From: Methanosarcina acetivorans C2A
Lineage (GTDB): Archaea > Halobacteriota > Methanosarcinia > Methanosarcinales > Methanosarcinaceae
Length of the DNA: 64,000 bases
Reading direction: 5' to 3'
NCBI RefSeq assembly: GCF_000007345.1
Contig: NC_003552.1
Span: forward strand, 682,001 to 746,000
Both the position numbers and the translations under genes were made by a program. A model generated the notes under the pieces. The model was not told the DNA's origin, searched no databases, and saw nothing but the letters and a program-made list of their open reading frames with translations. Below are positions 1-64,000 of the stretch, one piece after another (within the stretch, counting starts at the first letter, position 1; every line of letters begins with the position of its first letter).

Positions 1-804
1 GAGGTTGCAAAAGAGGCAAAAGAGACTGCGGACCTCGGGATCCCGGCAGTGATCCTTTTCGGAGTTCCTGCCTTCAAGGACGCTGAAGGGAGCTCTTCCT
101 GCGGGGAAACCGATATTGTCCAGGAAGCTGTAAGGAGGATCAAAGCCGAACTTGGAGACCGACTTGTGGTGATCACGGATATCTGTATGTGTGAGTACAC
201 AAGCCACGGGCACTGCGGGATAATAGACTTTGAAACCAAGGAAATCCTCAACGACCCGACGCTCGAAGTCCTCGGGAAGATTGCTGTCAGTCATGCAAGA
301 GCCGGGGCTGATATGGTAGCTCCTTCGGGAATGATGGACGGAATGGTAGACGCAATCCGACAGGCACTTGATTTCAGTGGGTTTGAGAATGTTCCCATAA
401 TGTCCTATGCCGCAAAATACCATTCCTGTTTCTACGGTCCTTTCAGGGAAGCTGCCGAATCCGGCTATTCTTTCGGAGACCGTTCGACCTACCAGATGGA
501 TCCTGCAAACAGTGACGAAGCGCTCAGGGAGGTAACTCTTGACGTGGCGGAAGGTGCAGATATCCTGATGGTAAAGCCTGCTCTCCCCTATCTGGATATT
601 GTCTACAGAGTCAAGACCGAGTTCGACATGCCAACAGCCGCATATAACGTAAGCGGAGAGTATTCCATGATCAAGGCAGCCGCAGCTAACGGGTGGCTTG
701 ACGAGAAAAAAGCCATTTACGAGTCTCTTATCTCGATCAAGAGGGCAGGGGCGGATTTCATTATCACTTACTTTGCAAAAGATGCTGCCCGGATGCTGAA
801 GTAA
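1..804 (+). CDS. hemB: Delta-aminolevulinic acid dehydratase (porphobilinogen synthase), 5'-truncated by the window
   Basis: The reading frame is open from base 1, so the N-terminus lies outside the window; 267 residues are visible. HemB condenses two 5-aminolevulinate molecules to porphobilinogen in the cytoplasm. Two Schiff-base lysines are visible, in [10 protein letters not shown] (about residue 139 of the fragment) and [10 protein letters not shown] (about residue 192). A zinc-type cysteine cluster, [14 protein letters not shown], matches the metal-dependent class. hemL and hemC follow on the same strand, so this is a tetrapyrrole cluster for corrinoid, F430 and heme precursors. The usual tight hem gene spacing is broken here by 2.3 kb containing an insertion sequence. 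Identification is secure. Confidence 0.96.
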
Positions 805-995
805 GAACTCCTTTTCAGGTATTCCCTTCTTCTGGAGCTTAGACCAGGGCTTCCTTCCCGGCTCCTTTTTGCATTTTATTTTTGAGCCTGCCTGTTAATT
901 GCCTGTTAATTTTACCTGTATACTGTTCTTAAGGAGTGCTTCCATCGATAGCTGCTTAATAGGTGAAGGCTCTGTTGTTATAAAGATAAGTAGGG

Positions 996-1079
996 CATAG
1001 ATAAAGATGGCTGGAACATAGATAAAGATGGCTGGGGCATAGATAAATATGGCTGGAGCATAGATAAAGATAAGTGGAA
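996..1079. repeat. 21-bp tandem repeat, about 4 copies, downstream of hemB
   Basis: Units begin CATAGATAAAGATGGCTGG and recur at 996, 1017, 1038 and 1059 with single-base changes. The array lies in the roughly 500-bp non-coding stretch between hemB and the IS element. I see no gene in 805-1245. Confidence 0.8.
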
Positions 1080-1230
1080 ATGATAAGTGGAGTACAGGAT
1101 GAGCATAACTTGATCCAGAAGCTTATTCAAAAATGAAAATTTGCTTTATTTTAATTTGCTCTGGTTTGCTTTAATTTGCTCAAGTGAGTCGGTTAACTCA
1201 ATTGATTAAGTTAAGGTTTTAAATTAATCT

Positions 1231-1245
1231 GATAAATTCTTCAGG
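1231..1245. repeat. Left target-site duplication of the IS481-family element
   Basis: The 15-bp sequence GATAAATTCTTCAGG occurs here and again at 2275-2289, directly outside the inverted repeats of the insertion sequence. This is the expected signature of transposition. Confidence 0.85.
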
Positions 1246-2274
1246 TGTTTTATCCCGAAATTATTTCGCGCTAAATATGTCGGTTGTAATCCCTTATCTT
1301 TTGTGAAACTTAATGGAAAAAAGATACGTTGGATCATTGCTCAAAAATCGAAAGGTGAATCTACCTCGACGATAGCTGAGATCCAGGGGATCTCAGCCCG
1401 TCGAGTTCAGCAGATCTACAAAGAATACGTTGAAACTGGTCAGCTTCCTCAAGTTGGCATTAATCTTGGAAGACCAAAGAACCCCTTATCCTCCTCTGAT
1501 CAGGAATTGATTGACCAAACTTACTCTGATTATAAGTTTGGAGCCTGTTACCTTGAGATTCTCATCGAAGGCAAATATAATCGTAAGATATCTCATAACA
1601 GAATCCATAACTACCTACTTAGCATGGACCTTGCCAAGGAAAACCGAAAAAAGAAACAGAGAAGAAAATGGTGTAGATACGAACGCGAACACAGCATGTC
1701 TGCTGCACACATCGATTGGCATGAGAATCCCCTGTTAGGACTGCAAGTCTGTGCCATTCTTGATGATTCATCAAGAATGATAATTGCAGGTGGAGAGTAC
1801 GTTCATTGCAACACGGAGAACACCATTAAAGTGATTGATGAACTTGTCAAAGAGTACTGGGACATATACCCTTTAAGAGAGCTCATTATGGATCATGGAA
1901 GTGAATTCGGGGCTCACAGGATTAATAAGGATGGTTCATGGGATAGTGACTTTAAAAGATGCATTGAAGAACTTGGAATCAAACCAATACTTGCAAGGGT
2001 AAGACATCCTCAGACAAACGGAAAAATAGAGAAATGGTTCGATACATATCAAAGGTTTAGAGGAGAGTTTGAATCATTTGAAGAATTCGTACAGTGGTAT
2101 AACAAGAGGCCACATGGAGCTTTGAAACTTGAACAGTTAGAATCGCCACAGGAAGCATTCTGGAATAGATTACCAGTTGAGGCAAAGTTCAGAATAGGAG
2201 TGAGATTGTTTGGGTGGTGAAAACATGGACAAGAGGAAAAAAGTTTCAAAGCGAAATTATTTCAGGACAAAACA
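1246..2274 (+). mobile_element. Intact IS481-family insertion sequence, 1029 bp
   Basis: The element is bounded by imperfect 24-bp terminal inverted repeats: left 1246-1269 (TGTTTTATCCCGAAAT...) and right 2251-2274, which match in reverse complement at 21 of 24 positions. It is flanked by perfect 15-bp direct repeats (1231-1245 and 2275-2289). It holds one transposase gene that fills most of its length. The frame is uninterrupted and both ends are present, so it may still be mobile. It sits between hemB and hemL, in the same direction as both. Confidence 0.88.
1303..2220 (+). CDS. IS481-family DDE transposase
   Basis: A protein of 305 residues. The N-terminal 60 residues form a helix-turn-helix (STIAEIQGISARRVQQIYKE) for terminal-repeat binding, followed by an rve-type integrase core. 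Candidate catalytic residues are Asp in AHIDWHENP (about 137), Asp in MDHGSEFG (about 199) and Glu in NGKIEKWFD (about 236), which gives the DDE triad. RHPQTNGKIE is the usual motif of this family. The start is GTG at 1303; an ATG at 1312 (out of frame) is not usable. The gene is intact, has no neighbouring cargo and ends about 50 bp before the right inverted repeat. The family call is confident; the exact IS name needs a search of an IS database. Confidence 0.9.
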   Translation: MKLNGKKIRWIIAQKSKGESTSTIAEIQGISARRVQQIYKEYVETGQLPQVGINLGRPKNPLSSSDQELIDQTYSDYKFGACYLEILIEGKYNRKISHNRIHNYLLSMDLAKENRKKKQRRKWCRYEREHSMSAAHIDWHENPLLGLQVCAILDDSSRMIIAGGEYVHCNTENTIKVIDELVKEYWDIYPLRELIMDHGSEFGAHRINKDGSWDSDFKRCIEELGIKPILARVRHPQTNGKIEKWFDTYQRFRGEFESFEEFVQWYNKRPHGALKLEQLESPQEAFWNRLPVEAKFRIGVRLFGW

Positions 2275-2289
2275 GATAAATTCTTCAGG
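2275..2289. repeat. Right target-site duplication of the IS481-family element
   Basis: GATAAATTCTTCAGG, identical to 1231-1245. Removing the element and one copy would restore a continuous spacer between hemB and hemL. Confidence 0.85.
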
Positions 2290-2385
2290 TATTAGCCCTA
2301 GCTGCCTGATTATTGACGAGCTCATCCCAAAACTCAAAATTTGCTTCTTGAGCTTGTATTTCGAGTAATCAATCAAGCTCATGAT

Positions 2386-2454
2386 CCTGAAAACAATCCT
2401 GAAAACAATCCTGAAAACAATCCTGAAAACAATCCTGAAAACAATCCTGAAAAT
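2386..2454. repeat. 12-bp tandem repeat, five perfect copies plus a partial
   Basis: The unit CCTGAAAACAAT is repeated exactly at 2386, 2398, 2410, 2422 and 2434, then degenerates. It opens repetitive reading frames on both strands, but these are repeat artefacts and not genes. Confidence 0.9.
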
Positions 2455-2641
2455 TCCCAAAGATTAAGAATAAAGGTGACTTTTGGGATAGCCTCAATAA
2501 GAACAGGCATTAAATGGTTTGAAGCGAAATGGAACATTACAAGAAATGCTATTAATCAATTTATAAGAAGGTCAATCTATATCTTAACCTGAAAATTAAG
2601 AAAATTAAAAAGGTGCCTGCAAAGAAGGTAACTGCGTAATC

Positions 2642-2833
2642 CCTAATTATTATATTTGCAATGCTCTCATTTATATATAAATATCAAAGGCGAGACTGTA
2701 AGTCCTAGTTATTATATTAGCAATGCTAAGCAATTCGGAGGATACAGTCAGCAAGCTGACTCAGTCTATCTTAGATATGGAGTCATTTCTTGACACCATA
2801 ACAAAAGACTCCATGGTCTTCAATATTTTTTGA
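2642..2833 (+). other. 24-nt direct repeat followed by a 36-codon open frame of unknown status
   Basis: CCTAATTATTATATTTGC and its continuation (2642-2665) recur at 2704-2727 with 2 of 24 differences. The second copy leads into ATG at 2723, opening a 36-residue frame that starts MLSNSEDTVSKLTQ and ends at TGA 2831-2833. The residue composition looks protein-like (no repeats, helical), but no Shine-Dalgarno precedes it. It could be a relic of a transposase N-terminus or a small protein; I do not recognise it. The rest of 2290-3081 holds no gene that I can see. Confidence 0.25.
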
Positions 2834-3081
2834 GTATATCTTAATTTGTAAAAATGGAGTTCGGAAATAAGGAGATTTGGAACTACGGCTCTATCAATAA
2901 CTGCTTAATAGAGGAAAGGTCTGTATAAGGATAAGTAACTAATACAGAAAAGAACACTAGCTTAATCCAGAGGCTCGTTATAATTTAGAATTTTCGATGC
3001 CTCTTCACTTTGATTTACATACTCAATTCAATTTATTTACACCCCCTTTATCAAACATTTAAGTCTATCCGGTGAGATTTC

Positions 3082-4356
3082 ATGGTATCTGAGGTAACAC
3101 TTGATAAGTCCCGACAGATGTATGAGAAAGCAAAGACCCTAATTCCGGGCGGGGTTAGCAGTCCGGTGCGCGCAATCAAACCCTATCCTTTCTATACAGC
3201 GTCAGCTGACGGTTCGAAGATAAGGGACCTTGACGGAAATGAGTACATTGACTACTGCCTTGCCTACGGGCCTGCTGTCCTCGGACACAACCACCCGGTG
3301 ATAAAGGCAGCAATCAAAGAGCAGCTTGATAAGGGCTGGCTCTACGGGACTCCTACCGAGCTTGAGGTGACCCTCGCAGAAAAGGTCGCAGGCTATTATC
3401 CCAGTATTGATATGCTCCGTTTTGTTTCTACAGGGACGGAAGCCACCATGAGTGCGCTGCGCCTTGCTCGCGGCTTTACCCGCAAAAACAAATTTATCAA
3501 GATTGAAGGCGGGTTTCATGGCGCCCATGATGCGGTGCTCGTAAAGGCAGGTTCTGGGGCCACAACCCTTGGAGAGCCTGATTCCCTCGGCATCCCTGCC
3601 GATTTCACCAAATATACGCTGCAGGCTCCGTATAACGACATTGAAACAATGACCACGCTTGTGGAGAAGAACAGGGACGACCTTGCAGCAGTTATCATAG
3701 AGCCTGTGCTTGGGAATATAGGGCCTATCCTCCCGTTGCCTGGGTACCTGAAAGAACTCCGAAAACTCACAAAGGAGAATGATGTCCTGCTCATTTTCGA
3801 TGAGGTCATTACCGGATTCAGGCTCGCAATGGGTGGGGCGCAGGAATACTTCGGAGTCGTGCCTGACATGACTACTCTAGGAAAGATTGTAGGTGGAGGC
3901 CTGCCCATCGGAGTCTTCGGAGGCCGCCGGGAAATTATGGAAATGATCGCTCCTTCCGGAGCTGTCTATCAGGCAGGGACCTTCAGCGGAAGCCCCTGTT
4001 CCGTGGCTGCGGGAATTGCCGTGCTTGATTACCTGAAAAAGGAAGATATTCACGCAAAGCTGAATTCAACCGGAGATTACATGCGCGCCGTGGTCTCGGA
4101 AATAGTTGAGGACGAAGGGCTTGACTATACGGTTTGCGGCATTGCCTCCATGTTCAAGATATTCTTCGGGGCCGAGCCCCATAATTACCAGGAAGCCCTG
4201 AAATGTGACAAGGAAGGCTACCTTTCCTTCTTCCACAGGATGCTTGCAAACGGGGTTTTCCTGCCTCCCTCCCAGTTTGAGACCAACTTCATATCTGCAG
4301 CTCACAGCGAGGAGGACATTGAAAAGACCCTTGAAGCTTATGTGGAAAATCTCTGA
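3082..4356 (+). CDS. hemL: Glutamate-1-semialdehyde 2,1-aminomutase
   Basis: A 424-residue PLP enzyme, the usual family length. It converts glutamate-1-semialdehyde to 5-aminolevulinate, the C5 route to tetrapyrroles. Family signatures are [11 protein letters not shown] near the N-terminus, [14 protein letters not shown] (about residue 117), [10 protein letters not shown], and the PLP-lysine region [18 protein letters not shown] (Lys about 268). The start ATG at 3082 has GGTGAG about 8 nt upstream. hemC follows after 63 bp. HemL supplies the substrate for HemB and the product chain continues through HemC. Confidence 0.97.
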
Positions 4357-4419
4357 GGGCTTAGATCTGAGAACTCATGTCTCTCAGGATTTATCGTTGA
4401 AAACGTTTGAGGATTTTAC

Positions 4420-5373
4420 ATGATAATAGGTACCCGGGGCAGCCAGCTTGCGCTTGCCCAGACCGAAAATGTTGCACGCCTGCTTAAAGAGCGGGGCGTT
4501 GAAACCAGCATCAAGATCATAAAAACCAGCGGGGACCGGTTTACTGACCGCCCTCTGCATGCCGTATCCGGAGGAGTCGGGGCTTTTGTCCGGGAACTGG
4601 ACGATGTCATGCTTGCAGGAGAAATCGATATTGCTGTCCATTCAATGAAGGACATGCCCACAATCCGCCCCGAAGGGCTCCCTACGGTTGCAGTTCTGAA
4701 GCGGGACACTCCTTTTGATATCCTGCTCACATACGACGGGACCACTCTTGACGAACTTCCCGAACAGGCCATTATAGGCACCAGTTCCCTGAGAAGGACT
4801 GCCCAGATCCGGCGGTATCGGCCTGACCTTATTACTCAGGAACTGCGGGGCAATATCGACACCAGGCTCAGGAAGCTCAAAGAAGGGCAGTATGATGGGA
4901 TCCTGCTTGCAAAAGCCGGGCTTGAGCGCATGGGCTGGGAAATCGACGGAGAAATCCTTTCCCCGGATTTTTTCTGCCCTTCTCCTAACCAGGGCACGGT
5001 TGCAGTGGTTACGAGAGCAGATCCCGAGATTGAAGCTGCGGTTTCCGGGCTCGACCATACTGAGAGCCGGATTGTTACCGAAATCGAGCGCATCCTTATT
5101 TCCGAACTTGGAGGAGGCTGTACGACTCCGATCGGTTCTTACGCTGAACTTACCTCTGATAAGCAAGAAATCCATATCCGGGCTGAAGTCCTTTCCCTTG
5201 ACGGCAAGGAAGATGTCCGGATTGACGAGTTTATTCCGATGCTTGGGGGGCTTGAGAAAGCCAGGGAACTCGGGCACAGGCTTGTGGAGATGGGCGGCAA
5301 GCGGCTTGCCGAAGAGGCGCTCCTTCAGATCTCCCGAAATGCGTGCGGTACGGAGAATTCGTTCGATTATTGA
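4420..5373 (+). CDS. hemC: Porphobilinogen deaminase (hydroxymethylbilane synthase)
   Basis: A 317-residue protein that polymerises four porphobilinogens into hydroxymethylbilane. It begins IIGTRGSQLALAQT, the family N-terminus. IDIAVHSMKDMPT and GTSSLRRTAQ are the substrate-binding motifs, and Cys in ELGGGCTTPIG (about residue 236) is the expected attachment site of the dipyrromethane cofactor. The ATG at 4420 follows TTTGAGGATTTTAC, with GAGG as ribosome-binding site. The next gene, pyrD, begins 38 bp after its stop. Confidence 0.97.
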   Translation: MIIGTRGSQLALAQTENVARLLKERGVETSIKIIKTSGDRFTDRPLHAVSGGVGAFVRELDDVMLAGEIDIAVHSMKDMPTIRPEGLPTVAVLKRDTPFDILLTYDGTTLDELPEQAIIGTSSLRRTAQIRRYRPDLITQELRGNIDTRLRKLKEGQYDGILLAKAGLERMGWEIDGEILSPDFFCPSPNQGTVAVVTRADPEIEAAVSGLDHTESRIVTEIERILISELGGGCTTPIGSYAELTSDKQEIHIRAEVLSLDGKEDVRIDEFIPMLGGLEKARELGHRLVEMGGKRLAEEALLQISRNACGTENSFDY

Positions 5374-5411
5374 TACAGAGCCTGCCTGCGGGCAGGAAAT
5401 GGAGCTATCCA

Positions 5412-6317
5412 ATGTATAATCTCACCGGACTTGAATTAAAAAATCCGACCATTCTTGCAGCCGGGGTGCTCGGGACAACCGGGGCTTCCCTCTGCAGGGT
5501 TGCGCGTGAAGGGGGGGCAGGCGCAGTTGTGACCAAATCCATAGGTCCGGCTCCCAAAACCGGCCACTCCAACCCCAGCATGATAAAGCTGGACTGTGGC
5601 TTTTTAAATGCAATGGGGCTTCCGAACCCTTCCTATCCAGGCTTCCTTCAGGAGCTTGAGTTTGCAAAAAATAACTCCGCGGTCCCGGTAATTGCAAGTA
5701 TTTTCGGGGGGGCTCCTTCGGAATTTGCTGAGGTTGCCGAGGGGCTGCTTCCCGCAAAGCCTGACGCTTTAGAGCTGAATGTGAGCTGCCCCCACGCCGA
5801 AGGGTACGGGGCTGCAGTCGGTTCAAACCCCTGCCTGGTAGAGGCAGTGACAGCAGCGGTAAAGGACGTCGTCAACGTTCCTGTCTGGGTCAAGCTAACC
5901 CCCAATGTTGCAGACATTACCTGTATAGGGAATGCAGCCGAATCCGGGGGGGCGGATGCGGTTGTTGCGATCAATACCGTAAAAGGAATGGCTATTGATA
6001 TCGAGTCCGGGTACCCGGTGCTTGGTAACCGTTCGGGAGGGCTTTCCGGAAAAGCTGTCAAGCCAGTAGCCGTCAAATGCGTTTACGATCTCTATACTGC
6101 CCTGGAAATTCCGGTAATCGGGGTGGGAGGAGTTTCGTCCTGGGAAGACGCTGTGGAGCTGATGATGGCAGGAGCTGCAGCTGTCCAGGTCGGGTCTGCG
6201 GTATATGACAGGGTGGATATCTTTTCTGAAATCGGGGCAGGAATAGAAGCCTTCCTCGAAAGAAAAGGCTATTCGGATATTCAGAAAATTATAGGGCTTT
6301 CCCACGAGATGGTCTGA
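5412..6317 (+). CDS. pyrD: Dihydroorotate dehydrogenase, class 1B catalytic subunit
   Basis: An FMN-dependent TIM-barrel enzyme that oxidises dihydroorotate to orotate in pyrimidine synthesis. I chose ATG 5412 (301 residues) over a longer frame beginning at 5343, which would overlap hem[19 protein letters not shown] is the normal family N-terminus and GGAG lies about 9 nt upstream. The catalytic cysteine of class 1B enzymes is in [36 protein letters not shown] is the C-terminal FMN-phosphate site. The stop overlaps the ATG of pyrK by one base (TGATG), so the two subunits are translationally coupled. Confidence 0.95.
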
Positions 6318-7096
6318 TGCTTCCTCTTAATGTTACAATAACACAGATAACTGAAGAATCCCCTCTGGTCAGGACTTTTTTCTTTGACCACAGGTTTGAG
6401 GATATGGATCCGGGCCAGTTTGTGATGGTCTGGGTCAGAGGCGTGGATGAGGTCCCCATGGGCCTTTCCAGAAATAATTCCATAACGGTCCAGAAGGTAG
6501 GCGAGGCGACTTCAAAGCTTTTTGAGTTAAAAGAAGGGGACTCTTTCGGACTCAGGGGGCCTTTCGGAAAGGGCTTTACCCTTCCCTCAAGAGGCGAAAA
6601 AGTCCTTCTTATAGCCGGCGGGGTCGGAGCTGCTCCTCTCTCACCTTATGCCGAGGCAGCCTCTGCCGCAGGTGCGGAAGTGCATACAATTCTTGGGGCG
6701 CGGAGTGCCGGAGACCTGCTTTTTGAATGGCGTTTCGAGGCTCTCGGAGATATCTATGCCTCTACAGATGACGGTTCAAAAGGCGTTAAAGGGTTTGTTA
6801 CCGATGTCCTCAAAGGGCTTGATGTTGCAGCTTATGACCGAATTGCAGTCTGCGGTCCTGAAATAATGATGGCTTCGGTGTTCAGGCTCCTTGAAGAGAG
6901 GAAGGTTCTGGAAAAGGCAGAGTTCAGCCTCCACCGCTATTTTAAGTGTGGCATCGGCGTCTGCGGGGCGTGCTGCATAGACCTGTCAGGACTCCGGGTC
7001 TGCAAGGACGGGCCTGTGTTTTCCGGGATTCAGCTCCTTGGTTCGGAGCTCGGGAAATATTCACGGGACGCCAGCGGGCGAAGAATTAAAATTTAA
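6317..7096 (+). CDS. pyrK: Dihydroorotate dehydrogenase electron-transfer subunit
   Basis: A 259-residue ferredoxin-reductase-type subunit that passes electrons from PyrD to NAD(P)+. The FAD domain holds [13 protein letters not shown] and the glycine-rich [14 protein letters not shown] is typical of the nucleotide site. The C-terminus carries the [2Fe-2S] cysteines in [19 protein letters not shown] (about residues 213-231, spacing C-x4-C-x2-C then a distal Cys). It overlaps pyrD by one base and ends 77 bp before the next gene. Confidence 0.95.
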
Positions 7097-7173
7097 GTTT
7101 CGATATATCCTTTTAAAAAATGAAAGAGAGCAGGTAAACAGCTCCGTGAAAACAGGACGAGGACGGTAAAACT

Positions 7174-7908
7174 ATGATTGGAAGGTTCAGGTCAGGAGAT
7201 AATGTTTTTTATGGAGAAATCGAAGATGGGCGGGTGTATCCCAATGGAGGGGTCTCGGCCGGGACATTCGAACTTTCGGAACTTCGGGTTCTACCTCCTT
7301 CTTTTCCCTCTAAAATCGTCTGTGTCGGCCTGAACTATAAGGACCACGCAGACGAGCTTTCCATGGAAGTCCCTGAAAATCCTATTCTCTTTTTAAAGCC
7401 CCCATCTGCGGTTATAGGGCATGGAGACAAGATCATTTACCCTGCATCCAGTTCTCAGGTGGATTACGAAGCTGAACTTGCAGTCGTGATCGGAAAGCGC
7501 TGCAAAAACATTTCCGCCGAAAAGGCTGAGGACGTGATCGCAGGCTATAGCTGTTTTAATGATGTGACTGCCCGTGATCTTCAGCAAAAGGACGGACAGT
7601 GGACAAGGGCAAAGAGTTTTGATACCTTTGCGGCATTCGGACCTTATATTGTTTCTACGGACGAAATTGATGTTTCTGACCTGAAGATCTCCTGCAGGGT
7701 AAACGGGGGAACCAGACAGGAGTCGAGCACCTCAAACCTTATTTTTGACATTCCTTTTCTTATCGAATTCATCACCGAGATTATGACCCTGGAAGTTGGG
7801 GATGTAATTGCTACCGGGACACCTCCTGGAGTTGGAGAACTGCAGAGAGGGGATACCGTAGAAGTCGAGATCCAGGGAATCGGAACACTTAGAAACGAGG
7901 TTGTCTGA
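7174..7908 (+). CDS. Fumarylacetoacetate hydrolase (FAH) family protein
   Basis: A 244-residue protein with the FAH fold: KIVCVGLNYKDHADEL (about 48-63), then ligand acidic residues in VDYEAELAVVIGKRC and CFNDVTARDLQ, and the C-terminal VGDVIATGTPPGVGELQ. Family members hydrolyse or decarboxylate acylpyruvate-like compounds using Mg2+ (for example fumarylpyruvate or oxaloacetate). The substrate cannot be told from sequence and no catabolic neighbours are present. Its TGA overlaps the ATG of the next gene by one base, so it is cotranslated with a small winged-helix protein. A TATA-like CGATATATCC lies at about 7103. Confidence 0.85.
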   Translation: MIGRFRSGDNVFYGEIEDGRVYPNGGVSAGTFELSELRVLPPSFPSKIVCVGLNYKDHADELSMEVPENPILFLKPPSAVIGHGDKIIYPASSSQVDYEAELAVVIGKRCKNISAEKAEDVIAGYSCFNDVTARDLQQKDGQWTRAKSFDTFAAFGPYIVSTDEIDVSDLKISCRVNGGTRQESSTSNLIFDIPFLIEFITEIMTLEVGDVIATGTPPGVGELQRGDTVEVEIQGIGTLRNEVV

Positions 7909-8213
7909 TGCTGCTTGAGCATATTGGAACTGAACTTGACCTTACGGAACGCCACCTGATAGTGCTTAAAAAGGTAATTGAAGAAGGCCCCATAGGAATC
8001 CTCAAACTTGCAGAAGTTACCGGGATGCAGAACCACAAGGTGCGTTATTCCCTCAGAGTCCTTGAGCAGGCAAATCTTATCAAGCCTTCAGCTCAGGGAG
8101 CTGTACCCGGGGATGCTGTCCCTAAATTCCTGCAGAACTTTGAGCGAGACCTGAGTAAAATCAATGAGAAAGTGTCCCGCCTCCGGGAGATTGAAGCTTC
8201 AATCCCGAAGTAA
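7908..8213 (+). CDS. Small winged-helix protein, conserved-type hypothetical
   Basis: A 101-residue protein. The N-terminal half looks like a winged helix (LTERHLIVLKKVIEEGPIGILKLAEVTGMQNHKVRYSLRVLEQANLI split over helices 2-3 and wing), and the C-terminal part (NFERDLSKINEKVSRLREIEASI) looks like a short coiled coil that could dimerise. It is coupled to the FAH-family gene by a one-base overlap. A DNA-binding or regulatory role is inferred from fold only; I do not recognise a named family. Confidence 0.75.
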   Translation: MLLEHIGTELDLTERHLIVLKKVIEEGPIGILKLAEVTGMQNHKVRYSLRVLEQANLIKPSAQGAVPGDAVPKFLQNFERDLSKINEKVSRLREIEASIPK

Positions 8214-8263
8214 ATGCCCTCAAGGTAAATGTCCTTAAGGTAAATGCCCTCAAGGTAAAGGTT
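8212..8263. repeat. 15-bp tandem repeat, about 3.5 copies
   Basis: Units of AAGGTAAATGCCCTC with one variant (AAGGTAAATGTCCTT) run directly on from the stop codon of the winged-helix gene. Confidence 0.7.
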
Positions 8264-8454
8264 CTGATTTTGAAAAGCCTTTTCAAGACACTCGTTTTTA
8301 CTGTTTGGATTTTTCTATGGAGTCCCGGGCTTCGGTGACTTTTTATAATCCTATTTACATGTTTTTCCGCAATCATCGGATTCGGCTCATTTTATGGATT
8401 TCTCCTTTTGGGGTTTATCCTCTGAGTTGGACCTGCGTGATATTTCTATCCCAT

Positions 8455-8625
8455 CCGATCAAGATTTAATTCGTGTTTGATACCGACCAAGATTTAATTC
8501 GTGTTTGATACCGACCAAGATTTAATTCGTGTTTGATACCGATCAAGATTTAATTCATGTTTGATAATCCATTTAAGGTTTAATTCATGTTTATTGATTC
8601 AATCAAGATTTAATCCTTGTTTATT
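8455..8625. repeat. 28-30-bp tandem repeat array in the gltX leader, six copies
   Basis: AAGATTTAATTCGTGTTTGA recurs at 8461, 8489, 8517 and 8545 (28-bp period, nearly perfect), then in degenerate form at 8575 and 8605 (30-bp period). The array runs up to about 15 bp before the gltX start, so it must lie in the promoter or 5' untranslated region. Degeneration increases toward the gene. Confidence 0.85.
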
Positions 8626-8640
8626 TCAGGAGAAACTCCT

Positions 8641-10356
8641 ATGACCTTAAGTCCTGAAGATCTTAAAACAATAGAAAAATACGCCCTTCAAAATGCTGTA
8701 AAATACGAAAAAGCCCCTCAGTCCAAAGCTGTAATGGGCAAGGTAATGGGGGAGTGTCCCCAGCTGAGGGCCAATCCTGGGGCCGTCTCGACGGCACTTA
8801 AATCCATTGTTTCTGAAATCGCTAAAGGAAACCCCGAAGCCTGGAAAACCCGGCTGTCGGAAATTGCCCCCGAGCTAATAGAAGCCCTGAATGTAAAGAA
8901 AGAGCCTGAGAAGGGTTTAAAGCCCCTCGAAGGGGCAGAGCCCGGAAAAGTCGTAATGCGTTTTGCTCCGAACCCCAATGGGCCCGGGACCCTGGGCAGT
9001 GCAAGGGGTATGGTGGTCAATTCCGAGTACGTAAAGATGTATAAGGGCAAGTTTGTCCTGCGCTTTGACGATACCGATCCTGATATTAAGCGCCCCATGC
9101 TTGAAGCTTATGACTGGTACCTGGACGACTTCAAATGGCTCGGGGTCGTGCCTGACCGGGTTGTCTACGCTTCGGACCATTTCCCCATCTATTACGATTA
9201 TGCAAGAAAGCTGATCGAGATGGGCAAAGCCTATGTCTGTTTCTGTAAAGGGGAAGACTTCAAAAGGTTAAAGGACGCCAAGCAGGCCTGTCCGCACAGG
9301 GACACGAGCCCTGAAGAAAACCTCATGCACTGGGAAAAGATGCTTGCCGGGGAATATGAAGACCAGCAGGCAGTGCTCCGGATTAAGACCGATATCGAAC
9401 ATAAGGATCCTGCGCTGAGGGACTGGGGGGCATTCAGGATCAGAAAGATGTCCCACCCCCGCGCTGAAATCGGAAACAAATACGTTGTCTGGCCCCTTCT
9501 GGACTTTGCAGGCGCAATCGAAGACCATGAGCTCGGCATGACCCATATCATTCGGGGTAAAGACCTTATAGACAGCGAAAAGCGGCAGGGCTACATCTAC
9601 AAATACTTCGGCTGGACCTACCCGAAAACAACTCACTGGGGCAGGGTCAAGATCCACGAGTTCGGGAAGTTCAGCACGAGCAGCCTCAGGAAAGCCATTG
9701 AAGCCGGAGAATACAGCGGCTGGGATGACCCCAGGCTTCCCACAATAAGGGCAATCCGACGCCGTGGAATACAGGCTGAAGCCCTTAAAAAGTTCATGAT
9801 CGAAATGGGAGTCGGGATGACTGATGTGAGTATCAGTATGGAGTCCCTTTATGCCGAAAACCGCAAAATCGTGGACCCCGTTGCAAACAGGTACTTCTTT
9901 GTCTGGGCTCCTGTAGAACTGGAAATTGCAGGTATGGAGCCTACGGTTGCAAAACTTCCGCTCCACCCGACTGATCATTCCAGAGGTGTAAGGGAAATCG
10001 CCGTGGGAAATAAGGTGCTTGTCTGCGCTGAAGACGTTGAAAAGCTGGAACTTGGTTCCGTCATCCGCTTAAAAGATTTCTGCAACATCGAAATCACTTC
10101 CCTTTCCCCGCTTCAGGCAAAACACTCTGATGTCTCTCTCGAAGCCCTTAAAAAAGCAAAAGCAAAGATCGTCCACTGGGCTCCAGTTGACGGAATTTCT
10201 GTTAAAGTGCGCGGCCCAGAAGGCGATCTTGAAGGAATCGGAGAAAAAGGAATAGTGGGAGAACTTGACAAAATTGTACAGTTTGAACGTTTCGGCTTCT
10301 GCAGAATTGATGCCGTAAGCGAAGAAAAAGTTGTGGCGTACTTTGCCCACAAATGA
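8641..10356 (+). CDS. gltX: Glutamyl-tRNA synthetase, archaeal type
   Basis: A 571-residue class Ic synthetase that charges tRNA-Glu (and in archaea often tRNA-Gln, later amidated). I chose ATG 8641, which has AGGAGA 7-8 nt upstream, over an in-frame TTG at 8617. The archaeal/GlnRS-like architecture is visible: an N-terminal helical domain, catalytic Rossmann domain from about residue 100, and a C-terminal beta-barrel. The ATP signatures are divergent: the HIGH region reads APNPNGPGTLGSARG and the KMSKS region reads GKFSTSSLRK. LRFDDTDPDIKRP is conserved. It appears monocistronic. Confidence 0.95.
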   Translation: MTLSPEDLKTIEKYALQNAVKYEKAPQSKAVMGKVMGECPQLRANPGAVSTALKSIVSEIAKGNPEAWKTRLSEIAPELIEALNVKKEPEKGLKPLEGAEPGKVVMRFAPNPNGPGTLGSARGMVVNSEYVKMYKGKFVLRFDDTDPDIKRPMLEAYDWYLDDFKWLGVVPDRVVYASDHFPIYYDYARKLIEMGKAYVCFCKGEDFKRLKDAKQACPHRDTSPEENLMHWEKMLAGEYEDQQAVLRIKTDIEHKDPALRDWGAFRIRKMSHPRAEIGNKYVVWPLLDFAGAIEDHELGMTHIIRGKDLIDSEKRQGYIYKYFGWTYPKTTHWGRVKIHEFGKFSTSSLRKAIEAGEYSGWDDPRLPTIRAIRRRGIQAEALKKFMIEMGVGMTDVSISMESLYAENRKIVDPVANRYFFVWAPVELEIAGMEPTVAKLPLHPTDHSRGVREIAVGNKVLVCAEDVEKLELGSVIRLKDFCNIEITSLSPLQAKHSDVSLEALKKAKAKIVHWAPVDGISVKVRGPEGDLEGIGEKGIVGELDKIVQFERFGFCRIDAVSEEKVVAYFAHK

Positions 10357-10490
10357 TTAAGGGAAAATTTGCTTTCAATAACTAAGGGTAAATTTTATCC
10401 ACAAATAATTAAGGGAATAAAGAAGGGCAGGAAAAAGACAGAAAGGCTATCCCTTCCGTTTCCTTCTCTTTTTTCGATTTTAAATTAGTT

Positions 10491-11603
10491 TTATCTTTTC
10501 CGTTTCAGGATATAAGCCGCTCCTGTTGCCAGAACCGCAAGTCCCAGGCTAGGCCCGGGGGCTCCGTTTTCTTCTTCGGCCTCGGTTTCGGGAGTTTCCT
10601 CCCCTTCACCCGCAGTTTCGTTTACTTCTTCCGTTACCGCTTCAAGAGGGGTTTCAGTCACATTGGCTGCTCCTTCCCTGTCTTCCAGGCCCTGCTCGTA
10701 AGCTTCGGCATCCAGTTCGTTTTCGAGGGCTGTGACCGCAGCCGGGACTTTCGGATAAAGCGGGGAGTTGTCGGTCCCACCTCCGCTTACCTCGTATGAG
10801 GCATCGCATATCCCATTGCTGTTTTCATCCACGCAGGTCTCACTGTAGCCGGTGCCTTCAAGGTCTGCCCAGAAATTTCCGCCAATATACGGGCCCCGGA
10901 TAAGGTTACTTTTGGTTGAAAGGGTACTATGCCAGTTATTATCTGAATTTACGGTGTTTTCCTCGACATTTTCGGCGTTTTTGAAGTAGTTATTATAAAT
11001 GATGTTCTTGCTGCTCTCTTTAAGGGAGATTCCGTACTCGTAGTTGTAAGCGATGAGGTTGTCCTGGATCGTGTTTGAGTCCGAGCCTTCGAGCCTTATC
11101 CCGACTTCGTTCAGGGTCATGGTGTTGCCGTTTATGTTATTGGTCCCCGCATTCTGCAGCAGAATTCCGTATTCCGAGTTTTTTGCCAGGTTATTGTTGA
11201 TATAGCAGTTATTGACTCCTGTCAACAAAATCCCGGCTTTATTCGAGTCTTCGACTCCAAAGCCGCTGAAAGTCGCCCTGTCCGCAGTTATCTCCACGGC
11301 ACTTTCTGCAGGGTCCGCTGCCTTTACAATCGTATTCTCAGGGTTTCGCGAGTCCGACCAGATCCTGACCTGCTTGTTGATTTTGAGGTTTTCATTGTAA
11401 GTCCCCTGGCTCACAAAAATAGTATCTCCGTCGTTTGCGGCGTCCACTGCAGCCTGTATTGTGGCATAGCCCCCTTCTGCCTCAGGGTTCACGTTCAGGT
11501 TTGCTGCGGAAATGGCAGTGCATGTTGTGCATATGACTGCCAGGATAAATGCCACTGAGACGATTTTCAACGCCTGTAAATGCCTTTCTTTTATTCTTTC
11601 CAT
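10491..11603 (-). CDS. Secreted right-handed beta-helix (NosD-like) surface protein with C-terminal anchor
   Basis: A 370-residue protein. Residues 1-35 form a signal peptide (basic start, then ALKIVSVAFILAVICTT). Residues about 40-75 (GGYATIQAAVDAANDGDTIFVSQGTY) open a pectin-lyase-like fold and about 85-215 are NosD-type coils rich in NNxxxNxxGI patterns. An acidic Glu/Thr-rich stretch (about 285-345) leads to GAPGPSLGLAVLATGAAYILKRKR, a membrane segment with a basic tail resembling PGF-CTERM-type sorting signals. It is likely displayed on the cell surface. The ligand is unknown. Such proteins are abundant in Methanosarcina. A TATA-like TATATCTATTTAG lies upstream near 11655. Confidence 0.8.
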   Translation of the reverse strand: MERIKERHLQALKIVSVAFILAVICTTCTAISAANLNVNPEAEGGYATIQAAVDAANDGDTIFVSQGTYNENLKINKQVRIWSDSRNPENTIVKAADPAESAVEITADRATFSGFGVEDSNKAGILLTGVNNCYINNNLAKNSEYGILLQNAGTNNINGNTMTLNEVGIRLEGSDSNTIQDNLIAYNYEYGISLKESSKNIIYNNYFKNAENVEENTVNSDNNWHSTLSTKSNLIRGPYIGGNFWADLEGTGYSETCVDENSNGICDASYEVSGGGTDNSPLYPKVPAAVTALENELDAEAYEQGLEDREGAANVTETPLEAVTEEVNETAGEGEETPETEAEEENGAPGPSLGLAVLATGAAYILKRKR

Positions 11604-11990
11604 CTTTAGTTTCTCCCTTTACTTTTCCTTTTCTTTTGGTTTTTTTCATTAGGTTATATCTATTTAGAAACCGCTAAACTTCTTTTTTTCGAATTTAACC
11701 TCTTTTTCAGGAACGGATTTTTATCAGGTTTTCAAGAATGAATCCTGTTTATTTTTTAGGAGATAAGTCTTGCAATATTTTGTCAGGAAAAGAATTTTGT
11801 CCTGAAAAGATATATTTTTTGAATCACAATTTCTGAACAATCCTTCTTAAAAAGTAGGGTCCAAAGCTTGCAGGAGTGAAATTTGTCTAAAATAAACGCT
11901 GAGGATTTCCAGATTTTTTTGGTCAACCGGACATCTGCGCCTCTCAGGTCCAGAAATATAAATTGTGGCATAATGTTCTGAAGCCTCATC

Positions 11991-12075
11991 AGTCCTGAAA
12001 ACTAATAAGACCTGAAGTCTGATAAGGCCTGAAGCCTGATATGGACTGAAACCCGATGGGGACTGAAATCCGACC
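11991..12075. repeat. Degenerate 17-18-bp tandem repeat in a 587-bp spacer
   Basis: About five imperfect units built on GRCCTGAARYCYGATAWGG lie between the NosD-like gene and rpa. No gene is visible in 11604-12190. The spacer contains divergent promoters: a TATATCTATTTAG stretch for the minus-strand gene and CCCTTATATCTG near 12150 for rpa. Confidence 0.55.
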
Positions 12076-12190
12076 GCCTTTAAAGGTCCGTAGTTTCAAA
12101 TGCCTGCAGGCACAAAATAAAACCTAAAACCATAAACCTAAAACCCTTATATCTGAATCGTTTTATTATTGTCTCGAATGGAGGCTTAAA

Positions 12191-13543
12191 ATGGATGAGA
12201 AAATTGCGCCCCAACTTGAAGAGCTAACCAGGGCGCTTGGAGACCTTGAAAAAACCGGCATCCGGACAGAATTCGATAAACTTCTTGCTTATCGCGTCCC
12301 TCCGGAGCTTGCAAAGGAGAGTATCCTCCGAAAGTTTGGGGGAAAAAGAAAAATCCTGAAGGTAAAAGACCTTTCGGCTTCCCTGAAGAATATCGAAATA
12401 ACCGGCAGGATCCTGGACCTCGGGGAAAAGGCAATCCGCCCTCAGGAAGGGGTTCAGGAAAGTCCTTCCAGGTTGTACACCGGGGTTCTTGCAGATGAAA
12501 CGGGTTCGGTCATGTTTTCCTCCTGGAAGGAGCTTCCGGGTTCGATCGGAGATGTTCTCAATATCCGGAACGCCTATACCCGCCTCTGGCAGAACCGGAT
12601 AAGGCTATCCATAGGGGAGCAGTCTCTGGTATCTATAGTTCCCAATTCTTCCATTCCGCCGCTTTCCGAACTTTCCGAAAGCCCCGCAAAAAAATTGATT
12701 GATATAGGCGCTGCGGATTTCTCCGTAAGTACCGTTGCCTGCGTACTTCAGCTTTCTCACAGGGAAGTCCTGGTCAGGGGAAAGCAGTCTAAGGTGATTT
12801 CCGGCGTGCTTGCAGATGAGACTTCCAGACTGCCTTTCACCGCCTGGGTCGAACTTCCGGGCATCGACATTGGAAGCTTAATCCGGGTCGAAGGAGCCCA
12901 GATCCGCATGTTCAGGGGAATGCCTTCGATCAACCTCGTCAGCAGTACCAGAGTCTCTTTGGTCGGGCCTGAAGAAGCCGAAAAACTTGCTTTCACTTTC
13001 GAGTCCGCAGCAAAAGAACCTGCCCTCCTGAAAATTGAAGAAATCGCCTCAAGAGACAGCATGTTTGACGTAGCTACTGCAGGCAACGTTGTTTCGGTCA
13101 GGCCGGGGTCGGGAATAATTACCCGCTGCCCCGAATGCAGCCGCGTGGTCCAGAAAGGAAACTGCAGGGTGCACGGCAAGGTGGAAGGCATAAGGGACAT
13201 GCGGATCAAGGCCGTGCTGGACGACGGGACAGGGGCAATGTTCGTTATGTTTCCGAGGGAACTCGCTGAAACCATCTACGGAAAGACCCTTGAGGAAGCT
13301 GAACAGCTGATGTTTTCCGATATTTCCAAGGATGCGGTTTACGAAGACCTGAGAAGGTTCCTTACCGGGCGTTATCTTGCAGTGCGCGGGAATGCTTCAC
13401 AGGGGGAGTATGGGATTTCTTTTGTTGCGGAAAGCTCCTGGGTGCCTGAAGATGACCTTGCTGTCAGGGCAGTTGAGCTGCTACAAAGGCTCGGGCAGGA
13501 CGAAGAAGATTCCGGCTTCGAAGGAGGAATTAACCTTGCTTAA
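12191..13543 (+). CDS. rpa: Replication protein A homolog with OB folds and a zinc finger
   Basis: A 450-residue single-stranded-DNA-binding protein. Two OB folds are recognisable by their repeated motifs: TGVLADETGSVMFSSWKELPG (about 98-118) and SGVLADETSRLPFTAWVELPG (about 204-224). A third OB domain contains a zinc finger, CPECSRVVQKGNCRVHG (about 316-332). This arrangement matches the Methanosarcina RPA2/RPA3 type and not the four-OB RPA1. The ATG at 12191 follows GGAGG at 12180-12184. The downstream gene overlaps it by 8 nt, consistent with a stoichiometric complex. Confidence 0.9.
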   Translation: MDEKIAPQLEELTRALGDLEKTGIRTEFDKLLAYRVPPELAKESILRKFGGKRKILKVKDLSASLKNIEITGRILDLGEKAIRPQEGVQESPSRLYTGVLADETGSVMFSSWKELPGSIGDVLNIRNAYTRLWQNRIRLSIGEQSLVSIVPNSSIPPLSELSESPAKKLIDIGAADFSVSTVACVLQLSHREVLVRGKQSKVISGVLADETSRLPFTAWVELPGIDIGSLIRVEGAQIRMFRGMPSINLVSSTRVSLVGPEEAEKLAFTFESAAKEPALLKIEEIASRDSMFDVATAGNVVSVRPGSGIITRCPECSRVVQKGNCRVHGKVEGIRDMRIKAVLDDGTGAMFVMFPRELAETIYGKTLEEAEQLMFSDISKDAVYEDLRRFLTGRYLAVRGNASQGEYGISFVAESSWVPEDDLAVRAVELLQRLGQDEEDSGFEGGINLA

Positions 13544-14402
13544 GAGGGAAGTTGCAAAAAGGGTTTTTGCAAAGGAATTCGAAGCCTGCAGGGAGCTTGA
13601 GAAGTCCGCAAGGCAGGCGTCCGAACTCGCGGATTCGAAGTCCCCCAACCTGCTTATCAGCCCTCTGGGGCTTATTCTCAACCGGGTCTTTGTTGTCGGG
13701 GTGCTTACCGAACTCGACAGCATAGGCACGCAAAATGAAATGTGGAAAGCCAGGATTGTTGATCCTACAGGCGCTTTTACGGTATACGCAGGGCAATACC
13801 AGCCCGATGCATCCATTTTCTTTTCAATGGTCCGGGTCCCTATTTTCATAGCCCTTACCGGAAAAGCCAGAATTTACGAGCCCGAACCAGGTTCGGTTTT
13901 TATTTCTATCCGGGCAGAAGAGGCAAATGTTGTGGATGAAGAGATCCGCAATAGATGGGTTGTGGATACCGCAGAACAGAGCGTTGACAGGCTGGAGGCT
14001 TTTTCGGAAGCTCTTGAAGTCGGATACCGTGGAGAGGCCCTCAGGGAATACCTGCTTGAGAGGGGAGTTTCCGAAGAGTTTGCGGAGGGGATTTCTATTG
14101 CCCTTGAAAGGGAACGCTTCCCCCGGGAGTTTGCAAGACAGCTCAGGGCTTCTATCAGGGAAGGGCTTAAAGCTCTTGATTTTGAAGCCGAAGGCACTGC
14201 AGAAGCTGCCGACCAGAAGGAGTTCGTCCTTGAACTGCTCAGGGAAATGGGCGGAAACAAGGGAGTTGATTACGCTGCTTTTGTAGATAGTGCGGTCGCA
14301 AAAGGTGTCCCTGAAGAGGTAGTAGAGGAAGTTGTCCGCTCTCTTCTTGCGGGAGGGCAGTGTTACGAGCCCAGGATCGGGATCATAAGGCTTGTGGGTT
14401 GA
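13536..14402 (+). CDS. RPA-associated protein (COG3390-like)
   Basis: A 288-residue partner of archaeal RPA. I chose TTG 13536 because GGAGG (13523-13527) sits 8 nt upstream and because residues before it show no family character; a longer frame from 13377 lies entirely inside rpa. The start overlaps the rpa stop by 8 nt. An OB fold is visible (RVFVVGVLTELDSIGTQNEMWKARIVDPTGAF with continuation), followed by helical segments and a C-terminal winged-helix-like part (VDYAAFVDSAVAKGVPEEVVEEVVRSLL). Proteins of this type bind RPA and are encoded next to it in euryarchaea. Confidence 0.88.
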   Translation: MLKREVAKRVFAKEFEACRELEKSARQASELADSKSPNLLISPLGLILNRVFVVGVLTELDSIGTQNEMWKARIVDPTGAFTVYAGQYQPDASIFFSMVRVPIFIALTGKARIYEPEPGSVFISIRAEEANVVDEEIRNRWVVDTAEQSVDRLEAFSEALEVGYRGEALREYLLERGVSEEFAEGISIALERERFPREFARQLRASIREGLKALDFEAEGTAEAADQKEFVLELLREMGGNKGVDYAAFVDSAVAKGVPEEVVEEVVRSLLAGGQCYEPRIGIIRLVG

Positions 14403-14547
14403 CCTTACGGGCAGGACTTAAACGCTCCTGATGAGGAAAAATTTGCCACCAAAAAATGTGACAATGCTTAAGTGTGATTAAGTTATTTGATATCCTTTGT
14501 TAAAATTTAGCATCTCACGTTTATAGTATTTATCTGGAGAAATTGAC

Positions 14548-16119
14548 ATGAAAGTATTAGTCAGCGACTCACTCTCCAATGAAGGTTTGGAGATCCTAAA
14601 AGAGCACTTTACTGTTGACGTTAACACCGGTCTCTCCGAAGATGAGCTGGTGGAAAAGATCGGGGAATACGATGCCCTCGTAATACGCAGCGGCACCCAG
14701 GTTACTCAGAGAGTAATCGAGGCTGCTGACAACCTGAAGATTGTCGGAAGAGCGGGAGTCGGAGTCGACAATGTCGATGTGGACGCAGCCACAAAGAAAG
14801 GAATTATCGTGGCCAACGCTCCCGAAGGAAACATGATTTCGGCAGCAGAACACACAATTGGCATGATGATGGCGATGTCCAGGAATATCCCTCAGGCCAA
14901 TGCTTCCCTGAAAGGCAGGGAATGGAAGCGCAACAAGTTCATGGGCGTTGAGGTCAAGGGTAAGACTCTGGGAATTATAGGGCTCGGAAGAATCGGGTCT
15001 GAAGTTGCAAAGCGGGCTTCAGGGCTTGAGATGAACCTCATGGGATACGACCCCTTCATCTCCGAGAAGCGGGCTATGGAACTCGGAGTCAAGCTGGCTA
15101 CGGTTAATGAGATCTCAAAAGAGGCTGACTACATCACTGTGCACACTCCCCTTATCAAGGAGACCCGAAACATCCTCGATGACGAGCAGTTTGACCTCAT
15201 GAAGTCAGGAGTCAGGATACTCAACTGCGCACGCGGCGGTATTATCAATGAAGCAGCTCTGGTAAGAGCCCTCGAAAGCGGGAAGGTAGGCGGGGCAGCC
15301 CTGGACGTATTTGTCGAAGAGCCTCCTTTTGGCAGCCCTCTTCTCAACTTTGACAATGTTATCGTAACTCCTCACCTCGGAGCCTCCACCCAGGAAGCTC
15401 AGGTTAATGTTGCAATCGATATCGCCAAAGAAGTTGTTTCCGTCCTTACCGGCGGGCTTGCAAAGAATGCAATCAATATTCCGTCCGTAAAGCCCGAAGC
15501 TATGGCAGTCCTTGCCCCGTATATCAGGCTTGCAGAACTCATGGGCAAGATTGCAGGGCAGCTCGTGGACAGCAACTACGAAAAAGTAGAAATCGGGTAT
15601 AATGGGGAAATCTCAGGAAAAGATACCAGGCCCCTTACGGTTTCCGCCCTCAAAGGCCTGCTTGAGATGGCTCTCGGAGCCGGGGTAAACTATGTCAATG
15701 CCCCTGCCCTTGCGAAGTCCAGACAGATCGCAGTTGTGGAAAGCAAGTCCGAATCCGCAGAAGAGTATTCTTCCACTGTCAGCATCAAACTCTCCAGCGG
15801 AGAAACCGCAAAGCTGGTTGCAGGAACCGTTGTTGGAGATGAGCCCAAGATTGTTTCCATCGATGAGGACAGGGTAGACATTTTCCCTGCAGGCCGCATG
15901 ATCTTTGCCAAGCACATTAACAAGCCGAACGTTATCGGACCCTGCTGCATGGTGCTCGGGAAAAACAACATCAACATTTCAGGTATGCAGGTCGGCAGGT
16001 CAGAAGTCGGTGGCGTGACCATGATGGTCCTTAATGTGGACACCGATGTCTCCGATGCGATCCTTGATGAGGTCAGGCAGGTCCCAGGCATCCTCAATGC
16101 CAAGCTTGTGACCCTCTGA
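14548..16119 (+). CDS. serA: D-3-phosphoglycerate dehydrogenase
   Basis: A 523-residue type I enzyme, first step of the phosphorylated serine pathway. Domains in order: substrate/NAD catalytic domain with [15 protein letters not shown] (about 140-154), [13 protein letters not shown] and the catalytic His in TPHLGAST; an ASB (intervening) domain about 320-450; and a C-terminal ACT regulatory domain ([20 protein letters not shown] to the end) that usually binds serine for feedback inhibition. The ATG at 14548 follows TGGAGAAATTGAC. It is transcribed alone after a 145-bp spacer. Confidence 0.96.
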
Positions 16120-16284
16120 TTCAAAAAATCTTCTGCTTCGGCACGGGATTAGAGCTGATTTCTGTGCCGGAGACATTTACTTTTCCAGGAATTCCTTATA
16201 TATGAAACGCGCTCGGGACGGACTCATATACTGTCCAGTCCTTCCATGTGCAGTTATTTTCCGATTATTTTTCGAGGTTCGTGA

Positions 16285-16803
16285 ATGGAAGAACTTAAAC
16301 GTGTTGTTTCGGCTCCTTTTAAGAAAAATCTTGTAGCTTCCCTCCCGGAAAAAGACTTTGAGTTTTCCCTTGCCTTTGACCTGAAATGGTTTTCTCCAAA
16401 GGTTGCTTCTGAGGTGAAGAGCCGCGCCCTTGAAGCAGGTCTGCTTTCCCTTAAAAACGGTGCCCTTTTTCCCGGTTTTGAGGTTGAAAGTGTCCGGCTT
16501 CCTCATGCGTACAAGCCACCGGAGGGTTTTCTCGAACTCAAAGAGAAACCCGGAAAACCGGGAAACTCTTCTGCGGGACGTCAAAAGGAAGACATATCCT
16601 TTGAACAGATCCTTGACTTCGTTTCCGCGGACACGGGCCTGAACCGGCAACGGCTTGTTGCCGAAATCAATTCCATGCAGGACCGGCTTTCTTATCTTGT
16701 GGACATCCGGATAGTGGCCTTAATTGTTGCAAAGAAGTTCGGATGCGATATAGACGGGGTAATCGGGAAGGTTTCGAAGGCGGTTCTTGGCTCTTCTTAT
16801 TAA
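16285..16803 (+). CDS. DUF2240-type euryarchaeal protein
   Basis: A 172-residue protein. The N-terminal half (LKRVVSAPFKKNLVASLPEKDFEFSLAFDLKWFSP over two segments) resembles a winged helix, and the C-terminal half (ILDFVSADTGLNRQRLVAEINSMQDRL) is helical. I recognise the pattern as DUF2240, a family of unknown function found in methanogens and related archaea. A GAGG lies 11 nt before the ATG and a TATA-like CTTATATATG lies at about 16196. No functional partner is adjacent. Confidence 0.75.
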   Translation: MEELKRVVSAPFKKNLVASLPEKDFEFSLAFDLKWFSPKVASEVKSRALEAGLLSLKNGALFPGFEVESVRLPHAYKPPEGFLELKEKPGKPGNSSAGRQKEDISFEQILDFVSADTGLNRQRLVAEINSMQDRLSYLVDIRIVALIVAKKFGCDIDGVIGKVSKAVLGSSY

Positions 16804-16882
16804 CGAAGCTATTCGTTTTTCTGGTGGGGACCGGAAGGTTTGGATGAGAGTGTGCCTGCAGGATAATTTTGTTTGGTGGGTT

Positions 16883-18535
16883 TCATAAATTGCTATGAAC
16901 TGTTTCCATAATCGGGGGCGCCGACATCTCCGGCGTAGTTATCTCTACATATGCGCCTGTTCCGGCATTATCCAGCTCTGCCATAATCTTATCCAGGTCG
17001 CCGCAGGTGGTAGCCTTCCTTATCACCCAGCCACTACAGCCAAGTGCCTCCGGCAATTTATGATATTGCCATTGTGCCAGGTCATTGTAACAGTAATCTA
17101 ACTTCCTGGATAGCATCCTTTCTATCAGGTAGCCGTGATTATTCAGCACGAAAATAATAGGTTTCAAGCCATAGCGGTAAAACTGGCTTACCTCCTGAGC
17201 AGTCATCTGGTGCGCCCCTTCTCCCGTTATAAGGATTACTCGCCTGTCCGGGGCAGCCAGTGCGGCCCCGAAGGAAGCCGGAGTAGCCCAGCCTATCGCA
17301 CCCCAGAGCGTCTGGCTGTGGAGCCTGGCTCCTTCAGGTAAAAATACTGGCAGTAAGCCATAGAAAGATGTGCCTGAGTCCGCTATGATGATATCGTCAG
17401 GCTTAAAAAATTTCGTGCAGCTCGCGTACAGGTAATCAGCAGTTATCGGGCTGCCGGCATCTACTTCTGGCGTTGCGGGCTGCCTGGCCGCAGGTCCCCT
17501 GATATCAGTACGCTTACGAAGTCTTCTGGCGAGTTCCTCCAGCACATCGGACATTTTCAGATTGGTATAACCGGCATATCCTATATGGACATCGTAAGGC
17601 ACGATACTGATGATGCGGTCTCTGTCCAGTTTTGCCGTGAACATGCCCGTATTAACATCAAACAGAATAGTGCCTATAGTAAGTACGCAGTCGCAGGATT
17701 CCACGAACTCCCTGATTTCGGGATTCACAAGCTGTCCCATATATAGTCCGAGATAGGAGGGATTAGTTTCGTCGATTACTGATTTATCCATCGGCATGGT
17801 CACATAAGGCAAGCCCGAAGCATTAACAACTTCAGTGGTCAGGTCCTTGAGCCCGAAGCGGTCAACAAAGATACCCGGTATAATACAGGCTTTCTCTGCA
17901 CCAGATAACCTGTTTATAATGGTTGAGACTGCTTCTTCCAGTACTTCAGGGTCGCTTTTTACAGGTACGTTTGCCGGTGCCTGGGAAGATAAGATCTTTT
18001 CATGCACATGTGAGATGTTTTCATGTACATAGTCGTGAGGTATGGCAATGTAGACTGGACGGCGGTATCCCAGGGCTGCCGCAATGACGCGCTCGACTTC
18101 TTGAATGCAGTTTCCCGGGGTGAGCATTGTCTTAGCACATACTGCCGGCGTAGCCATGGTCATGAACTGATCGAACTCTCCGTTGCCAAACGTATGATGT
18201 ACTAAGGCATTTCTTTCCTGAACCGGCGTTGCCGGCATTCCGACAATATGGAACACCAGATTGTGCTCCGCGTAAGAGCCTGCTATGCCGCATAGTGCGG
18301 ATAATTCCCCCACCCCAAAGGTAGTGGACAGCGCTGACATGCCATTGATACGGGCATAACCGTCGGCAGCATAAGCAGCGTTTAGCTCATTACAACAGCC
18401 TATCCATCGCAGCTCTTTATCATCACAAATGGCGTTATTGATGGGAAATGCATAGTCCCCTGGCACACCGAAAATGTCCCTGATGCCCAGCTGCTTTAAT
18501 CGATTCAGAAGATATTGAATAACTGTCTCAGGCAT
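16883..18535 (-). CDS. Pyruvate/indolepyruvate decarboxylase-like ThDP enzyme
   Basis: A 550-residue thiamine-diphosphate enzyme with the full PDC/IPDC architecture. The N-terminal PYR domain has the activating Glu in CCNELNAAYAADGYAR (about residue 49). The double-histidine motif LVHHTFGNGEFDQF (about 114) is a hallmark of 2-keto acid decarboxylases and is absent from acetolactate synthase. The C-terminal PP domain carries GEGAHQMTAQEV ending in FVLNNHGYLIE, with GEG in place of the usual GDG. The product would be an aldehyde plus CO2 from a 2-oxo acid. Base composition and codon choice look unlike the flanking genes, and it lies alone on the minus strand, so lateral acquisition is likely. 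The substrate is not determinable. Confidence 0.85.
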   Translation of the reverse strand: MPETVIQYLLNRLKQLGIRDIFGVPGDYAFPINNAICDDKELRWIGCCNELNAAYAADGYARINGMSALSTTFGVGELSALCGIAGSYAEHNLVFHIVGMPATPVQERNALVHHTFGNGEFDQFMTMATPAVCAKTMLTPGNCIQEVERVIAAALGYRRPVYIAIPHDYVHENISHVHEKILSSQAPANVPVKSDPEVLEEAVSTIINRLSGAEKACIIPGIFVDRFGLKDLTTEVVNASGLPYVTMPMDKSVIDETNPSYLGLYMGQLVNPEIREFVESCDCVLTIGTILFDVNTGMFTAKLDRDRIISIVPYDVHIGYAGYTNLKMSDVLEELARRLRKRTDIRGPAARQPATPEVDAGSPITADYLYASCTKFFKPDDIIIADSGTSFYGLLPVFLPEGARLHSQTLWGAIGWATPASFGAALAAPDRRVILITGEGAHQMTAQEVSQFYRYGLKPIIFVLNNHGYLIERMLSRKLDYCYNDLAQWQYHKLPEALGCSGWVIRKATTCGDLDKIMAELDNAGTGAYVEITTPEMSAPPIMETVHSNL

Positions 18536-20121
<1,586 letters not shown>

Positions 20122-20128
20122 TGGGTGA

Positions 20129-20539
<411 letters not shown>

Positions 20540-20547
20540 GGAAAAAT

Positions 20548-20736
20548 ATGATCCCAGTCCGATGTTTCTCATGTGGAAAAGTAATCTCTAACTATTGGGA
20601 TGAGTACAAAAGACGCGTCACCGACGGCGAAGGATCTGCTGCAGTGCTGGATGATCTAGGGATCACCCGCTACTGCTGCCGCAGAATGTTCCTCAGCCAC
20701 GTTGAGCTTGTTGACGTGCTTTCACCGTACCAGTAA
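20548..20736 (+). CDS. rpoN: DNA-directed RNA polymerase subunit N (Rpb10 homolog)
   Basis: A 62-residue zinc-binding subunit. The zinc ligands are in PVRCFSCGK and in RYCCRRM, the atypical CX2C...CC arrangement of Rpb10/RpoN. It helps assemble the D/L/N/P platform of archaeal RNA polymerase. The TAA stop (20734-20736) directly abuts the first base of the tRNA-Pro gene with no spacer. Confidence 0.96.
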
Positions 20737-20811
20737 GGGACCGTAGGGTAGCTTGGTCCATCCTTCGGCGTTCGGGACGCCGTAACCTGAGTTCGAATCT
20801 CAGCGGTCCCA
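20737..20811 (+). tRNA. tRNA-Pro (anticodon CGG)
   Basis: The acceptor stem pairs GGGACCG (20737-20743) with CGGTCCC (20804-20810), and A20811 is the discriminator. The anticodon arm is CGGCG/TTCGGGA/CGCCG, giving anticodon CGG. The T arm is CTGAG/TTCGAAT/CTCAG. The D stem (GGGT with TCCT) contains a weak pair. No CCA is encoded. It lies inside the ribosomal/RNA-polymerase operon, immediately after the rpoN stop, so it is probably processed from the mRNA. Reads CCG codons. Confidence 0.95.
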
Positions 20812-20854
20812 TTTCCCTTTTTAATGGGTACTGGTTTTCAGGTGTATGTACTGA

Positions 20855-21106
<252 letters not shown>

Positions 21107-21169
21107 AAAACGTAATGGGATACATTTCAGATGCTAAATGCGTTTTATTGTTGATTCTATATTTTATGA

Positions 21170-21922
<753 letters not shown>

Positions 21923-21996
21923 TCCCGGAACATCCGTCCTGCATACTGCAAGCATTTATAAAAATTGCCCATATCTTATATTATGGGTGATTGGAA

Positions 21997-22794
21997 ATGA
22001 GACAGCCAGCAGTTGCAGGGCAGTTCTATCCTCTGCATTGTGAAAATCTGGAGAAAGAGCTTACACGTTGTTTCGAAGGTCTGGAGATCAGGGAACGAGA
22101 AGTCTTTGGGGCGGTTTGCCCGCATGCCGGGTATATCTATTCCGGGAAAGTGGCGGCACATGTTTATGCAACCCTCCCTGAAGCCGATACCTATGTCCTT
22201 TTCGGTCCCAACCACACCGGGTACGGTTCGCCGGTATCATTATCCAGGGAAACGTGGAAAACTCCCCTGGGAACTATTGATGTTGACCTCGAACTTGCCG
22301 ACGGATTTCTCGGGAGCATCGTTGATACGGATGAACTGGGGCATACATACGAGCATTCTATTGAAGTCCAGCTTCCTTTCCTTCAGTACCGTTTCGGACG
22401 TGATTTTAAAATTCTTCCAATCTGCATGGGCATGCAGGATAAAGATACGGCAGTTGAGGTGGGAAGCCTTGTTGCCGACCTTGTTTCCGAAAGCGGGAAA
22501 CGTGCGGTAATCATAGCGTCCAGTGATTTTACTCATTATGAAACTGCAGAGCATGCAAGGGAGACGGATTCCGAGGTTATAGATGCTATCCTGAAGCTCG
22601 ATGTCCCTGGCATGTATGACAGCCTCTATCGAAGAAACGCCTCTGTATGCGGATACGGGCCTATTGCAGCAATGCTTTCGGCTTCTCAAAAACTCGGAGG
22701 TTCCAGGGCAACCCTGCTTGAATATGCAAACAGCGGGGACGTTTCCGGAGATATGAGTGCAGTTGTCGGATACGCTGCGATTATTGTGGAGTGA
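21997..22794 (+). CDS. MEMO1 family protein
   Basis: A 265-residue protein of the MEMO/AmmeMemoRadiSam family, with a fold related to non-haem iron dioxygenases. Conserved elements are RQPAVAGQFYP, CPHAGYIYSGKVAAHVY (about 47-63), FGPNHTGYG (about 71), TYEHSIEVQLPFLQ and ASSDFTHYE. ATG 21997 is preferred because GGGTGA sits 6 nt upstream. The gene is regularly found between rps2 and mevalonate kinase in euryarchaea, which points to an undefined but conserved role. No biochemical function can be assigned. Confidence 0.9.
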   Translation: MRQPAVAGQFYPLHCENLEKELTRCFEGLEIREREVFGAVCPHAGYIYSGKVAAHVYATLPEADTYVLFGPNHTGYGSPVSLSRETWKTPLGTIDVDLELADGFLGSIVDTDELGHTYEHSIEVQLPFLQYRFGRDFKILPICMGMQDKDTAVEVGSLVADLVSESGKRAVIIASSDFTHYETAEHARETDSEVIDAILKLDVPGMYDSLYRRNASVCGYGPIAAMLSASQKLGGSRATLLEYANSGDVSGDMSAVVGYAAIIVE

Positions 22795-23009
22795 GTAATG
22801 ATTGCGGAGTAAATCTCACGACAACAAAGTATTCTCATTTTTTATTATACGAAAAATACCCAATACGGAAAACACCCGGGATGAGGTTCAGGTAGGGTAA
22901 GTTTTTTTATAGATTTTTTACTTTTACATATGGTCGGCCTTTTCGAGGATAAGGTTCATTAATTTATATGCCCAAATTCACCAAAACTTAAAAATTTTTG
23001 AGGAATAAT

Positions 23010-23915
23010 ATGATTTCGTGTTCTGCCCCCGGGAAAATCTATCTTTTCGGAGAACATGCGGTTGTTTACGGAGAAACCGCAATAGGATGTGCAATTGAAT
23101 TAAGGACCCGTGTGCGGGTGGAATTATGTGACTCTATAATAATTCAGTCGGAAATTGGCCGAACAGGGATTGATTTTGAAAAACATCCTTATATCTCCGC
23201 AGTGGTTGAGAAAATGAGTGAAATAGTGCCAATAGATGGTGTTCATCTGAAAGTTAATTCTGAGATTCCTGTAGGCTCGGGACTCAGTTCCTCTGCCGCT
23301 GTTACGATTGCAAGTATAGGTGCACTCAATAAAATGTTTGGTTGTGGTCTCTCTCTAGAAGAAATCGCTAAAATGGGGCATGAAATCGAAATACAGGTAC
23401 AGGGAGCTGCAAGTCCGACTGACACTTATGTTTCTACATTCGGAGGGGTTGTGACCATTCCCGATAGGAAGAAGCTGAAAACGCCTGATTGCGGGATAGT
23501 TATCGGGGATACAGGAGTTTTTGCTTCTACAAAAGAGCTGGTAGCAAATGTGAGAAAACTCCGTGAAAGTTATCCACATCTTATAGAGCCTCTAATGATT
23601 GTTATTGGAGGCATTTCCAAGACCGCAGAACCATTTTTCCAAACAGGAGATTACTCTTCAATTGGCAAACTTATGAATGTGAACCAGGGTCTTCTGGACG
23701 CACTTGGAGTAAATACTTTAGAACTCTCCAAATTAATATACTCATCTCGGGGAGCTGGAGCTTTCGGATCAAAGAGTACAGGAGGTGGAGGCGGGGGATG
23801 TATGGTTGCCCTTGCAGCATCTGACAAATGTACACAGGTTGCTGAAGCCATTACAGGTGCAGGGGGTAAAGCAATCGTAACAAAACCCACAGAACAGGGC
23901 TTAAGGTTAGAATGA
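23010..23915 (+). CDS. mvk: Mevalonate kinase
   Basis: A 301-residue GHMP kinase that phosphorylates mevalonate, feeding the archaeal isoprenoid pathway for ether lipids. Visible are SAPGKIYLFGEHAVVYGE (N-terminal motif), PVGSGLSSSAAVTIAS (ATP loop, about 88-103) and SKSTGGGGGGCMVALA near the C-terminus. ATG 23010 follows TTGAGGAATAAT, with GAGG 6 nt upstream. TTTATATG at about 22962 is a likely TATA element. Isopentenyl phosphate kinase and IPP isomerase follow. Confidence 0.95.
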   Translation: MISCSAPGKIYLFGEHAVVYGETAIGCAIELRTRVRVELCDSIIIQSEIGRTGIDFEKHPYISAVVEKMSEIVPIDGVHLKVNSEIPVGSGLSSSAAVTIASIGALNKMFGCGLSLEEIAKMGHEIEIQVQGAASPTDTYVSTFGGVVTIPDRKKLKTPDCGIVIGDTGVFASTKELVANVRKLRESYPHLIEPLMIVIGGISKTAEPFFQTGDYSSIGKLMNVNQGLLDALGVNTLELSKLIYSSRGAGAFGSKSTGGGGGGCMVALAASDKCTQVAEAITGAGGKAIVTKPTEQGLRLE

Positions 23916-24014
23916 ATAACTCAAATCTTGAGCTTTTTGGAATCTTATTTCGTAATCTCGCGTTATTTATAATGGAAGCTGGGAATTTATTTAAAAAAGG
24001 CATCAAGTGATATA

Positions 24015-24797
24015 ATGAATGCTTCAACCGAACCTGTAATCCTTAAACTCGGAGGCAGCGCCATTACCGATAAAGGCGCATATGAAGGGGTTGTAAAAGA
24101 GGCTGCCCTTCTCAGGATTGCGCGGGAAGTTTCAGGCTTCCGGGGCAAAATGATTATTGTACATGGAGCCGGCTCTTTCGGACATACCTATGCCAAAAAA
24201 TACGGGCTTGACAGGAATTTTGACCCTGAGGGGTCAATTGTAACGCATGAATCCGTAAAGAAACTCGCCTCAAGGGTCGTGGAAGCTCTGAACGGTTTCG
24301 GAGTGCGGGCTATTGCTGTTCATCCCATGGGCTGCACTGTTTGCAGAAACGGAAGGATAGAGAGCATGTACCTTGAAAGCATAAAGCTCATGCTCGAAAA
24401 AGGCTTTGTCCCTGTCCTGCACGGAGACGTTGTTATGGACCTTGAACTAGGAACCTGCATCCTTTCCGGAGACCAGATCGTTCCCTACCTTGCAAAAGAA
24501 CTCGGGATCACACGGCTCGGGCTGGGCTCGGCTGAGGACGGGGTGCTTGATATGGACGGAAAACCTGTACCTGAGATTACACCTGAAAACTTTGAAGAGT
24601 TTCGGCAGTGTATCGGGGGTTCGGGAAGTACGGATGTAACGGGCGGAATGCTCGGGAAGGTTCTGGAACTTCTGGAACTTAGCAAAAATTCTAGTATCAC
24701 TTCCTATATATTCAATGCAGGAAAAGCGGATAACATTTACAGGTTCTTAAATGGGGAATCCATAGGGACCAGGATCAGTCCGGATAAAAGGGTATGA
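24015..24797 (+). CDS. ipk: Isopentenyl phosphate kinase
   Basis: A 260-residue amino-acid-kinase-fold enzyme that converts isopentenyl phosphate to isopentenyl diphosphate, the last step of the archaeal mevalonate variant. Motifs: ILKLGGSAITDK (phosphate loop), IIVHGAGSFGHTYAKKYGL with the diagnostic His, and VLHGDVVMD. The context between mevalonate kinase and type 2 IPP isomerase is the conserved archaeal arrangement. It ends 3 bp before the next start. Confidence 0.93.
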   Translation: MNASTEPVILKLGGSAITDKGAYEGVVKEAALLRIAREVSGFRGKMIIVHGAGSFGHTYAKKYGLDRNFDPEGSIVTHESVKKLASRVVEALNGFGVRAIAVHPMGCTVCRNGRIESMYLESIKLMLEKGFVPVLHGDVVMDLELGTCILSGDQIVPYLAKELGITRLGLGSAEDGVLDMDGKPVPEITPENFEEFRQCIGGSGSTDVTGGMLGKVLELLELSKNSSITSYIFNAGKADNIYRFLNGESIGTRISPDKRV

Positions 24798-24800
24798 AGC

Positions 24801-25898
24801 ATGATCAATACTACCTCAAGGCGAAAGATAGAACACCTGAAGCTCTGTGCGGAAAGCCCGGTTGAAGCCAGGGGAGTCAGTGCGGGTTTTGAGGATGTGA
24901 CCCTGATTCACAGGGCGCTTCCCGAATTAAACATGGACGAGCTCGACCTTACTGTGGACTTTCTTGGAAAACGGATGCAAGCTCCATTTTTGATTGCATC
25001 CATTACAGGTGGACACCCGGATACCCTTCCAGTCAATGCTGCCCTTGCGGCTGCAGCCGAAGAGCTGGGAGTCGGTATAGGGGTTGGCAGCCAGAGAGCC
25101 GCAATCGATGATCCTGCTCAGGAAGACTCTTTCAGGGTTGTCAGGGATAAAGCTCCGAACGCCTTTGTCTACGGAAACGTCGGGGCTGCCCAGATTCGTC
25201 AGTACGGGGTTGAAGGGGTAGAAAAACTCATTGAAATGATTGATGCCGATGCCCTTGCTATTCACCTGAACTTCTTACAGGAAGCCATCCAGCCCGAAGG
25301 GGACAGGGATGCTACCGGCTGCCTGGATATGATTGCTGAAATCTGTTCTATGGTCAGAATACCCGTGATTGCAAAAGAAACGGGTGCAGGCATTTCCAGA
25401 GAAGATGCCCTTCTCTTGCATAAAGCCGGAGTTTCTGCAATCGATGTCGGAGGAGTCGGGGGCACCAGCTGGGCAGGAGTTGAGGTCTACAGGGCAAAAG
25501 AAAGCAAGGATCCGGTTTCCGAACGCCTTGGGGAACTTTTTTGGGACTTTGGAATCCCTACTGTTGCCAGTTTAATTGAATCAAGGGTGTCTCTTCCTCT
25601 TATTGCAACAGGGGGAGTCAGGACAGGGCTAGATATCGCAAAATCTATCGCTCTCGGAGCAAGTGCGGCAAGTGCAGCCCTGCCTTTTGTGGGTCCTTCG
25701 CTTGAAGGCAAAGAATCAGTTGTCAAAGTCCTCTCCTGCATGCTGGACGAGTTCAGAGCTGCGATGTTTCTTTGCGGCTGTGCAAACATTCAGGCCCTGC
25801 ATAATTCCCCGGTGGTCGTCACCGGATGGACCCTCAAATACCTTGAGCAGCGCGGTTTTAATGTAAAAGACTATTCTCTGCCCAAAAATGCGCTTTAA
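24801..25898 (+). CDS. fni: Isopentenyl-diphosphate delta-isomerase, type 2 (FMN)
   Basis: A 365-residue FMN- and NADPH-dependent isomerase that interconverts IPP and DMAPP. Motifs: RKIEHLKLCAE (N-terminus), APFLIASITGGHPD, GVGSQRAAI, IAKETGAGISREDALLL, and VGGVGGTSWAGVE in the FMN site. The start is 3 bp after the kinase stop (GAAGC ATG), so the two are cotranslated. Confidence 0.95.
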   Translation: MINTTSRRKIEHLKLCAESPVEARGVSAGFEDVTLIHRALPELNMDELDLTVDFLGKRMQAPFLIASITGGHPDTLPVNAALAAAAEELGVGIGVGSQRAAIDDPAQEDSFRVVRDKAPNAFVYGNVGAAQIRQYGVEGVEKLIEMIDADALAIHLNFLQEAIQPEGDRDATGCLDMIAEICSMVRIPVIAKETGAGISREDALLLHKAGVSAIDVGGVGGTSWAGVEVYRAKESKDPVSERLGELFWDFGIPTVASLIESRVSLPLIATGGVRTGLDIAKSIALGASAASAALPFVGPSLEGKESVVKVLSCMLDEFRAAMFLCGCANIQALHNSPVVVTGWTLKYLEQRGFNVKDYSLPKNAL

Positions 25899-25964
25899 TC
25901 AAAGGAAGAGAGTTTTAATTATTCCCTCATATCTTCCTTCTATCTTCCAAGTGCCTGCATGGCC

Positions 25965-26140
25965 CTTTACAGATTTATTCGATTACAGATTTATTCGATT
26001 ACAGATTTATTCGATTACAGATTTATTCGATTACAGATTTATTCGATTACAGATTTATTCGATTACAGATTTATTCGATTACAGATTTATTCGATTACAG
26101 ATTTATTCGATTACAGATTTATTCGATTACAGATTTATTC
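25965..26140. repeat. Perfect 16-bp tandem repeat, 10 identical copies plus one partial
   Basis: GATTACAGATTTATTC is repeated exactly at 25981, 25997, 26013, 26029, 26045, 26061, 26077, 26093, 26109 and 26125, with a near copy before. There are no spacers, so it is not a CRISPR array. The absence of any mismatch indicates recent expansion or active homogenisation. The open frames it creates are artefacts. Confidence 0.97.
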
Positions 26141-27309
26141 CATGACAATGTTTATACGTAAGACGGAAGTAATGTCTCAAAAGAAAATGGTTAACTCCTG
26201 ATATAATCTAAAAAATGGTTACTCTCTGAATTCTTTATCAGGGAAAAAGTAATTACCTTTGTTCCCCTTTAGGTATGCCGGAAGAGTAAAAGAATGCAGT
26301 TTATTAAAATTTCATGAGGATTCAGAGTTTTCCTTATTTCATCCGAAACACTGGATACAGTTTAAAGGACACTTACGCAGTTAAGGAAAACCTGAAAGCA
26401 GTCTATCCGGAATTGTTAGTTTCCCCTGATAATTCATTCTTTACGCTCATCAACTTCATGGCCAATTCTAGGAATTGGTTCTTAAAGTCTTGATTTAAAA
26501 AATCAACTTCTTTAAGTCATTTATTTGAGTCATTTACGAAATTGTTCGATTAAAGGTCGCCTGTTAAATTCATTAAACCAGGAATCGTCGTAAGATCAGC
26601 TGGTATAAGGGATTAATTATAAAAAAGTCATTATGGGAAAGTATTGGAGTGATTTTTCCATACCGAACAAACTGACTATGGAAAATCCTTGAAGTATGGG
26701 AAGTCCTTTGGAATCTGGAAAATCCTGAAGATATGGAAAATAAGCTATTGGAATATTAAAGGCAAATCATTGAAGGCAAATCACTGGAATCTGAAAAAAT
26801 AGGTAACTGGAATATAGGAAACAGGTTAGTAAAGTCATTTCACGGTAAAAGCTTACCCTTAATCAGGAGTAAGTTTGGAGTCAGGCTTTTTGAGAAATAG
26901 TTGTGACTGAGGAAAGATACTGAGAGGGCCTGTAGATCAAACCCGGATCTTAAATTCTCTCAATGGGTCGGAAAGCCCTGTTAAATTCTGTATTATATGA
27001 GAACAGGATCAGAGGTAGTTTCCGGAAGTTCTTGCAGGTTATAATATTTGTATACTGAAACAAATATATATTAAAAGTTGTATTCTTCTTTCAGAAACTG
27101 TAGCCTGGTGCATTTTCACCCTGGAGAGAATTTCTTAAAGGGTATGGGAAGTAGCTTTTAGAAGTGACTTTTCTAAAGATGGTTCTATACTTCTCTATTA
27201 TCCCGTTTACATTCATGGTCATTGATTTCATACCGTCACCCGATTTGTTTTTGAGGTTTCGGTTTCACAAGGATAAAATATTTAATAAGTTAAACACGAG
27301 GTTAAAAAT
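26141..27309. other. 1.17-kb gene-free region upstream of RNase J
   Basis: No open frame of protein-like character and no tRNA fold. About 26640-26830 contains loosely repeated TATGGAAAATCCT-type stretches. At 27044-27067 there is an 8-bp inverted repeat (ATATTTGT / ACAAATAT, 8-nt loop) next to AAATATATATTAAAAG, which looks like an operator/TATA site. A second AT-rich box, AAATATTTAATAAG, lies 20-35 nt before the RNase J start. Confidence 0.5.
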
Positions 27310-28653
27310 ATGACTGAAATAGGTATTGTTGCAGTCGGCGGTTACAACGAAATGGGCCGCAATATGACTGCAATCATTATAGGTGAAGATATTGTCATTC
27401 TGGATATGGGGCTCAGGCTTGACCGGGTTCAAATTCATGAAGATGTTGAAATTGACAAGATGCATTCTCTTGAACTGATCGAGATGGGGGCAATTCCTGA
27501 CGATACTATTATGAAAGAAATTAACGGGACCGTCAGGGCGATTGTATGTACCCACGGGCACCTTGACCACATAGGTGCAATCCCGAAGCTCGCTCACAGG
27601 TACAATGCTCCCATACTTGCCACTCCCTATACCGCAGCTATCATCAAACAGCAGATAGAGTCCGAGCGCAAGTTCGAAGTCTGCAACAGGGTCATTCCTC
27701 TACCGGCAGGTGGAACTTACCAGGTTACGGAAGACATTTCCATAGAATTCATCCGGGTCCAACACAGTATTATCGACTGTATACTTGCAGCCGTGCACAC
27801 CCCGGCAGGAGCAGTCCTTTATGCCTGTGACTTCAAGCTTGACAGGACTCCGACAATGGGAGAAGCTCCTGACTTTGACCGCTTCAAGTCCCTCGGGAAG
27901 GAAGGGGTCATCGCAATGATTACTGAAAGCACAAACGCCGGACGTTCAGGAAAGACTCCCTCGGAACAGATCGCAAAGGACATGGTTAGGGATGTACTGC
28001 TCGGGACAGAAGAGTCCGATGTCGGGATGATAATTACGACTTTTGCCTCTCACATTGCCAGGCTCAAAGCGATTATCGAGGCTGCCGAAGAAATGGGCAG
28101 AATTCCGGTGCTTATGGGGCGCTCCATGGAACGCTACGTGGGTGCTGCCCGTGATCTCGGCTACCTTGAACTCCCCTCCAATGTGGAGATTTACGGCATG
28201 AGAAAAGATATCGACAGGGCATTCAAACGCATCATGCAGGACGGTAAGAACAAGTATCTGCCTATTGTTACCGGACACCAGGGAGAACCGGGCTCCATTC
28301 TCGTGCGGGTTGCAAACGGGGAAACACCTTATACTATCGAACCCGGAGACAGGATCATTTTCTCCGCAAATGTGATCCCTAGCCCGATGACTCAGGCAAA
28401 CCGTTATGCTCTTGAGACCAAACTCAAGATGAAAGGTGGCAGGATCTATGACAACGTCCATGTCTCAGGGCATGCATACAGGGAAGACCACTGGGAGCTT
28501 CTGCGCATGGTGAACCCCGAACATGTAATCCCTGCCCATGGAGATATGGAAATGCACGGGCACTACATCGAGATGGCGGAAGATGCGGGTTATGTACTCG
28601 GAGATACCGTACACCTGCTCAGAAACGGTGAAGTGTTATATATAGAAGAGTAA
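27310..28653 (+). CDS. rnj: RNase J-type metallo-beta-lactamase ribonuclease
   Basis: A 447-residue beta-CASP enzyme with 5'-3' exonuclease activity in euryarchaeal homologs, acting in mRNA and rRNA turnover. The zinc motif CTHGHLDHIGAI (about residues 78-89) gives HxHxDH. Further motifs are HSIIDCILAAVHTPAG, ITESTNAGR, and the C-terminal VSGHAYREDHWELLRMVNPEHVIPAHGD. GAGGTT lies 7 nt before the ATG. The prenyl synthase follows closely, a pairing common in archaea. Confidence 0.93.
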   Translation: MTEIGIVAVGGYNEMGRNMTAIIIGEDIVILDMGLRLDRVQIHEDVEIDKMHSLELIEMGAIPDDTIMKEINGTVRAIVCTHGHLDHIGAIPKLAHRYNAPILATPYTAAIIKQQIESERKFEVCNRVIPLPAGGTYQVTEDISIEFIRVQHSIIDCILAAVHTPAGAVLYACDFKLDRTPTMGEAPDFDRFKSLGKEGVIAMITESTNAGRSGKTPSEQIAKDMVRDVLLGTEESDVGMIITTFASHIARLKAIIEAAEEMGRIPVLMGRSMERYVGAARDLGYLELPSNVEIYGMRKDIDRAFKRIMQDGKNKYLPIVTGHQGEPGSILVRVANGETPYTIEPGDRIIFSANVIPSPMTQANRYALETKLKMKGGRIYDNVHVSGHAYREDHWELLRMVNPEHVIPAHGDMEMHGHYIEMAEDAGYVLGDTVHLLRNGEVLYIEE

Positions 28654-28685
28654 CCCTATAATGAAAAACCCCCTGTATTCTCGTG

Positions 28686-29657
28686 ATGCTTATGATGCTT
28701 ATTGATGAGATCAAAAAGAGAAGTTCCCATGTTGATGCTGCAATTAACGAACTGCTCCCGGTAACCCATCCGGAGGAGCTTTACAAAGCTTCCCGCTATC
28801 TCGTGGATGCCGGCGGAAAGCGCCTTCGGCCGGCGGTCCTTATCCTGGCAGCAGAAGCTGTTGGCTCCGATCTCAAGTCCGTTTTGCCTGCAGCCGTGGC
28901 AGTGGAGCTTGTACATAATTTCACTCTGATCCATGACGACATTATGGATAAGGACAATATCCGCAGAGGGATGCCTGCAGTCCATGTCAAATGGGGTGAA
29001 GCCGGAGCTATCCTTGCCGGAGATACCCTTTACTCCAAAGCTTTCGAGATCCTCTCAAAGGTCGAAAACGATCCGGTAAGGATTTTAAAGTGTATGGATG
29101 TCCTTTCAAAGACCTGTACCGAAATCTGTGAAGGCCAGTGGCTTGATATGGACTTCGAAAAAAGAGACAGGGTAACTGAACTTGAATATCTCGAAATGGT
29201 GGAAAAGAAGACCTCCGTCCTTTACGCAGCCGCAGCCAAGATCGGAGCCCTTCTCGGAGGGGCCTCGGACGAGGTCGCCGAATCCCTATCCGAATATGGA
29301 CGCCTTATAGGGATCGGTTTCCAGATGTACGATGATGTCCTGGACATGGTCGCTCCTGAAGAAGTGCTCGGAAAGGTTCGAGGCAGCGACCTTATGGAAG
29401 GAAAGTATACCCTCATTGTCATTGAAGCCTTTGGCAAAGGCGTAACACTGGACATTTTCGGAAAAGGAGAAGCCACCGTCGAAGAAACCGAAGCTGCCGT
29501 CCGGACTCTGACCGAGTGCGGATCCATCGATTACGTGAAAAATCTTGCAATCTCATATATCAATCAGGGAAAGGCAAAACTGGACGTCCTCAGAGACTGT
29601 CCCGAAAAAGACCTTCTCCTTCAGATTGCCGACTATATGATTGCAAGGGAATACTGA
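28686..29657 (+). CDS. idsA: Short-chain trans-prenyl diphosphate synthase (geranylgeranyl diphosphate type)
   Basis: A protein of about 323 residues that condenses IPP with allylic diphosphates to make the C15-C20 precursors of archaeal lipids. First Asp-rich motif: FTLIHDDIMDKDNIRRG (about 81-97); second: FQMYDDVLDMV (about 217). GGKRLRPA is the substrate-binding lysine/arginine motif. Several start codons are possible (GTG 28683, ATG 28686, 28692, 28695) and none has a clear ribosome-binding site, so the N-terminus is uncertain by up to four residues. Product length cannot be fixed from sequence. Confidence 0.92.
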   Translation: MLMMLIDEIKKRSSHVDAAINELLPVTHPEELYKASRYLVDAGGKRLRPAVLILAAEAVGSDLKSVLPAAVAVELVHNFTLIHDDIMDKDNIRRGMPAVHVKWGEAGAILAGDTLYSKAFEILSKVENDPVRILKCMDVLSKTCTEICEGQWLDMDFEKRDRVTELEYLEMVEKKTSVLYAAAAKIGALLGGASDEVAESLSEYGRLIGIGFQMYDDVLDMVAPEEVLGKVRGSDLMEGKYTLIVIEAFGKGVTLDIFGKGEATVEETEAAVRTLTECGSIDYVKNLAISYINQGKAKLDVLRDCPEKDLLLQIADYMIAREY

Positions 29658-29726
29658 AGTTTCAGAATATTTATTGTTCTTGAATCGTTATTAAAGAATT
29701 GTGGCAGATTCTGCTACAATTCGAAT

Positions 29727-29832
29727 CTCTTTTTTTGAGTATCTCTTTTTTTGAGTATCTCTTTTTTGAGTATCTCTTTTTTGAGTATCTCTTTTTTGAG
29801 TATCTCTTTTTTGAGTATCTCTTTTTTTGAGT
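29727..29832. repeat. 15-16-bp tandem repeat, about 7 copies
   Basis: GAGTATCTCTTTTTT recurs at 29737, 29753, 29768, 29783, 29798 and 29813, with period 15-16 depending on the length of the T run. It lies downstream of the prenyl synthase; the T-rich strand could also serve as a transcription terminator. The rest of 29833-30121 shows no gene. Confidence 0.9.
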
Positions 29833-30121
29833 TTTCGATTTACATCTCTTTCTTGATTGGGTTGCTGGCCTGCATGTAACTTATAATCTGGCTGGCAGAC
29901 CGCGGCCATAATCGGAGTGGCGAAGAGAGGAAACTGAAAACTTCAAAAGGGTGCCGGAAGAGATCAATTAGTAAAGGACTACTGATTTTTTGTTTTTGAG
30001 GTTGGTGTAGCAGAACAGAAATAGCTGGGCAGGGGCAGCCGCTACACTCCTGAATATTATTTCTCAAAATGAGGATTGTAGGCAGGATATGATCCCGCCA
30101 GGGTTTTAAAATTTAAAATTT

Positions 30122-32773
30122 TTATTTTGCGTTTCTCATTTGCATCGTGCTCTGCGCAGCTACAAGCCTTGCGATCGGGACTCTGTAGGGGGAGCAGCTC
30201 ACATAATCAATGCCTATCCCGTGGGCAAAGGTAATGGACCTCGGTTCTCCGCCGTGTTCTCCGCAGATTCCCATCTTGAGTTTGGGTTTGACGGAGCGTC
30301 CTTTCTGAATACCGATCTTCATGAGCTCCCCAACACCTTCCTGGTCAAGGACTGCGAAGGGGTCGTGTTCAAGGATGCCTGCCTTCTGGTAGATTGGCAC
30401 GAATTTGGATACGTCGTCCCTGCTGAACCCGAAGGTCGTCTGGGTCAGGTCATTTGTCCCGAAGGAGAAGAAGTCGGCTTCCCGTGCGATCTGGTCTGCA
30501 ACGATTGTAGCTCTGGGCAGTTCGATCATGGTTCCGACTTTGTAGTCGATCTTCATGCCTTTTTCAGTCATTACTGTTTCTGCAGTCTTGCAGACTTCCT
30601 CTTTGGTGAGGGAGAGCTCTTTTACAAGGCCCACGAGCGGGATCATGATTTCAGGGATTACTTTCAGTCCTTCGGCTGTAAGTTCACAGGCAGCCTCCAT
30701 TATTGCGCGTACCTGCATGTTGTAGATTTCAGGATAGGTGATCCCGAGCCTGCAGCCTCTGTGTCCGAGCATAGGGTTGAGTTCCTTGAGGGAAACCACA
30801 CGCTGGATAACTTTCTTAACGTCTTCGATCTTTCCGCAGTCTCCAGAGGTTTCAAGTTCCCTGAGCTTTTCATCGAGTTCTTCTTTATCCGGAAGGAATT
30901 CGTGCAGAGGCGGGTCAAGGAGCCTTATGGTTACAGGCAAGCCTTCCATGCTGCGGAAGATCCCAAGGAAATCTTCTTTCTGCATGGGGAGCAGTTTCTT
31001 GAGGGCTTTCTTCCTGGCTTTCTCATCTTCGGACATGATCATTTCCCTTACTGCAGGGATCCTGTCTTCTCCGAAGAACATGTGCTCTGTCCTGCAAAGC
31101 CCGATACCTTCTGCCCCGAGTTCGCGGGCAAGGGCAGCATCAGCCGGGTTATCGGCGTTTGTCCTTACTCCGAGGGTCCTGATCTCGTCAGCCCAGATGA
31201 GGAGCTTTTTAAGGTCCTCATTTATCTCGGCATCAATCAGGTCTGTTTTCCCGAGAATGACGCTTCCGATACTTCCATCAATTGTAATATAGTCGTGCTC
31301 TTTGATGGTGAAGCCGTTTACCATGAAGAGTGAGCTCTTAATATCAATTGAAATTTCTCCGCAGCCAACGACGCAAGGCTTGCCCATGCCCCTTCCAACG
31401 ACTGCTGCATGAGAAGTCATCCCTCCACGCACGGTAAGAACTCCTTGTGCTGCAGCCATGCCTCCTATGTCTTCAGGGGAGGTCTCGGTGCGGACAAGAA
31501 TTGTTTTTTCGCCTATTTCTGCCATCTCTTCAGCAGCTTCGGCAGTAAAGACTACCTTTCCGACAGCGGCTCCGGGGGAAGCGGGAAGCCCTGTTGCAAT
31601 TATTTCAAGTTTTGCTTCAGGGTCAATTCTCGGGTGCAGAAGCAGGTCGATATGTTCGGCGTTAACTCTGTTTACGGCAGTTTCCTTATCTATGAGCCCT
31701 TCTTCGACCATGTCGGTTGCAATCTTCACAGCTGCAGCAGCTGTGCGCTTTCCGGTCCTGGTCTGAAGCATGTAGAGTTTTCCTTCCTGAATGGTAAACT
31801 CAATGTCCTGCATGTCCTTGAAGTGGGATTCTAGTTTCTGGCAGATATCCACAAGCTGGGCATAAGCTTCCGGGATTTTGTTCCCGAGGGTATCAATATA
31901 GTCCGGGGTTCTTATCCCTGCAACTACATCTTCGCCCTGGGCATTGATTAGATATTCTCCGAAGAACTTCTTTTCACCTGTAGATGGGTTTCTGGTAAAA
32001 GCAACGCCTGTACCTGAGGTATTTCCTCTGTTCCCGTAAACCATGGTCTGCACATTAACAGCTGTGCCCCAGCCGTCGCCAATGTTGTTAAGCTTCCTGT
32101 AGGTAATGGCTCTCTGGTTATTCCATGAATCAAAAACAGCATCAACAGCCATCTGAAGCTGAACTTTAGGATCTTGGGGGAACTCGAATCCTTTTTCGAG
32201 TTTGATAACTTCCTTAAATCTCTCTGCCAATTCTTTTAGTGCTTTTGAATCGAGTTCGGTGTCGGATTTTGCTCCCAGTTCCTTTTTCTTATCCCCTATT
32301 AAGGAATCGAATTTTCTGAATTCAACTCCAAGTACCACGTCCCCAAACATGGCGATAAATCTTCGGTAGCAATCATAAGCGAATCTTTCGTCATTGACTT
32401 TATTTGCGAGCCCGATTACGGATTTGTCTGTGAGTCCAAGATTCAGAACTGTGTCCATCATTCCCGGCATGGACACCCTGGCACCAGATCTTACTGAGAC
32501 CAGCAACGGATCTTCGGGATCTCCAAGCTTTTTGCCGTTTAAGGCTTCTAACTTATCGATTGCTTCTTCTACCTGACTGAGCACTTCTTCGGGATATTTT
32601 TTTTCATTTAAATAAAGTACACAGACTTCGGTTGTTATCGTAAAACCTGGTGGTACGGGAACTCCAAGATTTGCCATCTCGGCAAGGTTTGCACCCTTAC
32701 CTCCAAGCAGGTCTTTCATACTACTCTTGCCATCAGTTACATCCTTTCCAAAAAAATATACGAACTTGGACAA
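30122..32773 (-). CDS. ppdK: Pyruvate, phosphate dikinase
   Basis: An 883-residue enzyme that interconverts pyruvate + ATP + Pi and PEP + AMP + PPi, used in gluconeogenesis by methanogens. I chose TTG at 32773 (LSKFVYFFGKDVTDGKS) because GGAGG lies 7 nt upstream; an ATG 27 nt earlier would begin inside that ribosome-binding site region. Domains: N-terminal ATP-grasp (LLGGKGANLAEM onward), the phosphohistidine domain with GGMTSHAAVVGRGMGKPCVVG, and a C-terminal PEP-binding TIM barrel ending with GICGEHGG (catalytic Cys). Full length, monocistronic, divergent from gar1. Confidence 0.96.
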   Translation of the reverse strand: MSKFVYFFGKDVTDGKSSMKDLLGGKGANLAEMANLGVPVPPGFTITTEVCVLYLNEKKYPEEVLSQVEEAIDKLEALNGKKLGDPEDPLLVSVRSGARVSMPGMMDTVLNLGLTDKSVIGLANKVNDERFAYDCYRRFIAMFGDVVLGVEFRKFDSLIGDKKKELGAKSDTELDSKALKELAERFKEVIKLEKGFEFPQDPKVQLQMAVDAVFDSWNNQRAITYRKLNNIGDGWGTAVNVQTMVYGNRGNTSGTGVAFTRNPSTGEKKFFGEYLINAQGEDVVAGIRTPDYIDTLGNKIPEAYAQLVDICQKLESHFKDMQDIEFTIQEGKLYMLQTRTGKRTAAAAVKIATDMVEEGLIDKETAVNRVNAEHIDLLLHPRIDPEAKLEIIATGLPASPGAAVGKVVFTAEAAEEMAEIGEKTILVRTETSPEDIGGMAAAQGVLTVRGGMTSHAAVVGRGMGKPCVVGCGEISIDIKSSLFMVNGFTIKEHDYITIDGSIGSVILGKTDLIDAEINEDLKKLLIWADEIRTLGVRTNADNPADAALARELGAEGIGLCRTEHMFFGEDRIPAVREMIMSEDEKARKKALKKLLPMQKEDFLGIFRSMEGLPVTIRLLDPPLHEFLPDKEELDEKLRELETSGDCGKIEDVKKVIQRVVSLKELNPMLGHRGCRLGITYPEIYNMQVRAIMEAACELTAEGLKVIPEIMIPLVGLVKELSLTKEEVCKTAETVMTEKGMKIDYKVGTMIELPRATIVADQIAREADFFSFGTNDLTQTTFGFSRDDVSKFVPIYQKAGILEHDPFAVLDQEGVGELMKIGIQKGRSVKPKLKMGICGEHGGEPRSITFAHGIGIDYVSCSPYRVPIARLVAAQSTMQMRNAK

Positions 32774-32861
32774 TGATTCTCCTCCCTGGAACGAGATCAT
32801 TAATCGGAGTTAAAGTTGGATATTCCCAGACATATGGTCTGGTTGTTGCCAACAATGTCCA

Positions 32862-32875
32862 TTTAATATATAAGC
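32862..32875 (-). promoter_or_regulatory. Putative TATA box for ppdK
   Basis: On the minus strand CTTATATATTAAAT lies about 90 nt upstream of the ppdK TTG start, matching the archaeal TATA consensus. Called by pattern only. Confidence 0.45.
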
Positions 32876-32956
32876 TTGTGGATTCCCCCCTTCTGTATCT
32901 TATACTTTACTCTTTGAACTTATTAAACCCAATGTATAATATAGGTCTTGCGATAT

Positions 32957-32970
32957 CTTTATATATAATA
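32957..32970 (+). promoter_or_regulatory. Putative TATA box for gar1
   Basis: CTTTATATATAATA lies about 115-125 nt upstream of the gar1 start, a strong match to the archaeal TATA element. Called by pattern only. Confidence 0.5.
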
Positions 32971-33082
32971 AGCGTAGACTACATATGCTTTTCAGTCTAT
33001 GATATATATTCTTATTGGGACTGACTGTTAAATCCACTCGAAGCCGGGGTATTTTGCCCTGTGCATAGAGGCATAACTATTC

Positions 33083-33352
33083 GTGGCTGATATGAAACGA
33101 CTCGGTACCGTGCTGCACAGGTCAGGTCATAGAAACCTGATAATTAGAGGGGATGAGGTAAGACCCGATAACGTCTCAGGTAGTCTTCCTAAGTTGAATT
33201 CGGTTGTTGTTGACAAGGCCCTGAATCGGATTGGCACAATTGCCAGTGTCTTTGGACCCGTGAAACATCCATATTTTTTAGTGAAGGGCTTTAAGCGAAT
33301 TCCGGATTCAGAAACTCGGGCTCTCGTCAATGAAAGGGTCTATATTCGGTGA
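33083..33352 (+). CDS. gar1: H/ACA RNA-protein complex subunit Gar1
   Basis: An 89-residue protein (86 if ATG 33092 is used). The RLGTVLHRSGHRNLIIRG start and IGTIASVFGPVKHPYFLVKG core match archaeal Gar1, a beta-barrel protein that binds Cbf5 in the pseudouridine-guiding H/ACA complex. GTG 33083 has GAGG about 11 nt upstream; ATG 33092 lacks a site at normal spacing. The gene stands directly before tfb, a conserved archaeal neighbourhood. Confidence 0.88.
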   Translation: MADMKRLGTVLHRSGHRNLIIRGDEVRPDNVSGSLPKLNSVVVDKALNRIGTIASVFGPVKHPYFLVKGFKRIPDSETRALVNERVYIR

Positions 33353-33456
33353 GATCTCTGACATTCAATGAAGGTTTTAATCCTTTGCTATGGTTTAACT
33401 TTAACTGGTTTATATGTTTTTTGCTAGTTATAGTCACAGGTTTTCTTATCCCTTCT

Positions 33457-33468
33457 TTTATATATATA
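33457..33468 (+). promoter_or_regulatory. Putative TATA box for tfb
   Basis: TTTATATATATA, 79-90 nt before the tfb start codon, so tfb probably has its own promoter in addition to any read-through from gar1. Confidence 0.5.
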
Positions 33469-33546
33469 CTGTAATCTATTATGGTGCAGGCTTGAGATTG
33501 TAGGAAATCATAAACATAGTCATGTTAATTTGTAAGGTGATATAAT

Positions 33547-34560
33547 ATGGTAGAAGTCGAAAGAGTTCGCTATTCGGACACTCTTGAAAGAGAAAAAATA
33601 CGTGCCATGATTAAAGCTCGCAAAGAAAAGCAAAAAGAGCAAAGTTTTGAGAACGAAAAGGCCGTGTGTCCAGAATGCGGTAGCAGGAACCTTGTTCACG
33701 ATTATGAGAGAGCTGAGCTCGTGTGTGGGGACTGCGGACTTGTCATCGATGCCGACTTTGTGGATGAAGGACCGGAATGGCGAGCTTTCGATCACGATCA
33801 GCGCATGAAGCGTTCCCGTGTGGGTGCGCCCATGACGTATACAATCCACGACAAAGGGCTTTCCACAATGATTGACTGGAGGAACCGTGATTCCTACGGA
33901 AAGTCTATCTCCTCCAAAAATCGTGCTCAGCTTTATCGTTTAAGAAAATGGCAGCGTAGAATTCGTGTAAGCAACGCAACTGAAAGAAACCTGGCTTTTG
34001 CCCTTTCCGAACTGGACAGAATGGCTTCGGCTCTTGGTCTGCCGAGAACTGTCAGGGAAACCGCAGCAGTCGTCTACAGAAAAGCTGTGGACAAGAACCT
34101 TATCCGCGGGCGCAGTATTGAAGGTGTAGCCGCAGCGGCTCTCTATGCAGCCTGCCGCCAGTGCAGTGTCCCGAGGACGCTTGATGAAATCGAAGAGGTT
34201 TCGAGGGTCAGCAGGAAAGAAATCGGAAGGACTTACCGTTTCATTTCCAGAGAACTTGCCTTAAAACTCATGCCAACTTCCCCTATCGATTACGTCCCGA
34301 GGTTCTGCTCCGGGCTCAACCTGAAAGGTGAGGTTCAGTCAAAGAGTGTCGAGATTCTCAGGCAGGCATCAGAAAAAGAACTCACAAGCGGAAGAGGGCC
34401 TACAGGAGTTGCCGCAGCTGCAATTTACATCGCATCCATTCTCTGCGGGGAGCGGAGGACTCAGCGCGAAGTCGCAGATGTTGCCGGGGTTACGGAAGTT
34501 ACCATCAGGAACAGGTATAAGGAGCTTGCAGAAGAACTGGATATAGAGATTATCCTCTAA
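33547..34560 (+). CDS. tfb: Transcription initiation factor IIB
   Basis: A 337-residue TFIIB homolog that bridges TBP and RNA polymerase at archaeal promoters. N-terminal zinc ribbon: [20 protein letters not shown] followed by GDCG (about 39-61). The B-finger/linker region ([23 protein letters not shown] over 20 residues plus) follows, then two cyclin folds, each with the repeat signature [19 protein letters not shown] (about 195) and [19 protein letters not shown] (about 289). GGTGAT sits 7 nt before the ATG. Confidence 0.97.
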
Positions 34561-34759
34561 ACTCTCCTCTAAAAAGCTTCTTCTTTTTTTCAGCCAGCCT
34601 GATTTAAGTTTTTGTTTATGGAGGGTATAGACGCGCCCTCTTTTTTCTGCTTTCTGTCTCTCGGATCGGGGCCTTTTAGCTGTGCATATATTCTTTTTCA
34701 GATCGTATTTTACATTCCTTTTTAATAGTATGGATTTATAGTTCGTTTGCAGGTTGAGA

Positions 34760-35413
34760 ATGCTGACAATTGAGACTTTCAACGCCCTTCTCCTGGGCTT
34801 CACTATAGGGCTTACAGGTGCCCTTGTCCCGGGACCGATGCTCTTTGCAACCATAGAGCTTTCTCTCAAAAAAGACTGGCTTGCAGGTCCGAAAGTTGTT
34901 TTCGGGCATATGCTGGTTGAGCTTGTACTTTCCTTGCTGATCCTCTTTGGAGCTGCTTCACTTATCGGCAGCAATACAATCTCAGCTATTTCCGTTATTG
35001 GCGGACTTGCACTTGTGATATTCGGACTGCTTACGGCAAAGGATGCAAAAGCTGCGGCTTCTGCAGGGATTTCTCCGGGTACTTCAGGCTTGAAATTAAG
35101 TTCAAATCCCATAGCATTGGGTCTTGTCACTTCGGTTTCAAACCCCTACTTCTGGGTCTGGTGGCTGACTGCGGGCAGTGCGCTTGTGTTGAAAGCGTAT
35201 GAACTGGGAGTTCTTGTTTCACTGGCTTATATTCTGGGGCACTGGATAGCAGACCTTAGCTGGTTCACTGCCGTATCCGGGTCATTCAGCCGGGGAAAAG
35301 CCCTGTTCTCCGGGCGTACCCATGAAATGATACTTTACGCCTGCGGAGGATTTTTAGTGATTTTCGGGCTTTATTTCATGCTTAACTATAATAATCCCAT
35401 TCAACTGTCGTGA
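34760..35413 (+). CDS. LysE/RhtB-family exporter
   Basis: A 217-residue integral membrane protein with about six transmembrane segments. The N-terminal LLLGFTIGLTGALVPGPMLF contains the family PGP motif, and NPIALGLVTSVSNPYFWVWW is the second internal motif. LysE members export basic or other amino acids and small molecules; the substrate is not predictable. ATG 34760 has AGGTTGAG just upstream. Confidence 0.85.
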   Translation: MLTIETFNALLLGFTIGLTGALVPGPMLFATIELSLKKDWLAGPKVVFGHMLVELVLSLLILFGAASLIGSNTISAISVIGGLALVIFGLLTAKDAKAAASAGISPGTSGLKLSSNPIALGLVTSVSNPYFWVWWLTAGSALVLKAYELGVLVSLAYILGHWIADLSWFTAVSGSFSRGKALFSGRTHEMILYACGGFLVIFGLYFMLNYNNPIQLS

Positions 35414-35477
35414 GGTAAGACCTTAATTTTTCTCATTTAATGGAATTCTTTTTTATCTTTTTCTTCAATGTTTTTCT

Positions 35478-35903
35478 TCAGGGGAGCCTTCCAGTAAAGG
35501 TCAGATAGATCGATAACCCTCCAATGAAGGTGAGCACCCATAAAGCCAGCAGTATCCTCATATTTCTACGAGTTTTCCATCTCCATCTGTTAATTACAAA
35601 AATAAAGCCAAAAGCCAGGGATATGGCTCCAAAAAGACCGTGAGTATATATGACTGAAGGAGTCCTCCCGCTAATTGTCAGGTTGTAAGCCGAATAAAGC
35701 ATATATAGGACCGATAGTACGGCAAGAGCATACCCTCCGGTTGCTACCTTTCCATGTTCTTTTATGCCTCCTTTTTTTGTTTTTACTATCAGGCTTATCA
35801 AAAATAGAAGTAAAACCACTATTTGCATCCCGAGTGATATCGTCCTCAGGTTATATACGATTGTTTCAAATGCCAGACTACCCCTTCCTTTCGATTTTAA
35901 CAC
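35478..35903 (-). CDS. Four-helix membrane protein, DUF420-like
   Basis: A 141-residue protein with four predicted membrane helices (about 25-42, 56-74, 88-104, 116-134) and two conserved-looking His residues (IKEHGK and VIYTHGLFG). The pattern recalls DUF420-type proteins found near oxidases or in membranes of unknown function. It lies alone on the minus strand between LysE and trm5b. The start ATG at 35903 is the longest option; an internal ATG at residue 26 is possible. Confidence 0.6.
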   Translation of the reverse strand: MLKSKGRGSLAFETIVYNLRTISLGMQIVVLLLFLISLIVKTKKGGIKEHGKVATGGYALAVLSVLYMLYSAYNLTISGRTPSVIYTHGLFGAISLAFGFIFVINRWRWKTRRNMRILLALWVLTFIGGLSIYLTFTGRLP

Positions 35904-36049
35904 TTTTAATTATTCCTCTTTTATACGGTTCAAGGTATAAAGATGCCTCTGGTAAAAACATTTTTAAAATAAGTCTCCGGTTCAATTTCGATATTGAGAA
36001 AACTTAATAACAAAAGGATAGCTTTAGAGGTTCAGAAGGTGGGAGTCCC

Positions 36050-37060
36050 ATGAAACGGCAATGCATAAAAATTCCCAAAAAGAAAGGAGAATCTGCAAGG
36101 AGAGTACTCCTTGATTTTGAAATCCTTGATAACTCCCTGAAAATAGGTTCGGATGAAACATTTCTTTATCTTCCTCTTTCCCGGGAACCTCTTTCGCATG
36201 AACTGGCAGATCTTCCCGCAGAAGCCGAACTAGCTGAGTTTGATTTTGAGGCTCAGGAGAAAAAACCCACCCCTGGAGATCTTCTTGGTTTCAATCCGGC
36301 TTATGAGCTCATAGGGGATATTGCGCTTCTGGAAGACCAGGATCTTGATTCTCAAAAAGCTTCAAGAATTGCCGAAGCCCTCCTCCTTACTCAGCCAAAC
36401 ATTAAAACCGTGGTCAAGGCCCTTTCCCCTGTTATTGGTGAGTTCAGGGTCCGGGAATTTGAGGTAATCGCAGGTGAGCCCAGGACCGAGACCGTCCACA
36501 GGGAGTACGGCTGCCGCTACAAAGTTGACCTTTCAAAGGCTTATTTTACCCCCCGCCTTTCTACCGAGCGCTCACGAATCCTCTCCTGGGTTAAGGAAGG
36601 TGATACCGTTGTCGATATGTTTGCCGGGGTCGGTCCTTACAGCATCCTGCTTGCAAAGAGCAACAAGCCTTCCAAAGTTGTGGCAATCGATAAAAATCCT
36701 GACGCAGTGCACTATCTTAAAGAAAATATAAGCCTTAATTCCGCAAAAAATATCGAAGCAATAGAAGGTGATGCCCGGGAAGAGGCAGAAAGGTTTGCAG
36801 GCACTGCCGCCCATGTGATCATGAACCTGCCTCACAATGCCTACGAGTTTCTTGACTCTGCTGTCCTCCTTACAAAACCGGCTGGGATAATCCATTACTA
36901 CGGAATAACTCCTGAAGACGACCTCTTTGAAAGTTCCGTCGAGCTTATCCGAAAAGCAGCAGAAAAAGCAGGAAGAAAGATTGAAATCCTGGAGAGAAGG
37001 GTAGTCCGTTCATATGCTCCTCATCAGTATAATATATGCATCGAAGCAAGGATAATTTGA
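36050..37060 (+). CDS. trm5b: tRNA (guanine37-N1)-methyltransferase Trm5b
   Basis: A 336-residue class I SAM methyltransferase that makes m1G37 in tRNAs reading codons beginning with C or U, preventing frameshifts. Domain order is D1 (about 1-80), D2 (GEFRVREFEVIAGEPRTETVH...) and the catalytic D3 with VVDMFAGVGPYSILLAK (SAM motif I, about 187-203), AIDKNPDAVHYLKENI and VIMNLPHNAYEF (motif IV, Trm5-type NLP). The C-terminal RRVVRSYAPHQYNICIEARI matches archaeal Trm5b. The related Taw2 family is less likely because of the NLPH motif and D1 domain. Confidence 0.88.
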   Translation: MKRQCIKIPKKKGESARRVLLDFEILDNSLKIGSDETFLYLPLSREPLSHELADLPAEAELAEFDFEAQEKKPTPGDLLGFNPAYELIGDIALLEDQDLDSQKASRIAEALLLTQPNIKTVVKALSPVIGEFRVREFEVIAGEPRTETVHREYGCRYKVDLSKAYFTPRLSTERSRILSWVKEGDTVVDMFAGVGPYSILLAKSNKPSKVVAIDKNPDAVHYLKENISLNSAKNIEAIEGDAREEAERFAGTAAHVIMNLPHNAYEFLDSAVLLTKPAGIIHYYGITPEDDLFESSVELIRKAAEKAGRKIEILERRVVRSYAPHQYNICIEARII

Positions 37061-37309
37061 GTTTTCTTCCTCTGCCATCTCCTGGCAGGATTTGAAAAGA
37101 ATGCTTTCTGTGTGCTGTCTCTTATAGGTATCCCGGCCAATGCACCAGTAAAAAATTCTTTTGCAGGCAGAAAAGAAGGGATCATAAGAATCAGAATTCG
37201 GTGCCTTGAATAAAAGAAATATTTAAACATCTGCAGGTCAATTTCAATAAAAATGCTTAAAAATGTTCAATTACATCTCGCATTTATAAATAAAGGGAGC
37301 TGATTTCCT

Positions 37310-37399
37310 GTGTCCACATTTGCCTATTTCATTATAGGTTTCTCAGTTTTGCTTGCCCTTATCTTTATATGGTTCTACATCAGGTACTATAAAAAATGA
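37310..37399 (+). CDS. Possible 29-residue single-span membrane protein
   Basis: GTG 37310 to TGA 37397-37399 encodes a 29-residue peptide with one strong hydrophobic helix (FAYFIIGFSVLLALIFIWFY) and a basic tail (IRYYKK). The composition (N-out, K-rich inside tail) is that of a real bitopic micro-protein and not random AT-rich DNA. GGGAG lies 12 nt upstream, a little far. It sits between trm5b and tRNA-Thr. No family recognised. Confidence 0.4.
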   Translation: MSTFAYFIIGFSVLLALIFIWFYIRYYKK

Positions 37400-37509
37400 G
37401 AAAATCTTTCCAAATAAAGTACATACAGGCCAGGATATAAGAAATAGGTTGAGCGAAATAGTTAAATTCTTGATCGCTATTTTAATTCTGCTTATCCTCA
37501 AACATACGT

Positions 37510-37581
37510 GCCGTCGTGGCTTAGTGGTATAGCGGCTGATTCGTAATCAGCAGGCCGAGGGTTCGAGTCCCTCCGGCGGCT
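37510..37581 (+). tRNA. tRNA-Thr (anticodon CGT)
   Basis: Acceptor stem GCCGTCG (37510-37516) pairs with CGGCGGC (37574-37580, one G-U), T37581 is the discriminator. Anticodon arm GCTGA/TTCGTAA/TCAGC gives CGU, reading ACG. T arm is GAGGG/TTCGAGT/CCCTC. No CCA is encoded. A T-run at 37586-37593 probably terminates it. A decayed copy of this tRNA with the same downstream flank lies at 41739-41827. Confidence 0.96.
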
Positions 37582-37647
37582 CTGTATCTTTTTTTGGTTC
37601 AAAGCCTGCTTCATCTAACGGCTTAAATAAATTATGTCCCCGACTAA

Positions 37648-37777
37648 GTGCCTATCCGAAAAGTCGGTAATGCGATCGAAAAGTTACAGCAGGTCTATAA
37701 TAGCAGGGCATCCTCTTCGGTTTTGCATATTGCTAATGGTAAGTTACCATAGGTCACAACACTTTTCGGATAGGCTC
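37648..37777. mobile_element. 130-bp MITE with IS5-like ends
   Basis: The ends are 17-bp inverted repeats, G(T/A)GCCTATCCGAAAAGT, differing at one base (37648-37664 and 37761-37777). They are flanked on both sides by TAA (37645-37647 and 37778-37780), a 3-bp TNA target duplication as made by IS5/IS1031-group transposases. There is no coding capacity. It is a non-autonomous element that would need a transposase elsewhere. It lies 66 bp beyond the tRNA-Thr gene. Confidence 0.85.
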
Positions 37778-38047
37778 TAATTATGTGAAACTATAAGTTT
37801 TTAGTAAAAAGATTGGACAGTAAGAATCGACCCGACAGGAACACATAATCCGATCCGATAGGAACAATACCAGTTAGGAATTGTCGGGTATGCAATCTGT
37901 TTTGTGTCTATATTTATCGGGCCGAATATCACGAAACAAATAGTATTTGTTTCTATCTGACTTTATTTGACTGTCAAAGTCAGGATAGAGCATCTGCTTT
38001 CTTTGTTTTGCATTCTCAATTCCTGAATTCTATTTGGTCATTATTGC

Positions 38048-38950
38048 TTAAGCTATTCCGTTTTTACGCTGGATTTCCAGTGCAATCACGCTGAAGTCTT
38101 TTTGCCCTTCACCATTCTGTACCGTTCTGGAGTATTCCTCAATGGACACCTTTGTCATCGGCAATATAGCCCCGGTTTTAGTTATCTGTTCATTTACAAG
38201 CCTCAGGTCTTTGGCTAAATTATTTAGTGAGAAAGCCGGTTCGAAATTGCCTTCTACGATCCTTGGTCCCTTGCCCTGGGAAATATAGTTCCTGATTGGA
38301 GTATTGTTAATAGTCTCAACGAAAGTTTTAGCATCGAACCCGAGCTTTTGCGAGAATACAAGCGCTTCAGAGAACGACTCTGCAAGAAGTCCCAGATGCA
38401 GGTTTATTGCCAGCTTCATTTTATGACCGTTGCCGTCTGCTCCTAAGTAAATTACACTTTTTCCCAGTTTGTTGAGAAATTTCTCATGCTTCCGGAGTAC
38501 TTCCTGGCTTCCCCCAACCAGAATTATAAGCTCTCCTTTTGAAGCCAGGTCCTTGCTTCCCACCACGGGAGTGTCAAGTCTTTCCAGTCCTGCCTTTTTT
38601 GCTGCTTCGGCATGTTTGACTGATGACGAAGGGTCTATTGTACTCAGGTCAATCCATAAACAACCCTTCTTCGCTCCATTGAGAAGTCCGTCTTCGCCAA
38701 AGGCTACACTGTTAACAGCGGCTTCATCAGTCAGTGACGTCATAATAATGTCTGCCACCGAAGCAAGTTCGCGTGGTGTGGAATGGAAAGTGGCCCCTCT
38801 TTCGATAAGTGGTTGAGCTTTTTCCTTAGTCCTGTTGTAGACGTGAACATTGTAACCTCGTGAGAGAAGATTGGAAGCAAAAGAACTCCCCATAATCCCT
38901 AAACCAATCACGCCAACAGTTATGTTTTTATCACAACCGGAAGTAGTCAA
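38048..38950 (-). CDS. Beta-hydroxyacid dehydrogenase family (3-hydroxyisobutyrate dehydrogenase-like)
   Basis: A 300-residue NAD(P)-dependent oxidoreductase. The N-terminal Rossmann motif is VGVIGLGIMGSSFASNLLSRG (about 12-32), followed by NRT (NADP preference) and DTPVVGSKDLASKGEL, the substrate-binding region. The catalytic lysine is in GHKMKLAIN (about 176-184). Members reduce or oxidise 3-hydroxyisobutyrate, tartronate semialdehyde, succinate semialdehyde or glyoxylate; substrate cannot be fixed. It lies within the tRNA-bracketed accessory segment, on the same strand as the MFS gene. Confidence 0.85.
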   Translation of the reverse strand: MTTSGCDKNITVGVIGLGIMGSSFASNLLSRGYNVHVYNRTKEKAQPLIERGATFHSTPRELASVADIIMTSLTDEAAVNSVAFGEDGLLNGAKKGCLWIDLSTIDPSSSVKHAEAAKKAGLERLDTPVVGSKDLASKGELIILVGGSQEVLRKHEKFLNKLGKSVIYLGADGNGHKMKLAINLHLGLLAESFSEALVFSQKLGFDAKTFVETINNTPIRNYISQGKGPRIVEGNFEPAFSLNNLAKDLRLVNEQITKTGAILPMTKVSIEEYSRTVQNGEGQKDFSVIALEIQRKNGIA

Positions 38951-39115
38951 TTGATCACCTCTTCTCTAATATACAATTTAAAAAGTGAATTTACTCTTTC
39001 ATAACAATCACATGAGAGCCCTGGATGCTTAGCCTGTTCTCCTACGATAAATCCTCGAATAAGGCCTGGCCTGCATACTGGTGAGGTCTCGAATTACGTC
39101 AATTACGAGCATACC

Positions 39116-39180
39116 CTCAACATCATTTCCCCCGCGTTAACAGATAGATTATAGACAGGGCTTTTAAATATTCTGCCCCC
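39116..39180 (-). promoter_or_regulatory. Shared upstream element, copy 1 (upstream of the dehydrogenase)
   Basis: This stretch is about 80 percent identical over 60 bp to 41427-41492. The best-kept parts are CGTTAACAGATAG and TTTAAATATT. On the minus strand the latter reads AATATTTAAA, a TATA-like box, followed by CTATCTGTTAACG, about 165-200 nt before the dehydrogenase start. Nothing else stands out in 38951-39263. Confidence 0.5.
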
Positions 39181-39263
39181 TGGTGAAGCGCACATCCAGC
39201 AAGTTTTATTAAATTTGCGAAGATCCGTGGCCTGGTGCAATTAAGCATATCCGGGTTCGCACC

Positions 39264-39543
39264 TTAACTATGTTCGAATTTAGCAGCCAAATCATTCTCA
39301 CAGTTGCCGTCTTTGAAGAGTAGTCCATATGGACAAAAGCACTGGAATGAGTAGATATCTTCAAGATCGTCCTCACTTATCTTCAGGATGCGTTCGTCAC
39401 AGCAACGGGTAAATTTGCAGCTCAGGGCTCCCCGGATTCGAAGGTAGTCGATTCCATTAAGTTGCCTGGCTTCGAATTATGCTGTGTTCACATAATTCTC
39501 TAAGTGTCCCGGCGTTTTCTCCGGTCTGTGCCAGTGCGATCAC
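39264..39543 (-). pseudogene. Frameshifted small cysteine-rich gene overlapping the MFS stop
   Basis: On the minus strand a GTG at 39543 overlaps the MFS stop (GTGTGA) and opens IALAQTGENAGTLRELCEHS before ending at TAA 39457-39459. In another frame, from 39476 to the stop at 39264, the sequence continues convincingly as LNGIDYLRIRGALSCKFTRC, then CDERILKISEDDLEDIYSFQ and CFCPYG. This second part has no start codon of its own. Joined, they make a protein of about 90 residues with seven or eight Cys, probably metal-binding. A single indel near 39460-39475 would explain the break. No family recognised. Confidence 0.5.
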
Positions 39544-41159
39544 ACCTGGTTTGCATGACGTTCTTCTTCCTCCTGTCTCTCGCGTGCCTCAGCAGCGACA
39601 AAATGCGTGACCTGGGGCGCACCTCTGGCGTGGTACCGGTTAACGGTGTCCTGAATGATGCGATCCGCATTTGTCACGCGGCCATGCTGTCTCAGGTGCT
39701 CCAGCCACGATTCCACCATGAATGTTTCCAGGAAACGCCCCTGATCGGCAACATCTTCGAACACGTACCAGGCGTAGGCGCCGTCACGACGCCGCTCATT
39801 AGACAGTCTTTTAAGAGCGTCAAGGAATGCTTCGCGGTTCCCGGGTTCAACACGATATTCGATGGTCACCAGCACCGGCCCCTGGTCATACTCGACCTTG
39901 TGGGTGAGGACTGGTGTGGGCCAGTGCATCGACGGCGTGAGATCGACTCCGGCACCCGTCTGCAGCTTCCAGCGCCAGGTAAATGGAATACTGATGAGAA
40001 CCCCTGCCGCGGCAAGAAAGTGGGCATCGGGCAGGCCGACCAGTCCGGCAATTTGTCCCCAGGCCGCACTGCCCAACGTCATGGCTCCGAAAAGAACAGT
40101 AACGAAAGTCGCAAGTCCGCGCCCTCGCACCCAGTCCGGCAGCGAGACCTGTGCGGAGATACTGAGGTTCGCGAGGACGGTGATCCAGGACATGCCGGCA
40201 ATGATGCTGGCCAGCAGGCCGACGGAGGGTTCTCGCGCCAGGCCAAAAAGCACGAGCGTGACAGCCGTGCCGACCGTTCCAGCTGCCACCAGCCGGTCAG
40301 GCCCCAGCCTTTCCTTGAGCCAGGGCAGGATGAACGCACCAATGACTGCACTGGCCCCGATCACGCCCAGCAGAAAGCCGTAAAGCTCCGGCCCACCGGC
40401 GATCTGGCTGCGAGCCACTAGCGGTAGCAGCGCCCAGTAGGCACTGGCAAACAGGATGAACCCGACCGTACGCATCAGGGTGGCGCGCAGATGTGAATTA
40501 TATCTTGCATGACGAACGCCGGTGATCATGGCAGAGACGAACCTTTCAGCCGGCAGCCGTTGAGCAACTGCTTTGCCTGGCCGCCACCACAGCAGAGCCA
40601 CGATAATTCCCAGATTACTGATAGCGTTGAGCCAGAAGGGGGAGGCAATCCCGATGCCGGCGATGATCAAACCTCCAACTGCCGGACCCACCGCGCGGCT
40701 TATATTTATTCCCATGCTGTCCGCCGCCACGGCCGGAGCCAGGACGTCCCTGGGAACAAGTTGGGGTACGATCGATCGCCAGGTCGGAGCGGTCAGCGCG
40801 GCGCCAGTTCCAAGTAAGAATGTGAACAGGAGCAGTATTGAGGGGGTAACAAGGTTGAAAGCGACGAGCATTGCGATTATCGTCGCTATGACTGTTGTTA
40901 CTGAGGTGACGATTACCAGAAACAGACGCCGGTCGACGATGTCGCTCAACGCGCCCGCAGGCATGGCAAAGAGAAACATCGGTAGGCTGGTTGCTACCTG
41001 AACCAGTGATACGATTAACGGGTCTGCGTTGAGACTCGTCATCATCCACCCCGAGCCCGCATTGTACATCCACGTGCCGATGTTCGAGATTACCGTTGCG
41101 GTCCAGAGAACCGTGTATGATGTATAACGGAACGGGGCCCATGAAGATTCTACTGGCAT
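39540..41159 (-). CDS. MFS_3-type exporter with C-terminal ABM-like domain
   Basis: A 539-residue protein. Residues about 1-410 form a 12-helix major facilitator of the EntS/MFS_3 class (FRYTSYTVLWTATVISNIGTW start; PTWRSIVPQLVP; GRGLATFVTV). Residues about 425-520 (GPVLVTIEYRVEPGNREAFL..., FVAAEARERQEEEERH) form a soluble ferredoxin-fold domain like antibiotic-biosynthesis monooxygenases. This fusion is common in bacteria. The gene is plainly richer in G+C than its neighbours and uses bacterial-looking codons, so it is likely transferred. It probably exports a small organic compound. It lies inside the tRNA-bracketed segment. Confidence 0.88.
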   Translation of the reverse strand: MPVESSWAPFRYTSYTVLWTATVISNIGTWMYNAGSGWMMTSLNADPLIVSLVQVATSLPMFLFAMPAGALSDIVDRRLFLVIVTSVTTVIATIIAMLVAFNLVTPSILLLFTFLLGTGAALTAPTWRSIVPQLVPRDVLAPAVAADSMGINISRAVGPAVGGLIIAGIGIASPFWLNAISNLGIIVALLWWRPGKAVAQRLPAERFVSAMITGVRHARYNSHLRATLMRTVGFILFASAYWALLPLVARSQIAGGPELYGFLLGVIGASAVIGAFILPWLKERLGPDRLVAAGTVGTAVTLVLFGLAREPSVGLLASIIAGMSWITVLANLSISAQVSLPDWVRGRGLATFVTVLFGAMTLGSAAWGQIAGLVGLPDAHFLAAAGVLISIPFTWRWKLQTGAGVDLTPSMHWPTPVLTHKVEYDQGPVLVTIEYRVEPGNREAFLDALKRLSNERRRDGAYAWYVFEDVADQGRFLETFMVESWLEHLRQHGRVTNADRIIQDTVNRYHARGAPQVTHFVAAEARERQEEEERHANQV

Positions 41160-41738
41160 TCGATTACCTCATTATCTCTGATCAGTTGCATCCGCCAGCT
41201 CCCGCATGAACCTGGTTATGAACGAAAAATTTCCCTTCGTCCCTCAGAATCAGGTTAAAATCCTTGTGTATGAACGCGAGCACAAAATATATGGGGCGCT
41301 AAAACTGTCTACATTTTTGGCACGCCTGCAGAGACAGCATTCCGCATGGTTTGCTCGGTTTCGCTTAGAGTCTCCAGATAGCTGGAATTTTGCAGCGGTA
41401 CCTTTTGCATTATGTCGATTCCGGACACCCCAAAACATTATTCCCCCACGTTAACAGATAGTATCATTGACGGGGCTTTAAATATTACGCCACTGAGACA
41501 GTACCAGACAGGTTTTAAGAAAGCTCCTCCTGCTAGAAGCGGATCATTTTCAGCTTATTGTTCTCAAACAGAATGGAGTTCGATGGATATCATGACGTTA
41601 TCAGCAAGTATCGGGCTGTGCAGTGCGATCTTACGATCGTGATAATTGTATGAGAACCTCTTGAGCATTTATTTCTGTCAGCATGTTTAACACAGCGTTC
41701 CCCAAAAGAGAAAGTAACTCGTGCAACCCGATTGCTGT
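41160..41738. other. Gene-poor right part of the accessory segment
   Basis: Short open frames (for example around 41206-41454) lack ribosome sites and protein-like composition. The stretch contains the second copy of the shared element (41427-41492) and otherwise looks like decayed sequence. Confidence 0.4.
41427..41492 (-). promoter_or_regulatory. Shared upstream element, copy 2 (upstream of the MFS gene)
   Basis: About 80 percent identical over 60 bp to 39116-39180, including CGTTAACAGATAG and TTTAAATATT. It lies 270-330 nt upstream of the MFS start on the strand that gene uses. It may be a common promoter or operator, or the relic of a duplicated leader. Confidence 0.5.
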
Positions 41739-41827
41739 GCCAGTCGAGAGTCTGTGAATTCATAATCAGCCGGCCGAGGGTTCGAATGCCTCCGGTGGCT
41801 TTCCACTTTTTGATTCAAAACCTGCTT
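41739..41827 (+). pseudogene. Decayed tRNA-Thr copy with matching downstream flank
   Basis: GCCGGCCGAGGGTTCGAA (T-arm region) and TCCGGTGGCT match the 3' half of tRNA-Thr at 37510-37581 with five mismatches in 37 bases. The match continues past the tRNA end (TTTTTGATTCAAAACCTGCTT versus TTTTTGGTTCAAAGCCTGCTT). The 5' part (GTGCCAGTCGAGAG...) keeps traces of the acceptor side but lacks about a dozen bases of the D arm. It cannot fold as a tRNA. It marks the right edge of a 4.2-kb accessory segment. Confidence 0.75.
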
Positions 41828-41867
41828 GCTGGAACTGTGAGGGGATAAAAGTCTTTTCTTAATATCC

Positions 41868-42329
41868 TTATTTTTTCAGAACTTCTATGATTTCCTTTAT
41901 GTCAGGAAGCTCGTGTCCCGGATATTTTTTGAAGAATATCACTTTCTGGTCTTCATCAATAATTATATTCGCCCTTTCGGAAACTCCTTCTTTTTCCTTG
42001 AATATCCCGTGTGTTCTGGCAACTTCTCCATGCGGCCAGAAATCCGAAAGCAACCTTATATGCATAATTCCGAGTTCTTTTGCCCAGGCTTTCTTTGATG
42101 GTGTGGAGTCCACACTTATACCAAAGGCTACCGTGTTCAGTTCGGTAAATAGTTCATGGTTTTCTTCAAGCGACTTCATCTGTTCCGCACAGACTTTTGT
42201 CCAGGCAAGCGGGTGGAAGGACAGGAGGACCTTCTTTCCTTTGAAGTCATAAAGATGCACTTCGTCCCTCTTCTGATCCCTTAAGCGAAAGTCCTGAATT
42301 GTTTCTCCGATTTTTATCTCGTTCGTCAT
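41868..42329 (-). CDS. Peroxiredoxin (AhpC/TSA family)
   Basis: A 153-residue thioredoxin-fold peroxidase. The peroxidatic cysteine is in SFHPLAWTKVCAEQM (about residue 47), where the common PxxxTxxC becomes PLAWTKVC. LYDFKGKKVLLSFHPL and FGISVDSTPSKKAWAKELG are family features. Only one cysteine is visible, so it may act as a 1-Cys enzyme or use a partner thiol. It would detoxify peroxides in this strict anaerobe. Monocistronic. Confidence 0.88.
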   Translation of the reverse strand: MTNEIKIGETIQDFRLRDQKRDEVHLYDFKGKKVLLSFHPLAWTKVCAEQMKSLEENHELFTELNTVAFGISVDSTPSKKAWAKELGIMHIRLLSDFWPHGEVARTHGIFKEKEGVSERANIIIDEDQKVIFFKKYPGHELPDIKEIIEVLKK

Positions 42330-42567
42330 AAGTCTCCCCGATTTAACATTCTTCTATACGTTTAAGTTCTTAACGGCTTCATGCTTATGACTTTCATAGC
42401 TTATGCCCGACTTGAGTAGGTATAAGGCACAGGAAAAGGTACAGGAAAAGGTACAGGAATTGAAAAATAAAAAGAGTACGCGAATTCTACCGGAGAACTC
42501 CGGGAAAGAATGGAAAACCCGATAAATCCCGAGAAGAGGTTTACGACGCTATCAAAAATTATCCATG

Positions 42568-42632
42568 ATGGGTTTTCTCAGAAAAAGAACATGGGATCCC
42601 TGAATTTGTCGGCATATTTTCAGAAAACCCAT
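42568..42632. repeat. Inverted repeat downstream of the CDF gene
   Basis: ATGGGTTTTCT (42568-42578) and its complement AGAAAACCCAT (42622-42632) are separated by 43 bp, 35 bp beyond the CDF stop. It could fold in the 3' end of that transcript or be an element remnant. The remainder of 42330-42567 holds only a short AGGAAAAGGTAC duplication. Confidence 0.45.
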
Positions 42633-42666
42633 GATATTCTTTTGGATGTCATGTAAATATTCTGTT

Positions 42667-43662
42667 TCAAGAGCCCCTGTGACCTCTATTTTTTCCTTCG
42701 CGTTCTGAATAGTAATTTGAGTTTGAACAGGGTTCCACGTGAATTGAGAAGTGCCCGTTATTGCCGCAGACCTCCTTTAACCTGTCTTCAACCTGCGTTG
42801 AAATTTCGTGCGCATCTACAATGTTCAGGTTTCTGTCCACCTCAATATGGACATCTGCAGCCATTGCGTTTCCTATCTTTCGGGTTTTTAACTCATGGAA
42901 ACCCAGTACACCCTCTGTGGACATTAGAATCTCCTCAATGCTTCTGTAAGTTTCCGAGTCCAGGGAGGCTTCCAGCAGTTCGTTCAGATTTTTGTAAGAG
43001 ATCTCGAAGGCTACCTTGAAGATGAAGCAACTCAATATAACGGCAGCTATCGGGTCAAGTACTACCCATCTGCCTCCAAGCAGGATTGCACCTCCAATCC
43101 CTACCATGGTCCCTATGGAAGAGAAGGCGTCAGAGCGGTGATGCCAGGCATTTGCAGTAAGAGCATCACTTCTGAGTTTTAGGGCATATCTCATTGTATA
43201 ATGGTACAGCCACTCTTTTATCGCAATTGAAATGACTGCTGCTGCAAGGGCGACCCTGCTCGGAGCCGGGAGTGTTTCTCCCTGGTAAAAAGCGAGGACC
43301 TTCTGGAGGCCGCTCCAGAAAATTCCGAAAGCCACTGCAATAAGTACCAGCCCTATAAATGCAGCCGAAAGGGTTTCTATTTTCCCGTGTCCGTAATTAT
43401 GTGTGCTGTCCCCCGGTTTTTTGGCAACCTTCAAACCTGCTATTACCGCGATGTCGGTCATGAAGTCTGATGTGGAATGAACGGCGTCAGCAATCATTGC
43501 TGAACTGTTTCCCACTATCCCTGCAAAAAACTTAAACCCGGTCAGCAAAAGGTTTGAAGCCATCGCAACCTTTGTCACGTAAATTGCCTGGGAGTACCGG
43601 GAATTTTCAGTCTCCTCGGAGTGAGAGAGAGCTTCATTATCTGTACCATCAGTTTCTCTCAT
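42667..43662 (-). CDS. Cation diffusion facilitator family metal transporter
   Basis: A 331-residue membrane antiporter that exports divalent metals (Zn, Fe, Mn or Co). Two HxxxD metal-site motifs are visible in the membrane domain: ADAVHSTSDFMTDI (about 60) and NAWHHRSDAFSS (about 170). The cytoplasmic C-terminal ferredoxin-like domain spans about 235-315 (IEEILMSTEGVLGFHELKTR). The gene is monocistronic; a TATA-like GATATAAATATTTT lies upstream near 43760. Confidence 0.93.
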   Translation of the reverse strand: MRETDGTDNEALSHSEETENSRYSQAIYVTKVAMASNLLLTGFKFFAGIVGNSSAMIADAVHSTSDFMTDIAVIAGLKVAKKPGDSTHNYGHGKIETLSAAFIGLVLIAVAFGIFWSGLQKVLAFYQGETLPAPSRVALAAAVISIAIKEWLYHYTMRYALKLRSDALTANAWHHRSDAFSSIGTMVGIGGAILLGGRWVVLDPIAAVILSCFIFKVAFEISYKNLNELLEASLDSETYRSIEEILMSTEGVLGFHELKTRKIGNAMAADVHIEVDRNLNIVDAHEISTQVEDRLKEVCGNNGHFSIHVEPCSNSNYYSEREGKNRGHRGS

Positions 43663-44051
43663 AATTTCTCAGAAAAGCCGTAATTTATTCGAATTATTTA
43701 AAATTTCATACCTTTATTTCCTCTATTCGACAGGAAAATATAGATAAGTTATCAAAAGATATAAATATTTTCTTTCACCAGTTCCAGAATTTTCAATGTC
43801 TCATGATATTACTTTTCTATCAGATATTTGCTGTATAATTCTGATTTGCTGTATTACTTTGGGTAATATGTTTTATTTTTAAAATGATCCCCTAAAACTT
43901 TTTCTGCTAAGGCTAATTCGGTCGTGGGGTGAGTTGCCGAAAACCACAGGCCTTCGAATCTCCCCATATCTTTTCCGAACATGAGGTATACGCTTCTTTT
44001 TTCAGGTTTGGTCAATTATTTTCCCCGTAACCCTAATTTTAATGTTTAATT
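43663..44051. other. 389-bp spacer between the CDF and hydrolase genes
   Basis: Contains the probable CDF promoter (GATATAAATATTTT around 43757-43770 on the minus side). At 43920-43970 a T-loop-like CTTCGAATCTCCCC is seen but has no tRNA stems. No gene. Confidence 0.4.
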
Positions 44052-44726
44052 TTAAGTTTGCTCTGAAATATATCTCTTAAACCACTCCCCGGCTAAACGA
44101 GCAACTTCTTCCAGCGTTCCAGGCTCTTCAAAAAGATGTGTAGCACCGGGAACAATCTTCAGTTCCTTCTCAGGCATGACCATTCTGTCTAATGCCCACC
44201 GGTTCAGGTCTATTACCTGAATGTCTTCTCCCCCAACAATAAGCAGTGTAGGGGCTTTTACACACATAAGAGCACTTTCAGCAAGGTCAGGCCGCCCTCC
44301 TCTCGAGACCACTGCTTTTACAGTTTCAGAGTGCTCTTTTGCAGCTATGAGTGCGGCTGCAGCACCTGTACTGGAGCCAAAGTAACCTATGTTAAGCTTT
44401 TCAGTATCAGGGTTATGTAAAAGCCAGTTTGTCGTGTCAATAAGGCGTTTTGAAAGCAGGTCTATATCAAAACGGAGATGGCGCGTTAGCATATCGACTC
44501 TCTCTTCTTCGACTGTAAGGAGATCAAATAAAAGGGTTCCAAGGCCGCCTTTCTGAAGTTCCTCTGCAACGTACTGGTTGCGTGGGCTATGGCGGCTGCT
44601 CCCGCTTCCGTGCACAAAAACGACAATCCCCCTGGCTCCTTCAGGGATAGATAGAATTCCCTCAAGATGTATTCCGTCAATAGAAATGCGGACTTCGGCA
44701 TCTCTTTTATCGGTATTCGATGGTAT
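44052..44726 (-). CDS. Dienelactone-hydrolase-like alpha/beta hydrolase, possible ATA start
   Basis: A protein of about 224 residues if it begins at ATA 44726. The alpha/beta fold includes the oxyanion strand and loop GIVVFVHGSGSSRHSPRN, the nucleophile elbow GYFGSSTGAAAAL, the acid in LLIVGGEDIQVID and His in VPGATHLFEEPG. The first ATG/GTG/TTG is GTG 44615, which falls inside the first core strand and would remove DAEVRISIDGIHLEGILSIP, plainly part of the fold. The in-frame ATA has GGGGG 8 nt upstream. It follows the phosphoribosyltransferase, with which it is fused in some organisms. Confidence 0.8.
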   Translation of the reverse strand: MPSNTDKRDAEVRISIDGIHLEGILSIPEGARGIVVFVHGSGSSRHSPRNQYVAEELQKGGLGTLLFDLLTVEEERVDMLTRHLRFDIDLLSKRLIDTTNWLLHNPDTEKLNIGYFGSSTGAAAALIAAKEHSETVKAVVSRGGRPDLAESALMCVKAPTLLIVGGEDIQVIDLNRWALDRMVMPEKELKIVPGATHLFEEPGTLEEVARLAGEWFKRYISEQT

Positions 44727-44758
44727 GTTCGTTACCCCCTGGAAAGATTTTATTTCGA

Positions 44759-44799
44759 TGGAAAATTTCTTGCTTTATTCTGGAAAATTTCTTGCTTTA
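44759..44799. repeat. 19-bp direct repeat at the phosphoribosyltransferase-hydrolase junction
   Basis: TGGAAAATTTCTTGCTTTA occurs at 44759-44777 and 44781-44799 (22-nt offset). The duplication spans the stop codon of the phosphoribosyltransferase and places it in the same frame as the downstream hydrolase, separated by a single TAA. Confidence 0.85.
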
Positions 44800-45425
44800 C
44801 GCAGCAGTTCGCATACTTCGTCGTCCGTAGTCTGGCTGAAATCCCCATATGAGGCTCCTACCGCATAAAATGGCTCCGGTGTGGCAGCGCAGATTACTTC
44901 ATCGACTTTATCTTCAAAGAACCTGCACATGTCCGGGGAAGACGTAGGGACCGCGACAACCAGTTTAGCCGGGTTTTTAGTTTTAAGGGCTTCAACTGCC
45001 GCATGCATTGTTGCCCCGGTTGCAAGTCCGTCATCTATCAGGAGTACGGTCATGCCGTTTATATTCGGTTTGGGGTGATCCCCCCGATATTTGTGCTCCC
45101 GGCGTTCAAGTTCCCTGAGTTCGTTTGCAGCTACCGTAGCAATTACACTATCCTGTATCTGGAAATACTTTACAATGTCTTCGTTCAGGACACGGATGTC
45201 GTCAGATGCAATCGCTCCCATTGCCAGTTCTTCATTGCCAGGAACTCCCAGCTTCCGTACTATGAAAACATCCATTTTTACATTCAGGGCTTTTGCAACT
45301 TCAAAAGCTACAGGGACTCCACCTCTCGGAAGTGCCAGTATCAGCACGTCCGGGCGGTTTGAGTATTTTAAAAGCTCTTTTGCCAGCCGCTTTCCTGCGT
45401 CTACTCTGTCTTTAAATATTGCCAT
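44775..45425 (-). CDS. Phosphoribosyltransferase-family protein
   Basis: A 216-residue type I PRTase. The PRPP loop is VLLIDDGLATGATM (about 122-135), and ILALPRGGVPVAFEVAKAL plus DVFIVRKLGVPGNEELAMGAIA are the family core. ATG 45425 has AAGGGA upstream; a TTG 12 nt earlier is less likely. Members of this subgroup are found next to or fused with dienelactone-hydrolase-like domains, as here, and their substrate is unsettled. The C-terminus ends at the 19-bp duplication. Confidence 0.88.
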   Translation of the reverse strand: MAIFKDRVDAGKRLAKELLKYSNRPDVLILALPRGGVPVAFEVAKALNVKMDVFIVRKLGVPGNEELAMGAIASDDIRVLNEDIVKYFQIQDSVIATVAANELRELERREHKYRGDHPKPNINGMTVLLIDDGLATGATMHAAVEALKTKNPAKLVVAVPTSSPDMCRFFEDKVDEVICAATPEPFYAVGASYGDFSQTTDDEVCELLRKARNFPE

Positions 45426-45813
45426 TATTCCCTTCAACCCCCTGTTGAAACGGATTAGTCCATAAGATGAATATTAACTTATAATATCCACGTTTAATCT
45501 TTTAAATGCATGGATTTTTATAAATTAAAACTTAAACTTTCGTGCTTTCCTGGAGCAGGAATATCCAGTTTACAAAAATTAATGGAAGTAAGGGTAAAAA
45601 AGCTCAAGAGAGAAGCAAGCCCAGAATTTCATGTGAATAAAGTTTTCAAAAAATATCCCTTATATTCTCAAATTTTTGATGGTTTTGAGCAGAAACCTGT
45701 ATTCAATTGAATACTCCCTATTTACAAAAATAGTTCGGAACAATTTTATATATCATACTTTTTTAAATCTATAGGGGATTTAGGGAGGTTGGGGATTGAG
45801 GGAGGCGGATTGA
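45426..45813. other. Divergent spacer before the first sensor kinase
   Basis: A 66-codon open frame (45510-45710, + strand) has no ribosome site and I do not support it. GGAGG at 45801-45805 is the probable ribosome-binding site of the kinase gene. Confidence 0.4.
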
Positions 45814-47823
45814 ATATCTCAAGGTAGAGATAAACCGGTAACAATCGAGCCCTATGAAGTGATACTCTGGCTAGCCATAATTAGTGTGCTCTACCTGATT
45901 AGCCGCAGTAACTATCTGTTCTTCCATACTCTGGCGGAACTCTTCAGTGTGTATGTTGCATACGTGATATTTCTAATAGTGTGGAAATCAAGAAACCATC
46001 TGGAAAACCGGTACTTTGTATTTATAGGGATTGCTTACTTTTTTATCGGAGGACTTGATCTATTATACACACTTTCCTACGAAGGAATGGGGGTATTTCC
46101 TGAATTTGATTCAAATATACACTCCCAGTTCTGGATTGCTGCAAGGTATATGGAAAGTATATCCTTTCTGCTGGCTCCGCTGCTTTTAACAGGTTACGGT
46201 ATGAAACACCTGAAAAAGAATGATAAATATATTGGAAGAGCAAGTTTTGCCTGGGAAGTCTTTCTGGCGTATGCAGGAATCACTGTTTTATGCCTGCTCT
46301 CTATCCTTGTTTTCAAAAGCTTTCCGGTTGCTTATATTGAAGGTTCAGGGTTCACCTTTTTTAAAATGGCAAGTGAATATGTAATTTCTTTTATTCTCCT
46401 CTGCTCTCTGGTGGCTCTTTACGTAAAAAGGGACAGATTTGAAAACAATGTCTTCAGATTGCTTGCAGCAGCTATTGTTCTGACAGTTCTGGGAGAACTG
46501 AGCTTATGGGTTTATACAAATGAAGGCGGATTTTTTGACCTGATGGGACATTTCTTCAAAATTCTTTCCTTTTACCTGATCTATAAAGCGATAGTTGAGA
46601 CCGGATTTGAAGATCCTTTCAGCCTTCTTTTCAGGGAACTTAAACATAGAGAAGAGGCTTTGAGACAGGAAACAATTTTCCTCAAGGACGATCAGGGTTA
46701 CCTGTATAAATTACTCGGTTTAAAGGAAAATCCGTTTGAAGCGGAATCGTGTGTAGAAAAGGTCCCAATAGACGAGAAAGACTACCCTTCTTTTGTGCAA
46801 AACATAGAGGGGCTTCTAGGCTTTCGGCTTGATGAGAATCTTGAACCTGTATTCATGGACGGGGCTGTTGAAGAGATTACAGGTTACAGTAAGGAAGATT
46901 TCCTTTCCCGTAAGGTCAAATGGGTTGAATTAATCCTGCCTGAATACCTGCCTCTATTTTTCGACAACATGAACAAAGCAGTTTCCAATCCGGATCTTTC
47001 CAGAGAGCTCGAGTATAAAATACGCAGAAAAGACGGAGAAACCAAATGGGTCAGAGAGGTTCTCCAGAAACTTCCGGAGCGTTCCAGGTCACAGGGAAGG
47101 ACACAGGGTCTTGTCCGTGATATTACAAGACGTAAAACTGCAGAAGAAACTCTGGCAAAAATACAGGAAGCTCGGATAAAGGAAATCCACCATCGAATAA
47201 AAAACAATTTACAGGTTATCTCCTCCCTCCTCAGCCTTGAAGCTGAAAAGTTCAGTGATGAACGGACTCTTGAGGCTTTTCGGGAAAGCCAGAACAGGGT
47301 TGTCTCGATGGCCCTCATCCATGAGGAACTCTATGAAGGCAAAGGCATGGACACAATAGATTTTGCGGTTTACCTTCGGAAATTAACCCTTGACCTGTTC
47401 AACTCGTACACTGTAGAGACCAGAAAGGTCAGACTTAACCTTGATCTCGAACAGGTTTATCTTGGTATGGACACTGCAATCCCTCTTGGAATTATTGTCA
47501 ACGAGCTCGTTTCAAATTCTCTAAAGCATGCTTTTCCTTCAGGCGGCGAAGATGAAATCCGAATCAACTTGCGTAGAATGGAGGATTCTACCTCAAAACC
47601 GGAAAGAGTTCCCGGCTGCCAGAACGGAAAAGTTTTCCATTACATGCTTACGGTAACTGATAACGGAAGGGGCTTTCCTGAAGAGATAAATTTCCAGAAC
47701 TCTGAATCCCTGGGGCTCCAGCTCGTAAATATCCTTGTTGAGCAGATAGATGGTTGTATTGAACTTAAAAGGGACAGGGGGTCGGAGTTCGCGATCTTTT
47801 TTGATAATCCGGGGAATGAATGA
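45814..47823 (+). CDS. MASE3-PAS-HisKA_2 sensor histidine kinase, copy 1
   Basis: About 669 residues from the proposed ATA start, or 654 from GTG 45859. Order: a seven-helix MASE3-like membrane sensor (LAIISVLYLISRSNYLFFHT to about residue 250), a PAS domain (LGFRLDENLEPVFMDGAVEE..., about 325-430) with PAC tail, HisKA_2 with RIKEIHHRIKNNLQVISSLL, and a HATPase with N box GIIVNELVSNSLKHAF and G box DNGRGFPEE. GGAGG at 45801 is 8 nt before ATA 45814; GTG 45859 has no ribosome site. No response regulator is adjacent. The next gene is a paralog. Confidence 0.88.
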   Translation: MSQGRDKPVTIEPYEVILWLAIISVLYLISRSNYLFFHTLAELFSVYVAYVIFLIVWKSRNHLENRYFVFIGIAYFFIGGLDLLYTLSYEGMGVFPEFDSNIHSQFWIAARYMESISFLLAPLLLTGYGMKHLKKNDKYIGRASFAWEVFLAYAGITVLCLLSILVFKSFPVAYIEGSGFTFFKMASEYVISFILLCSLVALYVKRDRFENNVFRLLAAAIVLTVLGELSLWVYTNEGGFFDLMGHFFKILSFYLIYKAIVETGFEDPFSLLFRELKHREEALRQETIFLKDDQGYLYKLLGLKENPFEAESCVEKVPIDEKDYPSFVQNIEGLLGFRLDENLEPVFMDGAVEEITGYSKEDFLSRKVKWVELILPEYLPLFFDNMNKAVSNPDLSRELEYKIRRKDGETKWVREVLQKLPERSRSQGRTQGLVRDITRRKTAEETLAKIQEARIKEIHHRIKNNLQVISSLLSLEAEKFSDERTLEAFRESQNRVVSMALIHEELYEGKGMDTIDFAVYLRKLTLDLFNSYTVETRKVRLNLDLEQVYLGMDTAIPLGIIVNELVSNSLKHAFPSGGEDEIRINLRRMEDSTSKPERVPGCQNGKVFHYMLTVTDNGRGFPEEINFQNSESLGLQLVNILVEQIDGCIELKRDRGSEFAIFFDNPGNE

Positions 47824-48310
47824 GGTTCAGGTAAATGAAATCCTGATTTCTCGGAAATTTGCAGGTGTTTTCAACCGGATATAAACACGTATACTATCTT
47901 ATGTTCGCGTTGAAATTTTTAACATAAAATTATTTTTTTTTTTAAAACAATTTTTTTGGTAATTAATTTAAAATAGTTACTAATATAATGTTATATTCGC
48001 GGAGTTAGGAAGTTAGTAGGTATGATAATAAGTAAAGGACTGCCTGGAGGCCATTGATCCTGCTCCGGATCAATATGCCTGGGGAGTATATACTTCGGGG
48101 CTGCTGTATTGGGGAATCCAGTAAAAGGGTTGTGGCGCCTCCGGGCTTCTTCTTATGCTGCTTTTTACTGTTCTTTTCTCTATCCGTTATTTTATATCAA
48201 AGTGTGTAAAATCAGGGATTTTCAGCCCCCTGGTATTTCAGTATACTTCAATGTAATTTGTATCAGGTCGATCAGCACCTTCAGGTAGTACACTCAAGGG
48301 GGGCAACTGC
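47824..48310. other. Spacer between the two kinase paralogs
   Basis: An A/T-rich stretch with runs of T and A (47930-47970) suits a terminator followed by a new promoter; TAATATAATGTTATATTCGC near 47981-48000 could be a TATA region. No gene seen. Confidence 0.4.
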
Positions 48311-50335
48311 ATATATCATATTGGGGGAAACACATTTAAAGTAAAGCTTCATGAGGCAGCGGTCTGGATCGCGATAATAGGCCTGCTCTACTTAATCAGC
48401 CTTGGCAACTACCTTCTTTTCCATACTCTGGTAGAGCTATTCAGTGTCTACGTTGCATATGTAATCTTTTTGATAGTGTGGAAATCAAGAGAATGCCTGG
48501 AAAACAGATATCTTATACTCGTAGGTATTGCTTTTTTTTTCATCGGCAGCGTTGACCTTCTGCATGCCCTCACATTCAGTGGAATGGGAGTATTCAGGGT
48601 TCCTGGAATTAACCTGACTATCCAGCTCTGGGTACTTGCAAGATATCTGGAAGGCATTTCCTTCTTAGTTGCCCCTCTGTTCTTAATACGTAACAGAGAA
48701 TCCGGAAGCAAAGAGGCTGAAAACATGTATGGAGAGTCTCTTGAGGACTCCGTTTTTGCCTGGAAAGTTTTTCTCGTATATGCAGTAATTACTATATCCT
48801 GCCTATTTTCAGTCTTTTTTTTCAATAATTTCCCGGCTGCTTATATTGAAGGTTCAGGACTTACTCCTTTCAAAATCCTGAGTGAATACATGGTCTCTTT
48901 CATACTCCTCTGTTCTTTACTTCTCCTGTATATAACCCGGGACGGTTTTGAAACTAAAGTTTTCAGGCTGCTTGCAGCTTCCATAATCCTTACAATCTTC
49001 GGGGAGCTATCTTTTGCCCTCTATACTCATGTAGACGAATTACCAAATCTCATAGGTCACTACTTTAAACTGTTGTCTTTTTACCTGATCTACGAAGCCG
49101 TCGTAGATGTCGGATTTGAAGAGCCGTGCAGCCTTCTTTTCAGGGAACTCAAGCACAGGGAAGAAGACTTCAGGCAAAAAGCAATTTTCCTCGGGGACGA
49201 GTACAGCCATATATGCAGAATGATAGGAGTAAACAGGAGTCTTGAGCCGAATAACAAAAGCTTTGGGGATGATGAAAATCAGGAAGGTTCCCACTCTTTT
49301 TTACAACACTTTCCGGGGATAGGGTTCCAGCTTGACGAGGTCTTTTCACCGGTATCCATGCAGGGGCCTGTAGAGAAAATGACAGGTTACAGGAAGGAGG
49401 ACCTCCTTTCCGAAAAAGTGAGTTTGATGGAACTAATTGTACCTGAAGATCAGCATTTGATTATTGAAAACCAGCAGAAGTTGAAATCAAATCCCAAATT
49501 TGTAGCTGAGAATGAATTCCGTATACGCAAAAAAAATGGAGAGCTAATATGGGTCAGGGAAATTACCCGGAGTATTCAGGGAAGTTCTGAAGGCTCAGGA
49601 AAATTCCAGGGGCTGGTCTATGATATCACTGAGCGAAAAGTGGCTGAAGAAGCCCTCGAAAAAATAGACCGCATCCGAATAAAAGAGATCCACCACAGGA
49701 TAAAGAATAATCTTCAGGTTATCTCTTCCCTGCTTAGCCTGCAGGCGGAAAAGTTCGAAGACAGGGAAGTGATTGAAGCTTTCAGGGAAAGCCAGAACAG
49801 GGTTGCCTCCATAGCCATGATCCATGAAGAGCTTCATGGAGGAGAAAACCTGGATTCCCTTGATTTTGCGGACTACCTGCAGAAACTGACTGCAGACCTT
49901 TTCGATTCGTATCGTGTGGGCAAGGAAGGGGTAAGCCTTAAACTCGACCTTGAGAATGTCTATCTTGGCATGGATACCGCAATTCCTCTCGGGATAATTG
50001 TCAATGAACTGGTCTCAAATTCCCTGAAGCACGCTTTCTCAGATAAAAATGAAGGAGAAATCAGCATAAACCTGCACAGTAATGATGCGTCTCACTCTCT
50101 GGTCGAACTCTCCTGTTCGGAGCCGGAATTTCTGGAAAATGATGATTTCCATTATACATTGACTGTTGCCGACAACGGAAGAGGAATCCCTGAAAAAATG
50201 GACTTTCGAAATACCGACTCTCTCGGACTCCAGCTCATAACTATTCTTGTTGAACAGATCGGTGGCTGTATAGAACTTAACAGAGATTATGGGACAGAGT
50301 TCGTTATCAATTTTGGCAACTCCGAAAAATTATAA
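48311..50335 (+). CDS. MASE3-PAS-HisKA_2 sensor histidine kinase, copy 2
   Basis: A paralog of the preceding gene with the same domain order: membrane sensor (WIAIIGLLYLISLGNYLLFH onward), PAS (IGFQLDEVFSPVSMQGPVEK), HisKA_2 (RIKEIHHRIKNNLQVISSLL) and HATPase (GIIVNELVSNSLKHAFSDK, DNGRGIPEKM). The aligned first helix begins near 48350, but the first usable ATG/GTG/TTG is the TTG at 48467 or GTG at 48470, after that helix. GGGGGG at 48298-48303 lies 7 nt before an in-frame ATA at 48311, which would give 674 residues. Closest alternative: a decayed start. Confidence 0.85.
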   Translation: MYHIGGNTFKVKLHEAAVWIAIIGLLYLISLGNYLLFHTLVELFSVYVAYVIFLIVWKSRECLENRYLILVGIAFFFIGSVDLLHALTFSGMGVFRVPGINLTIQLWVLARYLEGISFLVAPLFLIRNRESGSKEAENMYGESLEDSVFAWKVFLVYAVITISCLFSVFFFNNFPAAYIEGSGLTPFKILSEYMVSFILLCSLLLLYITRDGFETKVFRLLAASIILTIFGELSFALYTHVDELPNLIGHYFKLLSFYLIYEAVVDVGFEEPCSLLFRELKHREEDFRQKAIFLGDEYSHICRMIGVNRSLEPNNKSFGDDENQEGSHSFLQHFPGIGFQLDEVFSPVSMQGPVEKMTGYRKEDLLSEKVSLMELIVPEDQHLIIENQQKLKSNPKFVAENEFRIRKKNGELIWVREITRSIQGSSEGSGKFQGLVYDITERKVAEEALEKIDRIRIKEIHHRIKNNLQVISSLLSLQAEKFEDREVIEAFRESQNRVASIAMIHEELHGGENLDSLDFADYLQKLTADLFDSYRVGKEGVSLKLDLENVYLGMDTAIPLGIIVNELVSNSLKHAFSDKNEGEISINLHSNDASHSLVELSCSEPEFLENDDFHYTLTVADNGRGIPEKMDFRNTDSLGLQLITILVEQIGGCIELNRDYGTEFVINFGNSEKL

Positions 50336-50523
50336 TAAAGTCTGAATTTCTAAAGTCTGAATTTCGTTTCTTGAGTTGCGATTCACCCGAATTTTAAGTT
50401 TTTCTTTCGACTCCTTCTTCCTTTTACTTCTTTTCCCTTCCTTTTTTTCTTCTTTTTTTACAGGACCGTCAGACAAGCTGGCGGAGGCGCTTATATTTAC
50501 TTTGTGAATTAAAACGCAGCCTC

Positions 50524-50724
50524 ATGGGGTTAAGAAAATATTTCTTCAGCCCCCAGGGTATTTCTACAGTATATTATCTCTTAATTGCAGGATCTCTTTG
50601 CATGTTGCTTTTAATCTGGCTGACAGGCAGGTGCAGATCCCGTGCAGTGCAGGAAGAGAAAACTGAAAAATTGCCTCATTGCCCCCAGAATGGGTCAACA
50701 AATTTGTCCGGAATAGTGAATTAA
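50524..50724 (+). CDS. Possible small membrane protein
   Basis: A 66-residue frame with one hydrophobic segment (STVYYLLIAGSLCMLLLIWL) followed by RCRSR and a polar tail. No ribosome-binding site is visible, and the family is unknown. The composition is compatible with a bitopic membrane protein, so I keep it at low confidence. Confidence 0.3.
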   Translation: MGLRKYFFSPQGISTVYYLLIAGSLCMLLLIWLTGRCRSRAVQEEKTEKLPHCPQNGSTNLSGIVN

Positions 50725-50757
50725 CCACTAGAGGGGAGCCCTGTATCTCCTCCCGGC

Positions 50758-50812
50758 TAGTACTTTCCAGCTAAGAACTTTCCAGCTAAGAACTTTCCAG
50801 CTAAGAACTTTT
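50758..50812. repeat. 15-bp tandem repeat, three copies
   Basis: AACTTTCCAGCTAAG is repeated in tandem, with more distant relatives (CCAGCTAAGGGCTTTTCAGC) near 50868. Located just past the end of the lipoprotein gene. Confidence 0.75.
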
Positions 50813-50896
50813 TATCTGGGTCTTACACTCCAGGTTTTTTTTCCTGCCAGTTTTTTCCCTAAGGGCCTCCCAGCTAAGGGCTTTTCAGCTATGGGT

Positions 50897-52000
50897 CTAG
50901 TACTCTCCGATGTATGTCCACCCCAGTTCCTTCATTTTCGAAGAGTCGCTCTCTTTTACCAACCCAACATAATACTCCTCCCCACAGAGGTATCCAAGAT
51001 CGCAGCTTTCAACTATCCGTACATCGGAGATCTCTATACCATAAACGGTCCCGTAATAAGCGATTATCAGTTCTGAGGGGGTGGGAGCTTTAATAAACTG
51101 GATGTTCCCTTCTTCGTACCACTGGTCCCAGGGAGCCTTTTCTTCGGATATTAGATACTTCATTTCTACAGTGTTTTCTTCTGCCCCTGAGGTACTTGTG
51201 GTGTTATCGGTAGTATCAGGTTCTTTTTCCAGGGGTTCCTGAGTAATTTCGTCCCATTCGCCGTCGATTACGGCGGATGTCACTTTTCCCTCAGAAATGA
51301 TGACTTCTATGCTGTGAGGGGTGAGAGCTTCGGTTACTATCTTGTCTGTCCTGTTTCCGTAACCGCCATGACTGCTTGTAAATGTATAGTTCAGGACATG
51401 TTGTTCCGGGACGCTCTCAAGCGCCTCATGGGTTTCCAGCTCAAGGTCAAAGCCATCAAAACTGTATGTGGGGGCGGTTTCTATCCAGTTTTCGGCTATC
51501 CTTTCAGCTTCTTCCGGAGATGTGTACATGGCATAAGCCCGCAGTTCAACAAGGGCAGAATCGACTTCCTGAAGGCCTTCAGGCATATATTCGGAATAAT
51601 AGGGATCCACAGTTACGGTTTTTGTGCGGGTACCCTCAATAAGGCTGATTTCCAGAGTTCCCACGTCCGTAACCAGAGGTTGTCCTTCCTGTGGAACATA
51701 GCAGTCTTCCATCTGAAGGAACCCGTTTTCTTCAAACAGGCTGATGAGTTCTTTGAAAGCGCTTTCATTGAAGGGCTTTTCATATATTTTCTTGGATCCC
51801 CCTTCATTGTCCGAGGTTGTAAATACAACCGATGTGCTGTTTACAGTTAGCTCCTGCAGCTGCATTTCCGGAAGTGTGAACGCTCCGTACGTTTTGTGGG
51901 TTATGGTCGCATTCTCGGAGATCTCTGTCTGTTTCTCGGCACATCCGGCTACAAAAATCAACAGCAAAATCAGTAGTACAGGAATTGTTTTGTTTATCAA
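50897..52000 (-). CDS. Secreted lipoprotein of unknown function
   Basis: A 367-residue protein. The N-terminus is a lipoprotein signal: a short basic start, hydrophobic IPVLLILLLIFV and lipobox VAGC (Cys about 20). The mature part has a Cys-containing region (EDCYVPQEG), an acidic Thr/Ser-rich linker at about 255-285 (EKEPDTTDNTTSTSGAEEN) and a C-terminal domain (DVRIVESCDLGYLCGEEYYV) with two further Cys. It is anchored on the outer face of the membrane. No recognised family. Confidence 0.75.
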   Translation of the reverse strand: MINKTIPVLLILLLIFVAGCAEKQTEISENATITHKTYGAFTLPEMQLQELTVNSTSVVFTTSDNEGGSKKIYEKPFNESAFKELISLFEENGFLQMEDCYVPQEGQPLVTDVGTLEISLIEGTRTKTVTVDPYYSEYMPEGLQEVDSALVELRAYAMYTSPEEAERIAENWIETAPTYSFDGFDLELETHEALESVPEQHVLNYTFTSSHGGYGNRTDKIVTEALTPHSIEVIISEGKVTSAVIDGEWDEITQEPLEKEPDTTDNTTSTSGAEENTVEMKYLISEEKAPWDQWYEEGNIQFIKAPTPSELIIAYYGTVYGIEISDVRIVESCDLGYLCGEEYYVGLVKESDSSKMKELGWTYIGEY

Positions 52001-52079
52001 AATCTCCTCCTTACTTTTCCTTTTTGGATCTCTACTTCCAGGGTTGCTTTCTAAACTAAAACCTGTTCTGCGATTTGTA

Positions 52080-52226
52080 TTTTTTAAGGATATATCTTTT
52101 TTAAGGATATATCTTTTTTAAGAATATATCTTTTTTAAGAATATATCTTTTTTAAGAATATGTTTTTTTAAGAATATGTTTTTTTAAGAATATGTTTTTT
52201 TAAGAATATGTTTTTTTAAGAATATG
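52080..52226. repeat. 16-17-bp tandem repeat, about nine copies
   Basis: TTTTTTAAGGATATATC-type units drift along the array to TTTTTTAAGAATATATC and then TTTTTTTAAGAATATG, so successive copies share stepwise changes. It lies upstream of both the lipoprotein (minus) and the FilR1 regulator (plus). Confidence 0.9.
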
Positions 52227-52432
52227 ACTTTTTATTCTTTTTTCATCCAGATATATAATTTGTAAACATCATTTTTCGATTTTTGTCCATGTTTCTCTAT
52301 ATTTTCGGTTCAAATCCAAGATAACATTTATATCTGTACATTAATGATTATCTCAGTACTATAATTATTTGAAATTTTTATATTAATGATTCCTCTAAAA
52401 AATGCTTATTTACGTTAGAAGGCGCAAACCAG

Positions 52433-53272
52433 ATGAAAATGCAACTTGTTAACCTCCTTTTATTTTCGGACAAAAGGAAGAATTTTTTATTACTGCTGAC
52501 AGAAGGACCCAGAAATATTGATGAAATTCTTGATCTACTTCAGGTATCGAGGATTTCCCTACTCCCTCACATTAAAAAATTAAAAGAAGAAGGGCTGATC
52601 ATTCAGAATGGGGAAGTGTATAGTCTCTCGATCATAGGTAACATACTGGTTAAAAAAGCAAGGCCTTTACTGGATGTGGTCAGTATGTTTGAGGAAAACG
52701 ATTTGTTCTGGAGCCACAGGAAACTGGATTCCATTCCTTTTCATCTGTTAAAGCGGCTAGGTGACCTTAAAGGGAGCCAGCTTCTCGAACCCGGGCTAAC
52801 CCACGGATTTGATCTGTTTCCTGAGCTGATCAATCATTTTACCGGTTCTTCAAAGGTTATACTCCTTTTTTCTTATTTTCACCCTCAGATCCCCTCTTTT
52901 TCCCTGGAACTCGCAAAAAGAGATATTCAGGTGCAGCTCATCCTTAGCAGGGATTCATTTGATAGGTTTTCGGAAGATTTCCGGGATACGGGAGAGAAAA
53001 TCCTGGCGAAGAAAAATGCCTCTATTTTTGTGTATGTCGGAGCTCCCCTTGAAATTCCTGCATTGATTGCGATTTCGGAAAGTGCTTTGTTGATCGGGTT
53101 CTTCAATACGAAAGGGCGGTTTGAAGGGCAATACATTCTCAATTTCGAACCTCGCGCTCTGAGCTGGGGAAATGAGCTTTTTGAATACTACATGGGGAGG
53201 TCAGAGAAAGTCTGTTCAATGGATTGTTCGGACTGTAGCTCTGATGACCAGAAAGTTTCCCATGACCTGTAA
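52433..53272 (+). CDS. Winged-helix transcriptional regulator with FilR1/DUF1724-type domain
   Basis: A 279-residue protein. The N-terminal winged helix (ILDLLQVSRISLLPHIKKLKEEGLIIQ, about 32-58) is followed by a long domain of the type found in Methanosarcina Msr regulators (SKVILLFSYFHPQIPSFSLE, then GRFEGQYILNFEPRALSWG, GNELFEYYMGRSE). Relatives regulate methyltransferase genes for methylotrophic growth; no such target is adjacent here. The Cys cluster CSMDCSDCSSDD at the C-terminus is unusual and could bind metal. Confidence 0.82.
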   Translation: MKMQLVNLLLFSDKRKNFLLLLTEGPRNIDEILDLLQVSRISLLPHIKKLKEEGLIIQNGEVYSLSIIGNILVKKARPLLDVVSMFEENDLFWSHRKLDSIPFHLLKRLGDLKGSQLLEPGLTHGFDLFPELINHFTGSSKVILLFSYFHPQIPSFSLELAKRDIQVQLILSRDSFDRFSEDFRDTGEKILAKKNASIFVYVGAPLEIPALIAISESALLIGFFNTKGRFEGQYILNFEPRALSWGNELFEYYMGRSEKVCSMDCSDCSSDDQKVSHDL

Positions 53273-53283
53273 TAAGTCCGGAA

Positions 53284-53497
53284 TAAAGACAAAAATAAGA
53301 GTCAGATTAAGGCAAGAATAAGATTCCGATAAGACAAGAATGAGGACCAGGATAAAAGGCAAGAATAAGATTCCGATAAGACAAGAATAAGGACCAGAAT
53401 AAAAGGCAAGAATAAGAGTCCGATAAGACAAGAATAAGGACCAGAATAAAAGGCAAGAATAAGAGTCCGATAAAGGCAAGAATAAGGACCGGAATAT
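53284..53497. repeat. 47-bp tandem repeat, about four copies
   Basis: CCGATAAGACAAGAATAAGG recurs at 53326, 53373 and 53420, and CCGATAAAGG at 53467, each 47 bp apart. Each unit itself contains related AAGAATAAG sub-repeats. It fills the spacer after the FilR1 regulator. Confidence 0.9.
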
Positions 53498-53571
53498 GGA
53501 CTTATGTTCGGAACATGGAGCCTTCAGTTTTTAAATATCTTTTATTCCCGAAAGCTCTTACAGGGATCTAA

Positions 53572-54234
53572 ATGAAACGAAACTCTAAGGAATGGAAAGA
53601 AAAAAGGGCTGAATTCATTAAAGGTAAAACCTGTACCTGGTGCGGTTCCGCTGAACGCCTGTGCGTCCATACTCCCGGAGCTTTTTCTCCGGCGGAGGTC
53701 CGTTCCGGGATTTACAGTCTTGCCTATGTCAGATTCAGGGAAGTGTACAGGCAAAAGTACCAGAAATTCGAGCAGGTCCTTACCGGCAAACACCGCCATA
53801 AAAGCCATCCTGCCTGGCACAAAGCTACAACTGTTCATAAAGCCGAGCCTGACCATACCGACCTTGAAGATCAATATATCGAGGTGCTTGTTGAAGATAA
53901 GGAAGAAGGGAACTTCAAAAAGCTTTATCATGAATGGCTCGAAGAAAACGGGATTGAAGAGCTGATTGAAGAAGAAACCCGAAAAGCCGAGGAAGAATAC
54001 TCCTCTTTTGAACATGCAATTGTGCTCTGCAATCGCTGTCATTTTGCGAGCCTGAAGGGTATGGAGCTCTGCCCGGTGTGCAAAAAAAAGTATAAGCCTT
54101 CAAGGTATGGGACCTGCTTTGACTGTTTGCCTGATGAGAAAAAGAACGAAGTTATGGCAAAGCAAAAGGAAAAAGAAGATTTTCCTGAGAATTCGGAGCG
54201 GTTTTCTAATAAATCATTTCCTGAAGAGCCATAG
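53572..54234 (+). CDS. HNH-like zinc-binding protein
   Basis: A 220-residue protein. CTWCGSAERLCVHTPGAFSP (about 21-40) and VLCNRCHFASLKG (about 151) make a CxxC...H...CxxCH frame like HNH nucleases. A further zinc ribbon follows: CPVCKKKYKPSRYGTCFDC. The middle is charged and helical (EWLEENGIEELIEEETRK). The central Asn/His of HNH enzymes is not clearly placed, so activity is uncertain. A promoter-like TTTTTAAATATCTTTTATT lies 25-45 nt upstream. Confidence 0.7.
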   Translation: MKRNSKEWKEKRAEFIKGKTCTWCGSAERLCVHTPGAFSPAEVRSGIYSLAYVRFREVYRQKYQKFEQVLTGKHRHKSHPAWHKATTVHKAEPDHTDLEDQYIEVLVEDKEEGNFKKLYHEWLEENGIEELIEEETRKAEEEYSSFEHAIVLCNRCHFASLKGMELCPVCKKKYKPSRYGTCFDCLPDEKKNEVMAKQKEKEDFPENSERFSNKSFPEEP

Positions 54235-54294
54235 TTTCACTTTATGCTATGGTATGAATCTATTATGGTATGAATCGGGGAACGCCAGATTTTA

Positions 54295-54513
54295 TCAGAA
54301 TAGAGCCCAACCGCTTCCTCCGCATGCCCTGCAGGTTCCTGTTTCCATGTTTCCGGATCCCCCGCAGAGAGGACATATTATTGCAGGCTGGGCAACAAGC
54401 ACGTTCCCCTGTCCTCCGCAGGCTTCGCAGATTCTACCATCGGCATACCCGGTTCCGTTGCAAAGAGAACATTTTTCCGGAGCATACTCTGTATCGATAT
54501 AAGTATGAAGCAT
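54295..54513 (-). CDS. Small protein with DnaJ-type CxxCxGxG zinc-finger repeats
   Basis: A 72-residue protein made of four CxxC/G motifs: CSLCNGTGYADG, CEACGGQG, CPLCGGSGNME and CRACGGSG. These correspond to the DnaJ cysteine-rich domain without J-domain or C-terminal domains. I start it at ATG 54513, where AAGGTGA sits just upstream; a frame reaching 54660 adds non-conserved residues. Likely a zinc-bound chaperone-like or RNA-binding adaptor. Confidence 0.75.
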   Translation of the reverse strand: MLHTYIDTEYAPEKCSLCNGTGYADGRICEACGGQGNVLVAQPAIICPLCGGSGNMETGTCRACGGSGWALF

Positions 54514-54660
54514 CCCATCACCTTCTTGATTTACCAGCACAGGGGTATTTCCCAAACAAAAGATTCTTTGATACATATTTTCAGCGTTCTGGATTAAAAA
54601 ATCTTGCAAAAAGATAAAAAAGAAAGTGTTATAACGTAATTGCCGGATTTTAGTTGACAT

Positions 54661-55080
54661 CTATCTTTTTTCCGTATACGTCTTTTCAAATATTCTTATA
54701 AATGTTTCGGGGATATGTAATGTTTTAAGCCTTTTCTCCGGTTAAAAATTCTGCCTGTAAATTCTCCTCTTTTCATTTGCCTGTTTCTGGAAGGCTTTAA
54801 ACCGCAGGAGCCGGAATTTCGCTCTATTCGAGGCCTTTTGCCAGTCCGACATTTTCTGACCTGAAGGGAGCTTTTCAGTGGAATATTTTTTTCCTGTTCT
54901 TTCTTGATAAATTTTATTGATAACTTCCCCTGATGGTAACATAAAATAATATTTTTAATGATTCCAGTAGTTTTAAGTAACATTAAAAAAATAATAATCA
55001 TCGAGGGAGAGGTCTTAAAGTTCTGTCCCGGGGGACAAGGACTTTAAAATATATGTCTCTTACTTTTGGGAGTTGGGAAT
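54661..55080. other. Spacer before the PRC-barrel genes
   Basis: No gene supported. The right end (55028-55080) carries a promoter-like stretch CGGGGGACAAGGACTTTAAA followed by ATATATG that is repeated upstream of the second PRC-barrel gene. Confidence 0.45.
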
Positions 55081-55083
55081 ATG
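55028..55083 (+). promoter_or_regulatory. PRC-barrel promoter, copy 1
   Basis: CGGGGGACAAGGACTTTAAA plus ATATATG matches 55976-56005 (CGGGGGACGCAGGCTTTAAA plus ATGTA). The TTTAAAATATAT part is a TATA-like box about 40 nt before the start codon, and GGGAGTTG is the ribosome-binding site in both. Confidence 0.6.
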
Positions 55084-55878
55084 GTTAGTCGAGATGATCC
55101 ACAATTTTTGTCGGCAAGCACAATAAAGAGAGACAAGATCCTTAATAGAGCAGGAGAGCATATTGGGAAAATTGAGGAATTAATGATCGATCTTCAGGAC
55201 GGAAGTATCGCGTACACAGTGCTTTCTTTTGGCGGATTTCTGGGTATGGGCAATAAGCTGTTTGCACTTCCCTGGAAAGCTCTGTCGCTGAAGGTGCATG
55301 AACATACCTTCGTACTTGACGTCAACAAAGAAGTGCTGGAACAGGCAGAAGGTTTTGATAAAGACAAATGGCCATTAGCAGACCGCGAATGGCTCTCCAA
55401 GACATACGCTTACTACGGATACGAGCCTTACTGGCAGCCTGGAGTGGAGGGGCAGGCCGGAGTAAGGACAGAAAGTACAGCGGCAGGTACAGAAATCCCG
55501 GATTTTTTGTCATCAGGCACGATAAAAGGGGATAAGGTCATCAATAAGGCTGAAGAGCACCTCGGGAAAATCGAGGAATTAATGATCGACCTCGAAAATG
55601 GTAGAGTCGCGTACGCAGTGCTATCTTTTGGCGGGTTTCTGGGTATGGGTGACAAATTCTTTGCTATTCCCTGGCAGGCTCTTCAACTAAAAGTGCACAA
55701 ACACGCCTTTGTACTTGATGTGCCTAAAGAAACCCTGAAAAAAGCAGAGGGCTTTGATAAAGATAACTGGCCTATAACTAACCGTGAGTGGCTTTCCACT
55801 ATGTATGGCTACTACGGATACGAGCCATACTGGCAGTGGGAACGAGAACGAATCGAGAGCCGGCCAGGTAACATTTAA
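55081..55878 (+). CDS. Tandem PRC-barrel protein (two domains)
   Basis: A 265-residue protein with two PRC barrels, about 5-80 and 145-225, each reading FLSxxTIKxDKxxNxAxExxGKIEELMIDL and then AYxVLSFGGFLGMGxKxFA(I/L)PWxAL. Each barrel is followed by a repeated motif EGFDKDxWPxxxREWLSxxYxYYGYEPYWQ. PRC barrels serve in RNA processing, photosynthetic assembly and cell division scaffolds; this double form is of unknown role. ATG 55081 has GGGAG upstream. The neighbour 56028-57992 carries the same module three times. Confidence 0.8.
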   Translation: MVSRDDPQFLSASTIKRDKILNRAGEHIGKIEELMIDLQDGSIAYTVLSFGGFLGMGNKLFALPWKALSLKVHEHTFVLDVNKEVLEQAEGFDKDKWPLADREWLSKTYAYYGYEPYWQPGVEGQAGVRTESTAAGTEIPDFLSSGTIKGDKVINKAEEHLGKIEELMIDLENGRVAYAVLSFGGFLGMGDKFFAIPWQALQLKVHKHAFVLDVPKETLKKAEGFDKDNWPITNREWLSTMYGYYGYEPYWQWERERIESRPGNI

Positions 55879-55975
55879 AACCTCTTTAATTTTACAAACA
55901 GATAAAAGCATCAGCCTTACCGGCAAATCGGGAGGTTGGGAAGAAATTGATCGGAGGAAAGATTTTAATATTGTA

Positions 55976-56030
55976 CGGGGGACGCAGGCTTTAAAATGTA
56001 CCTCCTCCGAACCAGGGAGTTGTGAACATG
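55976..56030 (+). promoter_or_regulatory. PRC-barrel promoter, copy 2
   Basis: The same arrangement as 55028-55083: CGGGGGACGCAGGCTTTAAA, then GGGAGTTGTGAACATGG. Its retention suggests the two genes are separately but similarly transcribed. Confidence 0.6.
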
Positions 56031-57992
56031 GCAGATGGAAAGAATCCAGATTTTTTGTCAGCAAACACACTGAAAGGGGATAAGGTTGTCAATAGAGCAG
56101 GAGAGGATATTGGGAAGATTGAAGAACTAATGATTGACCTCCAGGACGGTAGAGTCGGATATGCTGTACTTTCGTTTGGGGGATTCCTGGGTATGAGCGA
56201 TAAATTCTTTGCTATTCCCTGGCAGGCCCTCCAACTGAGAGTGCATGAGCATGCTTTCTTACTCGATATTCCTAAAGAAACTCTTGAAAATGCAGAGGGT
56301 TTCGACAAAGATAACTGGCCTCTAACCACCCGGGAGGGACTCTCCAGAACCTACACTTACTATGGATGCCAGCCATACTGGCAGCCTGGAGTGACAGGAA
56401 AAACTGGAAGAGTTCCGGGGAAGGTGGAACCGGAAAGGGAAGCGCGGATGGAAAGCACGGCAGCTAGCGAGGGTCCCGAATTTTTGTCAGCGAGTACGAT
56501 AAAAGGGGACAAGATTATCAGTAGCACCGGGGAGGATATTGGGAAGATTGACGAATTGATGATTGATCTCGAAAATGGTAGAGTTGCATATGCTGCAGTC
56601 TCCCATGGCGGGTACCTGGGTGTAGGAAGCAAATTCTTTGCTATTCCCTGGCAGGCTCTCCAACTGAAAGTGCACGAGCATGCTTTTGTTCTTGATATTT
56701 CTAAAGAGACTCTTGACAAGGAAGAAGGCTTTGATAAGGACAATTGGCCTCTAACTCGTGAGAGGCTCTCCAGAACCTACACCAACTATGGATACCAGCC
56801 TTACTGGCAGATCGTAGCTGCAGAACAACCAGAAGTTTCTACAGGAAAGATCAGGCAAGCTGGAGTTTCGGCAGGAGTCATTAGAGGGACAGAAACAGAG
56901 AGGACTGATGTAGTAGAAACTGATGAAGAGATAAGGGTGCGTCAGGAAAGGGAAAGACTGGAAGGACTAAGAGGCACGCAGGAAGAGAAGTTATCGCAGC
57001 TAGAGAAACAGCAGATGGAAAAAGAGAAGCAAGCAAAGGCTGAGAGAGAAAGACTGGCTCAGCTGGAAAGAGAACGTATTGAGGCAGAAAGGCAGGCAGA
57101 GGCCGAGAGAAAAAGACTGGCTCAACTGGAAAGCGAGCTGCAGGAAGCAAGAAGGCAGGAAGAGACCGAACGAGTGACCAGGCTAGAGAAAGAACTGAAG
57201 GAAGTACAGGCACAGGAAGAGATTCGCAGGGAGAGGCTGGTCCAACTGGAAAGAGAATGTACGGAGGCGAGAAGACAGGCAGAGGTGGAAAGAGAAGGGC
57301 TAGCTCAACTGGAAAGTGAGAGAACCGAAGTGGAGAGGCGGGCAGAAGTCGAGAGAGAGAGGCTGGCTCAATTGGAAAGAGAGAGAACTGAAGTGGAGAG
57401 GCGGGTGGAGGCTGCCGGTAAAGAGATCCCGGACTTTTTGTCAGCAAACACGATAAAAACAGACAGGGTTGTCAATACAGCTGGAGAAGACCTCGGAAGG
57501 ATTGATGAATTAATGATTGATCTCGATAACGGTAGGGTAGCGTATGCAGTCCTTTCTTTTGGCGGATTCCTGGGTATGAGCGATAAGCTGTTTGCTATTC
57601 CCTGGAATTTCCTTACATACAGAGCGCACGAACATGCTTTTACCCTTGATATTCCCAGGGACGTCCTGGAAAGTGCAGAAGGCTTTGACAAGGATACCTG
57701 GCCTCTGACTCGTGAAGAACTCTCCGGGGCCTACACTTACTACGGGTACCAGCCCTACTGGCATAGAGAAATGGCGGAACGAGCCGGAATGCCCGGGGGG
57801 GCGGAATCGGAAATGATGACCCGGGCAGAAAGAAAGAGGCACGAACAACTAAAAACCGCAGAAGAGATAATGGCGCAGCAGGATAAAGAAAGAATAGAAA
57901 AGCAGGAAGCAACAGAGACAGACAAAGAGAAAAAAGAGAGGTTAGAAAGAGAACGCATGGTCGCAGAAAGGCGGGAACACAAATATCAGTAA
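56028..57992 (+). CDS. Three-barrel PRC protein with a long coiled coil
   Basis: A 654-residue protein. PRC barrels lie at about 7-80 (FLSANTLKGDKVVNRAGED), 148-225 (FLSASTIKGDKIISSTGED) and 468-545 (FLSANTIKTDRVVNTAGED). Between the second and third, about residues 300-460, is a charged coiled coil of repeats RLAQLERERTEVERRAE and variants. A shorter charged tail (EKKERLERERMVAERREHKYQ) ends the protein. No signal peptide or membrane helix is seen, so it is probably a cytoplasmic scaffold or filament-like protein. ATG 56028 has GGGAG 8 nt upstream. Confidence 0.78.
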   Translation: MADGKNPDFLSANTLKGDKVVNRAGEDIGKIEELMIDLQDGRVGYAVLSFGGFLGMSDKFFAIPWQALQLRVHEHAFLLDIPKETLENAEGFDKDNWPLTTREGLSRTYTYYGCQPYWQPGVTGKTGRVPGKVEPEREARMESTAASEGPEFLSASTIKGDKIISSTGEDIGKIDELMIDLENGRVAYAAVSHGGYLGVGSKFFAIPWQALQLKVHEHAFVLDISKETLDKEEGFDKDNWPLTRERLSRTYTNYGYQPYWQIVAAEQPEVSTGKIRQAGVSAGVIRGTETERTDVVETDEEIRVRQERERLEGLRGTQEEKLSQLEKQQMEKEKQAKAERERLAQLERERIEAERQAEAERKRLAQLESELQEARRQEETERVTRLEKELKEVQAQEEIRRERLVQLERECTEARRQAEVEREGLAQLESERTEVERRAEVERERLAQLERERTEVERRVEAAGKEIPDFLSANTIKTDRVVNTAGEDLGRIDELMIDLDNGRVAYAVLSFGGFLGMSDKLFAIPWNFLTYRAHEHAFTLDIPRDVLESAEGFDKDTWPLTREELSGAYTYYGYQPYWHREMAERAGMPGGAESEMMTRAERKRHEQLKTAEEIMAQQDKERIEKQEATETDKEKKERLERERMVAERREHKYQ

Positions 57993-58028
57993 TTGATACA
58001 TCGGGGAGTACCATATGTCTCTCTGAGT

Positions 58029-59168
58029 TTATATTCTGCGTATCAAATTCTCAGTCCCTGTTAAAAGCCGTGCAAGCAGGGACTTTTTTATCTCCACCGC
58101 ATCGTTAGGGCAGAGTTCCCGGCAGCAGTAGCACAGGATGCATTTTTCCGGATTGATCCTGTAAGTTCCGTTTTTTTGCCGTTCCACCGCCTTGGGGGAA
58201 CAGTTCAAATAGCAGGTTCCGCATTGAGTGCATTTTCTCTGGTTGATTCTGGGATAAATTGTATAATATTTGCCGAGGCTGCGCTTAAGAAAAGCAGGGG
58301 TTGTACTGACCCCTCCGCTTGATGGCTTGAATTTTGTTTTGACTTCTTTTAATGGCTTTCCTGCCACCACAGGGCACTGGTTTCCGAAACCTTTCTTCAG
58401 GGCTCCTGCTGTAGTGGGGATTTTGATAGGGTCAAAGCCAATCATTTCCGCTGCAACAATATCCAGGGAAACACAGTCCCTGCTTGCCAGAATTACCCCC
58501 GAGTTTACAGGAATTCCGTGGGAAGGCCCGTTTCCTTCCATGCCCCAGATCCCGTCCATGACCGAAAAAGAGGGTTTGACAACAGAGTAAACATCGGCAA
58601 CGGCTTCGCCAAAAAGTTCCCTTTTTCCGAGGAGGTGCATTTCTTTTCGGCATTTCAGGGGCAGGGCTCCGAAGAAATTCTTGACCGCACCCGTGTAATA
58701 CGTAAGTTCATGGGTTTTCAGTTTCGGAAGGGATATTACGACATCGGCCTCAAGAACAGGGTTTGCAATATATAATTTCCGGAACTGAAGCGGCTCCGGG
58801 ACTTCTACCAGGGTAAAGCCTGCAGTTTCAAAATTCACTACCTTTGCTCCGGCTTTTCGGGCAGCCTCTTCTATACCCGAAGTCTTCAGGGCTATTGCCG
58901 TAGCCCCGGGTTTTGATATGCCTGCTCCGTCTCCAACTACCGGTTCCCCTCCTGCGGAGAGCACGAATTCACACATTGCTGCTACAACCGAAGGATGGGT
59001 GGTTGTGGCAGCTTCCGGAGGGCTGGCTGTAAGGATGTTTGGCTTGAGAAGTACGCTGTTTCCGGGCTCAATTATGTCTTCAATGCCTCCCAGAAGATCA
59101 AGAGCTTTAGCTATTGCTTCTTTAGTATCCGAATAATCAGGGCAGGAAACTATGGAGACTTTGTTCAT
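58029..59168 (-). CDS. DUF362 protein with C-terminal 2[4Fe-4S] ferredoxin domain
   Basis: A 379-residue protein. The DUF362 core includes VLLKPNILTASPPEAATTTHP (about 40-60), DGAGISKPGATAI, SLPKLKTHELTYYTGAVKNFFG (about 149-170) and VMDGIWGMEGNGPSHG. The C-terminus carries two clusters: CTQCGTCYLNCSPKA and CILCYCCRELCPNDAV. The role is presumably redox-linked but unknown. It overlaps no neighbour and lies between the PRC-barrel genes and a winged-helix gene on its own strand. Confidence 0.88.
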   Translation of the reverse strand: MNKVSIVSCPDYSDTKEAIAKALDLLGGIEDIIEPGNSVLLKPNILTASPPEAATTTHPSVVAAMCEFVLSAGGEPVVGDGAGISKPGATAIALKTSGIEEAARKAGAKVVNFETAGFTLVEVPEPLQFRKLYIANPVLEADVVISLPKLKTHELTYYTGAVKNFFGALPLKCRKEMHLLGKRELFGEAVADVYSVVKPSFSVMDGIWGMEGNGPSHGIPVNSGVILASRDCVSLDIVAAEMIGFDPIKIPTTAGALKKGFGNQCPVVAGKPLKEVKTKFKPSSGGVSTTPAFLKRSLGKYYTIYPRINQRKCTQCGTCYLNCSPKAVERQKNGTYRINPEKCILCYCCRELCPNDAVEIKKSLLARLLTGTENLIRRI

Positions 59169-59261
59169 TGCTAAAAAATAAATGGAAATAATTATTGAAT
59201 TCTTTTCCGGTTCCAGTTTCTTCTCAATTTCTCGGTTTTCGGATCTCTCTTTATAAAGGGT

Positions 59262-59669
59262 TTATCTGTTTTTCAGGCCCATTATTGAGTCGATTTCTTC
59301 AGCTATACTTTCCAGTTCGTCGAGTATCCTTTCCGAGTCCTTCCGCATCTCCTTCACTGCAGCTTTCAGGCTGCCTCCTCTCAGGTAAATCAGACGTTTT
59401 TTTCTGTAAAGGAGCCCGGAGTCATTGAGGTTCCGGAGATGATGGTTGACCCTTGAGATTTTCATATCAAGGTCTTCAGCCAGAGCTTCCGAGGAGCTGA
59501 CCCTCTCGTTTGAGAGCTTTTCAAGCAGGCTGAAGATTATCCTGTTGGCTGTGTTTTCGGTATCTCTGCCCGAAGAAAAGCCAAAACTGTCACAGAACCA
59601 AAACAGGTCTTCTTCAAGGCTCTTGATCTGGGGTTTTTCAATGTTTCTGAGGATAATCTGCTGAACCAT
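59262..59669 (-). CDS. ArsR-like winged-helix regulator
   Basis: A 135-residue protein with winged-helix core SSSEALAEDLDMKISRVNHHLRNLNDSGLL (about 58-87), wing YRKKRLIYLRGG and a C-terminal helix that probably dimerises (SERILDELESIAEEIDSIM). It faces groES across a 255-bp spacer, so it may control the chaperonin operon or the DUF362 gene; neither is shown. Confidence 0.75.
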   Translation of the reverse strand: MVQQIILRNIEKPQIKSLEEDLFWFCDSFGFSSGRDTENTANRIIFSLLEKLSNERVSSSEALAEDLDMKISRVNHHLRNLNDSGLLYRKKRLIYLRGGSLKAAVKEMRKDSERILDELESIAEEIDSIMGLKNR

Positions 59670-59786
59670 CTCTGTATTCTTTTAGAGATTCATGTATATA
59701 TAATTTATTTTGATTTGTCGATATCATATCGGTTTTTTTGAAATTATTCTTATTTTACTGATAAAATATCTCCTGTTCCCCGGTAA

Positions 59787-59816
59787 TTTTTAAATATAAG
59801 TTTTGCATTATATGCA
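59787..59816 (+). promoter_or_regulatory. groES-groEL promoter region with adjacent palindrome
   Basis: TTTTAAATATAAG (59787-59800 approx.) is a TATA-like element and GCATTATATGC (about 59805-59815) is a short palindrome just downstream. Together they could be the heat-shock promoter and an operator. The start of groES is about 110 nt further on. Confidence 0.45.
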
Positions 59817-59924
59817 GATAGTTGGGTGCTTAAAGCCCAATACATTCATCAATTCCCATGCTGACCTGTACCAGTGAATGTTCAGCTAATATTGAGGTCA
59901 CTTACATATAAGGAGGAACAAAGA

Positions 59925-60203
59925 GTGATTATCAGACCTATTGGCGAACGAGTTTTACTCAAACACCAGAAGAAAGAAGAAGTGACTAAAGGTGGGATCT
60001 ATATCCCGGAGTCTGCCCGGCAGGAGAAAAAAGAAGGAATCGTCATAGCTGTGGGGACTTTTGAAGATGGAAAGGAACTCCCCCTGAAAAAGGGAGATCA
60101 CGTAATTTACGGGGGATACCAGGCTGATGAGATTGAGATCGATGACGAAAAATACATTTTTGTCGATTTCAAGGATATCCTGGCAACCGTTGTTGAAGAA
60201 TGA
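59925..60203 (+). CDS. groES: Co-chaperonin GroES
   Basis: A 92-residue bacterial-type co-chaperonin, the lid of the group I chaperonin. I chose GTG 59925 (VIIRPIGERVLLKHQKKEE), which has AAGGAGGA at 59910-59916 and gives the family N-terminus; an upstream frame from 59874 adds 17 non-homologous residues. The mobile loop (EEVTKGGIYIPESARQEKKE) and roof region are present. It is 125 bp upstream of groEL. Confidence 0.95.
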   Translation: MIIRPIGERVLLKHQKKEEVTKGGIYIPESARQEKKEGIVIAVGTFEDGKELPLKKGDHVIYGGYQADEIEIDDEKYIFVDFKDILATVVEE

Positions 60204-60322
60204 TTTTGAATGAGGCCGCTTCTGAAAATACTACCTCAGATATCTCGCGGAGGTCAGGTAAACCCTGACCCGGATAAATCATGAATCAACTTAGTAAGAA
60301 TGTTTGATCGGAATTCAGGTGA

Positions 60323-61939
<1,617 letters not shown>

Positions 61940-61988
61940 TTGCAGTATTTTTTTCTCTCTTTTTTTCTTCTTTTCTTTTCTTTTCCTC

Positions 61989-62098
61989 TTCTCTTCTTTT
62001 AATTTTTATTTTCATTTTTCTCTTCTCTTCTTTTAATTTTTATTTTCATTTTTCTCTTCTCTTCTTTTAATTTTTATTTTCATTTTTCTCTTATTTTT
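61989..62098. repeat. 34-bp pyrimidine-rich tandem repeat, three copies
   Basis: AATTTTTATTTTCATTTTTC begins at 62001, 62035 and 62069 (34-bp period). It follows groEL and a long T/C tract (61945-62000), which is itself a likely transcription terminator. No gene in 61940-62361. Confidence 0.9.
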
Positions 62099-62373
62099 CT
62101 TTCTTTCCCTTCCTTTTCCTTTTTCCTGACTTCATTCTTCCTTTTCCCTAATCACCATAAGCCCCTTAACTTTCTCTTTTTCTCTGAAAAGAACTGAAAA
62201 CCTTTTTCTGTTATTAGCGCAATATGTTCGTAAAAACATAACTCTCAATATTTATATCTGTAGATCTGTAGTCGAACTGTTATACTTCCAATAATTATTC
62301 GTAATCATTCTATTCTCTCTTATCATCAGGTTCATTACTAAAAACGCCCCCTGTCAGAAAGGTGAAAGTAAAG

Positions 62374-63201
62374 ATGCTTGAAGTCTACTGTGATTCGTCC
62401 TATAATGAGGGTGAAGACTCCTACATCGGTTGTGTGGTGCTACGGGATGGTATGCAGCTCCACCAATCAACAACTAAAGTCCCGGGTCATCCTCAGAACA
62501 ATCTTGAATGTGAACTTTCGGCCCTTAACTTTGCCATCTCTCTTGTCAGGACTTTTTCAGCAGGCGATACCGAAATAGTCGTCTATAACGATTCGACCGA
62601 AGCCGTAAAAGCTTTCCAGGGAAGGGTGAAGCAGGTAGAAAAGGAGTTTTCGGGGTCCAGACTCAGCTTCGAGTATATTCCCCGGGAGAAAATGAACCAG
62701 GCAGCTGCAGACAGCCTCTCTAAAAAGTTTCCTGTTTTTTTCTCGAGCACGTCCACATCCGAGGTGGAGTCTTTTTCGAGGCGGGAAGACGTTCTTTTAG
62801 ATATTGCCCGGAATGGAAGCAACGTTTTTTATCTGGAAAAAGTTCCGGAAATGTCTACAAATAAAAAAACCTGCTATAGATTGATAGTTCGGACAATGGA
62901 AAAGATCCTTTCCGATGACATGATCTATCCGGTAAAAAAAGGAGGCCCTGGAACTCAGATAAAGGCTGCGGAACAGATTCGAAAAGACTTTTCAAACCCT
63001 GAAGTTCTTTCTTTTCTGAAATCAAAAGGTGTCAGGCTTGAAAACTCTTACTTCCTGCTCACGGACGAGACCTGGGGGCTTCGGGGTACGGACAGTCAGG
63101 CTTACTCCATTCTGCCCTCTTCCATTCCCCACAGGGTCATATGTGATGAAGTGGACAGGTCAGCCCAGAACCTTTTCAGAAGAGCCGAACGTTTCAGGTA
63201 A
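62374..63201 (+). CDS. RNase H-like domain protein
   Basis: A 275-residue protein. The N-terminal RNase H fold keeps the acidic catalytic set: Asp in LEVYCDSSYNE, Glu in NNLECELSALNFA, Asp in VVYNDSTEAVKAF and Asp in NQAAADSLSKK. A C-terminal domain of about 130 residues (FYLEKVPEMSTNKKTCYRLI, then GTQIKAAEQIRKDFSNPEVL) has no obvious family. ATG 62374 is preferred over GTG 62362 because AAGGTGA lies 9 nt upstream. The predicted substrate is RNA in RNA/DNA hybrids, but the second domain is unexplained. Confidence 0.78.
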   Translation: MLEVYCDSSYNEGEDSYIGCVVLRDGMQLHQSTTKVPGHPQNNLECELSALNFAISLVRTFSAGDTEIVVYNDSTEAVKAFQGRVKQVEKEFSGSRLSFEYIPREKMNQAAADSLSKKFPVFFSSTSTSEVESFSRREDVLLDIARNGSNVFYLEKVPEMSTNKKTCYRLIVRTMEKILSDDMIYPVKKGGPGTQIKAAEQIRKDFSNPEVLSFLKSKGVRLENSYFLLTDETWGLRGTDSQAYSILPSSIPHRVICDEVDRSAQNLFRRAERFR

Positions 63202-63332
63202 TTATCCTACTCCGAAAACCCATTTCTTATAGCCCCTCTCTCCGGAATCCAACACCGGCGTTGTAAAAGTTGAAGTATTCCCTTTATATGTGTTATACAA
63301 CCCTTAAACCCAAATTTAACTTCTGAGAATCC

Positions 63333-64000
63333 ATGAAATCCATAGATTACAAAACACAGATTTTACTAGCAGTTTTCATAAGCTCTCTGCTCCTCGGAAA
63401 TCTCCTTGGGAGTAAGCTAATTGAGATCTTCGGAATTGTAACCTCTGTCGGCTTATTCGGATATCCGGTTACTTTTCTTATTACGGATATAGTAGAAGAG
63501 GTTAGAGGAAAAGAAATAACAAAGATCTTCGTACATGCAGGCTTACTTTCACTCTTCATTGCCGTACTTTTCGTATTTGTAAGTACGGGCTTCCCCTCCT
63601 CTTCTCTGTATCCTCATAGTGAGGCTTATAATAGTGTTTTCTCAAACTCTCTGCGGATTATCCTGGCAAGTATGACCGCTTTTGTTATAAGCCAGTACCA
63701 TGACCTCTGGGCTTTTAATTTCTGGAGGCAGAAGACAAATGGCAGATGCCTCTGGTTTAGGAACAATCTTTCAACAATTGTTTCCCAGCTGATTGACTCT
63801 ATTGTTTTCACGTTTATCGCTTTCTATCACGCCACTCCCGAGCTTGGGGCAGTCCAGATTTTTTATATGATCGTGCCTCTCTGGGTCCTTAAAGTGGGTT
63901 TTGCTCTCCTTGATACTCCATTTGTATATCTTGGAGTCCGGTGGCTTGCTCCTGAAAGTATGGACGATGTCACCTATCTTGGAGAAAGCCTGGAGACAGG
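63333..64000 (+). CDS. VUT-family membrane transporter (YhhQ/queuosine-precursor type), 3'-truncated
   Basis: The frame runs off the window end after about 222 residues. It is a polytopic membrane protein: TQILLAVFISSLLLGNLLGS (helix 1), IFGIVTSVGLFGYPVTFLIT (helix 2) then DIVEEVRGKE, characteristic of the VUT/YhhQ family, and further helices with ISQYHDLWAFNFWRQKT and NNLSTIVSQLIDSIVF. Family members move queuosine or archaeosine precursors. ATG 63333 is the only plausible start; it has TCTGAGAATCC before it. Confidence 0.85.
   Translation, partial: MKSIDYKTQILLAVFISSLLLGNLLGSKLIEIFGIVTSVGLFGYPVTFLITDIVEEVRGKEITKIFVHAGLLSLFIAVLFVFVSTGFPSSSLYPHSEAYNSVFSNSLRIILASMTAFVISQYHDLWAFNFWRQKTNGRCLWFRNNLSTIVSQLIDSIVFTFIAFYHATPELGAVQIFYMIVPLWVLKVGFALLDTPFVYLGVRWLAPESMDDVTYLGESLET

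Follow-up and report, generated by a model that had tools for sequence, protein, structure and literature searches.

A decayed partial copy of tRNA-Thr(CGU) marks a probable integrase-less island in Methanosarcina acetivorans

Introduction

When an intact tRNA gene and a degenerate copy of that gene enclose a few kilobases of seemingly foreign DNA, is the arrangement the scar of an integrated element, or the result of a local duplication into which unrelated sequences later fell? The chromosome of Methanosarcina acetivorans C2A raises this question at a tRNA-Thr(CGU) gene, found here by both ARAGORN and Rfam (37510-37582), as an earlier reading of the sequence alone had it. We followed the locus in a window of 64,000 nucleotides, the whole stretch of DNA that was analysed (positions 682001-746000 of the 5,751,492-bp single-contig genome); all coordinates are those of the window unless a genome or locus handle precedes them. 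To the left of the locus lie genes for TFB, a LysE-type protein and Trm5, and to its right those for a peroxiredoxin (Prx), a cation-efflux (CDF) protein and further genes. The features of the locus are collected in Table 1.

Table 1. Features of the tRNA-Thr(CGU) locus in window coordinates
Feature	Position	Strand	Remarks
Intact tRNA-Thr(CGU)	37510..37582	+	ARAGORN; Rfam RF00005, 69.9 bits; left attachment-site copy formed by its 3′ part
Left repeat copy, attL core, 73 bp	37539..37611	+	Starts in the anticodon loop, ends 29 bp beyond the tRNA; ancestral flank gone downstream
MITE	37643..37783	.	TIRs of ~18 bp, 37647-37664 / 37761-37778, 94%
NAD-binding beta-hydroxyacid/3-hydroxyisobutyrate-type dehydrogenase	38048..38950	-	Pfam PF03446, PF14833
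Upstream element copy B	39093..39172	-	Ahead of the dehydrogenase; TATA-like ATATTTAAAAG
Broken cysteine-rich gene fragment	39267..39431	-	Open-frame paralogue, 53% identical, elsewhere in the genome
MFS exporter, MFS_3 family	39540..41159	-	PF05977, E 7.6e-171; intact 539-aa frame
Upstream element copy A	41409..41486	-	Ahead of the MFS gene
Right repeat copy, attR core, 70 bp	41758..41827	+	Decayed tRNA-Thr 3′ part and 26 bp of flank
Ancestral right-hand tRNA flank (CTGGAACTGTGAG...)	41828..41867	+	Common to relatives' intact tRNA-Thr loci; p 0.0005-0.005 against four relatives; empty-site alignment
AhpC/Prx peroxiredoxin	41868..42329	-	Right-hand neighbour kept at the empty sites of relatives

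Results

The second copy begins in the anticodon loop

The intact gene and its copy, which lie on either side of a block of ~4.1-4.2 kb, share a direct repeat (37539-37611 and 41758-41827) of 81% identity with three gap positions (E 9.6e-12), on which a repeat finder, blastn and local alignment agree. The repeat starts in the anticodon loop (ATTCGTAATCAGC on the left, ATTCATAATCAGC on the right) and ends with CCTGCTT, 29 bp (left) and 26 bp (right) beyond the 3′ end of the tRNA, close to the 25 bp or so of shared flank that the sequence-only reading had estimated. That reading had also placed a degenerate tRNA at 41739-41800; a copy is indeed present, but it covers only the part from the anticodon loop to the 3′ end, with its flank (41758-41827), and not the whole tRNA. 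The 5′ half of the tRNA is not recognisable in the 40 bp upstream of 41758 (p 0.85), and neither it nor the promoter is recognisable in the 80 bp upstream (p 0.13). Because this upstream sequence bears no likeness to a tRNA 5′ half, positions 41739-41757 are not tRNA.

These boundaries have consequences for how the repeat is classified. A tandem duplication of the tRNA gene should carry the 5′ half and promoter into the second copy, and in the window it does not; the idea that the partial copy belongs to a wider tandem duplication fails on this point. What we see is the layout of a tRNA-integrated island, in which an intact tRNA bounds one side and a direct repeat of part of it, the 3′ part, bounds the other.

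Relatives retain the empty site

The comparison that the sequence-only reading had called for yields an empty site in four other Methanosarcina genomes (G004, G008, G009 and G043), each with a single tRNA-Thr, a short flank and then Prx. The distance from the tRNA to the Prx stop codon at these sites is 57-123 bp, and in the window the same stop codon lies ~66 bp from the decayed copy; in another genome, G042, the CDF gene directly follows the tRNA. Downstream of the tRNA, relatives with a single tRNA-Thr such as G009 and G004 read ...GGTTCAAAGCCTACTTTCTGGAACTGTGAG... or nearly so. Beyond the right copy, the window sequence runs on as CCTGCTTGCTGGAACTGTGAG, which matches the flank of four relatives (p 0.0005-0.005) and is the empty-site flank of G009 and G004. 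The left copy runs on as CATCTAACGG, which is unrelated to the ancestral flank (p 0.57-1.0) and, by this test, is not a diverged form of it.

The two outer flanks of the repeat thus agree with those on either side of the tRNA-Thr locus in relatives and the two inner flanks match neither, and the copies therefore represent attL and attR around an insert. When the left and right flanks were joined in silico, the product aligned with G009 across the junction and into the Prx gene with a score of 294.5, versus 194.5 for the occupied sequence. An empty site in relatives, and ancestral outer flanks around foreign inner ones, are what a tRNA-integrated island should show, and both are found here. We also considered G003 as an occupied relative, in which 15.7 kb separate tRNA-Thr from Prx, but there the tRNA has kept its own flank and a second copy was not found, which makes it a different event.

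The enclosed block is a mosaic

All of the contents predicted from sequence alone are present: a MITE, a dehydrogenase gene, an MFS exporter gene, a broken cysteine-rich fragment and a duplicated upstream element. None of this cargo is a typical mobile-element gene. The MITE has 28 matches across the genome, of which many reach 96-99% identity, and so conforms to the usual picture of a MITE, with many near-identical non-coding copies bearing terminal inverted repeats. Its identity to other genomic copies reaches 99%, so the MITE inserted recently, as a later arrival that is independent of the segment.

The description of the block as foreign-looking holds for the MFS gene, with a G+C content of 0.588 and a GC3 of 0.654 against 0.458 for the window, but not for the dehydrogenase gene (0.449), which is ordinary for the window; the MFS gene is the only compositionally foreign gene in the segment. 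The closest relatives of the MFS protein that we found, in a non-exhaustive search with a few peptide patterns, are from Burkholderiales (71%), Rhodospirillales (68%), and gammaproteobacteria and Bradyrhizobium (65-66%), with one match of 66.5% on a Bradyrhizobium plasmid. The natural reading of these protein similarities is a bacterial donor. Within the genus the MFS gene occurs in none of the 30 other genomes searched, where the best matches are ~25% identical, and the stretch 41160-41757 is unmatched in the rest of the genus apart from the promoter-like element; among the genomes sampled, this one alone therefore has the MFS gene and the right part of the insert, and the segment is not one that all relatives share. 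The dehydrogenase gene is patchily distributed, with DNA that is ~80% identical in G017, G020 and G022, always at a different locus, and four further genomes retain truncated remains.

The two copies of the upstream element, each ~80 bp long, are 79% alike and contain an archaeal TATA-like ATATTTAAA. A relative of this element lies upstream of an unrelated membrane-protein gene in G003 (L074:1501-1567), which brings the unrelated genes preceded by it to three. The occurrence ahead of the unrelated G003 gene points to a promoter-type element, and we set aside the alternative that the repeat is a transposon end. Such an element may have offered the foreign MFS gene a route to an archaeal promoter.

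No integrase remains in the segment

Integrases from six relatives (G000, G003, G013, G019, G020 and G045) showed no similarity to 37583-41900, also when the search was repeated permissively, in line with the absence of an integrase noted from sequence alone. The segment has neither a tyrosine integrase gene beside the tRNA, as an intact element would, nor the int(N) and int(C) halves that SSV-type integration leaves at the two ends. Because no tyrosine integrase lies beside the tRNA, we regard the segment as a scar or remnant rather than an intact element. Across 20 genomes searched, no PF00589 match lies close downstream of tRNA-Thr(CGU); among matches that share a contig with the tRNA, the nearest (G011:C39) lies ~8 kb upstream of it. 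The tRNA-Thr 3′ half was not carried by any of the viral contigs, plasmids or phages searched, which gave only chance tRNA matches.

An integrase fragment does occur beside this tRNA in G013, where a broken tyrosine-integrase N terminus (L012:13066-13191, minus strand) lies ~215 bp downstream of tRNA-Thr(CGU) on the same strand. It is 45% identical over 42 aa (E 8e-5) to an intact integrase of the same family in G045, which starts ~70 bp after a tRNA-Ser(UGA) in the same layout. As a model for an att core, the G045 tRNA-Ser element offered only a candidate of ~15 bp located 25 kb away, which we did not use. The core that this element appears to use is short (~15 bp) and unlike the one in the window, so that no fixed att habit can be assumed for this integrase family.

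The same tRNA locus has been altered repeatedly in the genus

Extra tRNA-Thr copies occur downstream of the same tRNA in seven genomes (G013, G019, G015, G021, G002, G020 and G016) and, on other contigs, in G023. The second copy has a promoter in G002, G020, G016 and G023, as in a tandem gene duplication, and lacks one in G013, G019, G015 and G021. The G021 copy is a second scar, which starts at the same base as the copy in the window (ATTCG). The islands that follow tRNA-Thr in G015 and G021 (L016 and L018) are orthologous and 95% identical, and they differ exactly at the tRNA-derived scar, where G021 has ~190 extra bp beyond the copy that starts at the anticodon loop; this difference is a sign of further recombination there. 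In G019, two complete tRNA-Thr(CGU) copies enclose ~10.7 kb (L013:5556-16232) that form another cargo block at this locus, with frames that we named by eye from their translations as catalase, aldo/keto reductase, TetR-like and transposase-like.

Other copies have moved or changed. In G023, a complete tRNA-Thr body (L022:2654-2726) has the anticodon CAU instead of CGU and is labelled tRNA-Met by ARAGORN; it is preceded by GCAAAATCG, a short motif that extra tRNA-Thr copies in G019 and G013 also have in front of them, and may be a tRNA that was carried by an element and whose anticodon has changed. Away from the main locus, G023 (L031:8358-8449), G016 (L032:7880-7968) and G014 (L033:7227-7313) have degenerate tRNA-Thr-like copies whose 3′ flanks are similar, at a distance of ~230 kb in the last; these are possibly an old displaced duplicate. 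Within Methanosarcina, tRNA-Thr(CGU) stands out as a site of recurrent insertion.

Discussion

We conclude, with a probability of roughly 85%, that the segment is an old, mosaic, integrase-less island that arose by site-specific integration at tRNA-Thr(CGU) and has since lost its integrase and most of the element. The old, decayed island that the sequence-only reading had proposed at the tRNA 3′ end thus gains support from both the repeat geometry and the empty sites. In the sequence of events that we envisage, an element with its own copy of the tRNA-Thr 3′ part would have recombined into the chromosomal gene within the part from the anticodon loop to the 3′ end. The element would have supplied a working 3′ half, so that the tRNA on the left (attL) stayed intact, and the original 3′ half with its native flank would have been displaced to the right (attR), there to decay. 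Loss of the integrase and of most of the element would then have left the present remnant, a 4.1-kb mosaic of accessory genes joined by the later MITE. The lost enzyme was presumably a tyrosine recombinase, and the MFS and dehydrogenase genes probably arrived together with the scar-forming element rather than later.

For the repeat itself, the only serious rival is a short tandem duplication, in which slippage or unequal exchange doubled the 73-bp tRNA 3′ part and unrelated sequences later inserted between the copies. The genus does duplicate this very tRNA gene in tandem, as the promoter-bearing second copies of four genomes attest, and the MITE demonstrates that the interval accepts insertions. 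However, the copy in the window has neither the 5′ half nor the promoter of those duplicates, its edge falls in the anticodon loop, where integrases cut and where the G021 scar starts at the same base, and all 4.1 kb would have had to enter exactly between the copies; we therefore consider this origin unlikely. Far less credible still is that the resemblance is due to chance or convergence and that the right copy is what remains of a different tRNA, or of an element-borne one, unconnected with integration here. The decay of that copy to 81% and the displaced tRNA-Thr-like copies in G014, G016 and G023 could be read in this way, yet the repeat extends into the downstream flank of the tRNA and is followed by the ancestral flank of the locus, in the order seen in the empty-site relatives, and this comparison already contradicts the idea.

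Integration at the tRNA could also have happened more than once. Under a tentative refinement of the island reading, successive elements used the locus, and the present cargo came in after the decay of the first, by transposition or homologous recombination. The cargo is of mixed origins (a MITE with near-identical copies, a bacterial MFS gene of unameliorated G+C, a genus-like dehydrogenase and a decayed cysteine-rich fragment) and repeated events have affected the same locus elsewhere in the genus, both of which favour this view, but no second set of junctions other than that of the MITE is resolved inside the segment. A broader proposal appears doubtful to us, namely that throughout Methanosarcina tRNA-Thr(CGU) serves as a landing site at which integrases acting in trans repeatedly place small integrase-less islands through a fixed cut at the anticodon loop, giving bacterial genes a route into the chromosome.

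Integration followed by loss, as we read the segment, is a kind of event that is already known, and our understanding of integration is unchanged by it. The locus provides a base-resolved example of a proteobacterial-type exporter that sits beside a tRNA gene in a methanogen chromosome after the machinery of its arrival has vanished.

Several known systems resemble this locus in part. CIME-type islands in bacteria are integrase-less and flanked by att sites, and the segment is likewise att-flanked accessory DNA without a recombination module. Unlike those islands, it has a badly decayed right att copy, which makes its mobilisation in trans unlikely now.

The archaeal elements that integrate by tyrosine integrases, whether 'classical' as in pNOB8 or 'suicidal' as in SSV, target the tRNA 3′ part with a core that runs from the anticodon loop past the 3′ end, and they keep the tRNA intact and leave a partial copy at the far end, as is the case here (PMC8371274). 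In SSV1, strand exchange takes place at the anticodon loop, and archaeal att sites measure 40-60 bp, sometimes more than 100 bp, and reach outside the tRNA, a range that the 73-bp core fits (PMC8371274). In contrast to these elements, the segment contains no integrase gene, int(N) or int(C) halves, or replication or structural genes. A survey of atypical gene clusters next to tRNA genes that included the Methanosarcinales proposed many of them as former integrative elements (Cortez et al. 2009, PMC2718499). Like those clusters, the segment has genes of recent acquisition and odd composition next to a tRNA, and no annotated element; unlike them, it has both att copies and the empty sites resolved base by base.

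Follow-up and report, generated by a model that had tools for sequence, protein, structure and literature searches.

It is well established that translation can start at codons other than AUG, and in bacteria a few genes use AUU, among them pcnB and infC, the latter autoregulated through IF3. Archaea have aIF1 and are not known to have IF3. The available text of PMC6237735 describes archaeal mRNAs with a Shine-Dalgarno (SD) sequence as prepositioned on the 30S subunit, where the initiator tRNA is checked locally for its fit to the start codon; aIF1 is described as promoting the rejection of poor matches. The survey of Belinky et al. 2017 covered 61,358 ancestral AUG starts in 36 groups of prokaryotes, and the portion available to us gives 363 switches to GUG, 113 to UUG, 2 to CUG and 1 to AUU (PMC5622118). 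For Methanosarcina, the accessible part of a Ribo-seq study of small ORFs in M. mazei names ATG, TTG, GTG and CTG starts and mentions neither ATA nor ATT (PMC11456600), that of a promoter-RBS library paper on M. acetivorans mentions AUG as the only start (PMC11409679), and that of the sufC1 paper gives no start codon (PMC10500019). No report of AUA, AUU or AUC starts in Methanosarcina was found in the open-licence literature, judged by titles and the opening lines of abstracts.

Here we analysed a window of 64,000 nucleotides from Methanosarcina acetivorans C2A, in which a hydrolase gene and two kinase genes each have an in-frame ATA behind a G-rich run (Table 1). The window spans positions 682,001–746,000 of a single contig of 5,751,492 bp, and the genome contains an exact match to a 23-nt guide sequence published for M. 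acetivorans sufC1, in line with its assignment to this species. At a probability of about 0.87, we propose that translation of all three starts at AUA behind a strong SD, the initiator Met-tRNA tolerating the third-base mismatch. Kinases 1 and 2 are MASE3 sensor histidine kinases with MASE3, PAS, HisKA_2 and HATPase domains, PF17159 (MASE3) exceeding 280 bits and PF07568, PF08447 and PF02518 lying above cut-off in both.

Table 1. Positions in the window of the genes, SD-like runs and candidate start codons discussed in the text
Feature	Position	Strand	Basis
Alpha/beta (dienelactone-type) hydrolase CDS	44052..44726	minus	Read from ATA 44726; Hydrolase_4 and DLH (Pfam) above cut-off
SD-like run GGGGG, 8 nt 5' of the hydrolase ATA	44735..44739	minus	Sequence
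Hydrolase candidate ATA start codon	44724..44726	minus	Position of the ortholog ATG
MASE3-PAS-HisKA_2-HATPase kinase 1	45814..47823	plus	Pfam; read from ATA 45814
SD GGAGG, 8 nt 5' of the kinase 1 ATA	45801..45805	plus	Sequence; score 19 at spacing 8
MASE3-PAS-HisKA_2-HATPase kinase 2	48311..50335	plus	Pfam; read from ATA 48311
SD-like run GGGGGG, 7 nt 5' of the kinase 2 ATA	48298..48303	plus	Score 15 (spacing 8 fits best)
ATA homologous to the ATA/ATT/ATG of kinase 2 orthologs	48313..48315	plus	Alignment; out of frame via a 2-nt deletion
Fourth candidate, lipoprotein-like gene	50897..51997	minus	TTG 52000 (SD spacing 5) or ATA 51997 (spacing 8)

The preliminary description had placed the three in-frame ATA codons 7–8 nt behind G-rich runs and had read this near-constant spacing as that of a ribosome site; positions and spacings were confirmed in the sequence, and 82 of the 95 strong-SD ATG starts of the M. 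acetivorans genome have a spacing of 6–10 as measured here. In gene interiors, an SD score of at least 14 at this spacing is reached at about 4% of ATA codons (expected 5.33 of 136), so that three SD-ATA pairs in three genes are well beyond chance. The next standard codons had been given correctly as GTG 44615 and GTG 45859 for the hydrolase and kinase 1, while the one at 48470 is a TTG and not a GTG, and the claim that the hydrolase and kinase 2 need their ATA was borne out by both reading frames. The hydrolase frame opens at the stop at 44775, which is the end of a phosphoribosyltransferase gene, and holds no ATG, GTG or TTG until GTG 44615, just 5' of the HGSG motif; in kinase 2 none occurs in the stretch that leads from the upstream stop to the first membrane helix, TTG 48470, the first standard codon in frame, lying within the membrane domain. 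At the lipoprotein-like gene, the codon aligned to ATA 51997 is ATT in the related genomes G006 and G019, and G006 has no standard start at that place.

At the hydrolase, the start column holds ATG in 21 of the 23 Methanosarcina genomes in which the 5' end was read and ATA in two (M. acetivorans and G013), and the ATG of the 21 relatives also sits behind a G run. The SD score in the ortholog alignment is 17 at spacing 8. Around the start, G013 (GGGGGGGTTGGCATAAACGAG) closely resembles G004 (GGGGGGTTGGCATGGGTGAA), so that ATG changed to ATA in two separate lineages. The open frame comprises 240 codons uninterrupted by internal stops, and dN/dS on the M. acetivorans branch is 0.185. Two features count against an AUA start here, namely an SD-to-start spacing unlike that of the ATG orthologs and a codon-length indel directly after the start. 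The hydrolase is very probably translated from AUA at 44726.

The candidate start of kinase 2 is the ATA at 48311–48313. In its orthologs the start column holds ATA in G006, G019, G008 and G018, ATT in G026 and ATG in G011. Relative to most of them, M. acetivorans has a 2-nt deletion just downstream that altered the reading frame. The frame now takes in another ATA, which overlaps the first, lies two bases further upstream (GCATATATCA) and is separated from the G run by 7 nt; the ATA start first described for this gene stands, with the correction that the in-frame ATA is not the homologous triplet. G009 has the same 2-nt deletion and the same ATA arrangement, indicating that the frame change outlived a speciation. 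The open frame of 692 codons is uninterrupted by internal stops, with a dN/dS of 0.196 on the M. acetivorans branch. An improbable alternative, the best surviving of those weighed here, is that another nearby non-AUG codon serves as start, for example a CTG or TTG at a spacing of 3 nt from the G run of kinase 2 relatives, or an ACG or GTA at the hydrolase. It draws on the kinase 2 orthologs of G006, G019, G008 and G026, in all of which CTG or TTG directly follows the G run; in M. acetivorans and G009, however, this codon is out of frame and the ATA in frame, and a spacing of 3 is rare (2 of 95 strong-SD ATG starts). Translation of kinase 2 from AUA at 48311 can be proposed with good confidence.

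The ATA of kinase 1 (45814–45816) is immediately preceded by an in-frame TGA, and the first in-frame ATG, GTG or TTG is GTG 45859, just 5' of the first membrane helix; M. acetivorans, G006 and G019 have in common a GTG 15 codons after the start column. A frameshift in kinase 1 was considered and dropped, since in the multiple alignment the ATA falls in the same columns as, and in register with, the ATG of G006 and the ATA of G019. A pairwise alignment had set the G006 ATG five bases upstream of the M. acetivorans ATA, out of frame. The open frame of 669 codons has no internal stops, and dN/dS on the M. acetivorans branch is 0.180.

It is at kinase 1 that a second alternative, very improbable overall, finds its best footing: translation would begin further downstream, at the nearest standard codon (GTG 44615, GTG 45859 or TTG 48470, all in frame), the AUA region being leader. 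A start at GTG 45859, which the preliminary description had named as usable, would cost kinase 1 little and keep the first membrane helix nearly whole, which makes this gene the least certain of the three; but the codon lacks a ribosome site (SD score below 11), again as described, and G012 has GTC in its place. At the other two genes the cost would be higher, the hydrolase losing 37 codons from GTG 44615 and kinase 2 its first membrane helix from TTG 48470, and in the nadX genes with ATA or ATT considered below the 24 codons downstream hold no standard start. The ortholog alignment proposed as a check came out in favour of the ATA starts, with ATG at the position of the ATA in the hydrolase (21 of 23) and in kinase 1 (G006) and with ATA, ATT or ATG in the kinase 2 orthologs, and none of the aligned relatives clearly starts downstream. 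Kinase 1 is probably translated from AUA at 45814.

The weakest alternative, likewise raised at the outset and judged highly improbable, is that of three independently damaged starts in genes that are decaying or barely expressed, for which it can be said that one transition turns ATG into ATA, that the genome holds many paralogs of both kinases and that kinase 2 has its deletion beside the start, but against which stand the dN/dS of 0.18–0.20 on the M. acetivorans branch in all three genes (purifying selection), their intact frames, the sharing of the kinase 2 change with a second species and the use of the same codons as starts of conserved genes in up to 27 genomes. Neither relaxed selection nor internal stops or frameshifts, the signs of a pseudogene, were found in the hydrolase, kinase 1 or kinase 2; what was found is what an AUN start calls for, namely the position of the ortholog ATG (hydrolase and kinase 1), normal SD spacing and an intact gene under selection.

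Start codons were then compared across 800 kb of M. acetivorans, the 800 kb of G006 that are collinear with it and a contig of 370 kb from G019; the ortholog pairs numbered 431, 203 and 206. At aligned strong-SD sites with ATG in one species, the partner rows held ATG 279 times, GTG 17, ATA 10, TTG 4 and ATT 2; AAG, AGG and AGT occurred in one row each and ACG in none. Neutral ATG triplets upstream of genes had become ACG 167 times, ATA 141 times and GTG 86 times. The contrast of AUH (AUA, AUU, AUC) with ACG, AAG and AGG between start sites and neutral triplets gave a Fisher P = 0.004, the rows being partly non-independent. The 10 ATA rows represent six genes (kinase 1, 771519, 814775, 1091038, 1130084 and 727428) and the two ATT rows two genes (582774 and 4307524/167419). 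At 727428 in G000 the very next codon is ATG, so that an ATA start is not needed there, and in our reading the AAG, AGG and AGT rows reflect misalignment or another ATG close by. Triplet counts behind SDs in genes without a standard SD start were noisy, with modest AUH excesses and fewer SD sites in total than expected from gene interiors; at a score of at least 14, the top excesses include ATA, ATT and CTG in G006, ATA and CTG in G000 and ATA in G019. The 68 of the 431 pairs with no standard start before the start of homology were mostly noise and were left out of the counts. This noise consisted of matches starting in non-coding DNA or in other frames.

Beyond the window, gene families were counted only at loci with a 5' end. 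sufC1 was matched in all 30 genomes, three only by distant relatives or a fragment, and its start is ATT in 27 of 27 Methanosarcina loci, behind GAGGTG at 8 nt (GGAGGTG in one of the 27) and with an in-frame stop directly 5' in 14. This ATT is unlike an ordinary Ile codon, because it is invariant while none of the 12 other all-Ile columns is codon-invariant. Among 14 genomes of four other genera, the sufC1 codon is ATT in 9, ATC in 4 and ATG in 1, two of the ATC genomes having an ATG five codons upstream. nadX (29 of 30 genomes matched, 29 loci counted) has ATG in 15 loci, ATA in 11, ATT in 2 and ACG in 1, and in the 13 ATA or ATT loci the stretch that starts 20 codons upstream (or at the stop), takes in the nucleotide-binding glycine motif and ends 24 codons downstream is free of ATG, GTG and TTG. 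Outside Methanosarcina, ATG was found in all 20 nadX loci examined, from 13 other genera (76 other-genus genomes matched in the family search), which makes ATG the ancestral start; a nadX tree built with the start codon left out requires at least five start-codon changes, with ATA kept in all 10 species of one branch (support 99).

The CDP-alcohol phosphatidyltransferase family (29 of 30 genomes matched, two only by a fragment or distant relative; 27 loci counted) has ATA in 14 loci, ATC in 12 and ATT in 1, never ATG, with the SD kept and a stop directly 5' of the start in two ATC genomes. Taken alone this case is weaker, because ATG is absent and the third position varies like that of an ordinary Ile codon. 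The diadenylate cyclase gene dacZ (Pfam DAC) starts with ATG in 27 loci and ATA in 3 (n = 30). Less certain cases are ATT in both true orthologs of a corrinoid protein and in both of a regulator that we take to be PhoU-like, CTG in both of a small, presumably zinc-ribbon-like protein, and ACG in all three of a protein without a name. The CTG at the start of RnfC (3 of 3) is uncertain because in-frame GTG and TTG codons lie upstream, and the ATT of HdrE at 803352 is ambiguous because an ATG follows four codons further on. Overall, the codons seen as sole starts are AUA, AUU and probably AUC; ACG and CTG are infrequent. The only interval able to hold a start, from the in-frame stop to the essential residues, is free of standard starts in the hydrolase, kinase 2, the nadX ATA/ATT loci and the stop-preceded sufC1 loci, and kinase 1 strictly departs from this pattern by its GTG 45859.

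Collectively, the comparison of sequences gives us strong confidence that Methanosarcina has genes starting with AUH codons. AUA, AUU and probably AUC appear to have long been used as starts of ordinary conserved genes in this family, as seen in relatives, and AUH starts behind SDs would be Methanosarcina-wide and, at sufC1, family-wide, neither local nor a product of damage. The opinion that AUA starts are rare, and three in 4 kb hence unusual, gives way in this genus to their genome-wide recurrence together with AUU and AUC.

Start-site homology, exchange with ATG, long retention and purifying selection are observed; from these we infer initiation at the AUH sites, and with initiator tRNA. 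A strong SD 6–10 nt upstream would position the 30S subunit at the start site, where initiator Met-tRNA may be accepted on AUA, AUU and probably AUC, the first two bases matching as in AUG and the third not. The data fit such third-base tolerance when the SD is good. AUH starts would originate from AUG through third-base mutation and last through speciation because they are functional; the proteins presumably still start with Met, and the yield is probably lower than from AUG. One conjecture is that a weaker start may be appropriate for sensor kinases and for enzymes of which the cell needs little. A search found a single SUI1 (aIF1) gene, a count that does not inform the mechanism; in the search for initiator tRNA, a short pattern matched mainly unrelated sites and ARAGORN returned none in 30 loci.

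More tentatively, at somewhat less than even odds, the Methanosarcinaceae may have a generally relaxed third-base check, AUN being the working start set wherever the SD is strong and AUH starting perhaps 2–3% of genes. If so, the AUH genes would include sufC1, nadX, dacZ, the phospholipid synthase and sensor kinases, some through many speciations, and AUH starts may hold expression low or make it responsive to the fidelity factor aIF1. Gene finders usually allow only ATG, GTG and TTG starts, the default also of the ORF calling used here, and AUH N-termini would therefore be mis-set or the genes shortened, affecting a much-studied group of methane producers. Single genes with ATG, ATA, ATT, ATC or ACG in sister species offer natural test cases of fidelity, by which the strictness of the third-base check of the archaeal ribosome becomes directly testable in a genetically tractable organism.

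Non-AUG starts as such are known, and what appears new is the repeated and conserved use of AUH initiation in an archaeal family. infC and pcnB are alike in that an AUN codon behind an SD is the sole start of a conserved gene, but they are a handful of genes, whereas in Methanosarcina several unrelated genes are concerned, with AUA and probably AUC too, in an archaeon. The AUG-to-GUG/UUG switches reported in the available portion of the prokaryote survey (PMC5622118) likewise replace one start codon by another among close relatives; unlike there, ATA/ATT and GTG exchanges in Methanosarcina are comparable in number (12 vs 17 rows). The proposal for kinase 2, in which a non-standard start in the new frame makes a deletion near the start tolerable, resembles a synthetic circuit in which a frame-shifted gene was reportedly rescued by non-natural start codons (PMC6397469), except that there a laboratory mutation acted in a construct, whereas kinase 2 has a natural deletion kept in two species.

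In a second family of MASE3 kinases, represented by the paralogs L078 and L086, the start region reads GGGGG or GGAGG followed by TGA or TAA, TTG, AAC and ATA, with the stop codon lying immediately 5' of the TTG and the Shine-Dalgarno run only 3 nt from the TTG and 9 nt from the ATA. TTG and ATA would both be candidate start codons here. A gene near kinase 2 in two relatives (G006 and G019) carries a G-rich run followed by ATA, and a standard start behind a Shine-Dalgarno run is absent there. For a lipoprotein-like gene of the window, the candidate start is TTG or the adjacent next codon, ATA; two relatives have ATT at the aligned codon, one of them without a standard start.

The phosphoribosyltransferase gene adjoining the hydrolase carries ATAATG, versus ATGATG in two relatives; the first ATG has changed to ATA, and the second ATG can be used as the start. 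The end of this gene, including its stop codon, is covered by a near-perfect tandem duplication of 22 nt directly ahead of the hydrolase.

Locations of the features described
Feature	Location	Strand
Gene near kinase 2, relative G006	G006:C1:4406687	
Gene near kinase 2, relative G019	G019:C28:264879	
Lipoprotein-like gene	50897-52000	minus
ATAATG, phosphoribosyltransferase	45423-45428	minus
22-nt duplication	44758-44801	
Fivefold 9-nt pattern	G000:C1:4567247-4567891	
Threefold 9-nt pattern	G000:C1:992769-993098	
hdrE	L105:3352 (G000 803352)	
rnfC	L103:16420 (G000 776420)	

Elsewhere in the M. acetivorans genome (G000), a 9-nt pattern recurred five times with a period of 159 bp at one site and three times with a period of about 160 bp at another, where a tRNA was sought and none was found; this periodicity suggests tandem repeats at both sites.

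Outside the window, the gene that we take to be hdrE has an ATT 8 nt after GGAGG, conserved in three species, and an ATG four codons downstream. In rnfC, a CTG stands 8 nt after a near-perfect Shine-Dalgarno run in three species, with Ser-Asp-Val encoded next.
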